DNA from: an uncultured Bacteroidota bacterium
GTDB lineage: Bacteria > Bacteroidota > Bacteroidia > Chitinophagales > LD1
NCBI GenBank assembly: GCA_903861145.1
Contig: CAIOTH010000115.1
Coordinates: 1-42,227, forward strand
Length of the DNA: 42,227 nucleotides
Direction of reading: 5' to 3'
Shown here: piece by piece, positions 1-42,227 of the stretch
Position numbering within the stretch: position 1 is the stretch's first letter
Layout: each line of letters begins with the position of its first letter
Program-made: the position numbers and the translations under genes
The notes under the pieces: model-generated
What the model was told of the DNA's origin: nothing
The model's database searches: none
Seen by the model: only the letters and a program-made list of their open reading frames with translations

Positions 1-1
1 A

Positions 2-3000
2 GCGGGTAAACCTGTTATTAGCCAGGTTAACCGTTTAACCTGTAGCACTTACATGATTGTAGGCCACGGCTTTAACGGTATTAGCGAAGGCTCGGCGTTT
101 GGCGATGAAAATGAGTGCGATAGCAACTACCCTTTATTCCGATTTACACAGGGTAATAAAGTTTATTACTCGCGCAGCTATAACTGGAATAGCACCGGTG
201 TAGCGCGTGGCCTTAAAGCCGATACCGCCTATTTAACCCTACCAACAAACATGGCCAGCGGTACCTATTATATGTATGCAGTTGCCAATGGTATTGCATC
301 TGATTCACTGCTGTTTACCGATTCGGTAGCATCATTAAGCAGTTCGTTAACTCCACCGGCAGTTTGTAGCGGTTCGGCCTTTACTTATACCCCAACCAGC
401 GGCACACCGGGTGCAACCTTTAGCTGGACCCGCCCTGCGGTAACCGGCATTAGCAATGCAGCCATTACTACAGCACAAACAAGTAACCCTAACGAAGTAC
501 TGGTAAACACTACTTCGGCACCAATAACTGTAACTTATGCGTATTCTGTAACCGGCTCGGGTTGTACTAATGATATAAACGTGCTGGTAGTTATAAATCC
601 AAAACCTACAGCGGGCTTCTCGGGTTTCCCATTAACGGCCTGCGCTTTACCTGATTCAGTAGCGTTTACCAATACCACGGTAGCAGGTACCAGCTATGTT
701 TGGAGCTTCGGCGATAACAGCACCAGTGCCGCCATTAACCCTGTGCATATTTATACAACGGCATCTACCTACAGCGTAAAACTGGTAGCCCGTAGCGCCT
801 GCGGTGCCGATTCAATAACACTATCAAACTATGTAGCTATAACTCCGCCATCGGCACCAACGGTAACATCGCCGGTTAATATTAGCTGCGGTGGCGTTGC
901 TACTTTAACTGCTACCGGTACCGATACCCTTAAATGGTTTAGCCAGCCAAGTGGAGGCAATGTATTAGGCACCGGCACCAGTTTTATAACCGGCGCGTTA
1001 AGCACCAACACTACTTATTATGTTGAAACTTACGCAGCGCCTACGGCATCTTATTGTCCGCCGCTAAGCGATGCAATTGGAGCAGGAAGCAACTTTACAG
1101 GCGCCAATTACCATGGCGAAGTATTTAATGTAAATCAAAATTGCACCCTTGTTTCGGTGCTGGTATATTCGGGTGCAGCGGGTAACCGCACCATTACTTT
1201 AATGGATGCATCGAACAACGTATTACAAAGTGCAGTTGTAAATATTCCCAACGGCACAAGCACGGTAACACTTAATTTCCCGCTAACAGTTGGTACCGGT
1301 TACCAGCTGGGTACCGGCGATAACGTAACTGCGGCCAATCTTTACCGCAATACCGCCGGCGCAGCCTTCCCTTATAACGACCCTAGTGGCTTTGTTACCA
1401 TAACCGGTAATGATATACCCGATAACGTTCACTACTATTATTTCTACGATTGGAAATTACAGGGTGCTGCCTGCGTAAGTGCACGCACACCGGTGGCAGT
1501 TAACATTACCAACGGCTTATCGTTAACCGCAAACGTTACCAATGTAGCGTGCAGCGGCGGCGCTAACGGCTCGGCAGTGCTTACGCCTACCGGCGGAACA
1601 CCGTCTTACACTTATAGCTGGAGCAACGGCCAAACAACCGGCACCTTAACCAATGTTGCTGCGGCTACTTATACAGTTACCGTGCACGATGCTTCCGGCT
1701 GCTCAGGCACGGCCAGCGAAGCTGTTTCGCAACCAAATGCATTAAACGTTTCGGTTACACCGGTTAACGCATCATGCGGTGCAAGCACCGGTAGTGCAAC
1801 AACTTCGGTTACCGGCGGCACAAGTGCATACACTTACTCATGGAGCACAACGGCTACTACATCAGGTGTTACCGGTTTAGCACCTAATACTTATCATTTA
1901 ACGGTTACCGATGCACATAGCTGCACGGCAACGGCACAGGCTGTTATCAGCAATTCATCAAGCCTTACTTTAACAGCAACGGGTATACCTGCATTTTGCC
2001 ATGGCACAGCAAGCGGCAGTGCTAACGTAAGTGTAACCGGCAGCACAGGTTCAATTACTTATAGCTGGAGCAACGGTGGCACTATTGCTTCTATTAACAA
2101 TGTACCTGCCGGTTCATATTCCGTAACCGTAGCTGACGGCGGCGGTTGTTCGGGCACGGCAAGTGCAACAATAACCGATGCAACGGCCATAAACCTTTCG
2201 GTTACATCTGTAAACAGTGGATGTGGTTCGCCAAACGGCAGTGCTAGTGCAACCGTAACAGGTGGCGCAGGCGGATATACTTATAGCTGGACAGGCGGTG
2301 CTACCACCAATGCCATAACCAGCCTATCGGCCAGCACTTATAATGTAACTGTAACCGATAACAATTTATGCAGTGTTACTTCATCGGCTACTATCACTAA
2401 CTCAGGTGCACTTAACATCAGTACCAGCAGCACCCCAACAAGTTGCAGTGGCGGTGCATCGGGTAGTGCGGCAGCTACTATAAATGGTGGCACCTCACCG
2501 TTTACCTATTCATGGTCTAACGGTAACACAACAGCTTCAATAAGCAATGTGGTGGCTGCTACGTACCAGGTAACTGTTGCAGATAATGCAAGTTGCTCGG
2601 GCACGGCTTCGGCGGTAGTTGCTGCGGGCACACCATTAAATACCAATACAAACACAACCAACATTAACTGCTATAGCGCAGCCAATGGTATAGCTTCGGT
2701 AAATGTAAGCAGTGGCACATCGCCTTACCAGTATGCATGGAACACCGGTGCTACCACAGCTACAATTACCAGCCTTGATGCCAACGATTATTACGTTACC
2801 GTTACCGATGGCAACAACTGCGTGGCTATTGACACCGTAACTATTACACAACCCGATGCCATTACCATATTTGTAACGGCAACTCCGGTATCGTGCGCAG
2901 GCTTAACAAATGGCCGTGCTACGGTGCATGCCACCGGTGGTACCCCAAATTACAGTTACTTATGGTCTAATAGTACAACCAGCCTTTCTATTATTAACCT

Positions 3001-3793
3001 GGTTGCCGGCACCTACTCAATTACTTTAACTGATAATAACCTGTGCACCGCATCGGCAAGTTTTGATATTACTAACCCGGTGCCAATTAGCGGACTGGCA
3101 ACACCAACAAACGATTCGTGCAACGCGGGTAGCGATGGCAGCATTATTTTATTACCAGTTGGCGGATCAGCGCCTTATACCTATAGCTGGAGCAACGGCA
3201 GCACCACCGCCAATATCAGCGCGCTGCCTTCGGGCGTTTACACGGTTACAATTACCGATAACGTTAATTGTACGGGTACAAATACAACTACTATTACTGC
3301 GCCAAGCGCGCTTACGGCATCAACAAGCGCAACCGGTGCCAGCAGTGGCCAGGCTAATGGTACTGCAACTGTAACCCCTGCGGGCGGAACAGCACCGTAC
3401 ACAGCAATATGGTCTAACCAACAAACGGGTACTACTATTACCGGTTTGGCAATTGGCATTTACACCGTAACCGTAACCGATGCTAACGGTTGCCAAACCA
3501 CCTCTACAGTAACGGTAGGCCCGGTTGGTATTGCAGAGGTTAGCGATGAGCTTACGTTTACTATTTATCCTAACCCGGCTAAAACGCAGGTTGCTGTAGC
3601 CGCTACTAATTTGGATAAAGAAACAACCCTGGTGTTAGAAGACATTTTGGGACAAACACTTATTACCAGGAACATAGGCACAACCAGCACACCGGTTATA
3701 TTGAACATTGCCGAGTTTGCTGGTGGTGTTTATTTTGTTGAATTAATACAAGACGGTAAAAAAGCAGTTAAGAAACTGGTGATTAACCGTTAG
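2..3793 (+). CDS. T9SS-secreted SprB-repeat surface protein (5' partial)
   Basis: The reading frame is open from base 2, before the first ATG at 53, so the gene begins outside the window. The first ~90 visible residues (FNGISEGSAFGDE, NYPLFRFT, YYMYAVANGIAS) resemble the C-terminal beta domain of galactose-oxidase/kelch-like secreted proteins. Counting from the ATG at 53, next come a PKD domain (about 183-265, with YVWSFGDNST), an Ig-like CHU-associated domain (about 268-330), a Cys-bounded beta domain, nine SprB-type repeats (about 489-1156) and a type A T9SS sorting domain (FTIYPNPAKTQ to the end). SprB repeats are known from gliding adhesins and large Bacteroidota surface proteins. The role is probably an adhesin or extracellular scaffold exported through the outer membrane. 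The gene is followed by a palindrome and a strong terminator. Substrate or partner cannot be told. Confidence 0.9.
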   Translation, partial: AGKPVISQVNRLTCSTYMIVGHGFNGISEGSAFGDENECDSNYPLFRFTQGNKVYYSRSYNWNSTGVARGLKADTAYLTLPTNMASGTYYMYAVANGIASDSLLFTDSVASLSSSLTPPAVCSGSAFTYTPTSGTPGATFSWTRPAVTGISNAAITTAQTSNPNEVLVNTTSAPITVTYAYSVTGSGCTNDINVLVVINPKPTAGFSGFPLTACALPDSVAFTNTTVAGTSYVWSFGDNSTSAAINPVHIYTTASTYSVKLVARSACGADSITLSNYVAITPPSAPTVTSPVNISCGGVATLTATGTDTLKWFSQPSGGNVLGTGTSFITGALSTNTTYYVETYAAPTASYCPPLSDAIGAGSNFTGANYHGEVFNVNQNCTLVSVLVYSGAAGNRTITLMDASNNVLQSAVVNIPNGTSTVTLNFPLTVGTGYQLGTGDNVTAANLYRNTAGAAFPYNDPSGFVTITGNDIPDNVHYYYFYDWKLQGAACVSARTPVAVNITNGLSLTANVTNVACSGGANGSAVLTPTGGTPSYTYSWSNGQTTGTLTNVAAATYTVTVHDASGCSGTASEAVSQPNALNVSVTPVNASCGASTGSATTSVTGGTSAYTYSWSTTATTSGVTGLAPNTYHLTVTDAHSCTATAQAVISNSSSLTLTATGIPAFCHGTASGSANVSVTGSTGSITYSWSNGGTIASINNVPAGSYSVTVADGGGCSGTASATITDATAINLSVTSVNSGCGSPNGSASATVTGGAGGYTYSWTGGATTNAITSLSASTYNVTVTDNNLCSVTSSATITNSGALNISTSSTPTSCSGGASGSAAATINGGTSPFTYSWSNGNTTASISNVVAATYQVTVADNASCSGTASAVVAAGTPLNTNTNTTNINCYSAANGIASVNVSSGTSPYQYAWNTGATTATITSLDANDYYVTVTDGNNCVAIDTVTITQPDAITIFVTATPVSCAGLTNGRATVHATGGTPNYSYLWSNSTTSLSIINLVAGTYSITLTDNNLCTASASFDITNPVPISGLATPTNDSCNAGSDGSIILLPVGGSAPYTYSWSNGSTTANISALPSGVYTVTITDNVNCTGTNTTTITAPSALTASTSATGASSGQANGTATVTPAGGTAPYTAIWSNQQTGTTITGLAIGIYTVTVTDANGCQTTSTVTVGPVGIAEVSDELTFTIYPNPAKTQVAVAATNLDKETTLVLEDILGQTLITRNIGTTSTPVILNIAEFAGGVYFVELIQDGKKAVKKLVINR
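1517..3520 (+). repeat. Nine tandem SprB-type repeats of ~73-75 residues
   Basis: Each unit has the pattern C-x(2-4)-NGSA...GGT-PYTYSWSNG-x-TT-x-I-x-LxxGTYxVTVTDxxxC. The units are divergent at DNA level, so they are old protein repeats and not recent duplications. Most units have one Cys near the start and one near the end. The ninth lacks the first (GASSGQANG) but keeps the second. Confidence 0.85.
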
Positions 3794-3809
3794 AGTGTGT
3801 TCGCGTGCG

Positions 3810-3827
3810 TCCCGATAGCTATCGGGA
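3810..3827. repeat. Palindrome TCCCGATAGCTATCGGGA, copy 1
   Basis: Perfect 18-bp self-complementary sequence 17 bases after the stop of the SprB protein, flanked by G/T-rich octamers (AGTGTGTT, CGCGTGCG before; GTGCTCAT, GTGTTCAT after). The same palindrome recurs at 26632 and 40254, and in degenerate form at 19474. Confidence 0.85.
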
Positions 3828-3851
3828 GTGCTCATGTGTTCATATAAAAAC

Positions 3852-3886
3852 AAAAAAAGGGCTCCCGGTTTGGGTGCCCTTTTTTT
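3852..3886 (+). terminator. Rho-independent terminator after the SprB protein gene
   Basis: Stem GGGCTCCC (3859-3866) pairs with GGGTGCCC (3872-3879), with one T-T mismatch and a GGTTT loop, followed by seven T. An A run precedes the stem, so it could also act on the opposite strand. Confidence 0.9.
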
Positions 3887-3915
3887 GTTTAAATTCACTT
3901 AATTGAAACTATAAA

Positions 3916-4407
3916 ATGACAAGCCGGTTATTCAACATCCTATTACTGTTTGCGCTTTTTGGTATTGGTATGTGGTTTTTTGGCAACCTGTACGAAGGCA
4001 TTGTTATTGCCCCCAATATGTTGAACGATACGGCTACAAGAATGGAGCACTGGCAGAAGTTTTTTGTAGTAACTAACCCGGTTTTCTTTTATGTACCGGT
4101 TCCGCAGTTGGCAACGGTGGTGTTGCTTATCCTGTTTTTTAAAAGCGATAAACAAAAACCGGTATTGCGGCACTATTTAAAACTGGCAAGCATATTCCAG
4201 GTCGCATCTCTTATATTGTCGGTTTACATCATCACCCAAATTAATTTCAAATTGTTTTTTGGCGATTTGAATAAATATAGCGGCCAGCTATCTTCGCTGG
4301 CCCTGCTTTGGAATGCGCTGAATGTAATAAGGGTATTGCTGGTTGCGGCTGTGCTTACATTTACCTTTAAAGCGTATTTGCAAACGCAAAAGAGTGGAAT
4401 AGACTAA
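3916..4407 (+). CDS. Four-helix membrane protein, DUF1772-like
   Basis: 163 residues with four predicted membrane helices: about 6-26, 56-76, 89-109 and 132-153. The conserved-looking centre (MEHWQKFFVVTNPVFFYVP) and the last helix (LLWNALNVIRVLLVAAVL) recall the DUF1772/anthrone-oxygenase-like family of small membrane proteins, which also have four helices and ~150 residues. That assignment is from memory of the pattern and is uncertain. The gene stands alone after a terminator. Its stop codon overlaps the stop codon of the convergent next gene by three bases. Confidence 0.7.
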   Translation: MTSRLFNILLLFALFGIGMWFFGNLYEGIVIAPNMLNDTATRMEHWQKFFVVTNPVFFYVPVPQLATVVLLILFFKSDKQKPVLRHYLKLASIFQVASLILSVYIITQINFKLFFGDLNKYSGQLSSLALLWNALNVIRVLLVAAVLTFTFKAYLQTQKSGID

Positions 4408-4757
4408 CTCCCCTCAGGGTCAACAACTGCTTTTGTTGGTTGGTGATGATTACCCGCACGCTCAAAGGCTGCATTGAGAGATGCTTTTAATATGCCTACT
4501 GCCCCTTCAGCAGCCAGTTCGTACGTGTGTGCATGGTTTTTGGCTACTATGGCTTGTGCGCCATCAATATGGGCTTCAAGTAAACAGCGCTTATCCATTA
4601 GTCCTTCCTTATTGCCGTTCTCATCAGATAGGTGAACATCAAGGCGGCTTATATGCTGGCTAAACCGGTTCAGTTTTTCTGATAGAATGGCAATAATTGG
4701 CGCCTTTAGTTTTTCGTTGGCGTTAACGCTGTGTGCGCTGTTAAACTGGATGGTCAT
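4404..4757 (-). CDS. HPF/RaiA-like ribosome-associated protein
   Basis: 117 residues matching the hibernation-promoting-factor fold: an N-terminal strand (MTIQFNSAHSVNANEKLKAPI), a helix, SRLDVHLSDENG as second strand, CLLEAHIDGAQAIVAKNHAHT as third and fourth strands, and a final helix (YELAAEGAVGILKASLNAAFER). The short form without the C-terminal dimerisation domain is seen. Family members bind the 30S decoding region and silence or protect ribosomes in stationary phase. This member has a variable N-terminus, so it could be a relative with another role. It is convergent with the DUF1772-like gene and probably monocistronic. Confidence 0.7.
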   Translation of the reverse strand: MTIQFNSAHSVNANEKLKAPIIAILSEKLNRFSQHISRLDVHLSDENGNKEGLMDKRCLLEAHIDGAQAIVAKNHAHTYELAAEGAVGILKASLNAAFERAGNHHQPTKAVVDPEGS

Positions 4758-4973
4758 GGGTATTTTATTTTAAATAGGTTGATAAATAAAACCGGTTATG
4801 GTTTTTACTTAGCAAAGGTGGGTGTTGGTGCATGCAGAATCATTACACAATTGCCGACAAAAGTTGCATAATTCACACATAAGCCAACGGTTGCTAAGCC
4901 ATGTGATAATATGGGAATGCAAATAAAAGGTTGCGTTTGAATGTCACTGCAGGGGACGAAAAAACGAATTGGC

Positions 4974-5237
4974 TTATCCAATTAACAGCGCCAGGCCGCC
5001 CATAATGCATGAGCCGCCGGCACCGGTCATACCATAAAGTGCTACATTAAAAACGGTGCCCGTTTGCTGCGTTACAACCAGCACAAACCCGCTTACGCAT
5101 AAAAACACCCCAACGCCTATCAGCAAAATACCCCTCCGGCCTTTTATGTGGTGGTGATTTGGAGCCGGTTGTTTTACCTCATCAGCCACTTGGGTTGATG
5201 CTTGCGTTGGACTGGGTGTATGAGATGGCTGGTTCAT
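4974..5237 (-). CDS. Small two-helix membrane protein
   Basis: 87 residues. A Pro/Thr/Gln-rich cytoplasmic N-terminus (1-25) with a His triplet and a basic KGRRG stop-transfer leads into two hydrophobic segments, about 35-55 (GILLIGVGVFLCVSGFVLVV) and 64-86, the second Gly-rich. It has no recognised family. It lies between the HPF-like gene and the kelch protein gene on the same strand. The hydrophobic pattern and clean ATG support a real gene, but no function can be given. Confidence 0.6.
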   Translation of the reverse strand: MNQPSHTPSPTQASTQVADEVKQPAPNHHHIKGRRGILLIGVGVFLCVSGFVLVVTQQTGTVFNVALYGMTGAGGSCIMGGLALLIG

Positions 5238-5363
5238 AAATGCAAGGTTGAGGTGTGTTACCGATATTTGTGTTGTTTAAATATAAATATTTACCCGAGA
5301 ACAAAAAAGCCTGTGGCATGACAACGGGCTCAATCGTTAAAAGAGACAAAATTTCATACCCCC

Positions 5364-8186
5364 TCACCTAATCAAAATAACATACCCGTTTTTCTCAACC
5401 GTATTACCGGTGCCATCGCTGGCTTTTATTACCCAGGTAAAACTGGCAGGGTCTTGCAGTTTGCCTTTGTAGGTGCCGTTCCAACCGCGGCTGAGGTTGT
5501 TGAGTTCGTTTAAATCGTTACTGCTGTAAACCTCTTCGCCCCACCGGTTAAAAATGCGTATTTGGTAACCGGTTAAATTTTGGCCGAATACAGTAAAGTA
5601 ATCGTTCACCCCATCGCCGTTGGGCGTAAAAGCCTGCGGCACCTGCAAATACGATTGCCCCGCAATTTCGATGCAATGGGTAACGGCATCGTCGCAGCCC
5701 TCAGTGTTCATGGCAACTAAGGTAATACAGTAGTTACCGGTATCGGTGGTTGTAACAGTGTTATTAGTTAGCTCGAGCAGGGTTGAGTCGTGATACCAGG
5801 ATAGGGTTGTGTAGCCGGTTGATTGATTAGTAAGGGTAATAAGCGTTTGCGCGCCGCTTACCTGGCTGGTAAGTGTAAAGGCTGCATGGGCCTGCGGCAA
5901 AACCGTAACTAATTCAAACCCGCTATCAACCGTTAAGCAGGTGGCCGAACTGGAAATGGTGTAGCCGGTTGTTGAATCGGGCTTGAGCCAGGCTTGTGTA
6001 CTGTTAACCCAGGTAACCGATGCAGAGGGCGTAACCGATATCACCGGTGGTGCACTAACCGTTAGCAGGGTTGAATCGCCGGGGCAGATAATAGTTTTGG
6101 TTGCTGAAAAATTTATAGAGCCGCCCAAAATCCATGTTAATTGCAGGGTATCCTGTACTATTGCCCCGCATGAGTTGTGGGCTATTATGATAGCCGGAAA
6201 AGTTCCGCTGGGGTATAAAGGATAAAATACAACGCTATCGGGATAAATCGTACTGTTATAGTAGTAACCATTAGTTAGGCCAAAAGATGTAAACCCGGTT
6301 ACAGATACCGATATATTAGCACCGCTGCAAACAGGTTGAGGCGCGCTTATCGAAAACGTATCGCCCCGCACATGGATGGTAAACATACCTGTATCGGGGA
6401 CTCCGCATAAAGTTGAGGTACCGGTTAACCGGTAAGTAGTTGTAACCGGCGGCGCAAGCCGGTAAGTAGCACTATCAACGATGGTTACACCGGTTAAAGG
6501 GTTAATTTGGTTATTGGCCTGACCCGTAAGACTAAGGATAACTGAAGCGGTTCCACAAATATTTGTGTCGCTAAGTTGGTAAACCAGTTTGCCAGGCTTT
6601 ATAACCTGTATGGTAACCCATGTTGTATCATTATGCTGGCAACTGCTGTGGCCGGTTACAATATAGGTGGTGGTGGTATCGGGTTTTACCATTACGTGGG
6701 TTGAATCGGTAAAACGGGTACCGGTTGCAGGCCATATTTGCAGGCTGTCTCCACCGGTGATGGTTAGCACCGTTGAGTCGCCAATGCAGATAGGGGATTG
6801 AGCTGGTGTGGCCAGTAGGCCGCCCCCAAGATTAACAGTAATGCAAGCGGGATTAGGCACAAACTTCCAGATGTCGTTATAAAAATTAACGAACCCCGCC
6901 GTGCCGCCAAATACCCATAAATTGCTATTGTTATCCATCCAGATACAATGCCCTGAACGGGCCGGGGGCATATTGTTAACGCCCGTTACGCCAAGGTTTC
7001 CGTAATTACCCGGGCTGTTAGTAGCCGCGCTACCCGATACCAGTATCCAGTTGTTTGTAATTGAATTAAAAACCCACAAATCGTTTAAGTAGGTGGTTTC
7101 GTCAAAGCCGCCGTATGCACCGCCAAAACTGTAAAAAGCGTTGCCATGGCATAGGGCAGTTTGTGCCGCCCTGTTCTCATACCGGGCCATGGGGCCGGTA
7201 AAGCCATTGTTGGTGCAAAGCTGGTTGTAATTACCATTTGCGTCCTCATAATTATCGCCGGCCACCCAGGTCCAAAGGTTGTTAACCGAGCTGTATTTCC
7301 ATACATCGCTTACTGACAAAGAGCCGTCGAATCCGCCAAAAATGTAAAAGTTTCCCGCCTGGTCTTTCCAATTAATATAGGTGGCCCGTGCAGATGGTTC
7401 ATTACTTGCGCTGGGCACGCCCTGGCTGCCGTAATTGCCTGTCGAGCCGGGCGTACTGCTTCCATTCACCCACGTCCACAGGCCCGACGAGATATTGTAT
7501 TTCCATACGTCGTTATAAAATAGGCCAAGGTCGGCCGCAAAGCCCCCAAAAAGCCAAAGGTTTCCGGCATCGTCAACCCATGCCGAGGTACACTCATTAC
7601 GGCCACCTGGATTATTGCCCGCTTGCGCCACCCCCAGTAAACCGTAAACCGGTGCCACGGCTGTTTGGCCGGTACCCCCCATCCAGGTCCACTCATTACT
7701 GGCAATATTATACCGCCATAAATCGTTTAATGAGCCCGCACCATTACGCCCGCCGTACAACCATAAATCGCCGGTGGCATCGGTCCATGAGGCAGTGCCC
7801 CATGCCCTGGCCGAAGGATTATTTGTAATGGATGGCACGCCCAGCACGCCAAAGCTGCCGGGATCGTCAGTTGCTCCAAGGCCTTTCATCCAGGTCCAGG
7901 TGTTGGCGGCGGGATTGTACTTCCATAAATCGTTTAGCTGGCCACCACCGGTATACCCACCAAAAACCCAAAAATTACCCTGGTTATCAGTCCACGATAC
8001 AGCTTCATATGAAGCCGGTGGCGAATTTAAAGGGCTGGCTGTGCCTTGTATACCAAATACCCCGGCCGAATTTGAGTTACTCGACCCATTCACCCAAACC
8101 CAGTTGCCACCCTGTGCTTTTACAAGCACCGGAAACGATATCAACACACAAAATATTAAAACAAACCTGTGTATCATGCCATACAT
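5364..8186 (-). CDS. Kelch/Ig-like surface protein with type B T9SS sorting domain (CHU_C)
   Basis: 940 residues. A signal peptide (FVLIFCVLISFPVLVKA) is followed by six kelch-type repeats (about 50-470), each with a core like GNFWVFGGY...LNDLWKYN...WTWM; they should form one beta-propeller. Four Ig-like/PKD-like modules follow (about 475-770), each with a CPGDST or CSG-type opening, then a PKD-like module (about 775-850). The last ~90 residues (FTPNGDGVNDYFTV, IFNRWGEEVY, GWNGTYKG, ending GYVILIR) are the CHU_C gliding-motility C-terminal domain, the type B sorting signal of T9SS. The product is therefore exported through the outer membrane and probably surface-bound. ATG at 8177 is an alternative start that keeps the signal peptide. 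Ligand unknown. Confidence 0.92.
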   Translation of the reverse strand: MYGMIHRFVLIFCVLISFPVLVKAQGGNWVWVNGSSNSNSAGVFGIQGTASPLNSPPASYEAVSWTDNQGNFWVFGGYTGGGQLNDLWKYNPAANTWTWMKGLGATDDPGSFGVLGVPSITNNPSARAWGTASWTDATGDLWLYGGRNGAGSLNDLWRYNIASNEWTWMGGTGQTAVAPVYGLLGVAQAGNNPGGRNECTSAWVDDAGNLWLFGGFAADLGLFYNDVWKYNISSGLWTWVNGSSTPGSTGNYGSQGVPSASNEPSARATYINWKDQAGNFYIFGGFDGSLSVSDVWKYSSVNNLWTWVAGDNYEDANGNYNQLCTNNGFTGPMARYENRAAQTALCHGNAFYSFGGAYGGFDETTYLNDLWVFNSITNNWILVSGSAATNSPGNYGNLGVTGVNNMPPARSGHCIWMDNNSNLWVFGGTAGFVNFYNDIWKFVPNPACITVNLGGGLLATPAQSPICIGDSTVLTITGGDSLQIWPATGTRFTDSTHVMVKPDTTTTYIVTGHSSCQHNDTTWVTIQVIKPGKLVYQLSDTNICGTASVILSLTGQANNQINPLTGVTIVDSATYRLAPPVTTTYRLTGTSTLCGVPDTGMFTIHVRGDTFSISAPQPVCSGANISVSVTGFTSFGLTNGYYYNSTIYPDSVVFYPLYPSGTFPAIIIAHNSCGAIVQDTLQLTWILGGSINFSATKTIICPGDSTLLTVSAPPVISVTPSASVTWVNSTQAWLKPDSTTGYTISSSATCLTVDSGFELVTVLPQAHAAFTLTSQVSGAQTLITLTNQSTGYTTLSWYHDSTLLELTNNTVTTTDTGNYCITLVAMNTEGCDDAVTHCIEIAGQSYLQVPQAFTPNGDGVNDYFTVFGQNLTGYQIRIFNRWGEEVYSSNDLNELNNLSRGWNGTYKGKLQDPASFTWVIKASDGTGNTVEKNGYVILIR

Positions 8187-8386
8187 AGTTTACCGGGTAT
8201 CACTATAAATAAATATAAACTATTTTTTATTAAGACGGAGGGTGTTTTCGCAAGCGCAACGAAATTTTACGTAAGTGTGACAATTGGGGGTTAAATCCAT
8301 TACCTTTTGGATCAAAGTTTAAGCACTCTGCCATTGCTGGTATTAACACAGCAACAAATTCCATCTGCCATCCATAAACTAAAGTG

Positions 8387-9118
8387 TTATATCTTACCGG
8401 TGTAATACAACAACATAACAACCGTGCCGGCATCAAATAAACCGTGTAGTATGGCCAGGTAGGGTAGTAACGAAGGACGTTTATGCAGCGCTATGCCCAG
8501 CATGAGTGCAAAAGGTAAATACATGAAGCCTCGTAAAAAAATGAATTTGTAATCGAACACCAGTGGCAAAGTGCAATGTTGTATAGAAAGAAAAACAACC
8601 GGTAGCAATACCGCCAGCCATTTTATACCTATGTTGCTTTGCAGGCGCGGCATAATATATCCAAAGTAGGTTACAAGTTCGGCCAGCGAAATGCTTACCG
8701 GAAAAGCAATAAGCAAAAAAACAATAAGCGATATTGGTATGGGTTGAAATAATATTTTGCTGTAGTAAACACCATCGCCCCACAGCCAAAGGCTAAGCAA
8801 ATACGGCGGAGCCATAATTAGCGGAACACTTAGCAACACAAGGCCCGAAAATATGGCCAGGTCTTTTTTAAAAAGGTTTTTATTAAAGCGGAACAACGAG
8901 AGGTATTTAACTCCTTCACGTTTTAATAATGCCACCAGCAAAACAATAGATACTACATTGGTTAGGGTGGCGGTTAACAGCCAGTATTTTTGCGATTTCG
9001 CCCACGAGTGAAGCACCAGCGCTATACCCGCCTGAAAGAATGCAAAAAGCAGCAGCCGGCTAAACAACATACTAACCGACAAGGCCGCATTTTTATTAAC
9101 CGGTACCGGATCATTCAT
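8387..9118 (-). CDS. CPBP-family (CAAX-protease-like) membrane protein, degenerate active site
   Basis: 243 residues with about seven membrane helices. Three CPBP/Abi landmarks can be aligned: motif 1 around AELVTYFGYIMPRL (usual form EExxWRGyllPRL), motif 2 with H181 in FLSIQHC, and motif 3 HGLFD (H225, D229). In motif 1 only E147 remains; the second Glu is Leu148 and the Arg is Phe152. CPBP proteins are glutamic-type intramembrane proteases that process prenylated proteins or bacteriocins, so this one may be inactive or altered. It is transcribed in the same direction as the kelch gene and probably forms a pair with the flavodoxin gene 38 bases upstream. Confidence 0.7.
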   Translation of the reverse strand: MNDPVPVNKNAALSVSMLFSRLLLFAFFQAGIALVLHSWAKSQKYWLLTATLTNVVSIVLLVALLKREGVKYLSLFRFNKNLFKKDLAIFSGLVLLSVPLIMAPPYLLSLWLWGDGVYYSKILFQPIPISLIVFLLIAFPVSISLAELVTYFGYIMPRLQSNIGIKWLAVLLPVVFLSIQHCTLPLVFDYKFIFLRGFMYLPFALMLGIALHKRPSLLPYLAILHGLFDAGTVVMLLYYTGKI

Positions 9119-9156
9119 AGCAGTTTGGGTTTTAATTGTCCATGCGGTTTATGATG

Positions 9157-9681
9157 CTATGCCTTTAGCATCCGGTTTAAAAAGGCGCGCACTTTAACCC
9201 AATCGGTGTATTCGTAATCTTCTTTGGTGCTGGTTTGGTGGCCTTCGCGTTTGGCAATCATGCGCATTATCATCTTTTTAAAGAAATCGTATTTAGTGTA
9301 AAGCAATGCGCCGGGTACTTGTTCAATATCTACAGGTTTCCAACCGGTATCGGCCATAAAAGATTCCGTAATCTGCTTTAGTTCGTTTATCGTTTCCTCA
9401 TCATTAGCCATAACGGAAAGGCATACCGAAAAGAATGCGCTGGTAAGTTTATTAAGCGCTTCGGCATTATCTTTTACATAATGAAATACCGAGTTTTGGT
9501 AGTTATGCATGTGCAGCGAAGCGCCGATTAATACCACATCGAAACCCACCGGTGCAGGAGGGTTTTCTGTTGCATCGGCCACTGTAACGGTGTGGCCCAG
9601 CTTTTCGGCTTCGTCTTTTAAAAAGGTGGCTACTTTACGGGTTTGGCCTTCGGTGGTGCCGTATATTATTAAAACTTTCAT
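9157..9681 (-). CDS. Flavodoxin-fold protein, HemG-like
   Basis: 174 residues. The N-terminus MKVLIIYGTTEGQTRKVA is the FMN-phosphate loop (T-x-E-G-x-T) of flavodoxin_5 proteins. VLIGASLHMHNYQNSVFHYVK and the later AFFSVCLSVM match the HemG (menaquinone-dependent protoporphyrinogen oxidase) arrangement, as does the length. HemG oxidises protoporphyrinogen IX, passing electrons to quinones. Without neighbouring haem genes the reaction is not proven; flavodoxin reductase partner or oxidative-stress roles remain possible. A TAnnTTTG-like -7 element lies about 18 bases upstream of the ATG. Confidence 0.82.
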   Translation of the reverse strand: MKVLIIYGTTEGQTRKVATFLKDEAEKLGHTVTVADATENPPAPVGFDVVLIGASLHMHNYQNSVFHYVKDNAEALNKLTSAFFSVCLSVMANDEETINELKQITESFMADTGWKPVDIEQVPGALLYTKYDFFKKMIMRMIAKREGHQTSTKEDYEYTDWVKVRAFLNRMLKA

Positions 9682-9698
9682 ACGCCTGTTGTTTAGTG

Positions 9699-9706
9699 CA
9701 AAGGTG
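9699..9706 (-). promoter_or_regulatory. Candidate -7 element CACCTTTG for the flavodoxin gene
   Basis: On the minus strand the sequence reads GCACCTTTGCAC, one base from the Bacteroidota -7 consensus TAnnTTTG, 18 bases before the ATG at 9681. No good -33 TTTG is seen at the usual spacing. Confidence 0.4.
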
Positions 9707-9790
9707 CATTACAATCAAGGGCTTATTCATGACTTTGCTTGTTGTGCAGGGTGATTGTTGTCAAACTGAGGGTGAGGGGCTTAGGTAGAA

Positions 9791-9827
9791 TAAAAAAAGG
9801 TGCCAGCGTTAAAGCGTTAGCACCTTT
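9791..9827 (-). terminator. Terminator of the S74 fibre gene
   Basis: On the minus strand AAAGGTGC (9820-9827 complement) pairs with GCACCTTT (9796-9803 complement). A short imperfect inner helix lies within it, and a T7 run follows. It lies 78 bases past the stop codon at 9905. Confidence 0.85.
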
Positions 9828-9904
9828 CCTTATAAATACTTCAGTTATTTCGCCTTTGGCTTACCTCTCGGCCAATAACATGGGCTTGCGCGAAGCTGCG
9901 GCAT

Positions 9905-11896
9905 TTACTTCTTCCCGTTTTTCAAGGCATCAATTTCCTTTTTCATTTCATCGTTTTGGCGGGCTAACTCCTGCACGGCTTTTACCAGTGGCATTACAAA
10001 ATCCGAGTAACGAAGGGTATACAACTCATCGGCATTAGCCGGTACCTGCACACCGCTAAAATCGTAGCCGCTTTCTTTGGCGGCCTTTTCCACTTCCTGC
10101 GCCAAAAAGCCGGTAACCTTCATCTTTTCAATATCATATTTACTATCCCAGGTAGTGGCATCTTTATTAGTGCCTTTGTAAATTATATCGTTCTCTCTAT
10201 GAATATTGAGGTTATAAGTAACAGGGCGAAGTTTTGTAATAAACGAAAGCCCCGGCACATCGGCCTGCACATTGTCTTTAATGCGCTCATCGCTATAAGT
10301 GCCCCAGGTAACTTGTCCGCCAATCCAATAAATGCTGCTGTTACCAATTTCAATGCGGTTGGATACACTACTATTCGTTCCGGATAAATTACCTATGCAA
10401 ACGGTGTTATCTAAATTGTTGCTGGCAAAAAATGCCTGATCGCCTACCGCTACGTTATGGCTTCCGCTTACATTATTGGTCATGGCCGAAAAACCGAATG
10501 CGGCGTTACCGGCACCGGTTACATTTTGAAAAAGTGCCTGTTCTCCGTATGCACTATTATACGATCCGGTAGTTCTTGCAGCCGCCTGATACCCCCCTGC
10601 TGTATTATAGAATCCCGTGGTGTTAGCTGCCAGGGCGCCATATCCTTCAGCGGTATTATTATATCCACTGGTATTACCGGCAAGGGCCAAATTTCCATTG
10701 GCCGTATTGCTATTGCCGGTAGTGTTTGCCTGCAATGCCTGGTAGCCAACAGCAGTGTTACCACTACCCGAGGTATTTAAATAAAGTGCACTGTCGCCGC
10801 TGGCGGTATTAGCACTACCCGTGTTATTTGCATAAAGTGCAAACATTCCATTTGCCGCGTTACCGTTACCGGTGGTATTAAAAGCAAGTGCATCGTAACC
10901 GCCGGCGGTGTTGTTACTACCTGTTGAATTGAAATAGAGGCTGCTAAATCCGGTAGCCGTGTTGTTGCTGCCGGTGGTGTTATTATTAAGTGCCAGGCCA
11001 CCAACGGCTGAGTTTTGGGTGCCGGTGGTATTGTTATAAAGCGCGTAGTAACCATGCGCCGTATTATTACTGCCTGTAGTGTTGAAATAAAGAGCACTGG
11101 CACCGACGGCGGTACTGTTGCTGCCGGTGGTATTTGAGTAAAGCGATGAATAACCGGCCGCCGTATTACTACCGCCGGTGGTGTTAGCGTATAGGGCAAC
11201 TGCCCCTACGGCAGTATTGCTAAGGCCGGTACTGTTAAGGTATAAGGCGTAAGCCCCGGTTGATGTATTGTTAGTACCCGTAGTATTTGTATACAGCGAA
11301 GAGTTACCCGTTGCAGTATTATTACTGCCCGATGTGTTACCGAGAAGAGCCGCATATCCATTGGCAGTGTTGTAGTTACCGGTGCTGTTTGTGTTAAGGG
11401 CGTCGTAACCCAATGCAGTATTCTGATATCCGGTGGTATTGCTTCTAAGCGTTCCCGAACCGTTTGCAGTATTGCCATAACCTGTAGTGTTATCGTACAT
11501 AGCCTGGTAACCATACGCGGTATTTTGATTGGCTGTGGTGTTTGTGTATAACGCCTGGTAACCACCGGCAGTATTACCATAACCGGTGGTGTTGCTATAG
11601 CCCGCACCCCCACCCGAAAACGTATTGGAGATGCCGCCACCGCCACCATTATTTGCATGCCCGGCATTAACGCCTACAAAAGCGTTGCTGGCATCATCTG
11701 AATTAAGCCAAAGAACATCAGTACCACTGCTATTGCGTAATTTGATAAGAGGGCTGGCATTGGTTTGAGTGCTATAACCATCAACCACCAATTGTGCCGT
11801 ATTTGCCGAGCCCGTAACATGTAGCTTGCCCGCGGGCACACTGTTGTTAATACCCACATTGCCACCGTTGTTGTAAATGTTGCTACTGTTTACCAC
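9905..11896 (-). CDS. C-terminal part of an S74 tail-fibre-like protein (split by amber codon)
   Basis: 663 residues from a GTG directly after an in-frame TAG. The first residues (VVNSSNIYNNGGNVGI...PAGKLHV) are the linker normally found inside, not at the start of, Bacteroidota S74 fibre proteins. Then come 24 tandem 17-residue units (10409-11626) expected to form a beta-roll/YadA-head-like stalk. A peptidase S74 chaperone domain begins near residue 533 with SDERIKDN; in autoprocessing S74 proteins this Ser and Lys form the cleavage dyad. The domain ends in a coiled coil (VQELARQNDEMKKEIDALK) that normally drives trimerisation. There is no signal peptide, so this fragment should not be exported on its own. 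It is almost certainly the 3' part of the gene whose 5' part lies at 11897-12640. Confidence 0.88.
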   Translation of the reverse strand: MVNSSNIYNNGGNVGINNSVPAGKLHVTGSANTAQLVVDGYSTQTNASPLIKLRNSSGTDVLWLNSDDASNAFVGVNAGHANNGGGGGISNTFSGGGAGYSNTTGYGNTAGGYQALYTNTTANQNTAYGYQAMYDNTTGYGNTANGSGTLRSNTTGYQNTALGYDALNTNSTGNYNTANGYAALLGNTSGSNNTATGNSSLYTNTTGTNNTSTGAYALYLNSTGLSNTAVGAVALYANTTGGSNTAAGYSSLYSNTTGSNSTAVGASALYFNTTGSNNTAHGYYALYNNTTGTQNSAVGGLALNNNTTGSNNTATGFSSLYFNSTGSNNTAGGYDALAFNTTGNGNAANGMFALYANNTGSANTASGDSALYLNTSGSGNTAVGYQALQANTTGNSNTANGNLALAGNTSGYNNTAEGYGALAANTTGFYNTAGGYQAAARTTGSYNSAYGEQALFQNVTGAGNAAFGFSAMTNNVSGSHNVAVGDQAFFASNNLDNTVCIGNLSGTNSSVSNRIEIGNSSIYWIGGQVTWGTYSDERIKDNVQADVPGLSFITKLRPVTYNLNIHRENDIIYKGTNKDATTWDSKYDIEKMKVTGFLAQEVEKAAKESGYDFSGVQVPANADELYTLRYSDFVMPLVKAVQELARQNDEMKKEIDALKNGKK
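10409..11626 (-). repeat. 24 tandem 51-bp (17-residue) coding repeats
   Basis: Unit pattern NTAxGxxALxxNTTGxx. I count 24 units over 406 residues; two units are 16 residues long (NTAGGYQAAARTTGSY and NVAVGDQAFFASNNLD). The strict period with A/T/G/N-rich codons leaves long stop-free frames on the other strand. Such arrays can gain or lose units by recombination. Confidence 0.9.
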
Positions 11897-11899
11897 CTA
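11897..11899 (-). other. In-frame TAG replacing an expected TGG
   Basis: The minus-strand codons around it read N-G-S-S-TAG-V-V-N-S-S-N. In this protein class the linker usually reads NGSSWVVNSSNI, so TAG stands where TGG (Trp) is expected. Reading frame is unchanged on both sides. TAG is used as a normal stop elsewhere in the window (for example at 3793), so reassignment is unlikely. Confidence 0.8.
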
Positions 11900-12640
11900 C
11901 GATGAACCGTTCCAGTAAGGGGTGTTACCCGCTGCTGCGCCGTTAGGCAATAAACCGTTTGTGCCGGTTGCACCTGTGGCTCCGGCTGTGCCTGCACTCC
12001 CTGTAGGCCCCGTGGGACCGGTTGCGCCGCCACCAACACCTGTAACACCGTTGTTACCGGTTACGCCGGTTGGCCCTGTTGCACCGGTTGCTCCGCCGCC
12101 GGCACCTGTGGCGCCATTATTGCCTGTGGGCCCTGTGGGCCCGTTATTTCCTGTTGAGCCTGCTGCGCCGTTATTACCGGTTGCACCCGCCGTTCCGTTG
12201 GCACCGGTAGGCCCTGTGGCACCGGTAGCGCCCGCCGGCGAATTAGCAGCATATAAAGCATAAGGCACGCTTATAAGTTGGGCAGTGCCCATGTTAACGT
12301 AATTACTGCCACCGGTTGGGTCCAACTCCACCTGTAAGTACTTTCCGCCGCCGGTGCTCCAGTCAATACCGGTAAATGTGCCTTGTAAAACGGTACCGGT
12401 GCCTACCTGCGTGGTAAACAAGCCAAATGCATTGGTGGTAGCGTTATCGCTTTCTCTATAAACTATTGTGCCGCCTACGCTTCCATCATGAATGGTAAAG
12501 CGGACGCTTACCGCCTGGTTTTGCAGTACTGCGCCGGCATTATTGCGGGCAACAGCCTGGTAATTTAATGCCTGTGGAACCTGTGCCGTAACAAAAAACG
12601 CTACCAGCATTACCAACGTAGGGAGAAGAATTTTTTTCAT
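11897..12640 (-). CDS. N-terminal part of collagen-like/S74 fibre protein (truncated by TAG)
   Basis: The ATG at 12640 gives a clean signal peptide ([19 protein letters not shown]); a TTG at 12661 is a weaker choice. A ~115-residue beta domain follows ([18 protein letters not shown] ... [11 protein letters not shown]), typical of the N-terminus of Bacteroidota S74 proteins. About 85 residues of collagen-like Gly-X-Y triplets follow (GATGPTG, GNNGAAG, GPTGPTG), interrupted by GAGGGA and GVGGGA. The product ends NTPYWNGSS at an in-frame TAG. With the downstream 663 residues the intact protein would be about 910 residues. If read as it stands, the fragment is a secreted protein with a collagen-like tail but without stalk or chaperone domain. 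Confidence 0.85.
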
Positions 12641-12968
12641 AAAAATATATTTAGCGTGCAATCAATGAGGAAAGCTACCATTCTAGCACAAAAAAAAGAA
12701 TTTTTTATATGATTTTTTTTGTTGGGAATTGGTGTTGAGAAGGTAAATTATGGTTTACAACAACGGCTGCACGCTTATTCATGACAGTGCTTGTGGGTCA
12801 AGCTGTCATTGTAAAACAATGGGTCAGGGGCGTTGTTATTAACCAGCGGTTATTTCTGATGTAGTTTACCTTCGCGCCAGCCATATTAATTAATAAAAAA
12901 TATTTTTTTTCTATATTCACCTGCACGGTTAACATAAGCCGCGGTTGAATTAAACTTCGCTAAATACT
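12641..12968. other. Divergent intergenic region with a hairpin
   Basis: 328 bases between the divergent S74 gene and LuxR-type gene. It is A/T-rich near both starts. At 12781-12809 ATGACA..GCTTG and CAAGC..TGTCAT form an imperfect inverted repeat with a two-base bulge and TGGGT loop, a possible regulator site. TTACCTTCG near 12870 is a weak -7-like element for the + strand gene. No gene is seen here. Confidence 0.4.
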
Positions 12969-13772
12969 ATGAGCACTAAAGACACTTTAGGATATCGCAA
13001 TCTCCCCCTGCACAAAATACCGGAGTACTGGGCTAGTTTTAAACCTACCGAGAACATAACTGCAACAAAAGAAGAGGAGTGGAAAACAAAGGTGGAGTTT
13101 CTCGATAATCTATCAGTATACAAAAATGTTGTAATTTATTTAATAAACACTTACACCAATAGGTTTGTATACATTAACGACAAAACCAACATTTTGGCCG
13201 GGCTATCGCCCGAACTATTTATGGCCGAAAACGGGTTGGAGTTTTCCATTTCCCGGCTTCATCCCGACCATGTTGAGGCGTCATTAAAACTAACACAAAT
13301 AGGGCTTAATTTTTATGCCGATAGCAGTTTGAGCGATTATAAAAACATTGCACTCAACCAAAACTACTTGTATAAAAACGGTCAGGACGAATATGTGCAA
13401 TTATTGCAACAGGGCATGATTTTAGAAGTAGATGACAGCGGCAGACCCGCATTATCTATCTGGCTTGTTCATAAAGTTGGCCATATTAAAAAAGCAGATT
13501 CGGCGGCGTTGGTAATCACCTCTCCTTCGGTTGTGCAACTTTATAGCTATAACCGCCAGCAAAACATTATTGAGCCACCCAAAACATTTTCTGACCAGGA
13601 AAAGAAAATAATATCCTTGCTGGCACAGGGCGATGACACTAAAACTATAGCCGAAAAATTATTTATAAGTGCGCATACTGTTGATACCCACAGGCGCAAC
13701 CTTATCAAAAAAGCCGAATGCCGCGATACTACCGGCGTAGTTGATTTTGCCAGGCTTATCAATTTAATATAG
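12969..13772 (+). CDS. LuxR-type transcriptional regulator with PAS-like sensor half
   Basis: 267 residues. The last ~60 (FSDQEKKIISLLAQGDDTKTIAEKLFISAHTVDTHRRNLIKK) form a LuxR/GerE helix-turn-helix with the usual S-x-(H/N)-T-V-x-x-H recognition helix. The N-terminal ~200 residues (NVVIYLINTYTNRFVYIND, SRLHPDHVEA, LVHKVGHI) look like a PAS-fold sensor as found in Bacteroidota one-component LuxR regulators. There is no receiver domain, so it would sense a ligand directly. It is divergent from the S74 fibre gene and 110 bases upstream of a small secreted protein; control of either is plausible but not shown. Confidence 0.85.
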   Translation: MSTKDTLGYRNLPLHKIPEYWASFKPTENITATKEEEWKTKVEFLDNLSVYKNVVIYLINTYTNRFVYINDKTNILAGLSPELFMAENGLEFSISRLHPDHVEASLKLTQIGLNFYADSSLSDYKNIALNQNYLYKNGQDEYVQLLQQGMILEVDDSGRPALSIWLVHKVGHIKKADSAALVITSPSVVQLYSYNRQQNIIEPPKTFSDQEKKIISLLAQGDDTKTIAEKLFISAHTVDTHRRNLIKKAECRDTTGVVDFARLINLI

Positions 13773-13882
13773 CGCATTAAACCAAGCGCAGCACCATTCG
13801 TTTTAAAATACTCAAATTAAGTATTGTGCTCACCGCCGCGTGCGTGTAACATTACTGTGGCTAAAAATATAAGCCGCAGATT

Positions 13883-14215
13883 ATGAAAACAACAACTATT
13901 AGCATCGTTTTTCTTCTGCTTGGCTGTTTGGCCGGGGCCCAAAGTTTATTGGTTCAAAAAGCCGGTGCCGATGACGAAATTTCATTCGCATTTGCCAGCG
14001 AAATAAACACCGCTTACTACGTGGTGGCCGCCGGTATTGATACCAACGCGGTTGATATTATTGGCCGTATCAATGTAAAGGCATACGGCAGGCAAAAGCG
14101 CAATTATGAATTTGTAAGCTATGATAAACACTACCGCTGCTACGTAGTTAAACAAATTGACATGAGCGGCCTTTGCGTTAACCGGTTAACCTGCATAATC
14201 CCTGAAAAAAATTAG
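13883..14215 (+). CDS. Small secreted protein of unknown function
   Basis: 110 residues with a signal peptide (MKTTTISIVFLLLGCLAGAQ). The mature part is predicted beta-rich, with YYVVAAGIDTNAVDIIGRINVKAYG and a repeated aromatic pattern (YEFVSYDKHYRCYVVKQID). Two Cys near the end (GLCVNRLTC) could form a disulphide. There is a Cys inside the signal (LLGCLAG), but lipoprotein processing there would leave a poor signal. No family is recognised. It follows the LuxR-type regulator on the same strand. Confidence 0.65.
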   Translation: MKTTTISIVFLLLGCLAGAQSLLVQKAGADDEISFAFASEINTAYYVVAAGIDTNAVDIIGRINVKAYGRQKRNYEFVSYDKHYRCYVVKQIDMSGLCVNRLTCIIPEKN

Positions 14216-14244
14216 CGGTAAGTAGCTTAGGCAAAAGTGGCTTT

Positions 14245-14279
14245 CCTCTTTGGTTGGCGTCTCCCGCCAACCAAAGAGG
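14245..14279. repeat. REP-like palindrome, copy A
   Basis: Perfect 15-bp inverted repeat: CCTCTTTGGTTGGCG (14245-14259) and its complement (14265-14279), loop TCTCC (GGAGA on the other strand). The GTTGGCG/CGCCAAC core recurs at 31305, 34882 and 39478. No T run follows, so it is not a classical terminator. Confidence 0.75.
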
Positions 14280-14376
14280 GCCAACTCACTCACCAACCAA
14301 ATACAAGTGGTTGGCAAGTACGCCAAGTGCGCCATAAACTTGTATCACTCCACCCCAACACTTCCCTCCAATGTAT

Positions 14377-14384
14377 TACATTAG
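14377..14384 (+). promoter_or_regulatory. Candidate -7 element TACATTAG for the GH5 gene
   Basis: TACATTAG differs by one base from TAnnTTTG and lies 25 bases before the ATG at 14410. A similar TAAATTAG precedes the next gene (15902-15909). Confidence 0.3.
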
Positions 14385-14409
14385 CACACTAATACATTAA
14401 CACCCCGGC

Positions 14410-15693
14410 ATGAAAAAACATTTACTCCTCCTCTCCTTCCTGCTAGCGCTTATTAGTACTACCCACGCCCAAAGCGTAGCACAAACACGGTGCAACAGTT
14501 TAGGCAAGGGCGTTAACCTTAGCAACTGGCTGGAAGGTTTTTGGGAACAAAACTGGCCCGATACCGCCGATTACAAAAAGCAATTTTTTTACGACATGAA
14601 GGCTGCCGGTATACAAAGCCTGCGCATGCCCGTTTGCTTTGAAATGGTTACCGATACCCTGCCGCCATATAAGGTAGATACCAATAACCGCGTGTTTAGC
14701 ATTATTGATACCATTATTAGCTGGTGCGATGAACTTAACTTTAACCTGATTATTGATAACCACCACCAGTGGAATATTGTTGACTCTACCTGGCGTACAG
14801 AGCAGCCCCGGCTGGCCCACTTGTGGAGTGTGCTTGCACAACGTTATAACCACCTGGACCCCAACCGGTATATTTTCGAAATACTGAATGAGCCCAGCAA
14901 CATTAAAAACGATTCGCTGGCCCTACTTTACCCCGTTATAATTGATACCATACGCCAATACGCGCCGCTGCATACTATTGTGGCTTCGCCTACCAGTTAC
15001 AGTAATGGCATTGGCTTTTTTAAATACACACCGCTGGCCGATACCAACCTTATTTACACCTTTCATAGTTACGACCCTTTTCAGTTTACGCACCAGGGTT
15101 TAACGTTTGTAACGCCGCGGTTGCCCACCGGTGTAACTTTCCCCGGTTCGGGGGTTGACTGGATGATACAGGATATGTGGTACTTTGCCCTGCAGTTTAG
15201 AGATAGCTTTAACGTGCCCCTGTTTTTAGGCGAGTTTGGCGTGGGCGATAGCGCCGATTACGTTAGCCGCTGCCACTGGATTGATACAATTGGCAACCGC
15301 ATTACCGCCAGCCACCTATCGGCGTTTTACTGGGATGTGGTGGGCGATTTTAAAATTTATCACCAGGGCGTAACCTCGCAGGATAGTGTAATGACCTGCT
15401 TTGCCGATGGCTGGCATTTATACGGCGATAGCACGCTGGCGGTGCAAACTATTGCCGCTAATACCCTGCCGCTTAGTATTTACCCAAACCCGGCAAGCAA
15501 TTATTTTACCTGCGTAACGCAAAGCTACCAACCGGTAGCCCTGCAGGTGTTTGACAATACCGGCCGCATTATTTACCAAACGCAATTTAGCAACCAAACT
15601 ACTGTAAACACCAACACATGGGCGCGTGGTTTGTATGTGGTAAAGCTAAGTGGTGTTGATGGGGTTGGTGTGGGTAAGGTTATTGTTGAGTAG
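14410..15693 (+). CDS. Glycoside hydrolase family 5 enzyme with T9SS type A tail
   Basis: 427 residues. The signal peptide ends near residue 20 (ISTTHA-QS). The catalytic domain (about 25-350) has the GH5 landmarks: LGKGVNLSNW at the start, R72 in SLRMPV, the IIDNHHQ strand (H118, H119), acid/base E161 in FEILNEPS, H219 in FHSYDP, nucleophile E275 in LFLGEFGV and W308 in AFYWDV. GH5 enzymes retain configuration and cut beta-1,4-glucans, mannans or related polymers; the exact substrate is not deducible. The C-terminus (LSIYPNPASNYF ... GLYVVKLSG) is a type A T9SS sorting domain, so the enzyme is exported and probably anchored at the surface. There is no carbohydrate-binding module and no SusCD pair nearby. 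Confidence 0.93.
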   Translation: MKKHLLLLSFLLALISTTHAQSVAQTRCNSLGKGVNLSNWLEGFWEQNWPDTADYKKQFFYDMKAAGIQSLRMPVCFEMVTDTLPPYKVDTNNRVFSIIDTIISWCDELNFNLIIDNHHQWNIVDSTWRTEQPRLAHLWSVLAQRYNHLDPNRYIFEILNEPSNIKNDSLALLYPVIIDTIRQYAPLHTIVASPTSYSNGIGFFKYTPLADTNLIYTFHSYDPFQFTHQGLTFVTPRLPTGVTFPGSGVDWMIQDMWYFALQFRDSFNVPLFLGEFGVGDSADYVSRCHWIDTIGNRITASHLSAFYWDVVGDFKIYHQGVTSQDSVMTCFADGWHLYGDSTLAVQTIAANTLPLSIYPNPASNYFTCVTQSYQPVALQVFDNTGRIIYQTQFSNQTTVNTNTWARGLYVVKLSGVDGVGVGKVIVE

Positions 15694-15704
15694 GGTGTGT
15701 GTCC

Positions 15705-15799
15705 ATTATAAGTTAATGGCTAAAGCCAATTCACTTATAATATCATTATCCCCACCCTAAAGGATGGGGCAAAATTTTGCCCCGACTTTCAAGTCGGGG
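15705..15799. other. Cluster of overlapping hairpins between two T9SS genes
   Basis: Four inverted repeats lie end to end. ATTATAAGTTAATGGC pairs with GCCAATTCACTTATAAT (15705-15741, one mismatch and one bulge). CCCCA..CCT pairs with AGG..TGGGG (about 15750-15769). The palindrome GGGGCAAAATTTTGCCCC spans 15766-15783. CCCCGACTT pairs with AAGTCGGGG (15780-15799). Neighbouring arms overlap, so alternative folds compete. There is no terminal T run. Confidence 0.55.
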
Positions 15800-15901
15800 A
15801 TTACAATGAACCCAGTATCTGGCTTTAACCATTAAAGTAGTCAGACTCAAATTCCGTCCACACGATTAACACCTTAACACGCAATTCTCCTCCAAAACCC
15901 T

Positions 15902-15909
15902 TAAATTAG
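15902..15909 (+). promoter_or_regulatory. Candidate -7 element TAAATTAG
   Basis: One base from TAnnTTTG and 16 bases before the ATG at 15926. Evidence is limited to this similarity. Confidence 0.25.
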
Positions 15910-15925
15910 CGTATAACATGCGCTT

Positions 15926-18900
15926 ATGAAACTTCGTGTTTTACTGCTATTTGTTTTATTGCATGCGGTTATACCTGCAGCTGCCCAACAGTGGTTTCAT
16001 AATACCGTTCCTTACTTCCGTACGCTCAACTCGGCGGTTATTCTTGAGGCAAACAGCATTGTTTTTGCCGGTGGAAACCAAAAAAATGATTCGATTGAAA
16101 GTATTTACCGCACCGATGACCGGTGTGCATCGTGGGGGTATTTTACCGATACGCTTAGCTCGTGGTTAAAGAGCATTGCGTTTGCCGATACCGCCAATGG
16201 TTTTGGTGTGGGCCCTAACGGAAACATGGCTTACACGCATGATGGTGGCCGTAGTTGGGCCGAGGGCAGTTCGCCGCTTTACCGCGATTTTAATAAAGTT
16301 GTTTATACCAATGCACATACCCTGCTGGTGGCTGGTGGCTGGCTAATGAACGGCAACAACCGCGCTGATAGCATGCAAACTATTTTAAAAAGTACCGATG
16401 GCGGTAATAGCTGGACTGCGGTGTACGACCAGCCCGGCCCGTGGCTTGAAAGCCTTGTGTTTATTGATACCCTTAAAGGTTTTGCCATAGGCGATAGCGG
16501 TACTATACTGGCAACTACCAATGGCGGCAGCACCTGGCAACCCGTGGCGGCGCCCATACAGCGCAGTTTTATAAGCGCTGCTTTTATTAACCCCGATACC
16601 GGTTTTATTGTGGGTGGCTTTAACGATGCTACCGGTTTAACCGAAGTGCGCACCATTTTAACCACCGTTAACGCCGGTGCTACCTGGACTGTTGTTTTAG
16701 ACCAACCCGGTGGCTGCCTGCATGATATTAGTTTTGCCGATGACCACACCGGTTACATTGCCGGCGATAGCACCACCGTGCTAAAAACCACCAACAGCGG
16801 ACAAACATGGAGCTTTAATTTATTGCCTACAACCGATAATACCCAGCATTTAAACGTGGTTAAATTTAGCGGCCCCGGCCTTGGCGTTGTTGGTGGTGCC
16901 ATGGGCAATGTTTATGTGTATACAACATTGCTACAGCCGCAGGTGTATTCGTTATATTCGGCGTTGGTGGATAGTGCCGATGTAACGGTTAACGGCATGG
17001 TAGATACACGCGGCGGCGGCGGTAGCGTTTACTTTATTTATTCTACCGACTCGAATTTTGCCAACCTGACACCTACTTACCCGTTAAGTATTACCAACGA
17101 TACGCTTCAACAGTTTAATGTGGTGTTAAACGGGCTTATTGCCGATACTACCTATTACTGGTGCGCTGTTGAAACCGGACTAACCGGTACCTTTTACGGC
17201 GATACGCTTCGCTTTTACACCGGTATTAATCCTAATGGCTTAAGTACAAAGGCACCCGGCAGCATTACTACCAACAGTGCGGTAATAAACGGCCAGGTAA
17301 GCGGCTTTACGGTACCCATTAGTTTAAATTTTGAATACGGGCACACGCCGGCGTTGGGTAATACAATAGCGGCAACGCCACCGGTGGTTAGTGATGCGCT
17401 GCTGCACCAGGTTAGTGCTAACCTTAGCGGGCTTACACCCCACTCATTGTATTGTTACCGGTTAACGGGCACGGTGGGTGGCTCGAGGGATGATGGCGAT
17501 ATTTTTACGTTTTTTACCGGTTCGATATTTAGTGAGTTGCATACTTTGCAACCGGTGCTTGTAAACGAAACTATGGTAAACCTGTATGGCAAAATAAGCG
17601 GTGCGCAGTTACCGGTTACTTTAAGTTTTGATTACAGCGCCGGTGATTATTCTTTTGATAACAATATGCCGGTTTTCCCCAGCAGCGTAACCGACTCATT
17701 TACGCATTACCCCTATGCAAGTATTACGGGCCTAACCCCTTTAACCACCTACTATTGCAGGCTAAGGGCCGAAACCGCCGCCGGTGTTTTTTATGGCGAT
17801 ACCGTACCGTTTTATACCGATAGCGTTTACAATTTAAATGTACTAACACCACACGGTATCAGCCAAAACACATGCACCTTTTATGGCACTGCCAACGTGG
17901 GTGGTATCCCGTCTAACCTGTTTTTTCAGTACGGCATCGATTCTGCTTACGACCACGAGGTGGCGGCTACACCGGGGCAATCAACCGATTCAACACCGGT
18001 GCAAATATCGGCATCGGTAACCGGTTTAACACCGGGCGGGCATTATTATTACCGGGTTAAAGCGGTAGATGCGTATGGGTCATTTTACAGCGCCCCGCGC
18101 TCGTTTTATGCCATCAATAACGAAATACCCAACTGGAGTTTCGAAAACTGGGATGATATTAACCAAATATTTCCCGGCACATGGTGGATTTTTGGCAATA
18201 TAGCCCGTACGCCTTCGTATAACGGTACTACGGCTATGTATTTATACGGCAATGCCCAATCAGGCATGGGCGCGGCATTTACAGGGCTAACCATTAGCGG
18301 TTTATTTATAGGCGGCTCGCCATTTACTGCCCGTCCCGACTCGATGATGTTTTATGCCAATTACAACATTGCGACCGGTGATACGGCGTGGGCTTTTTTC
18401 GGCCTTAAAAAAAGCGGTTCTGTAGTTACCTTTAACCAGTTTCCGATAACCGGTAACAGCGGTAATAATTGGGTGCGCATGTCGTACCTCATTGGTTATC
18501 AACAGTCCGGTGCGCCCGATACTATCTTATCCGGTTTCTGCAGTAGCCAGCTTAACAACACGCCTAACCGGCTAAGCTGGTTAAAGGTTGATGATGTTTC
18601 GTTTGCCGGTACCACCCAAAACATACCCGATGCCGATTTTGAAACCTGGGATAGCACACTTTACCAAACCGCTATGGGTTGGACTTCGTCGCTAAAAGAA
18701 ACCCCACTAACTCAAAGTATAGTTTCGCCAATTACGCGCAGCACCGATGCCGTGTTGGGTAATTACGCAGCCAATATTCATAATACCCTGCACAGTGCTT
18801 TTATGGATTTGCCTATATCGGGTTACATTACTACGCAATACCAGGGTAACCTCGCCCCCTCGTTTACTGTTACCAAACGGTACAACACCTTTAACTTTTA

Positions 18901-19462
18901 CTGCAAATTTAGCCAGGTAAATAACGATACTGCGGTAATTTATGTTGACGTGTTTTCGGACACCACGCTTATTGGCACAACTAATATTTATATTGATACA
19001 CCCGTTAACAACTATACACAGTTTACTGGGCAAATCACTTATTTTGATAGCACAAGCATACCTAATGGGGCAACATTAAGAATATCGTCATACAGTAGTA
19101 ATCCGCAGGGCGCATCGGCGCTGTTGGTAGATAACCTTGGGTTTGATGGGTTTTATGCCGATACGCTTAACACCGGTTTACCGGTTATTGCTTTAGAGGG
19201 CGGCACAGCATCATTAAAGCTTTACCCAAATCCCACCAACGGCATGCTAGCCGCAGATTACACCAGCCCTAACACCGGCGAGGTAACACTTACCGTTTAC
19301 GATTTAAGCGGCCGTGTTTTACTAACGCAACAAGGCCTGGCTATCGCCAATCTTAAAAGCACATTCAGGCTCGATTTATCGGCATTCAATTCGGCTGTTT
19401 ACCTGGTTCATGTAAAATCGGAGGCAAGTGGGGTTACTTCGAGGATTATGTTGGTGAGGTAG
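15926..19462 (+). CDS. Large T9SS cargo protein: YCF48-like propeller, FnIII-like repeats, two jelly-roll modules
   Basis: 1178 residues. A signal peptide (LLLFVLLHAVIPAAAQQ) is followed by about 310 residues of YCF48/BNR-type propeller units (KSTDGGNSWTAV, ATTNGGSTWQPV, KTTNSGQTWSFN). Four FnIII-like modules follow (about 335-730), each ending in a pattern like GLTPxTxYYYRxxA...GxFYGDTxxFYT. Two ~170-residue modules beginning WSFENWDD and ADFETWDS and ending VDDVSF and VDNLGF resemble PCMD-type jelly-rolls that bind carbohydrate. The C-terminus (LKLYPNPTNGM ... YLVHVKSEASG) is a type A T9SS sorting domain. The architecture suggests a surface binding or adhesion protein. No catalytic residues are seen. 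It follows the GH5 gene after a 232-base gap with hairpins. Confidence 0.88.
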   Translation: MKLRVLLLFVLLHAVIPAAAQQWFHNTVPYFRTLNSAVILEANSIVFAGGNQKNDSIESIYRTDDRCASWGYFTDTLSSWLKSIAFADTANGFGVGPNGNMAYTHDGGRSWAEGSSPLYRDFNKVVYTNAHTLLVAGGWLMNGNNRADSMQTILKSTDGGNSWTAVYDQPGPWLESLVFIDTLKGFAIGDSGTILATTNGGSTWQPVAAPIQRSFISAAFINPDTGFIVGGFNDATGLTEVRTILTTVNAGATWTVVLDQPGGCLHDISFADDHTGYIAGDSTTVLKTTNSGQTWSFNLLPTTDNTQHLNVVKFSGPGLGVVGGAMGNVYVYTTLLQPQVYSLYSALVDSADVTVNGMVDTRGGGGSVYFIYSTDSNFANLTPTYPLSITNDTLQQFNVVLNGLIADTTYYWCAVETGLTGTFYGDTLRFYTGINPNGLSTKAPGSITTNSAVINGQVSGFTVPISLNFEYGHTPALGNTIAATPPVVSDALLHQVSANLSGLTPHSLYCYRLTGTVGGSRDDGDIFTFFTGSIFSELHTLQPVLVNETMVNLYGKISGAQLPVTLSFDYSAGDYSFDNNMPVFPSSVTDSFTHYPYASITGLTPLTTYYCRLRAETAAGVFYGDTVPFYTDSVYNLNVLTPHGISQNTCTFYGTANVGGIPSNLFFQYGIDSAYDHEVAATPGQSTDSTPVQISASVTGLTPGGHYYYRVKAVDAYGSFYSAPRSFYAINNEIPNWSFENWDDINQIFPGTWWIFGNIARTPSYNGTTAMYLYGNAQSGMGAAFTGLTISGLFIGGSPFTARPDSMMFYANYNIATGDTAWAFFGLKKSGSVVTFNQFPITGNSGNNWVRMSYLIGYQQSGAPDTILSGFCSSQLNNTPNRLSWLKVDDVSFAGTTQNIPDADFETWDSTLYQTAMGWTSSLKETPLTQSIVSPITRSTDAVLGNYAANIHNTLHSAFMDLPISGYITTQYQGNLAPSFTVTKRYNTFNFYCKFSQVNNDTAVIYVDVFSDTTLIGTTNIYIDTPVNNYTQFTGQITYFDSTSIPNGATLRISSYSSNPQGASALLVDNLGFDGFYADTLNTGLPVIALEGGTASLKLYPNPTNGMLAADYTSPNTGEVTLTVYDLSGRVLLTQQGLAIANLKSTFRLDLSAFNSAVYLVHVKSEASGVTSRIMLVR

Positions 19463-19473
19463 GTGAGTGTGCG

Positions 19474-19518
19474 TCCCGATTGCTATGGGGAGTGTTAAAG
19501 TGTTAAGGTGCGAATGTT
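19474..19518. repeat. Degenerate TCCCGATAGCTATCGGGA palindrome joined to octamer repeats
   Basis: TCCCGATTGCTATGGGGA (19474-19491) differs at two bases from the perfect palindrome at 3810. It runs directly into octamers AGTGTTAA, AGTGTTAA, GGTGCGAA. As at 3810 it follows the stop codon of a T9SS cargo gene within about 15 bases. Confidence 0.6.
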
Positions 19519-19718
19519 TAACAGCCGTTTTTTTGTTTGAGTGAAGCGGGGTTATATAGGGTCAAGTATCGATAACTAATAGGCTATTGCGCATTCACCG
19601 GCGGTTATAGGCGGCACTTCATAAAAAAAACACTGTTTGATAATAGTTTATATGCGATTTTGTTTCTTTATTTGATAAAGCAATCCATTTACGCACTTGC
19701 TTTAATCAAACCCCTGGA

Positions 19719-20633
19719 ATGAAGAAACCTGTACTTTTGCTTTTACTACTTTTAAACGCAGCATGCTGTTTTTCAAGTGCGCCTATTGACCGGGGTAGCG
19801 ATTATCGCTGCGATACTATCATTAAAATAGTATGCCGAAAGCCGGGCAGCGATACTTGTTGCAGGCATAAGCCCCTTCCGCATCCATGCCCCCCAAGGCA
19901 TTGCAAAGATACTGTGGTGGTAGTAAATAATATTGACGTGCACTGCTGTAAGGATACCGTTATTAATAAATGCGGTGGAGACAATGACCATCATACGCCT
20001 TGTAATTGCCCTATATTGGACTGCGTTGTTTATGTCCTAAAAACACTGTGGCAAGGTTTGGTAGAAGTGATAACTAAACTGTGGGCCGGTTTTGTGGCAA
20101 TTACCACCTACATGGCTAGTAGAAAAAAGAGCAAAGAGGCAAATGCCTCAGGCATCACAGGCGATATTAGCGGCAGGCAAACCGGAAATGCGGGCTCAAA
20201 TAACACGTCCGTATTCCTGCTAGGCGTATCGATCGTTTTTGCGTGCATATTTACGCTTCAACTAATTGGAACAACAATATTTCATACAATTTCAACTACA
20301 ACAGCTCAATCAACTACAACATTTCAAACAGTTACTACTACAATTGATTATCTTTTAAAAGGTATTGTAGTTGTTATAGGATTACTGGCAGTTTTAGCTT
20401 TGCTGTTTTTTGCTTTGTCCTGGCTCTCTTCACGCAAACCCGGACAAATGGATTTTTGGCCTTTCATAGCTTGCTGGAATGGCGCTGAGCACCAAGAGCG
20501 ATCCAAGGCAAAGCAACTAGCCTGGGAGTTATTGCTTATTTGGGCAACCAGGAGTATAGGCCAAGAAAATTTAAAGGGTTACGATTTTTGGATTGTGTGG
20601 GAGTCACTGCGATCGGGGTATGAGGCGACGTAA
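19719..20633 (+). CDS. Cys-rich membrane protein of unknown function
   Basis: 304 residues. The signal-like N-terminus (KKPVLLLLLLLNAACC) is followed by a ~85-residue region with many Cys and Pro (DTCCRHKPLPHPCPP, VHCCKDTV, CNCPILDC) that would lie outside the inner membrane. Two strong membrane helices follow at about 166-188 and 211-234, separated by a Thr-rich loop (STTTAQSTTTFQTVTTT). The C-terminal ~65 residues are Trp-rich (MDFWPFIACWNG, YDFWIVWESL). No family is recognised. The TAA stop is followed 24 bases later, in the same frame, by the next gene. It may belong with the other unknown membrane proteins up to 22554. Confidence 0.7.
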   Translation: MKKPVLLLLLLLNAACCFSSAPIDRGSDYRCDTIIKIVCRKPGSDTCCRHKPLPHPCPPRHCKDTVVVVNNIDVHCCKDTVINKCGGDNDHHTPCNCPILDCVVYVLKTLWQGLVEVITKLWAGFVAITTYMASRKKSKEANASGITGDISGRQTGNAGSNNTSVFLLGVSIVFACIFTLQLIGTTIFHTISTTTAQSTTTFQTVTTTIDYLLKGIVVVIGLLAVLALLFFALSWLSSRKPGQMDFWPFIACWNGAEHQERSKAKQLAWELLLIWATRSIGQENLKGYDFWIVWESLRSGYEAT

Positions 20634-20657
20634 TCAAGGCTCAATAATGAGGGCCTG

Positions 20658-20939
20658 TTGGCGATTAAAAAATATGACAAGGATATCAGCATCTCTGAAG
20701 CCACTTTGAAATTGCTTGCCAAGATAAACCGGTTTCAGTCGGATTGGTATGTTAAGGCCGGAAATCCAGAGCCGCATCGTTTAATATTAACTCCGCATGA
20801 TCTGTATAAACTATCCGACAACCCCGCATTTGAGCAGGAGATGAAAGAGTTGAGAGAATACATTACCCGGTACCTTGAAAAAATGGGGACCGTTAACGAT
20901 CAAACAAATCTTGAAGATTTGGGAATCAAATTGTGGTAG
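20658..20939 (+). CDS. Small hypothetical protein with non-ATG start
   Basis: 93 residues, mostly helical and charged (ISISEATLKLLAKINRF, FEQEMKELREYITRYLEKM). No family recognised. No ATG is in frame at the 5' end; the TTG at 20658 is the likeliest start, after a GAGGGCC purine-rich stretch. The frame is the same as that of the upstream gene, separated only by its TAA and 24 bases, so it may be translated by reinitiation, or be the remains of a fusion. It is in an operon-like position after the Cys-rich membrane protein. Confidence 0.55.
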   Translation: MAIKKYDKDISISEATLKLLAKINRFQSDWYVKAGNPEPHRLILTPHDLYKLSDNPAFEQEMKELREYITRYLEKMGTVNDQTNLEDLGIKLW

Positions 20940-20959
20940 CATCTGGTTTATATCTACCA

Positions 20960-21598
20960 CTAATTAACGTACGGTGTTGGCGGCGGTCCCGGCAAATTGT
21001 ATTTCTCTTGAAGCAATAATGTAAATTTAAAGTTGCTTACAACAATACCAATTATACATAATATAGTCATTACATACCCGTAAGGTTTTGGCACAAATAA
21101 ATTAATCACAAGCAGTATTGCAAAAACTAAACCGAACTGTAATTCCCAACAAGTCATTTCTTTATAAAAGTTGGCTTCCTTTTCGCTGCCTCGGTTGAGG
21201 GTTCTTTTGTATTCATAATAATCCCAAAAAAAGTAAACAACCATAAAAATGATGAAACCAAGCAATATCAAATTTAGTTGGGGTTCATCGGGCTCGGTGA
21301 AGGCAATTGCCCTATAGGTTGCGTAAAGACTGATGACTATAACTATGTCGCATATAAAAAAGCCCAGTCCGTAGTTGGTTGAATATATAGTATACAAATA
21401 GCTGCAACAATAAAACCACAGTACACTTAAAAGCATTGCAGTTTTTATCAAAATAAGCAATGCCGACTGATCGGTACCGTGGGCTTCGGTTAAACACCCA
21501 TAGGTAAAGTAGCAGGCACTATAAATGATGGTGCCCAGAAAAGCCGGGTAAAGCAGCATTTCGCTGAGCGTTTGAAGCATTCCTTTTTTGCGGTCCAT
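20960..21598 (-). CDS. Six-helix membrane protein of unknown function
   Basis: 212 residues with about six membrane helices (13-33, 44-66, 73-95, 106-126, 150-168, 174-194) and short charged loops (DYYEYKRTLNRGSEKEANFYKE between helices 4 and 5). The C-terminus is Pro-rich (LPGPPPTPYVN). No catalytic motif is visible. It is convergent with the preceding 93-residue gene (20-base gap) and divergent from the one at 21901. Confidence 0.65.
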   Translation of the reverse strand: MDRKKGMLQTLSEMLLYPAFLGTIIYSACYFTYGCLTEAHGTDQSALLILIKTAMLLSVLWFYCCSYLYTIYSTNYGLGFFICDIVIVISLYATYRAIAFTEPDEPQLNLILLGFIIFMVVYFFWDYYEYKRTLNRGSEKEANFYKEMTCWELQFGLVFAILLVINLFVPKPYGYVMTILCIIGIVVSNFKFTLLLQEKYNLPGPPPTPYVN

Positions 21599-21900
21599 GT
21601 ATCAGTATTTTCAGCTAATATATAAAGTTTAAACCAAGTCAATACCAGCAGTTGTATTGTAGCATTCATTTGCCGGTTATAACGGCCAGGCAACCATATA
21701 CCCCGTATTTACCTAAACCATAGATATGTTTTACCCCGAATAATTTAATGCATTACTAATATATGGCAGGTACTTAGCTTATTTATTTTGAAATCAACAA
21801 AACATAATTACATTCGAAATTATATTATATAGCCGGTTATATAACAACAGCCATATAATAGTAACAGTTATATTTTATTAAGGCCCAAAAACTCTTCCCT
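21599..21900. other. A/T-rich divergent promoter region
   Basis: 302 bases between divergent membrane-protein genes. It is A/T-rich with many TATA-type runs (AATTATATTATATAGCCGG, CATATAATAG) but no clear TAnnTTTG element. No gene or strong hairpin is seen. Confidence 0.35.
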
Positions 21901-22554
21901 ATGTTTAATCCCCTCATCATGATGCGCAAAAGCGTAGTGGTATTGTTCCTGTTTTATTCGTGTGCGCTATGGGCAACTAACCCCCAAACCATTCGCGAGC
22001 ATGCCCTGCCAAACGAAACTTTTGCAAAAAATGATACCGAAAAGGACAATCCAAATTCGGAAAGCCAGTTGCATTGGTTGCTCACCACAGACATGAAAGA
22101 TTGCGGCCTTGATGCACAACAATGCAGGCTTATAAACGAAATGCTGGCGACCGAAACAGCGAAACAGCGATATGAGGACAGCCTGCTTATGTACTATGGC
22201 TATGACCTTAAAAATGCAAAAGCGGCGTTCGACTTTCAAAGCTATAGTACCCGGTTTATTTTTTGGATGGTGATTGTTATTGTAACACTGGGTGTATTTT
22301 TTGCAGTTATAAATTTTATTCAATCTATATCGTTACTTAAAAAGAAGGCGGGTAAAGATGTTCCAACCGAATTTAAGGCGGGTTTGGATGGTGTAGAAAT
22401 CAAAACTTCGTTGGTAGGATTTTTAATACTTACTGTTTCGCTGGCATTTTTCTACCTCTATCTTAAAGAGGTTTATCCCATAAAATTGGTCGAAGCCGGT
22501 AAAGAGCCGGTAAAAACCGAAGCCAGGGAGAAAGAGAAAGAAATAAAGAAATAA
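21901..22554 (+). CDS. Two-helix membrane protein with periplasmic N-terminal region
   Basis: 217 residues. The signal peptide lies within RKSVVVLFLFYSCALWAT; the Met at residues 7 or 8 may be the real start. A ~90-residue acidic, helical region (SESQLHWLLTTDMKDCGLDAQQCRLINEMLATE) with two Cys follows. Membrane helices are at about 119-141 (FIFWMVIVIVTLGVFFAVINFI) and 166-187. The loop between them (KKKAGKDVPTEFKAGLDGVEIKTS) is basic, and the tail is a charged Lys/Glu helix. No family recognised. It lies 123 bases upstream of the protease-nuclease fusion on the same strand and may be its partner. Confidence 0.65.
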   Translation: MFNPLIMMRKSVVVLFLFYSCALWATNPQTIREHALPNETFAKNDTEKDNPNSESQLHWLLTTDMKDCGLDAQQCRLINEMLATETAKQRYEDSLLMYYGYDLKNAKAAFDFQSYSTRFIFWMVIVIVTLGVFFAVINFIQSISLLKKKAGKDVPTEFKAGLDGVEIKTSLVGFLILTVSLAFFYLYLKEVYPIKLVEAGKEPVKTEAREKEKEIKK

Positions 22555-22677
22555 TAATTAATTAACGTGCTATACCCGCGCGTTAGTATTGGTTAAAATA
22601 ATTTTACGTAAATAAAGTAGTTGCCAAAAGCTTATTAGCCATATAGCCCATTTTTAAATTTTAAACCCATTAACCCA

Positions 22678-24963
22678 ATGTTAACCAAAGCAGGAAATAA
22701 CTATTCAAACCTTTCGCTAAAAGATCTTTTAGATGCGCGCGACCAGGACCATTTAAGCCTTATGAAAAAGAAAAACGTGGTGGCTACAGCCCTTGGCCGC
22801 TACCGCATAAGGTTGCAGGATATTGATGACAATGGAAATTATAAAGGCGCATCGAGCGATAGCGAACGAACATTACAGAATAGTGCTGTAATAGATATAT
22901 CGTGGCCCTGCGTTTTGGTTTTTGTAAGTGAGTGGGAAACAAAAGGTAAATTATTGCATGTAAAGGAAGGCGGCGTAAACATGATTCCAAATTCCATTAT
23001 ACTACGCGACGGCCGCGAAGTGCCCATTTGCGTTGTTAAGGCCGAAAAATCAGATATGCCGGTTGAACCGGTTGATTCATTCAGCCTTAAATTTCCGCGA
23101 ACCATGATTGGCGGGGGATATCCTTTGATTGTAAACGGCCAGGGCATTACGCATATTGCCAGCACCGGTTGCATAGTATCGGACGGGCATACTTATTATG
23201 CCTTAACCAACAAACATGCGGCGGGCAAAACCGGAGAAGAAATATATTCGAAATTCGGTGCCGACGAGGCACGCGTTGGTGTTAGCTCGGGCAAAGCTTT
23301 AGGCAAGGTAAAGTTTACCGACCTGTATGAAGGTTGGGTTGGCGAAGATATTTTAGTAAACTGCGATGCCGGCCTTATCAAAATTGATGATGTAAATATT
23401 TGGAAAACAGAAATTTTAGGCCTGGGTGAAATAGGCCCGCTATACGACCTTAACTCGTATAACCTGGGGGTTGATATAATAACCACGCATACTGTAAAAA
23501 AGGGCAAAAAAGAAGCGACTAATAGTGTGGTGAAAGCTTATGGTGCGGTTTCGAAAGAAATGCAAGGCGAAATTGTAGGTTTATTTTACCGGTATAAATC
23601 GGTTGGGGGAAAGGAATACGTATGCGACTTTTTGATTGGTGGCAGGGATGGCGAACAATTGCCTACGCACCATGGCGATAGCGGAACTGTGTGGTTATAC
23701 GAACAAGCCGATGAACAAGGCAATAAAATTGATATGCCTTTTGCATTGCACTGGGGGCAACATACGTTTATTGAGGATGATAAAACCAATAGCTATACCT
23801 ATGCAATGGCCTCGAACATTACAAATATTTGCAGAGAACTGGATGTTGAAATTGTGCGTGGCTGGAACGCCGAAACCGATTATAGTTGGGCCAAAACCGG
23901 GCATTATAAAATTGCGGCGCGGGCGTGCGACCTTGTTAGCAATGACAAACTAACCAAACTGCTTGCAAACAACAAAAGCTTAATAGGGTATAGCGATGAT
24001 GATTTGCAAAATAAAACAGGGATTGTAAAAGCCCGCAGCGGAGAGTTTATACCCCTAGCCGATGTTGCCGACCTGTTTTGGCGCGATAAGCGATTTAAAA
24101 CCGAAGGCAGCAACCACTTTGCCGATATGGACGAAGTAACCGATGGCGCTAATAATAATAAAAGCCTGCTTGACCTTTGCTTTACAGGCAAAAAGCCAAA
24201 CCTTGATTATGTGGATATAGATAAATGGATAAGCTATTATAATGACAGCGATAAGGTTGACCCAAAAACAAAGGTTGACAGTAAAACAAAAGAGGAAAAA
24301 CCGGCACCAAGAGAAGGTGCATTGCCTTTTAGGGTATGGGAAATTTATTGCTTAATGGTTGAAGCATTGCAGCAGGACGACAGTAAAAAGGCGCTTGATG
24401 AATTTATTTGCCTGGGTGGCACCCTATCGCATTATGTTGGTGATGCGTGCCAGCCATTACATATTAGCTATTTACACCACGGCTACCCTGATAAGCCCGA
24501 GCAAATGCCGGTGCACGCCGTGTACGAGGAAAAAATGATTGATGCCAACATGGCCGTACTTTTTGCCGGGGTTAACAAAATAAAAAAGACCGTGAAGGAT
24601 GCCGATTTATTTACCGGTGGCCAGGGCTCGGCTGCGCACGTAATAAGCCTGATGCGAGATACATTTAACACCCTATCGCCGGATGAGATTATTACCAGCT
24701 TTTTGAACCATGAAGGACGAACACGTGCTAAAGACATGTGGGCCGATGTGGGCGACCAAACTATTGACGTTATAGGAAAGGGATGTTACGCTATGGCAGT
24801 TATTTGGCAAAGTGCATGGATTGAAGCCGGTGCCGATTCGAAATTTAAAGTAAAGGATTTGATAGCCCGCGACCAGGATGATTTAATTGCCCTTTACAGC
24901 GATTATAAATTTGCGCAATCGTACAAACTACGCGATAAGCCTTTTAAACAAACACTGAAATAA
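22678..24963 (+). CDS. Trypsin-like protease fused to a zinc phospholipase C/P1-nuclease-like domain
   Basis: 761 residues with no signal peptide. Domain 1 (about 150-390) has a chymotrypsin-like triad: H180 in ALTNKHAAG, D230 in NCDAGLIKID and S335 in HGDSGTVW. Domain 2 (about 400-720) has the zinc-ligand series of the S1/P1 nuclease-PLC fold: W404 and H409 in WAKTGHYKIA, H480 and D483 in NHFADMD, H585, D589 and H595 in HYVGDACQPLH, then H613 and E617 in HAVYE. HxxxE at the last pair is the PLC form; P1 nucleases have HxxxD. The N-terminal KNVVATALGRYRIR segment and a KDLxxARDQD motif found at both ends are unexplained. The likely reaction is cutting of single-stranded nucleic acid or phospholipid, with the protease as processing or effector part. 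Confidence 0.85.
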   Translation: MLTKAGNNYSNLSLKDLLDARDQDHLSLMKKKNVVATALGRYRIRLQDIDDNGNYKGASSDSERTLQNSAVIDISWPCVLVFVSEWETKGKLLHVKEGGVNMIPNSIILRDGREVPICVVKAEKSDMPVEPVDSFSLKFPRTMIGGGYPLIVNGQGITHIASTGCIVSDGHTYYALTNKHAAGKTGEEIYSKFGADEARVGVSSGKALGKVKFTDLYEGWVGEDILVNCDAGLIKIDDVNIWKTEILGLGEIGPLYDLNSYNLGVDIITTHTVKKGKKEATNSVVKAYGAVSKEMQGEIVGLFYRYKSVGGKEYVCDFLIGGRDGEQLPTHHGDSGTVWLYEQADEQGNKIDMPFALHWGQHTFIEDDKTNSYTYAMASNITNICRELDVEIVRGWNAETDYSWAKTGHYKIAARACDLVSNDKLTKLLANNKSLIGYSDDDLQNKTGIVKARSGEFIPLADVADLFWRDKRFKTEGSNHFADMDEVTDGANNNKSLLDLCFTGKKPNLDYVDIDKWISYYNDSDKVDPKTKVDSKTKEEKPAPREGALPFRVWEIYCLMVEALQQDDSKKALDEFICLGGTLSHYVGDACQPLHISYLHHGYPDKPEQMPVHAVYEEKMIDANMAVLFAGVNKIKKTVKDADLFTGGQGSAAHVISLMRDTFNTLSPDEIITSFLNHEGRTRAKDMWADVGDQTIDVIGKGCYAMAVIWQSAWIEAGADSKFKVKDLIARDQDDLIALYSDYKFAQSYKLRDKPFKQTLK

Positions 24964-24987
24964 TTTCCACCGGTTAAAAATACTATG

Positions 24988-25068
24988 CGGGTTAGAATCC
25001 CTACGGGGATTCTAACCCGGTTTAACAGGCTCATTTGGGCGAAGCGAGGACGCTTTACCCAAATGAGC
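24988..25068. terminator. Two tandem stable hairpins between convergent genes
   Basis: Hairpin 1: a perfect 14-bp stem (24988-25001 with 25006-25019) closed by C(TACG)G, a UNCG-type tetraloop in + strand RNA. Hairpin 2: an 11-bp stem GCTCATTTGGG/CCCAAATGAGC (25029-25039, 25058-25068) with an inner AAGCG/CGCTT stem and an AGGA loop. There is no long T run. Position between convergent stop codons suggests a bidirectional transcription block or 3'-end protection. Confidence 0.6.
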
Positions 25069-25084
25069 GCTTTGTTTAAAGAGG

Positions 25085-25693
25085 TTAGCCCCTGATTTTT
25101 TTGTAATGGGCTAAATTAAACCATTGCTCATTTTCATTAATAGGGTAAGCCTCTATAATGAATAGTTCGTCATTTGTTATCTTATAAATCCAAAAACTTT
25201 TATTTTTTATTCCCGCAAGTTTTAATGTAGGAATTCTTTTCATTAGTGATTCTAAGTCGGGCGCAAAGTAGGGTTTATCATATTCTAAATTCAGTATCTT
25301 TGTTGAGTCTTCATAATGCCATGAACCGGTGCTTTCATTTGTCATCGGCGTATCTAACCGCTCATACCTTTGGCCAGCTGAAAAAACTATATCGGGACGA
25401 ATGGCCTTTTCGGGCTTGAAATGATGATAATAGCCTTCACTGTCGTAGTACTCAATTTTCAGTGTATCAATCAGCACTCCTTTTGTAGTTTCCAAACAAA
25501 TAAATCTCCAGCTTCCTACTAAAAAATTTTCAATGTCTTTCCCAGGTAAGTCGGTTTTATAAGAGGCTAATTTTTTGAGGTTTTGCAAAGTAATATTCCG
25601 CACTGAATCAACCTTACTATCATGCGATTGACTATAACAAGCCAATGATGACAGGGCAATTGATATAAAAAATATGAATTTTTTCGTCTTCAT
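25085..25693 (-). CDS. Secreted protein of unknown function
   Basis: About 202 residues from the ATG at 25693, chosen because it gives a compact signal peptide (KTKKFIFFISIALSSLACYSQ); longer forms start at 25708 or 25750. The mature part begins with a helical charged segment, then a lipocalin-like or DUF-type beta region (LVGSWRFICLETTKGVLIDTLKIEYYDSEG, TGSWHYEDSTKILNLEY, ELFIIEAY). LVGSW...GSWHYE is the pattern of small lipocalin-like proteins of Bacteroidota, but I cannot assign a family firmly. The Cys in SLACYSQ could be a lipid anchor, although the box is poor. Confidence 0.6.
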   Translation of the reverse strand: MKTKKFIFFISIALSSLACYSQSHDSKVDSVRNITLQNLKKLASYKTDLPGKDIENFLVGSWRFICLETTKGVLIDTLKIEYYDSEGYYHHFKPEKAIRPDIVFSAGQRYERLDTPMTNESTGSWHYEDSTKILNLEYDKPYFAPDLESLMKRIPTLKLAGIKNKSFWIYKITNDELFIIEAYPINENEQWFNLAHYKKIRG

Positions 25694-25805
25694 CAACAGC
25701 TTATACATGCTTATCCTTAACACTTTTTTCAAGTTTCGAAAATAGCGCATTTACCCATTTCCAACGGCTTATTGTTTTTACTGTGGCAGAGCTTAACTCA
25801 AAAAA

Positions 25806-26276
25806 TTAAAAGATTTTTTTACCCTCGCATTGGTAAGCGGTGTAACCGCTGGCGTAGCCAAATTGCGAGGTAAAGAAAATAGAATCATTATAGGGCGTTC
25901 GAAAAACAATTTGTTCCCAATTATCGCCTCCGCCTACCCAAAAAGTATTTACGGCATTAAACATAGGGCTACCGCTGAAATGAAAGATTGATTGGTTGCC
26001 GGTTAATACCAGGGTACTATTGTTGTATTTGCTGATGACAATCGTATCATCAAAATTGCCCGAGCCACTTACAAGGCCTACGCCATACCAACTACCTGCA
26101 ACATGATAGGTGCCGGCATACGAATCTATTACAAGACTTGAAGGAACAGGGTTTCCGCGAACGGTATCTGTAGCCGGGCGAAAGACATTTGAACCTCCGG
26201 GTTCCTTCTTACAACTATAAACCAGCGTAAGCGCCAGGAAAGCTGCAAATGGAACTATGCGGAAATACTTTTTCAT
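25806..26276 (-). CDS. Small lipoprotein, GTYHV family (paralogue 1)
   Basis: 156 residues with a lipoprotein signal: LTLVYSC-KKEP. The mature protein has a Pro/Thr linker and then a beta-rich domain starting DSYAGTYHVAGSW, with later NDSIFFTSQFG. The same framework (KYFRI start, YSCKKEP box, GTYHV, NDSxYFTS) is found in the gene at 38412, and a looser form at 28585. No function is known. It probably sits in the inner leaflet of the outer membrane or at the cell surface. Confidence 0.75.
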   Translation of the reverse strand: MKKYFRIVPFAAFLALTLVYSCKKEPGGSNVFRPATDTVRGNPVPSSLVIDSYAGTYHVAGSWYGVGLVSGSGNFDDTIVISKYNNSTLVLTGNQSIFHFSGSPMFNAVNTFWVGGGDNWEQIVFRTPYNDSIFFTSQFGYASGYTAYQCEGKKIF

Positions 26277-26445
26277 TTCTTGTTCTTATCGGCTTAATGT
26301 TACTCAATATACAAAAAATAATCATCATTAAGTTTTGGTATGCCGCCGGTGATAACACCCGCAACGGCGGAAAGACAAGGTTGAAGATTGCCCCGGGTAA
26401 TGCTTTTTTATTTAAAGGCAAACAGCCTAACCACCCCCGGGGCAG

Positions 26446-26466
26446 CCCCTCCTGAATCAGGAGGGG
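26446..26466. repeat. Palindrome CCCCTCCTGA-A-TCAGGAGGGG
   Basis: Two 10-base complementary arms around one A. It is followed by AAATACAAACAGC, which also follows a CTCCCC/GGGGAG hairpin region near 39711, so the two may be parts of one dispersed element. Confidence 0.6.
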
Positions 26467-26511
26467 AGCTAAATACAAACAGCGGCATGGCGCTGGCACC
26501 GTGCATTTAAA

Positions 26512-26539
26512 AAACTCCCCAAAAGTCCCCAAATGAAAT
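26512..26539 (+). repeat. CTCCCCAAAAGTCCCCAAAT repeat, copy 1
   Basis: The stretch AAACTCCCCAAAAGTCCCCAAATGAAAT is nearly identical to 40053-40082. In both places it precedes a copy of the structured repeat (26555 and 40177). Confidence 0.6.
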
Positions 26540-26554
26540 ACCGGTGGCTGTTTT

Positions 26555-26661
26555 GGGTTAGGGATAGGAGCGGAAACCCCGGAGCGCAGCTTTGGGCGCG
26601 AGGAGTTGCAGCGCATAGCCCGCCCCTTGCCCCCGATAGCTATCGGGAGCAAGGGGAACCC
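26555..26661 (+). ncRNA. Structured dispersed repeat, copy 1
   Basis: 107 bases starting GGGTTAGGGAT and ending GGGGAACCC, so the outer GGGTT and AACCC pair. Internal landmarks are AGCGGAAA, GCGCGAGGA, TTGCAGCGCA and TAGCCCG. The 3' part is a long hairpin: CCCCTTGC, then CCCGATAG/CTATCGGG, then GCAAGGGG (26623-26656). Copies are at 32299 and 40177 on the same strand. It recalls conserved structured RNAs of Bacteroidota such as Flavo-1, but only a covariance search could say so. Confidence 0.55.
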
Positions 26662-26691
26662 CATAGTGATAAAGTTGATGAGGATTAAGGC

Positions 26692-28323
26692 TTAGTTGCG
26701 TTTCCAGATGTTCAGGCTGTAGGTATCGTTGTAAAATTGCAGGGTGCCGTTGGGGTTAACAGCGGCGGTTAGGTAGTATATTACCACCGGTACCTTTTTG
26801 GTTACTTTAATATCGTGAGGCTCCTGGTCCTTCATGCATTGGTTGAGGTAGCTTTGGGTGGTTGAGTCGAAGCGCTCTTCCAAAATATAGCGGGCAAGTT
26901 CTAAAGGTTTTTGTACGCGTATGCAGCCGTGGCTTAAGTACCGGTACCGGTTGCCAAACAAATCGCGCACATTGGTATCGTGCAAGTAAATATCGTAGGG
27001 CGATGACGGGTCGAATTTTAGTATGCCCAGCGCATCGTCGCAACCGGTGGTTTGCCTGATGATGAAGGGGAAATTGCTTGCCGAGTATTTCCACCAGCTG
27101 ATGGTAGCGGGGTCGATAACGTTGCCCTGATAGTCGATAACCTCGAGGTTGTTATCTTGTAAATAGCAAACGTTGCGGGCAATTTTGGGCATCATTTCTT
27201 TACTGATAATGCTAATGGGCACTACCCAATGCGGGTAGGTAGTAACGTTTACAATGTAGGCTGTAAACAAGGGCGTTTGTTTTTCTTTAACGCGCTCGCC
27301 CACTATAATGCGCATATCGAGTTTAAGGGCATCGCTATCTATTACCTGTAAAACGGCGGCGCCTACGTTTACAAAAATCAACCGGTGTTCGGGTATGCGT
27401 TGTGCCCAGCGCCAAAAGTTAAGGCTGGCTTTAATTTCGCTGAGGCGAATGCTTAGTGGGTATTTTAAGTTGTTGAGGGTTATTGAGCCAAGGTGGCCGG
27501 TGGTATCAACCCCCGTGATTTTTTGAAAGGCCTGCAGCACCGGTTTTAAATTGTTGCCGTAAACCGAGTCGTTGTTTACATCGGGGCCAATCAGGCCATA
27601 CGCTTTTAGTTTTAAAATGGCGCTTACCGGTATGCCGTGTGTGTTAAGGGCCGTGGTGGTTTCGATAGTATGGTATTGTTTGATGATGGCTTTAATGTGG
27701 TTGTAGCCGGCTTTAAGCACCGTGTATTGGTAGTAGTGGGGTTCAATACTATCGAGGGTATTGCGCCAGTTGTGGTGATGCAGCAAGTGCAGAAGTTTGT
27801 TTGCAATACCGGCGGTATCGGCGGTATACATTAAGCCGTTGTACGAAAACGTGATTGCCTTACCATAAGCCGCGCTGAACAAAAATGTGCGCGCGGTATT
27901 GGTAAAAATGGTTTCGGTAGCGGCGTAGCGGGTGGTATCGGTAAAGTGGCCGGTGCGTAAAAGCGAGTCGTGGGTTATAATGTAATTAAGGCGATAATCT
28001 TTAGGGTTTAGGCCCAGGCTATCGGCGTAGCTTAGCATTTGGATAAGCATTTGGCGGTTGAGCGCTTGTTGGTTGGTGGTGCCAATCCAAAAGTTTTGAT
28101 GGGTAGTATCGGTGTAATATTGCGCAGCACTACCGGTGGTATCGGTTATGGCTTGTTGGCTGAGCTTGCCTTTTTGCCCCCGCAAAGGATGATGCGTAAG
28201 CATAGCACGCAAGGCAAAAGCCCCTACTATTATTACCGCAGTTGCGGCCAAAATTATGCCTATGTATATGCCTTTAATTTTAGGCATGGTATGTTGTTTT
28301 GAAATTACCTGCGTGGTTGGCAT
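26692..28323 (-). CDS. L,D-transpeptidase (YkuD domain, YcbB/LdtD-like)
   Basis: 543 residues. An N-terminal membrane anchor (about 17-39, GIYIGIILAATAVIIVGAFAL) precedes a scaffold region (about 60-240) typical of YcbB-type enzymes and a putative peptidoglycan-binding part (LKPVLQAFQKITGVDTTGHLGSITLNNL). The catalytic YkuD domain (about 305-490) has the active-site motif SHGCIRV with H465 and C467, and an upstream HDTN. Such periplasmic enzymes make 3-3 cross-links in peptidoglycan or attach proteins to it, using a Cys acyl-enzyme. A Met at residue 13 is an alternative start that keeps the anchor. The gene is single, following repeat copy 1. Confidence 0.9.
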   Translation of the reverse strand: MPTTQVISKQHTMPKIKGIYIGIILAATAVIIVGAFALRAMLTHHPLRGQKGKLSQQAITDTTGSAAQYYTDTTHQNFWIGTTNQQALNRQMLIQMLSYADSLGLNPKDYRLNYIITHDSLLRTGHFTDTTRYAATETIFTNTARTFLFSAAYGKAITFSYNGLMYTADTAGIANKLLHLLHHHNWRNTLDSIEPHYYQYTVLKAGYNHIKAIIKQYHTIETTTALNTHGIPVSAILKLKAYGLIGPDVNNDSVYGNNLKPVLQAFQKITGVDTTGHLGSITLNNLKYPLSIRLSEIKASLNFWRWAQRIPEHRLIFVNVGAAVLQVIDSDALKLDMRIIVGERVKEKQTPLFTAYIVNVTTYPHWVVPISIISKEMMPKIARNVCYLQDNNLEVIDYQGNVIDPATISWWKYSASNFPFIIRQTTGCDDALGILKFDPSSPYDIYLHDTNVRDLFGNRYRYLSHGCIRVQKPLELARYILEERFDSTTQSYLNQCMKDQEPHDIKVTKKVPVVIYYLTAAVNPNGTLQFYNDTYSLNIWKRN

Positions 28324-28584
28324 TGGTTAAACAATAAAAGGACAAAAAGGTTGCCGGCTTTTAAACCGGTAAAGTCTTTTGCCCCTTTATTTATCGAACC
28401 GACTATGTAATTAAGACGATACAAACATACAACCTCAATTAGCCCATATCAATGATCTAAATCAGCGCGGTGCCTGATGTTTGAAGGGGGAAGTTGTTTC
28501 GGGTTGGGTTTGCAGAGGGCAATGGGCATTAAAATTAACAGATGCCACACAAAATAAAAATAATATATGGCGTTAGGTAGCTGC

Positions 28585-29097
28585 ATGACAATAAGAACAC
28601 TTACCCTTTTAACGGTTTTGTTGGTTGTTTATACCGGTTGCAGCAAGCAAGGCGATGTAATTACACACCCCGCCGACCGTAAAGCCGTTGCTAATGATAC
28701 CACGGCAAACGAAGTCGCGCGGCACTTTACCCTTGGCAATGTATGCGGCACTTATATTGTTTCGGGAACCGGGCAATCGTACTCGCGCGATGATGGTTCG
28801 TACTTAGTGTTTACTAACGATACCGTATTTATAAGGCAGTGCGACGACTCATCTATTGCATATTATTGTTTGTATTCGCAAAACCTACTGCAGGATGGCA
28901 TGGGTTTTCATTGTTATGCCAGCACTGCTACCACGTATGGCTTTGGCAGTAACTACCAATTTGCAAACCGCCAGGGTGTTGGCAAAGTGGCCATTTACTT
29001 TCCGGCCAATAGCCCTGACTCGATTTACCTGGTTGTAAACAACGACAGGGCTTGCCAGGGCGAAGACATGAAGGTATGCGGTGTTAGAATTAAATGA
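28585..29097 (+). CDS. Small lipoprotein, loosely related to the GTYHV family
   Basis: 170 residues from the ATG at 28585, chosen because it begins the signal directly (TIRTLTLLTVLLVVYTGC-SKQ); an ATG at 28567 adds six residues. The mature domain begins NVCGTYIVSGTGQSY, then alternates beta-type segments (SYLVFTNDTVFIRQCDDSS, VGKVAIYFPANSPDSIYLVVN). Five or more Cys occur (VCGTY, RQCDD, YYCLY, FHCYA, ACQG, VCGV). Its GTYxVxGTxxxxxxxDD...NDTV layout resembles the two lipoproteins at 25806 and 38412. Function unknown. Confidence 0.65.
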   Translation: MTIRTLTLLTVLLVVYTGCSKQGDVITHPADRKAVANDTTANEVARHFTLGNVCGTYIVSGTGQSYSRDDGSYLVFTNDTVFIRQCDDSSIAYYCLYSQNLLQDGMGFHCYASTATTYGFGSNYQFANRQGVGKVAIYFPANSPDSIYLVVNNDRACQGEDMKVCGVRIK

Positions 29098-29115
29098 TGT
29101 TGCATGCGGTGCAGG

Positions 29116-29418
29116 TCACCGGTGGTTTCTTTCATATATCAATTGCTTATCGCGATTAATCATTTCTTCTAAAGATGGATCCATCCATTTTACCGAAATC
29201 ATATCTATTTCTTTGTTCAGCTTTTCCTTCAGTTCTCTCCAGGCGCTTACATATCCCCAGCCGATGTATTGAGCATAATCCCAATCAATAAGCAAATCAA
29301 TATCACTTTGCTCATTAGCATCGCCGCGGGCGTACGAACCGAACACGTAGGCACGCACAACAGGTTTACCAGCAAGAAAAGTGCTGATAATTTGCTGTTG
29401 TTGTTCGCTGAGTTTCAT
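29116..29418 (-). CDS. MNT-type nucleotidyltransferase-domain protein
   Basis: 100 residues with the minimal nucleotidyltransferase signature: AYVFGSYARGDANEQSDIDLLID, that is GS at 27-28 and metal-binding D39 and D41. A third acidic position may be D72 in EIDMIS. MNT proteins usually pair with a HEPN RNase: the MNT part AMPylates and neutralises the toxin. No HEPN-like gene is adjacent: downstream is a convergent lipoprotein, and 61 bases upstream is a SnoaL-like gene. It may be a solitary antitoxin or have another target. Confidence 0.85.
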   Translation of the reverse strand: MKLSEQQQQIISTFLAGKPVVRAYVFGSYARGDANEQSDIDLLIDWDYAQYIGWGYVSAWRELKEKLNKEIDMISVKWMDPSLEEMINRDKQLIYERNHR

Positions 29419-29479
29419 ATAGGCAAATGTAGTCTTTTTTTATGTTTTCATATTGTAAGTAGCCGTGCCAATGTTGCCT

Positions 29480-29839
29480 TTAGCTATGATATACCCGCGA
29501 AGCTACAATAAGGCCATCGCTAATTTCGAGCACCTCTCCTACCGTAATATCTTCTTCGCCGGTTACGTGGCGGGTGTACTCCATAAACACGGCGGTTTCG
29601 TTGGCTATAAGGCGGGTGGGTGTGTAACGCAGTGTGGGCAGGCGGTTAAAGCTATCGGCCCACCAGTTGCGCAGGGCAGGTTTACCGGTTATAAGCCCGT
29701 TGGTTTCGGGCCGGCGCACTTTAAGTTTGGGGCTGTAGTGTTGGGCGTTATCGTTATACAGGGCCAGCAGTTTTTCGAGGTGGTGATGGTTAAATGCGCT
29801 GAACCATTGTTGTGCTATAGCTAAGTTTGCCTGTTGCAT
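29480..29839 (-). CDS. SnoaL-like/NTF2-fold protein
   Basis: 119 residues. The N-terminal helix (ANLAIAQQWFSAFNHHHLEKLLALYNDNAQHYSPKL) and the curved sheet (FMEYTRHVTGEEDITVGEVLEISDGLIVASRVYHS) fit the SnoaL/NTF2 cone fold, and the length is right. Members include polyketide cyclases, isomerases and many uncharacterised binding proteins. No catalytic assignment can be made. Its start lies next to an octamer-repeat region shared with the divergent ankyrin gene. Confidence 0.8.
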   Translation of the reverse strand: MQQANLAIAQQWFSAFNHHHLEKLLALYNDNAQHYSPKLKVRRPETNGLITGKPALRNWWADSFNRLPTLRYTPTRLIANETAVFMEYTRHVTGEEDITVGEVLEISDGLIVASRVYHS

Positions 29840-29842
29840 GTG

Positions 29843-29914
29843 AGTGTGCTAATGTGTTAAAGTGCCAATGTGCGAATGTAACTACTGATTGGTGTGCGAA
29901 CGTGTTAATGTGCG
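29843..29914. repeat. Nine in-phase 8-bp repeats of AATGTGTT/AATGTGCG type
   Basis: Successive octamers from 29843 read AGTGTGCT, AATGTGTT, AAAGTGCC, AATGTGCG, AATGTAAC, TACTGATT, GGTGTGCG, AACGTGTT, AATGTGCG. Shorter arrays occur at 19491-19518 and 39385-39408. The array lies in the gap between divergent genes. Confidence 0.75.
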
Positions 29915-29955
29915 AATTTCGTATTTTACTTATCTTTCTTTCAAAATTGATACTT

Positions 29956-30540
29956 ATGGGGTATTGTATAAAAGGCATTGCCTGCGTTGCACTTTTTTTA
30001 GCTGCTTTTAGCACGCAGGCCCAAAGCTTAGCCGACGTTGTTGGCAAGGGCGATACCATTGGGGCGCTTAAACTTATACGGAGCGGAGCCAATGTAAATG
30101 AGGTGGATGCCAATGGCAGTACGCCATTAATGACAGCCTGCCGGTGGGCCGATTTGGCCATGGTAAAATTGTTGCTGGCTAACGGCGCTAATGCCAACCA
30201 GCCGCGCACTGCCAAAGGCCGCACGCCTTTAATGGTGGCCTGCGCTTATTATAGCGGCATTTTAATTACCAAAGCGTTGGTTGAGAAAGGGGCCGATGTA
30301 AATGCTGTTGCCAACGATGGAACCACCGCTTTAATGCTGGCGGCTAAAAATGCCAAGCTGGACGTGGTAGAGTATTTATTGAGCCATGGTGCCGAACCTT
30401 CGCACAAGGACGCTGCGGGTTCAACGGCGCTTGACCAGGCTAAACTTGCCGACGTAAGCGACTATTTGAAGCAAAGCGTTAAAGATTGCCAGTTAAATAA
30501 GGATGCCGTTATTGCCCGCCTTACACCAATTACGCATTAA
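29956..30540 (+). CDS. Secreted ankyrin-repeat protein
   Basis: 194 residues from the ATG at 29956, chosen because it gives a signal peptide (GYCIKGIACVALFLAAFSTQAQ). The longer upstream frame from 29827 only translates the octamer repeats. Four to five ankyrin repeats follow: GDTIGALKLIRSGANVNEVD, ANGSTPLMTACRWADLAMVKLLLANGANAN, AKGRTPLMVACAYYSGILITKALVEKGADVN, ANDGTTALMLAAKNAKLDVVEYLLSHGAEPS and a last partial one. It is a periplasmic or exported protein-binding module. It is probably controlled from the repeat region shared with the SnoaL-like gene. Confidence 0.85.
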   Translation: MGYCIKGIACVALFLAAFSTQAQSLADVVGKGDTIGALKLIRSGANVNEVDANGSTPLMTACRWADLAMVKLLLANGANANQPRTAKGRTPLMVACAYYSGILITKALVEKGADVNAVANDGTTALMLAAKNAKLDVVEYLLSHGAEPSHKDAAGSTALDQAKLADVSDYLKQSVKDCQLNKDAVIARLTPITH

Positions 30541-30688
30541 GCCGGTAGCGCAACAATGCTGTAAACTATATGCACATGCAACCCGAAAAAGCCGAATAAT
30601 TATTTATTGGCAGTTATACTAACATCTTTTTACCAAGTAGGAAATATATTAGTGCCGGATTCAATTAACCCATGAACCGCCCGGGCCT

Positions 30689-30769
30689 ATGCCAATATTT
30701 TATAAGGCTGTTATAATTTTTGCCATATCGTTGATGTGTACGCTGCTTTACATTATGTGGGCTATCTAA
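30689..30769 (+). CDS. Possible 26-residue single-helix membrane peptide
   Basis: The short frame encodes a peptide beginning MPIFYKAVIIFAIS and ending LYIMWAI, which is one hydrophobic helix with a single Lys near the N-terminus. The stop overlaps the stop of the convergent response-regulator gene. Coding is supported only by the composition. Confidence 0.3.
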   Translation: MPIFYKAVIIFAISLMCTLLYIMWAI

Positions 30770-31128
30770 ACTAACAGTCCCTTAACGGTGTCCAGCAATT
30801 CCTGCCCATCGAACGGTTTGCGGATGTATGCATTGGCGCCTAAATCAAGGCCGCGCTGCATCTCGCTTTTTTGGGCGCTGGCGGTGGCAAACATAAACGG
30901 GATTTTGGCAAGTTTCGGATTGCCCTTTATTTGCTGAATGGTTTCATACCCGTCGAGTTTAGGCATAAGTATATCGCAGATAATAAGGTCGGGCACGCGC
31001 TCAATCGCAAGGGCTACGCCATCCACGCCATTAATGGCGGTAATAACCTCGTATCCCGCCAGCTCAAGAATTTCCATCCCGTTCTCGCGGTTATAGGAGT
31101 TATCTTCAATATATAATATCAGGCTCAT
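30766..31128 (-). CDS. Single-domain response regulator (CheY-like receiver)
   Basis: 120 residues forming one receiver domain: acidic pocket E8-D9 in YIEDN, phospho-acceptor D52 in DLIICDILMP, the Thr/Ser switch in FMFATAS, and conserved Lys in YIRKPF. There is no output domain, so it must act by protein contact, as CheY, DivK or the stand-alone receivers of Bacteroidota do. No histidine kinase lies nearby. A run of nine C immediately precedes the ATG on its strand, which leaves no room for a Shine-Dalgarno sequence. Confidence 0.92.
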   Translation of the reverse strand: MSLILYIEDNSYNRENGMEILELAGYEVITAINGVDGVALAIERVPDLIICDILMPKLDGYETIQQIKGNPKLAKIPFMFATASAQKSEMQRGLDLGANAYIRKPFDGQELLDTVKGLLV

Positions 31129-31137
31129 GGGGGGGGG
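31129..31137 (-). promoter_or_regulatory. C9 homopolymer touching the response-regulator start codon
   Basis: On the minus strand the leader reads TTACCCCCCCCCATG. The tract ends at the start codon with no spacer. Homopolymers of this length can slip during replication and change expression. Confidence 0.55.
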
Positions 31138-31304
31138 TAATTGATTGGATTTAATAATGCAATAACACTATGGTAGTTACGGAAAACGAGATAAAATTGA
31201 AAGTATAGTGGAAAGTTAGGCCTTTTATTTAAAACAAAATGTTATCAAATTGTTATGAAAGTTTTGGCCTGGTTGATGAGACTGCGGACTTGCTACCAAG
31301 GTGT

Positions 31305-31328
31305 GTGGTGGGCGGGGACGCCAACCAC
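31305..31328. repeat. REP-like palindrome, copy B
   Basis: GTGGTGGGCG (31305-31314), loop GGGA, then CGCCAACCAC (31319-31328). One G-T wobble breaks an otherwise perfect 10-bp stem. Confidence 0.7.
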
Positions 31329-31420
31329 GTGAAAATAGCGTTTTTATGCCACATATACACAGGGTGAGCATAAATACTGCCCACCGGTAGGTATTTTTGT
31401 AATAACTTAAATACCATGTT

Positions 31421-31672
31421 ATGAGTGGAACAATTACTACTATAGAAAATAAGAGCGCGGCCGCGAGGCTGAGGAATAATTGCTTTGAGCAGAGCGAGGC
31501 GATTTTTGCCAGGGCTAAGGCTAAAGGCAGGCAGGTTACTATTGCCGAAACGCGCAAGATTAGGGAACTGGCAAAGGCCTTAAAAGATTTAACTACCATA
31601 CTTACACCGGAGGAGCAGCAAGATACTTTGTATGTGATAAGGCCGAGGTTGACACCGAAGGAGGGGGAGTAG
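31421..31672 (+). CDS. Small helical protein of unknown function
   Basis: 83 residues, almost wholly predicted helical and basic (NKSAAARLRNNCFEQSEAIFARAKAKGRQVTIAETRKIRELAKALKD in consecutive helices), ending in Pro- and Glu-rich LTPKEGE. It resembles small DNA-associated or phage-type proteins but has no recognised family. It precedes an HTH protein by 250 bases on the same strand. The two may be remains of a mobile element, which is a guess. Confidence 0.5.
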   Translation: MSGTITTIENKSAAARLRNNCFEQSEAIFARAKAKGRQVTIAETRKIRELAKALKDLTTILTPEEQQDTLYVIRPRLTPKEGE

Positions 31673-31792
31673 TGTGTTCATGTAAATACAGTTGTGGGGT
31701 TGTGGTGGTTGAGTGTGTTTTGGGTAGGAAAGATTTGGCGGGATTTGCTAAGAGTTGCCGGGATTTGGGGTTTTGAAGGTGTTTTTGAGTGG

Positions 31793-31906
31793 AAAATTTG
31801 CCGGGATTTGCCGGTAATTTTCAAAAAAATGACCTCTTGTAATTTGGTTATGAGAGGAGAGAGCCGAAAATTTTCTGAGATTTTCAGAGATTTTCCGGCA
31901 AATTTT
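31793..31906. repeat. 12-bp inverted repeat upstream of the HTH gene
   Basis: AAAATTTGCCGG (31793-31804) and CCGGCAAATTTT (31895-31906) are exact complements. The right arm ends 17 bases before the HTH start codon. Between and around them lie several imperfect GGGATTTG/GAGATTTT units. It could be an autoregulatory operator. Confidence 0.5.
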
Positions 31907-31923
31907 TAAAATGGATTTTTAAA

Positions 31924-32292
31924 ATGATTGATGAAACTGAAGATGGAGAAGGGTTTAAGGAGTTTAATGATAGAAACGAAACCTGGGAGAGTAACCATAT
32001 TGCTATTGCTACGGCGATTGAAAAGATAAGCCGTGAACTGGAGCGTTACCCGAAGAAGACGGAGATTGCCGCAGCTACCGGTTTAAGCGTTCGCACAGTT
32101 TATAACCATATGCTGGCGTTTAATGCCAGTGGAAGAACGATGGATGAGTTGTGCCAGTTAAAGTTTATGACCGGTAATGCTTTGAATAAGATTATGGAGC
32201 TTGCACTGGATGGTGATTTGAAGGCGTGCCGGTTGATGCTTGAGATTGTGGGGGTGTTGGGGAAACCGAAGAAGGGTGGAGCGCAGGAGTAG
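31924..32292 (+). CDS. Helix-turn-helix protein, possibly terminase-small-subunit-like
   Basis: 122 residues. After an acidic N-terminus (1-25) comes a clear HTH: ATAIEKISRELERYPKK, TEIAAATGLSVRTVYNHMLAF, with the recognition helix SVRTVYNHM. The C-terminal part (LKFMTGNALNKIMELALDGDLKACRLMLEIVG) is a helical layout seen in small terminase subunits and phage-type regulators. No terminase large subunit or other phage gene is nearby, so a plain regulator is as likely. A 12-bp inverted repeat just upstream is a candidate self-binding site. Structured repeat copy 2 begins 7 bases after its stop. Confidence 0.65.
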   Translation: MIDETEDGEGFKEFNDRNETWESNHIAIATAIEKISRELERYPKKTEIAAATGLSVRTVYNHMLAFNASGRTMDELCQLKFMTGNALNKIMELALDGDLKACRLMLEIVGVLGKPKKGGAQE

Positions 32293-32298
32293 TATTTC

Positions 32299-32391
32299 GG
32301 GTTAGGGATGGAAGCGGAAAGCCCGCAGCGCTGCTTTGAGCGCGAGGACTTGCAGCGCACAGCCCGGCCCCTTGCGAAGCATGGGGAACCC
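32299..32391 (+). ncRNA. Structured dispersed repeat, copy 2 (short form)
   Basis: 93 bases from GGGTTAGGGATGG to GGGGAACCC. It is almost identical to the 5' two thirds of copy 3 but lacks the CCCGATAGCTATCGGG insert. Its terminal stem is CCCCTTGC-GAA-GCATGGGG (32368-32386) with one T-T mismatch. Confidence 0.55.
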
Positions 32392-32436
32392 AATAGTAAT
32401 TAACGTTCATTGAAATAAAAACGCGTGCGCATCACG

Positions 32437-33102
32437 TTACATAAACCCGCCAAAGCCGCCACCCGATGATTGCCAAAACTGCCAGTCGGAATCGTGGCGG
32501 GTTATGGTGCGGCGCTGGGCGCTGGGCGAAAAATCGGTGGTGTAATTGCCGGGGTTATATTGTATGCCGTAAATACCGGCGCTGTTTATTAGGGTAAACT
32601 CGGGGGCAAATTTATCGTCAACATCCTTGCCATCCTTTTTAAGCTCGAGCATCCAAAATGACCTTACGCCGGTTTTTTCGCGCATGGCGTTTACTTCGGC
32701 GTCGTCGTTAAGCACGTCCATAATGTCGTTTACATAAATGTGCTCAGTACCTTTGGCTTTCATTACTTTAACCAGCGAGTCGGATTTTTGGTTGAGCAAT
32801 TTTGCAAAGGTGGTGTACTCATCGTGATGCATGGCAAAGGCAATATGGAAAGCAGCCGAATTGCGCAACCCGATAGTTTTAAAATATAGCGACATGGCCA
32901 GCAGCGCTACAGCAACAACGCCAAGCCGCCAGCCCCAGGTTACGTTCTTTTTAAACATTACCATAACCAGGCATACCAGGTATAGCAGCACTAAAGCGCC
33001 CATAACGCCCAGTTGCAGGCCCTCGGTTGAGCGGCGGATAAAAAACAAATCGCAGATGCTCATGGCAATGATGGCACCAAATAGCAGGTACACTCTTTTC
33101 AT
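32437..33102 (-). CDS. Three-helix membrane protein with C-terminal soluble domain
   Basis: 221 residues. Membrane helices at about 4-21, 30-50 and 57-76, then a ~140-residue domain beginning LRNSAAFHIAFAMHHDEYTTFAKLLNQ. It contains IYVNDIMDVLNDDAEVNAMREKTGVRSFWMLELKKDG and ends in an aromatic, Gly-rich tail (WQFWQSSGGGFGGFM). No family recognised. It is convergent with the HTH gene across structured repeat copy 2. Confidence 0.65.
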   Translation of the reverse strand: MKRVYLLFGAIIAMSICDLFFIRRSTEGLQLGVMGALVLLYLVCLVMVMFKKNVTWGWRLGVVAVALLAMSLYFKTIGLRNSAAFHIAFAMHHDEYTTFAKLLNQKSDSLVKVMKAKGTEHIYVNDIMDVLNDDAEVNAMREKTGVRSFWMLELKKDGKDVDDKFAPEFTLINSAGIYGIQYNPGNYTTDFSPSAQRRTITRHDSDWQFWQSSGGGFGGFM

Positions 33103-33370
33103 AGCTTATTTATTTGGTTATAATATTACAATAATATTTTCAAAATTATTGCGTGGTATTGCGTAAAAATTACCAGTGCTGCCCCGCCTGCTACGGGCTT
33201 AGCCCAAGGGCAATTTAAAGCTTAACGGATGACGCTTGTTTGGCGGCGGGTTGATTATTGTCATGGTTTCGCTGTTAGATACATGCTCTCTTTGGGTTAT
33301 ATTATTTAATGCGAAATTATTTAAATAGTAAGCGGCTTGTTATCACCCAAACACTCATAAATAAATAAGT

Positions 33371-34717
33371 ATGAAAAAAAGCAAAACCAGGTTTTTTGTG
33401 GCAACGCTGTTGCTGGTATTTACCTTCGGGCTATACAACTGCACCCGGCACGACCAGGCTTTAAATGTTGCAGCCCAAAACGGCACGGTGCTTACATCCA
33501 TTAAAACCGCAACCGCACCGGCCTTTGTTGCCGGCGGTGCCAGCTGGAGTGGCGCTAATGCAGCTTTGTGGAAAAACGCACCGGTGCTTAACGTTACGGC
33601 CACCGTGCCCGATGTTGAAGGAACCAATAATGCCTTTAACGGTTTTATTGGCAACAGCACTGCGGTTACCATGCAGTCGATGTATGACGCCAATAACGTT
33701 TACTTTTTGATTTCGTGGAAGGCGGCACAGCCTAATATGGAAAGCTCGCCATGGTTTTTTGACCCGGTTGCCAAACAATGGCTACAAGCCGATGCACAGC
33801 CTACCTATGATGTAAACGGCCAGTTAACCCAACGCGGTTTTGGTACCGATGGATTTATGATGTTGTTTAACATCAACAATTCGTGCGCCGATTTTACCAC
33901 TCAATCGTGCTACGGCGCGTGCCACACCGGTGTACCAACCATGGTTGTTGACCCCGCTACCGGCCTTATAAGCAGCACCACTACCAACGTTATGCGCACC
34001 AATGGCCCCGGCGAAAAACTGGATTGCTGGATGGCCCGCATGTCGAACGTACCGCAAACGGGCCAGCTAATGGATTATTATGTTGACTATAACGGAGGCG
34101 TAACCACCGGTGATGGAATTGAAGCCGACCAAACTATATCCGACGGTGCAAACCCGCCCAACTATTCATCCAACCAAGCAACCAACGGCACCGGTGGCAT
34201 GCCCAACATACAAACCTTAACCATAACCGGCACCAGCCAAACCGAGGATGTACCACTTTGGGTAAAACCGGCAGGTTCAACCTATACCAATGCAGCCCTG
34301 CTACCAAGCGATACCACCGGCGCGGCACTATTGGTTATAGCGGTTGATGCAAATGGTGTGCTAACCCTAAAAGGCGGCACCACCCTAAACCCTAACACCA
34401 ACACCACTTACCAAAGCGTAGGCACCGGTATTGGCAATAACGACCAAACCAGTTGGATACCGGGCCAGATTGTAGCGCCCTTTACCGGTGGCGAAGGTGA
34501 TGTAACCGCTAATGCATATTGGACCGGCAGCGGCTGGCAAATGATGCTTAAGCGCCCCTTAAAAACCGCCGATGTTTTAGAGCAGGACGTAGATTTTTCG
34601 AAGCTGGATAAAGTGCAGTTTGGTGTTGCGGTAATGTTTACTGCACCGGGTTCAATTAACGCAGCCGATAACCAGCATGCTGTGGCACCGGGGTTAACGT
34701 TAACATTCCAAAAGTAA
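33371..34717 (+). CDS. Ethylbenzene-dehydrogenase-like haem lipoprotein
   Basis: 448 residues with a lipoprotein signal (LLVFTFGLYNC-TRHD). The fold landmarks of the EB_dh/DMSO-reductase haem-binding subunit are present: WSGANAALWKNAPVLNV near the start, MYDANNVYFLISWK, and the late MLKRPLKTADVLEQDVDFSKLDKVQFGVAVMF. A haem c site C180-YGA-C184-H185 has three residues between the Cys, a CX3CH form that I recall in this family but which differs from the usual CxxCH. A periplasmic or surface electron-transfer role is likely. No catalytic molybdenum subunit is next to it. A strong terminator follows. Confidence 0.82.
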   Translation: MKKSKTRFFVATLLLVFTFGLYNCTRHDQALNVAAQNGTVLTSIKTATAPAFVAGGASWSGANAALWKNAPVLNVTATVPDVEGTNNAFNGFIGNSTAVTMQSMYDANNVYFLISWKAAQPNMESSPWFFDPVAKQWLQADAQPTYDVNGQLTQRGFGTDGFMMLFNINNSCADFTTQSCYGACHTGVPTMVVDPATGLISSTTTNVMRTNGPGEKLDCWMARMSNVPQTGQLMDYYVDYNGGVTTGDGIEADQTISDGANPPNYSSNQATNGTGGMPNIQTLTITGTSQTEDVPLWVKPAGSTYTNAALLPSDTTGAALLVIAVDANGVLTLKGGTTLNPNTNTTYQSVGTGIGNNDQTSWIPGQIVAPFTGGEGDVTANAYWTGSGWQMMLKRPLKTADVLEQDVDFSKLDKVQFGVAVMFTAPGSINAADNQHAVAPGLTLTFQK

Positions 34718-34724
34718 GAGGCAT

Positions 34725-34762
34725 AAAAAACGCCGGTTATTGATATAGCCGGCGTTTTTTTT
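34725..34762 (+). terminator. Rho-independent terminator after the EB_dh-like gene
   Basis: CGCCGGTTAT (34731-34740) pairs with ATAGCCGGCG (34745-34754) with one G-T wobble, loop TGAT, followed by eight T; the A run before it allows action on both strands. Confidence 0.92.
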
Positions 34763-34881
34763 AAAATTCCGGATTAGCTTATAATATCAACTTGCCGGTG
34801 CCGGTGTTATCACCAGCAACAAAATGCAATGACGGGGTGCATTAAAAAGGATGTTGGTGATAACACCAGCATCGGCGCACA

Positions 34882-34905
34882 GTGGTGGGCGAGGACGCCA
34901 ACCAC
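34882..34905. repeat. REP-like palindrome, copy C
   Basis: GTGGTGGGCG (34882-34891), loop AGGA, CGCCAACCAC (34896-34905). Arms are the same as in copy B. Confidence 0.7.
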
Positions 34906-34988
34906 GTGGGGAATTAACGCCAACACATTAACCCCATCAGTAACTATCGCGGTGATAAACTATGAATTGAAATTATCCGCCTTTGACT

Positions 34989-35186
34989 TTAATGAACCGT
35001 ACAAACAGCACCGCTTGATTGGCCATCGCTATTGCAAACCTGTTGAGCCTTGGCCTGCGAATAATAATACAGCTGAATGGTAAATGTAGACATACCATCT
35101 GAGCAGGTACAAGTATATTCCTTTTGACAAGAGGATAAAAAAGACATACATATTATGAATGAGATTGAGTATAGTAATTTTTTCAT
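34989..35186 (-). CDS. Small Cys-containing lipoprotein
   Basis: 65 residues: lipoprotein signal KKLLYSISFIICMSFLSSC-QKE, then a short mature part with five Cys after the lipid-anchor Cys (YTCTCSDGMSTF, QQVCNSDG, GAVCTVH). It resembles the many tiny Cys-rich lipoproteins of Bacteroidota. The leader TTAAAACCATACGTTATGAAAAA is nearly the same as that of the short frame at 38949-39017. An 18-bp motif shared with the lipoprotein pair at 37801 lies 59 bases upstream. Confidence 0.7.
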   Translation of the reverse strand: MKKLLYSISFIICMSFLSSCQKEYTCTCSDGMSTFTIQLYYYSQAKAQQVCNSDGQSSGAVCTVH

Positions 35187-35244
35187 AACGTATGGTTTTA
35201 GTTATATGATAAGGGAAAGATAGGGAAAAATATATTAACGTGTA

Positions 35245-35262
35245 AATGTGTGAATGATGTAA
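35245..35262. repeat. 18-bp motif AATGTGTGAATGATGTAA, copy 1
   Basis: Same as 38004-38021; 37692-37709 differs by one base. All three lie just upstream of tiny lipoprotein genes, although here the gene is on the other strand. Confidence 0.55.
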
Positions 35263-35336
35263 CACTTTGGGGGAATTATGTAATGCTTGGCGGTGTTAAT
35301 GCCCACATCTTTATCACTGCTAAAATATAACCCACT

Positions 35337-35537
35337 ATGGATAATGCAACTAAACCAATATTACTATTTACAATAGCCATTACTAAACCCAGCAAAAGCT
35401 GTTATTGGTGTGGCCAGCCCTTAAAGGAATGTGATACCTGCGGAGGAAACGGCTTTACTAATGATTCAACCTGTAAACTCTGCAACGGTAATGGAAGGCT
35501 TTGCCCCACGCATAACGGCGATTGGCCCGGTAACTAA
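35337..35537 (+). CDS. Small zinc-ribbon protein (DnaJ-type Cys repeats)
   Basis: 66 residues with four CxxC-like pairs: CYWCGQPL, CDTCGGNGF, CKLCNGNGR and a final LCPTHNG. The CxxCxGxG form is that of the DnaJ zinc-finger domain; two zinc ions could be bound. The first ~20 residues are hydrophobic (ILLFTIAITKP). No J-domain is present, so it is not a chaperone by itself. Function unknown; it may bind RNA or unfolded protein. Confidence 0.6.
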   Translation: MDNATKPILLFTIAITKPSKSCYWCGQPLKECDTCGGNGFTNDSTCKLCNGNGRLCPTHNGDWPGN

Positions 35538-35755
35538 TTTATTTGCAGTCAAAACAGCTCTATTAAATGCAGTTGCGCCGGCTGCTCCTCCTTATATGTA
35601 CAAAAAATATCTTCCTAACTAAAAAACATATTACCTGTTAAATACAATGAAACCAGTAGCGAAAACTTAAGCGGTATACCTGAACTTAAGGATTATGGTA
35701 CATGAACAACAGTAAATTGAACGCGGCCTTAAACAACAAGAAAATACTAAGCTTT

Positions 35756-35974
35756 ATGAAAACTGAAAATGAACTAAATGCAGATATTTTGAAAATTACG
35801 ATGGACATAAAACAGGATTTTCCGGAGTTAGTGAAATACTTAAACGAAATGCCTGTTACCATTCCCAATGCCAACAGCGCCGAGATAAATACGAAGGCAT
35901 TAGCCGACTACTACGATTCGTTAAATGTTTTAGTTAAGGATTATGCATTGAGCCACAAACACGAGGGGAAGTAA
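35756..35974 (+). CDS. Small acidic helical protein of unknown function
   Basis: 72 residues from the ATG at 35756 (KTENELNADILKITMDIKQDFPELVKYLNEMPVTIP); an upstream ATG at 35702 adds 18 less conserved-looking residues. I recall similar short proteins with the EMPVTIP motif in Sphingobacteriales, function unknown. The stop codon lies six bases before the start of the next gene, so the two are translationally linked. Confidence 0.65.
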   Translation: MKTENELNADILKITMDIKQDFPELVKYLNEMPVTIPNANSAEINTKALADYYDSLNVLVKDYALSHKHEGK

Positions 35975-35980
35975 AATGGT

Positions 35981-36514
35981 ATGGAGGATATGAAGAGCCT
36001 GGAGTTTCTTGCCTCTAACTCCAAAGAGATTATTGAGAAGCAGGTAGATTCGTACCGGCAGCAACACTCGTATGCCGGCACCATCATCGGTGTTACAGTT
36101 TTGTTTATACCTTTTTTTCTAAACAGCCTTGATGGCACCTTTCAGATAACACAATACATTTCGATTGTGCCCATAGTTCTTTTTATAGTGGCCATGCTAT
36201 TACTGCTCAGCATATTCCGAACAAAACCTCTCGACCAGGCTTTCAGTGTATCTAAATACCGCGATTTTTTGAACAAAACATATAAAGATATACTGCTAAA
36301 CGAAATTGAAGCAAATGTACGTTCTTACAATAAAAATATTTCGGTAACCGAAAAAGGAAACAAACGATATACCCTTGGCGTGAGCCTCATTACCATAGCG
36401 CTACTTATTTCAATAGTACTGCTTTTGTCAAACCAGTTTTTTAAACTAGAAAAAGCGCCTACAAAAGTACAGGTGGTAAATACAATTGAAACATTAGGAC
36501 AAAACCATAAATAA
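35981..36514 (+). CDS. Three-helix membrane protein
   Basis: 177 residues. A cytoplasmic helical start (MKSLEFLASNSKEIIEKQVDSYRQQHS) leads to membrane helices at about 31-48 and 59-82. A ~50-residue charged loop (YRDFLNKTYKDILLNEIEANVRSYNKNISVTEKGNKRY) follows, then a third helix at about 132-152. No family recognised; the layout recalls small membrane partners in Bacteroidota defence or stress operons, without specific evidence. It is in an operon with the preceding 72-residue gene. Confidence 0.65.
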   Translation: MEDMKSLEFLASNSKEIIEKQVDSYRQQHSYAGTIIGVTVLFIPFFLNSLDGTFQITQYISIVPIVLFIVAMLLLLSIFRTKPLDQAFSVSKYRDFLNKTYKDILLNEIEANVRSYNKNISVTEKGNKRYTLGVSLITIALLISIVLLLSNQFFKLEKAPTKVQVVNTIETLGQNHK

Positions 36515-36564
36515 AACAGCCATGATAAGAATACAAATTATTAACGCCCATTAAAGTTGGCGCA

Positions 36565-37620
36565 ATGGAAGTTGAGAACCGGATTGTTATGGCACCTATG
36601 ACCCGGTGCAGGGCAATAGGCAATATACCTAACAGCCTTATGGCAGAATATTACGGGCAACGGGCTGATGCAGGATTGATTATAACCGAGGGCACCTCAC
36701 CATCGCCCAATGGTTTAGGCTATGCGCGCATACCGGGTATTTTTAATAAGGAGCAGGTTGAGGGTTGGAAAATAACAACCGAGAAAGTGCACATACATGG
36801 CGGAAAAATATTTGTGCAGCTAATGCATACCGGCCGCATAAGCCACCCGCTGAATATGCCTGAGGGTGCGCGGATAATAGCCCCTTCGGCCGTAAAGGCA
36901 GCCGGCCAAATGTGGACGGACCAAAAAATGTTGCAGGACTTTGTTGTACCCGAAGCCATGACACCGGAGGATATATTAAGCACCAAGGCAGAATATGTTG
37001 CTGCCGCTAAAAACGCGCGCGAGGCAGGATTTGATGGTGTAGAATTACACGGCGCCAATGGTTATTTGTTGGAGCAATTTCTATCGCCGGTAAGTAATAT
37101 ACGTACCGATAATTATGGAGGTAGCATTGAAAACCGTTGCCGCTTTGTTATTGAAGTTGCAAAAGCAGTTGCCGCCGAAATTGGTGAAGGAAGAACAGGT
37201 ATCCGCCTATCGCCCTACGGTGTAGCCAGCGATATGCCCCCCTACCCCGAAATTGACGCCACGTACGATTACCTTTCAACACAACTTAATAGCCTTGGTA
37301 TTGCGCATATACATCTTGTTGATCACTCGTCTATGGGGGCGCCGGTGGTGCCTTTGCAAATTAAGCAACTGATAAGGAAGAATTTTAAAAATACTATAGT
37401 GCAGTGTGGTGGCTATGATAAAGAGAAAGCCGAGCGTGATATTGATAGTGGTTTATGTAACCTGGTGGCTTTTGCGCGCCCGTTTATTTGCAATCCCGAT
37501 TTGGTTGAAAGGTTTAAAATGAACTGGCCACTTTCCACGGCGCTTAAAATGGATTTGTTTTATACAGCCGATAAAAAGGGATATACCGATTATCCGATCT
37601 ACGAAAGCGTACCGGCGTAA
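36565..37620 (+). CDS. Old Yellow Enzyme-family alkene reductase, apparent N-terminal frameshift
   Basis: 351 residues from the ATG at 36565. It has the OYE core: RIVMAPMTRCRA, VQLMHTGRISHP, the FMN/substrate motif ELHGANGYLLEQFL (H162, N165) and RTDNYGGSIENRCRF. These FMN enzymes reduce activated C=C bonds using NAD(P)H. The usual N-terminal strand is encoded upstream in the same frame from 36529 (E-Y-K-L-L-T-P-I-K-V-G-A before this Met), but a TAA at 36526 blocks it. An ATG at 36522 lies one frame away; removing one A would give M-I-E-Y-K-L-L-T-P. So the gene either starts internally and is shortened, or carries a one-base frameshift or sequencing error. Confidence 0.9.
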   Translation: MEVENRIVMAPMTRCRAIGNIPNSLMAEYYGQRADAGLIITEGTSPSPNGLGYARIPGIFNKEQVEGWKITTEKVHIHGGKIFVQLMHTGRISHPLNMPEGARIIAPSAVKAAGQMWTDQKMLQDFVVPEAMTPEDILSTKAEYVAAAKNAREAGFDGVELHGANGYLLEQFLSPVSNIRTDNYGGSIENRCRFVIEVAKAVAAEIGEGRTGIRLSPYGVASDMPPYPEIDATYDYLSTQLNSLGIAHIHLVDHSSMGAPVVPLQIKQLIRKNFKNTIVQCGGYDKEKAERDIDSGLCNLVAFARPFICNPDLVERFKMNWPLSTALKMDLFYTADKKGYTDYPIYESVPA

Positions 37621-37691
37621 AGTAACATTAATTTATAGCCGGTTACAGCAATGGCCGGCAACTTGTGCAATTAGCCCGGAAACACACCGGC

Positions 37692-37709
37692 AATGTGTGA
37701 ATGATATAA
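37692..37709 (+). repeat. 18-bp motif AATGTGTGAATGATRTAA, copy 2
   Basis: Differs from copies 1 and 3 at one base (A for G). Marks the upstream end of the duplication unit around the first lipoprotein. Confidence 0.55.
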
Positions 37710-37752
37710 CCAATAGCCCGAATTATATAACGGTAAGGCCCCATAGCTGCAC

Positions 37753-37760
37753 CAGCTTTG
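37753..37760 (+). promoter_or_regulatory. Candidate -7 element CAGCTTTG, first lipoprotein copy
   Basis: Aligns with TACCTTTG at 38065 at the same distance from the start codon, so the promoter was duplicated with the gene. The TTTG half of TAnnTTTG is kept. Confidence 0.4.
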
Positions 37761-37800
37761 TACTGTAATAATAATTCAGTCATTTTTAAAATTATACGGT

Positions 37801-37995
37801 ATGAAAAAGGTAATATTTATATTAATAGCAGGTGCTTTTTTAAGCACATCATTAATTTCCTGCAGCAAAAAATGCGGGCATTGCGATCTTAATGGTTCAT
37901 CGGGCCCTAATTATTGTTCGGCCGATAACCACGCGGTTTATGACGCAGCAGTATCATCATGCGGTACCGGCGGCGGAACCTGGGTTGATAAGTAA
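37801..37995 (+). CDS. Tiny Cys-rich lipoprotein (tandem copy 1)
   Basis: 64 residues: lipoprotein signal KKVIFILIAGAFLSTSLISC-SKK, mature part with CGHCDLNGSSGPNYC and a late Cys in VSSCGTGGG. It is ~80% identical to the next gene. CxxC followed by further Cys could bind metal or form disulphides. The pair arose by tandem duplication of about 310 bp including promoter. Confidence 0.8.
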   Translation: MKKVIFILIAGAFLSTSLISCSKKCGHCDLNGSSGPNYCSADNHAVYDAAVSSCGTGGGTWVDK

Positions 37996-38003
37996 AACAT
38001 GCG

Positions 38004-38021
38004 AATGTGTGAATGATGTAA
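38004..38021 (+). repeat. 18-bp motif AATGTGTGAATGATGTAA, copy 3
   Basis: Identical to copy 1 at 35245. Lies eight bases after the stop of the first lipoprotein and upstream of the second. Confidence 0.55.
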
Positions 38022-38064
38022 ATAATTGCAATAATAGTGTAACGCCAACGGGCGTTGCCTGCCC

Positions 38065-38072
38065 TACCTTTG
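38065..38072 (+). promoter_or_regulatory. -7 element TACCTTTG of the second lipoprotein
   Basis: Exact match to the Bacteroidota consensus TAnnTTTG, 41 bases before the ATG at 38114. A TTG lies near 38055, closer than the usual -33 spacing. Confidence 0.55.
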
Positions 38073-38113
38073 TATCACAATACAAATTCAATCATTTAAA
38101 AAATTTACACAGT

Positions 38114-38308
38114 ATGAAAAAGGTAATATTTATCTTAGTAGCAGGCGCTTTTTTAAGCACGTCATTAATGTCGTGCGCCAAAAAATGCGGCCATTGCAAC
38201 ACTAATGGCACATCGGGTCCTAATTATTGTTCAGCCGATAACAAAGTTGTTTATGATGCAGCTGTATCATCATGCGCTACCGGTGGTGGAACATGGGTGA
38301 ATGAGTAA
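38114..38308 (+). CDS. Tiny Cys-rich lipoprotein (tandem copy 2)
   Basis: 64 residues: signal KKVIFILVAGAFLSTSLMSC-AKK and mature part CGHCNTNGTSGPNYC, then VSSCATGGGTW. The start at 38114 is chosen by alignment with copy 1; a longer frame from 37892 only reads through copy 1 in another frame. Changes between the copies are mostly conservative (DLNGSS/NTNGTS, NHA/NKV), suggesting both are under selection. Confidence 0.8.
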   Translation: MKKVIFILVAGAFLSTSLMSCAKKCGHCNTNGTSGPNYCSADNKVVYDAAVSSCATGGGTWVNE

Positions 38309-38327
38309 CCAGGGAAATATAAATTTA

Positions 38328-38374
38328 GAATAGGTGTGGCCGAAGCGTTGTTGAACGTTAGGCCACACCTATTC
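38328..38374. terminator. Bidirectional terminator-like hairpin
   Basis: Perfect 14-bp stem GAATAGGTGTGGCC/GGCCACACCTATTC (38328-38341 and 38361-38374) with an inner CGTT/AACG stem. TTTT follows on the + strand. It lies between convergent lipoprotein genes. Confidence 0.8.
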
Positions 38375-38411
38375 TTTTGGGATATTATATCGCAGTTGGT
38401 AGCAGTAATTT

Positions 38412-38834
38412 TTAATGATTCTTTGTACCCTGTAAATTTGTATAAGTGCAACTTCTGGGGTCTATGCACCAATATGAGGTAAAATATACCGAATCATTAA
38501 ATGGCTTTGGGAAAGTAAGATAGGCATAATAGGTGCTTCCCGTGTTATCAAACTCGTAATTCACGGAGTCCGTCCCTGAATAATAATAATAAGTAACTCC
38601 CCGATATACCAATGCATTTGTCCCACCACTTAGAATAGTATCATTCCGGTCAAAATGTTCTGTTGGTCCACCGGGAGGCGTTCTAGTTCCAATCACATGA
38701 TAGGTGCCTACGAAAGTGTCAATGAAACTTAGCACCGGTGCGTTTGACTTTGAAGCAGGTTCCTTCTTGCAGCTATACATAAATAAAAGCATCAGAAAAA
38801 GCACCGGTAAATATATTCGGAAGTATTTGTTCAT
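38412..38834 (-). CDS. Small lipoprotein, GTYHV family (paralogue 2)
   Basis: 140 residues from the ATG at 38834, chosen by alignment with the paralogue at 25806 (NKYFRI against KKYFRI) and because it begins the signal (LFLMLLFMYSC-KKEP). The mature domain has FVGTYHVIGTRTPPGG, NDTILSGGTNALVYRG and FNDSVYFTSYWC. Two Cys near the end (WCIDPRSC) may pair. Function unknown. Confidence 0.75.
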   Translation of the reverse strand: MNKYFRIYLPVLFLMLLFMYSCKKEPASKSNAPVLSFIDTFVGTYHVIGTRTPPGGPTEHFDRNDTILSGGTNALVYRGVTYYYYSGTDSVNYEFDNTGSTYYAYLTFPKPFNDSVYFTSYWCIDPRSCTYTNLQGTKNH

Positions 38835-38948
38835 CTCCAGGTATTGGCAATATTGGTAACACACAATATACAAAAAATAATCATTTCTTTTATTTAGGTG
38901 TCTTGATGGTGGTAACACCAACATCGGCGACCTGGTTTTCGTAGTGAC

Positions 38949-39017
38949 TTAGCACATTATCATTTGCGCGCCTAGTAATACTGCTGCCCAAAAAAGGATG
39001 GTGATGATGTTTTTCAT
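38949..39017 (-). CDS. Possible 22-residue peptide sharing a leader with a lipoprotein gene
   Basis: The frame encodes MKNIITILFWAAVLLGA followed by QMIMC and a stop: a signal-like peptide. Its leader AAAACCAAACGTTATGAAAAA matches that of the lipoprotein at 34989 (AAAACCATACGTTATGAAAAA) at all but one base, which suggests real transcription and translation. It may be a leader peptide or the start of a decayed lipoprotein. Confidence 0.4.
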   Translation of the reverse strand: MKNIITILFWAAVLLGAQMIMC

Positions 39018-39070
39018 AACGTTTGGTTTTTACTGTTTTTACAATGGTTGAATTGCTTTGTAAGAATGGA

Positions 39071-39280
39071 TTAGAACCTGCCGTATAAAATGTTGGTGGT
39101 AACGGTAGGGGTTGCGGCTTTATCTTTTTCGTCGCTTAGCTTAACGCGGCTGGCTTTGCCGGTTTGTGCTTTGTGGGCGGCGTGTTTAAAGTAATCGCGC
39201 TTTACAAGTTGTGCCGATGTTGTTGCATTTGCGTTTAGAAGTGATACCGTTAGGATGATTGCTGTTACGATTGTTTTCAT
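39071..39280 (-). CDS. Small secreted basic protein
   Basis: 69 residues from the ATG at 39280, chosen for its signal peptide (KTIVTAIILTVSLLNANATTSAQ); upstream codons in the same frame read through the promoter. The mature part is basic and short (LVKRDYFKHAAHKAQTGKASRVKLSDEKDKAATPTVTTNILYGRF). No family recognised. A CACCTTTGTATC -7-like element lies 24 bases upstream. Confidence 0.6.
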   Translation of the reverse strand: MKTIVTAIILTVSLLNANATTSAQLVKRDYFKHAAHKAQTGKASRVKLSDEKDKAATPTVTTNILYGRF

Positions 39281-39303
39281 GGTGCTTTTTTGTTTTGATG
39301 ATA

Positions 39304-39311
39304 CAAAGGTG
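39304..39311 (-). promoter_or_regulatory. Candidate -7 element CACCTTTG
   Basis: Minus-strand GCACCTTTGTATC, one base from TAnnTTTG and nearly the same as TACCTTTGTATC at 38065. It lies 24 bases before the ATG at 39280. Confidence 0.45.
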
Positions 39312-39384
39312 CACCGCCGGCAAAGCAATTACCAGCCACATGTAACAAACGGCGGGTTTGGTGTAATGAACGGGGTATTGGGGG

Positions 39385-39408
39385 GTGTTAATGTGTTAAT
39401 GTGAGGTT
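39385..39408. repeat. Octamer repeat array (GTGTTAAT)
   Basis: GTGTTAAT, GTGTTAAT, GTGAGGTT in phase; the same octamer family as 29843-29914. Confidence 0.5.
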
Positions 39409-39477
39409 CGCAGCATTTGAAGTGTGGTTGGCGCCGCGGACCACCTGTATTTGCCTCGTGCATTGGTTGGCCCGTTT

Positions 39478-39499
39478 CGGTTGGCGGGGACGCCAACCG
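39478..39499. repeat. REP-like palindrome, copy D
   Basis: Perfect CGGTTGGCG (39478-39486), loop GGGA, CGCCAACCG (39491-39499). Confidence 0.75.
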
Positions 39500-39623
39500 A
39501 GAGAGAAGCTGCAGAGGTGGAGAAAAGTATTGGTGTGGCAAGTAGTTAGATAAAAAGATTGGTGCGGGAATAGGTTTTTGTGTCGTAAGGAATAATGCAA
39601 ACGGCAGCTTCGCAACCCTCTAA

Positions 39624-39638
39624 CTCCCCAAAGGGGAG
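39624..39638. repeat. CTCCCC-AAA-GGGGAG hairpin
   Basis: Six-base-pair G/C-rich stem with AAA loop. The text around it (CTCCTT, AAAGAGGGGA) continues the purine/pyrimidine symmetry to 39709. Confidence 0.5.
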
Positions 39639-40041
39639 AACCGCTGCGCAGTAATACTAACAGCCGACCACCTCGGCCTTTGGCCACTCCTCCTTAAAAA
39701 AAAGAGGGGATTTAATACAAACAGCAGGGCTACTTATGCCCACCCTGCCTATAAGTTGTGGCACCGGTGAGGGGTTTAGTAGGTATATTTGGTAGGAGTG
39801 TGAGTTTCGAGTTTTTGGTTTCTAGTTGGGGTTTGATGGTAGTATGGTGAAAAAGTAGACAAAGGGTCGACACTTTTCAATTTTGGGTTTTGAGTTTTAG
39901 ATGTGTAAAACGGTGTTTTATGTTGTAATTAAACGGTATATGTATTGATATGGGTTAAGCCATTTATTTTGAGGTGGTTGTAAAAAACAGGAGTGAAAAA
40001 AGTGAACAAAAGTAGACCAAATTTATTGGGAGGGTGCGTTT

Positions 40042-40082
40042 GAAAAACTCCCCAAAACTCCCCAAAAGTTCCCAAATGAAAT
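40042..40082 (+). repeat. CTCCCCAAAA repeat, copy 2
   Basis: Two units of ACTCCCCAAA followed by AGTTCCCAAATGAAAT; corresponds to 26512-26539, which has one unit fewer. Precedes structured repeat copy 3. Confidence 0.55.
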
Positions 40083-40091
40083 GGCGGTAAA

Positions 40092-40172
40092 CAGCCTCCT
40101 CACCCTGCCCTCTCCCAAGGAGAGGGTTCAAAGTCCTTCTCGTTGGGAGAAGGATTTAGGATGAGGAGGCTG
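40092..40172. repeat. Long inverted repeat with two internal hairpins
   Basis: Outer arms CAGCCTCCTCA (40092-40102) and TGAGGAGGCTG (40162-40172). Inside are CCCTCTCC/GGAGAGGG (40108-40126) and TCCTTCTC/GAGAAGGA (40134-40154). The whole would fold as a three-way cross. Confidence 0.7.
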
Positions 40173-40176
40173 TTTC

Positions 40177-40283
40177 GGGTTAGGGATAGAAGCGGAAAGC
40201 CCGCAGCGCTGCTTTGAGCGCGAGGACTTGTAGCGGATAGCCCGCCCCATGCCCCCGATAGCTATCGGGAGCATGGGGAACCC
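40177..40283 (+). ncRNA. Structured dispersed repeat, copy 3
   Basis: 107 bases from GGGTTAGGGATAG to GGGGAACCC. The terminal stem is CCCCATGC, CCCGATAG/CTATCGGG, GCATGGGG (40245-40278): the T-A pair of copy 1 is replaced by A-T, a compensatory change. It starts five bases after the long inverted repeat. Confidence 0.55.
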
Positions 40284-40410
40284 CATCATTGTGCAAGTCG
40301 GGTTAAAATGCAGAGGGCGTAACTTATGCCAACTTAAACCTTTGGTTAAGTTATTGGTATTGGCGAAAAGGATGCGTTTCTTTTTATAATATTACAGTAA
40401 ATAGCCCGCC

Positions 40411-42227
40411 ATGATTAAAAATATACTTGTTATAGTAAGCACCATACTTTACTTTGGCAGTTTTGCACAGTCGCACGTGTTACCGGTTAGGCCCGGTGTT
40501 GACCCCGCACTGGCCCCTTTTTACCACGGTGTAGCCTCGGGCGACCCGCTGGCTGACAGGGTGATAATATGGACGCGCGTAACAACGCCCGCAGCTTCGG
40601 CCAGTGTTGATTGGCAAATGGCTACTGATACCGCTTTTGGCAATGTGGTAAATTCGGGAACGGTCACTACCGACAGCTCGGTAGATTATACGGTGAAGGT
40701 TGATGTTACAGGTTTGCAGGCCAATAGCTGGTATTACTACCGGTTTAAATCGGGCGGGGCTACTTCGTTAACCGGTAGAACAAGAACCATACCGGTGGGT
40801 AACGTTGATAGTTTACGCTTTGCGTTTTTCTCGTGTTCAAACTTTCAGGCCGGTTATTTTAATGGATACCGGGATATTGCCAAGCGTAATGATATTGACG
40901 CTGTGATACACCTGGGCGATTGGTATTACGAATATGCCGCCGGCGGTTATGGCTACATTAACGACACTAACCGTTTGCATGCTTATGTTAACGATGCTTA
41001 CACTTACAACGATTATATATTGGCGCACTCGCAATATAAACTCGACCTGGACTTGCGCGCCATGTTGCAGGAGTATCCGCTGATAAGTATTTGGGACGAC
41101 CATGAAACTGCCAATAACTCGTGGTACGGCGGGGCACAAAACCACAACCCCGCTACGCAAGGCGATTGGTTTGTGCGCAAGGCGGCCGCCTTTAAAGCGT
41201 ATTTTGAATGGATGCCTATTCGACCGCTGGCACCGGGAAACGACAGCATCGTTCACCGGTCGGCTAATTGGGGAAATTTGTTGAACATGATTATGCTTGA
41301 TACCCGTTATGAGCACCGCGACTCGTCGCTGGGTAGCAACATTCCGTTAACCGACCCATTAATGAGCGATACCAACAGGCAAATGTTAGGGCCTAATCAA
41401 TTAAGCTGGTTAAAAACGCAGCTAAACGATACCGGCACCCAATGGAAAATAATGGGTAACCAGGTAATGATTGCGCCTTTGCTAATTGGCACTTCGGTTG
41501 CCAACGGCGACCAGTGGGATGGCTACCCGGCCGAAAGAAAAAGAGTTTTTAACCACATTATACAGCACAACGTTAAAGACGTGGTTTTTATTACCGGCGA
41601 TATACATTCATCGTGGGCCAGCGACCTGCCATACGCAGATTCGGTAGCCGGTTACGTGCCTGCCACCGGTGCAGGTTCGGTTGCGGTTGAATTTGTTGGT
41701 TCGAGTATTACGTCGCCGGGTGCACCGGGCATTAGCCCTACCCTGATTGAAAGTGTTGACCCCTGGTATAAATATATTGACCTTACATTGCACGGCTACG
41801 CACTGTTAGACGTAAATAAACAGCGCACCCAATGCGATTGGATACACATGAGCACGCTTACCAGCCGCACCTACACCGCCAGCGACGATGCACAATGGAT
41901 GACCATGGATGGCACCCGCCATATTGTGCAAGCACCGGCTGTATTGGGCCCGCGCACCGGTAACCCGCCGTTATTACCGAACGACAATACCACTACCGCT
42001 GTAAGCAACATTGAAAACAATATGATAGTAATTACCTGCTATCCTAACCCTACAACCAGCGATGTGGCTATTCAATATTATTTATCGCAACCGGCTAAGG
42101 TTAGGTTAACCATTAGCAATTTGCTGGGCCAGGTGGTTTATACCCAAAGTAATGAAAACCCAAGCGGAGTTTGCAGCGCTACCCTAAGCATGCATGACTT
42201 TGCCGCAGGCACATACCTTGTAAGCCT
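40411..42227 (+). CDS. phoD: PhoD-family phosphatase/phosphodiesterase with T9SS tail (3' partial)
   Basis: 605 codons run open off the end of the window. A signal peptide (KNILVIVSTILYFGSFAQ) is followed by the PhoD N-terminal Fn-like domain (YHGVASGDPLADRVIIWTRV) and the metallophosphatase domain. Its metal and catalytic motifs are HLGDWYYEY (D170), ISIWDDHETANN (D229, D230, H231), GNQVMIAP and ITGDIHSSW (D397, H399). PhoD enzymes hydrolyse phosphomonoesters and diesters, using Ca and Fe, to scavenge phosphate. From about residue 545 (VITCYPNPTTSDVAI, then GQVVYTQS, AAGTYLVS) a type A T9SS sorting domain begins, cut by the window. The enzyme would therefore be secreted or surface-bound. No Pho box-like site was identified upstream. 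Confidence 0.93.
   Translation, partial: MIKNILVIVSTILYFGSFAQSHVLPVRPGVDPALAPFYHGVASGDPLADRVIIWTRVTTPAASASVDWQMATDTAFGNVVNSGTVTTDSSVDYTVKVDVTGLQANSWYYYRFKSGGATSLTGRTRTIPVGNVDSLRFAFFSCSNFQAGYFNGYRDIAKRNDIDAVIHLGDWYYEYAAGGYGYINDTNRLHAYVNDAYTYNDYILAHSQYKLDLDLRAMLQEYPLISIWDDHETANNSWYGGAQNHNPATQGDWFVRKAAAFKAYFEWMPIRPLAPGNDSIVHRSANWGNLLNMIMLDTRYEHRDSSLGSNIPLTDPLMSDTNRQMLGPNQLSWLKTQLNDTGTQWKIMGNQVMIAPLLIGTSVANGDQWDGYPAERKRVFNHIIQHNVKDVVFITGDIHSSWASDLPYADSVAGYVPATGAGSVAVEFVGSSITSPGAPGISPTLIESVDPWYKYIDLTLHGYALLDVNKQRTQCDWIHMSTLTSRTYTASDDAQWMTMDGTRHIVQAPAVLGPRTGNPPLLPNDNTTTAVSNIENNMIVITCYPNPTTSDVAIQYYLSQPAKVRLTISNLLGQVVYTQSNENPSGVCSATLSMHDFAAGTYLVS

What the first reader, a model, noticed from the sequence alone, without database searches (positions are those of the whole stretch)
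11897..11899. In-frame amber codon splits a collagen-like/S74 fibre gene
The two reading frames on either side of a single TAG are in phase, and the junction reads NGSS-TAG-VVNSSN where this protein class normally has NGSSWVVNSSN. One G-to-A change turns TGG into TAG. All 24 repeats and the chaperone domain downstream remain open, so the loss is recent, a sequencing error, or a programmed readthrough or suppression site that yields a short secreted collagen-like form and a full fibre.
Basis: partly seen in the sequence, partly recalled or inferred. Interest (0 to 1): 0.72.

Follow-up and report, generated by a model that had tools for sequence, protein, structure and literature searches.

The report
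Nonsense-broken copy of bacterial surface-fibre gene
One member of a large family of secreted collagen-like fibre genes in a bacterium carries a single premature stop codon; similar single breaks occur in other members, so this looks like ordinary gene inactivation rather than a special decoding signal.

Summary
On the minus strand, TAG at 11897-11899 is codon 248 of a frame that starts at ATG 12640 and stays open for 663 codons after the stop. Of 49 homologous junctions held that carry the (Y/F)W(N/D/S)G motif, 48 have Trp (TGG) there; only the window has a stop. 27 single open frames match both halves, so this was most likely one gene.

Nothing found supports programmed readthrough. RF1 is intact. 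No CUA-anticodon tRNA was found. TAG ends 9 of 32 family frames in this genome, 7 of them not flagged as broken. In a census of this gene family, 10 of 138 judged frames are broken, by lesions of mixed kind at unrelated places: 3 in-frame TAG (this one included), 1 in-frame TGA, 6 frameshifts. Five of the 10 are in this genome.

Best reading: a recent, unprogrammed nonsense mutation in one of about 36 paralogues, fixed or segregating. A consensus error cannot be excluded without reads. Ordinary; low interest.

The parts
11900..12640 (-). First half of the split gene: hydrophobic, signal-peptide-like start ([20 protein letters not shown]), N-terminal domain shared by the family, collagen-like G-X-Y tract; 247 codons
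   Evidence: Pfam Collagen E 3.4e-10; 36 distinct family N-termini in this genome. Signal peptide judged by eye
11897..11899 (-). In-frame TAG where 48 of 48 other motif-bearing junctions have TGG (Trp)
9905..11896 (-). Second half, same phase: 663 codons, about 24 repeats of about 17 residues, C-terminal Peptidase_S74 (chaperone of endosialidase), TAA stop
   Evidence: S74 E 6.9e-8
11894..11896 (-). GTG directly after the TAG, a possible place for re-initiation; a product from it would lack the signal-like N-terminus
   Evidence: sequence only

Best explanation
A single unprogrammed nonsense mutation has inactivated one member of a large, fast-changing family of secreted collagen-like/S74 fibre proteins in a Bacteroidota-type bacterium. 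Shown: one frame with one in-frame TAG, Trp in the motif-bearing relatives, no further stop downstream, other family members broken in unrelated ways. Inferred: termination leaves a 247-residue secreted stub with the N-terminal domain and collagen tract but without the repeat shaft and the S74 chaperone, so no mature fibre forms. The allele is recent, or is one variant in a mixed population, and loss is tolerated because some 35 paralogues (several also broken) remain.
For: Trp TGG at the position in 48 of 48 other motif-bearing junctions. 27 single frames match both halves at E 1e-10 or better, though many over only part of the second half and 4 run off the stretch held. RF1 intact, 358 residues. 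No CUA tRNA: ARAGORN named a gene at 32 of 33 tRNA matches, none CUA, and none was found at 4 sites matching an anticodon-plus-T-arm pattern. TAG ends 9 of 32 family frames that end in a stop in this genome, 7 of them not flagged as broken. Census: 10 of 138 judged frames broken, 3 in-frame TAG, 1 in-frame TGA, 6 frameshifts, plus one frameshift in the N-terminal domain seen separately (L042). No second stop in 663 codons: 5% chance at about 0.04-0.06 neutral substitutions per site, 50% at about 0.010-0.015, stops alone considered, so the lesion is young if neutral.
Against: The open downstream frame also fits continued use by some readthrough. Three of the 4 in-frame stops in the family are TAG, which is too few to mean anything but does not speak against suppression. 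No reads or second strain show that the TAG is real in the organism. The tRNA search scored 150 of 293 candidates and lacks expected tRNAs, so absence of a suppressor is not absolute. The control (16 TonB-receptor matches in this genome, none with a stop inside) is too small to show that this family is broken more often than others. The excess in this genome (5 of 32 against 6 of 109 with L042 counted in, p = 0.12) is not significant. Separate-gene arrangements of related modules exist in the family.
Confidence: 0.79

Rival explanations
1. Assembly or consensus error, or a minority allele called as consensus; the gene is intact in most cells.
For: Draft assembly of 174 contigs. Several members of the same repetitive family look broken in this genome: C115, C100, C46, C9, C119.
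Against: A single substitution outside the repeat arrays is not a typical assembly fault (general knowledge). 16 TonB-receptor matches in the same genome show no stop inside, a small control.
Confidence: 0.14
2. Programmed readthrough or suppression of TAG makes a short collagen form and a full fibre.
For: Frame intact downstream. Readthrough of in-frame stops in bacteria has been argued from conservation and dN/dS (PMC7918605, abstract and section list seen). 3 of 4 in-frame stops in the census are TAG.
Against: Stop absent from the 48 other motif-bearing junctions. RF1 intact. No CUA tRNA found. The codons after the three TAGs differ, and frameshifts outnumber in-frame stops. No Rfam family reaches its gathering score in the window.
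Confidence: 0.03
3. Two cistrons: the second half is re-initiated at the GTG that follows the TAG.
For: GTG directly follows TAG. Elsewhere in the family six genes are followed by a separate gene matching inner parts of family proteins.
Against: Those six second genes have their own Met and signal-like start; the window's second half has none and would lose the collagen tract. The GTG is the codon that follows the conserved Trp, usually V or I in relatives. 27 single frames match both halves.
Confidence: 0.04

Closest known systems
Nonsense-type (single-lesion) bacterial pseudogene or segregating nonsense allele
   Same: One in-frame stop, the rest of the frame open, relatives with a sense codon, redundancy in the genome.
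   Different: Nothing seen that differs; fixation not tested.
Peptidase_S74 / chaperone-of-endosialidase fibre proteins (Pfam PF13884) with collagen-like tracts (PF01391)
   Same: Collagen tract, repeat shaft and S74-type end in one reading frame in relatives (an SDxRxK pattern near the end in 20 of the 27). S74 and collagen modules are also described, in different fibres, for extracellular contractile injection systems (PMC12923769, passages seen).
   Different: Signal-like N-terminus; no contractile-injection family among the Pfam hits of the 10 window proteins scanned (3 of the 10 had no hit); here interrupted by TAG.
Bacterial genes with in-frame stops proposed to be read through (Belinky et al. 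2021, PMC7918605, abstract and section list seen)
   Same: In-frame stop with an open continuation.
   Different: Their case rests on conservation and dN/dS below 1; here the stop is in one gene only and dN/dS was not measured, relatives being too distant.

Membership tests
Nonsense pseudogene / nonsense allele | Homologues have a sense codon at the stop | tested here: met
   48 of 48 other motif-bearing junctions have TGG
Nonsense pseudogene / nonsense allele | Both sides belong to one gene in relatives | tested here: met
   27 single open frames match both halves; 4 run off the stretch held and one (L238) is itself broken further on. Separate-gene arrangements also exist, with their own starts
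Nonsense pseudogene / nonsense allele | Stop present in the organism, not only in the assembly | not testable with these tools
Programmed readthrough / stop suppression | Stop and its context conserved across relatives | tested here: not met
   0 of 48
Programmed readthrough / stop suppression | CUA-anticodon tRNA or loss of RF1 | tested here: not met
   the tRNA list lacks some expected anticodons (for example Asp), so absence is not absolute
Programmed readthrough / stop suppression | Full-length product made | not testable with these tools
   needs proteomics or a reporter
Collagen-like / S74 fibre family | Collagen tract and C-terminal S74 domain | tested here: met
   Pfam hits above cut-off in the two halves

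The most novel reading that the evidence does not exclude
The collagen/S74 fibre family behaves like a set of contingency genes: members are repeatedly switched off by single reversible lesions (stops and frameshifts) and kept otherwise intact, so that each cell line displays a different subset of surface fibres; leaky readthrough of stops would add low-level display.
Probability: 0.06. Interest if true: 0.5.

Novelty: new member of a known kind. Interest (0 to 1): 0.12.

Why it matters
Mainly as annotation: the two ORFs are best read as one interrupted gene, and the short collagen ORF should not be taken for a designed short form. The side result, that about 7% of judged members of this family carry a single break, would matter only if read data showed on/off variation within populations.

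Tried and rejected
Programmed readthrough: no conserved stop, no CUA tRNA found, RF1 intact, TAG used as a normal terminator. TAG reassignment: rejected for the same reasons. TAG-only pattern in the family: first suggested by three in-frame TAGs (L138, L134, L147); dropped after the wider census added an in-frame TGA (L238) and six frameshifts. Two independent genes: such arrangements exist in relatives but the window lacks their features. Syntenic intact orthologue: not found; at E 1e-20 the LuxR neighbour has a relative in 1 of the 17 other genus genomes and the flavodoxin neighbour in 3 of 17, on different contigs where both occur. Same-species DNA in viral contigs: none. Papers, listings only unless said: one search found none holding 'collagen-like', 'endosialidase' and 'Bacteroidetes' together; some searches listed 2, 2, 3 and 8 papers, of which I opened two (PMC12923769, passages; PMC7918605, abstract and section list). 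Structure prediction was not used: it would not bear on the stop.

Limits of the census: one search counted 260 matches and listed only part of them; I fetched most but not all listed places. 'Broken' means a blastx match to other family members beginning within three bases after the stop; a further 14 genes had matches only further on: 8 are followed by another gene with the family N-terminus and 6 by a gene with its own signal-like start. N-terminal matches under 60 residues and the named records L081-L125 were left out. L042 was found broken separately and counts among the 29 that run off; one search's test counted it in and used 32 and 109 as totals. The named record L120 shows many frame changes, one of them right at this junction; it is counted neither in the census nor among the 48.

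Full report
What is there. The minus strand from 12640 to 9905 is one reading frame interrupted once, by TAG at 11899-11897. The first 247 codons encode a signal-like start, an N-terminal domain found in 36 distinct copies in this genome and a collagen-like tract (Pfam Collagen). The next 663 codons encode about 24 repeats of about 17 residues and a C-terminal S74 chaperone-of-endosialidase domain, and end in TAA.

What relatives show. Junctions were collected from this genome, its genus and named genomes and aligned to the window. In one search, 46 distinct alignments have Trp TGG at the stop position, 8 have another residue, 4 pieces give no residue at that position, and the window has TAG. 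With more loci in hand, 74 distinct places were examined: 50 have TGG, 18 have another residue, one has a gap, 4 pieces do not cover the position, and one, the window, has TAG. Those with another residue that were printed lack the WNG motif and align weakly around it. Of the 49 with the (Y/F)W(N/D/S)G motif, 48 have TGG and one, the window, TAG. In one search none of the other 65 matches contained a stop. One named record, L120, changes frame right at this junction, but it changes frame in many places. 27 single reading frames match both halves. L247, from another species of the genus, aligns over nearly the whole second half (residues 5-651, 45% identity, 658 columns) and has an S74-type motif near its end. 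The window gene was therefore most likely one gene.

Separate-gene arrangements. Six family genes are followed by a gene that matches inner parts of family proteins and starts with its own Met and signal-like stretch (L287, L240, L246, L221, L226, L313). The window differs: the second half has no signal-like start and continues the conserved junction motif in phase from the codon after the TAG.

Could the stop be decoded? RF1 (prfA) is present over its cut-off, and its frame is intact at 358 residues; the one TAA counted inside the match lies just before its start codon. Thirty-three tRNA matches were found, from 150 of 293 candidates scored. ARAGORN named a gene in 32 of them and none in the last, a weak match at a contig end; none is CUA. 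The set is not complete (no tRNA-Asp was seen), so a direct pattern for a TCTA anticodon loop followed by a T arm was run: 4 sites, fewer than its reversed control, of which one overlaps the known tRNA-Gln and three hold no tRNA by ARAGORN. TAG ends 9 of the 32 family frames that end in a stop in this genome; 7 of these are not flagged as broken. The neighbouring LuxR gene also ends in TAG (13770-13772). No Rfam family reaches its gathering score in the window. The three TAG contexts in the family differ after the stop.

How common are breaks? Among 170 distinct N-terminal domains (36 in this genome), 29 frames run off the stretch held and 141 end in a stop; 3 of the 141 had too little sequence after the stop to judge. 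Of the 138 judged, ten are followed within three bases by coding sequence that continues the family. In-frame stops: the window (TAG), C100 of this genome (L134, TAG), L147 (TAG) and L238 (TGA). Frame changes: L170, L324 and L230 of this genome, and L213, L185 and L214 of others. An eleventh, L042, is broken inside the N-terminal domain. So 5 of 31 judged in this genome and 5 of 107 elsewhere are broken. The test that I ran used 5 of 32 against 6 of 109 (all that end in a stop, L042 added) and gave p = 0.12. A small control, the TonB-receptor barrel family in this genome, gave 16 matches with no stop inside. It measures only the matched part and cannot prove a family-specific excess.

Age. A random substitution in the downstream half makes a stop with probability 0.024-0.034. 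No second stop is expected by chance half the time at about 0.010-0.015 neutral substitutions per site and 5% of the time at 0.04-0.06, indels not considered. Either the lesion is young or the second half is still selected; the first is simpler.

Conclusion. This is an ordinary, probably recent, single nonsense lesion in a redundant surface-fibre family, either fixed, segregating, or a consensus error; only reads can separate these. No evidence favours a programmed site. Functional consequences (a secreted stub, no fibre) are inferred from domain order and general knowledge of S74 chaperones (recalled), not shown.

Noticed in passing
L134 / L215 (contig C100 of this genome): A second collagen-like paralogue split by an in-frame TAG inside its collagen tract, with 432 codons open after it.
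   Followed up: partly
L170 / L133 (C46), L324 (C9), L230 (C119) of this genome: Three more paralogues with single frame changes followed by open family-like frames.
   Followed up: partly
L147, L238, L213, L185, L214, L042 (other species of the genus): Single-lesion members in other species; L147 has an in-frame TAG and L238 an in-frame TGA, the others frame changes.
   Followed up: partly
L287, L240, L246: Collagen-type family genes with alike C-termini (TDTP/TDKP ends) followed by a separate gene with its own signal-like start that matches inner parts of family proteins: a possible conserved gene pair.
   Followed up: partly
L120 (CP058707.1): A relative in a record titled as a chromosome shows many frame changes in one fibre gene region, possibly sequencing error.
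   Followed up: no
window 53-3793: A 1246-residue protein with nine SprB repeat stretches and a secretion-system C-terminal sorting domain.
   Followed up: no
window 33371-34717: A protein matching the Pfam ethylbenzene dehydrogenase family EB_dh.
   Followed up: no
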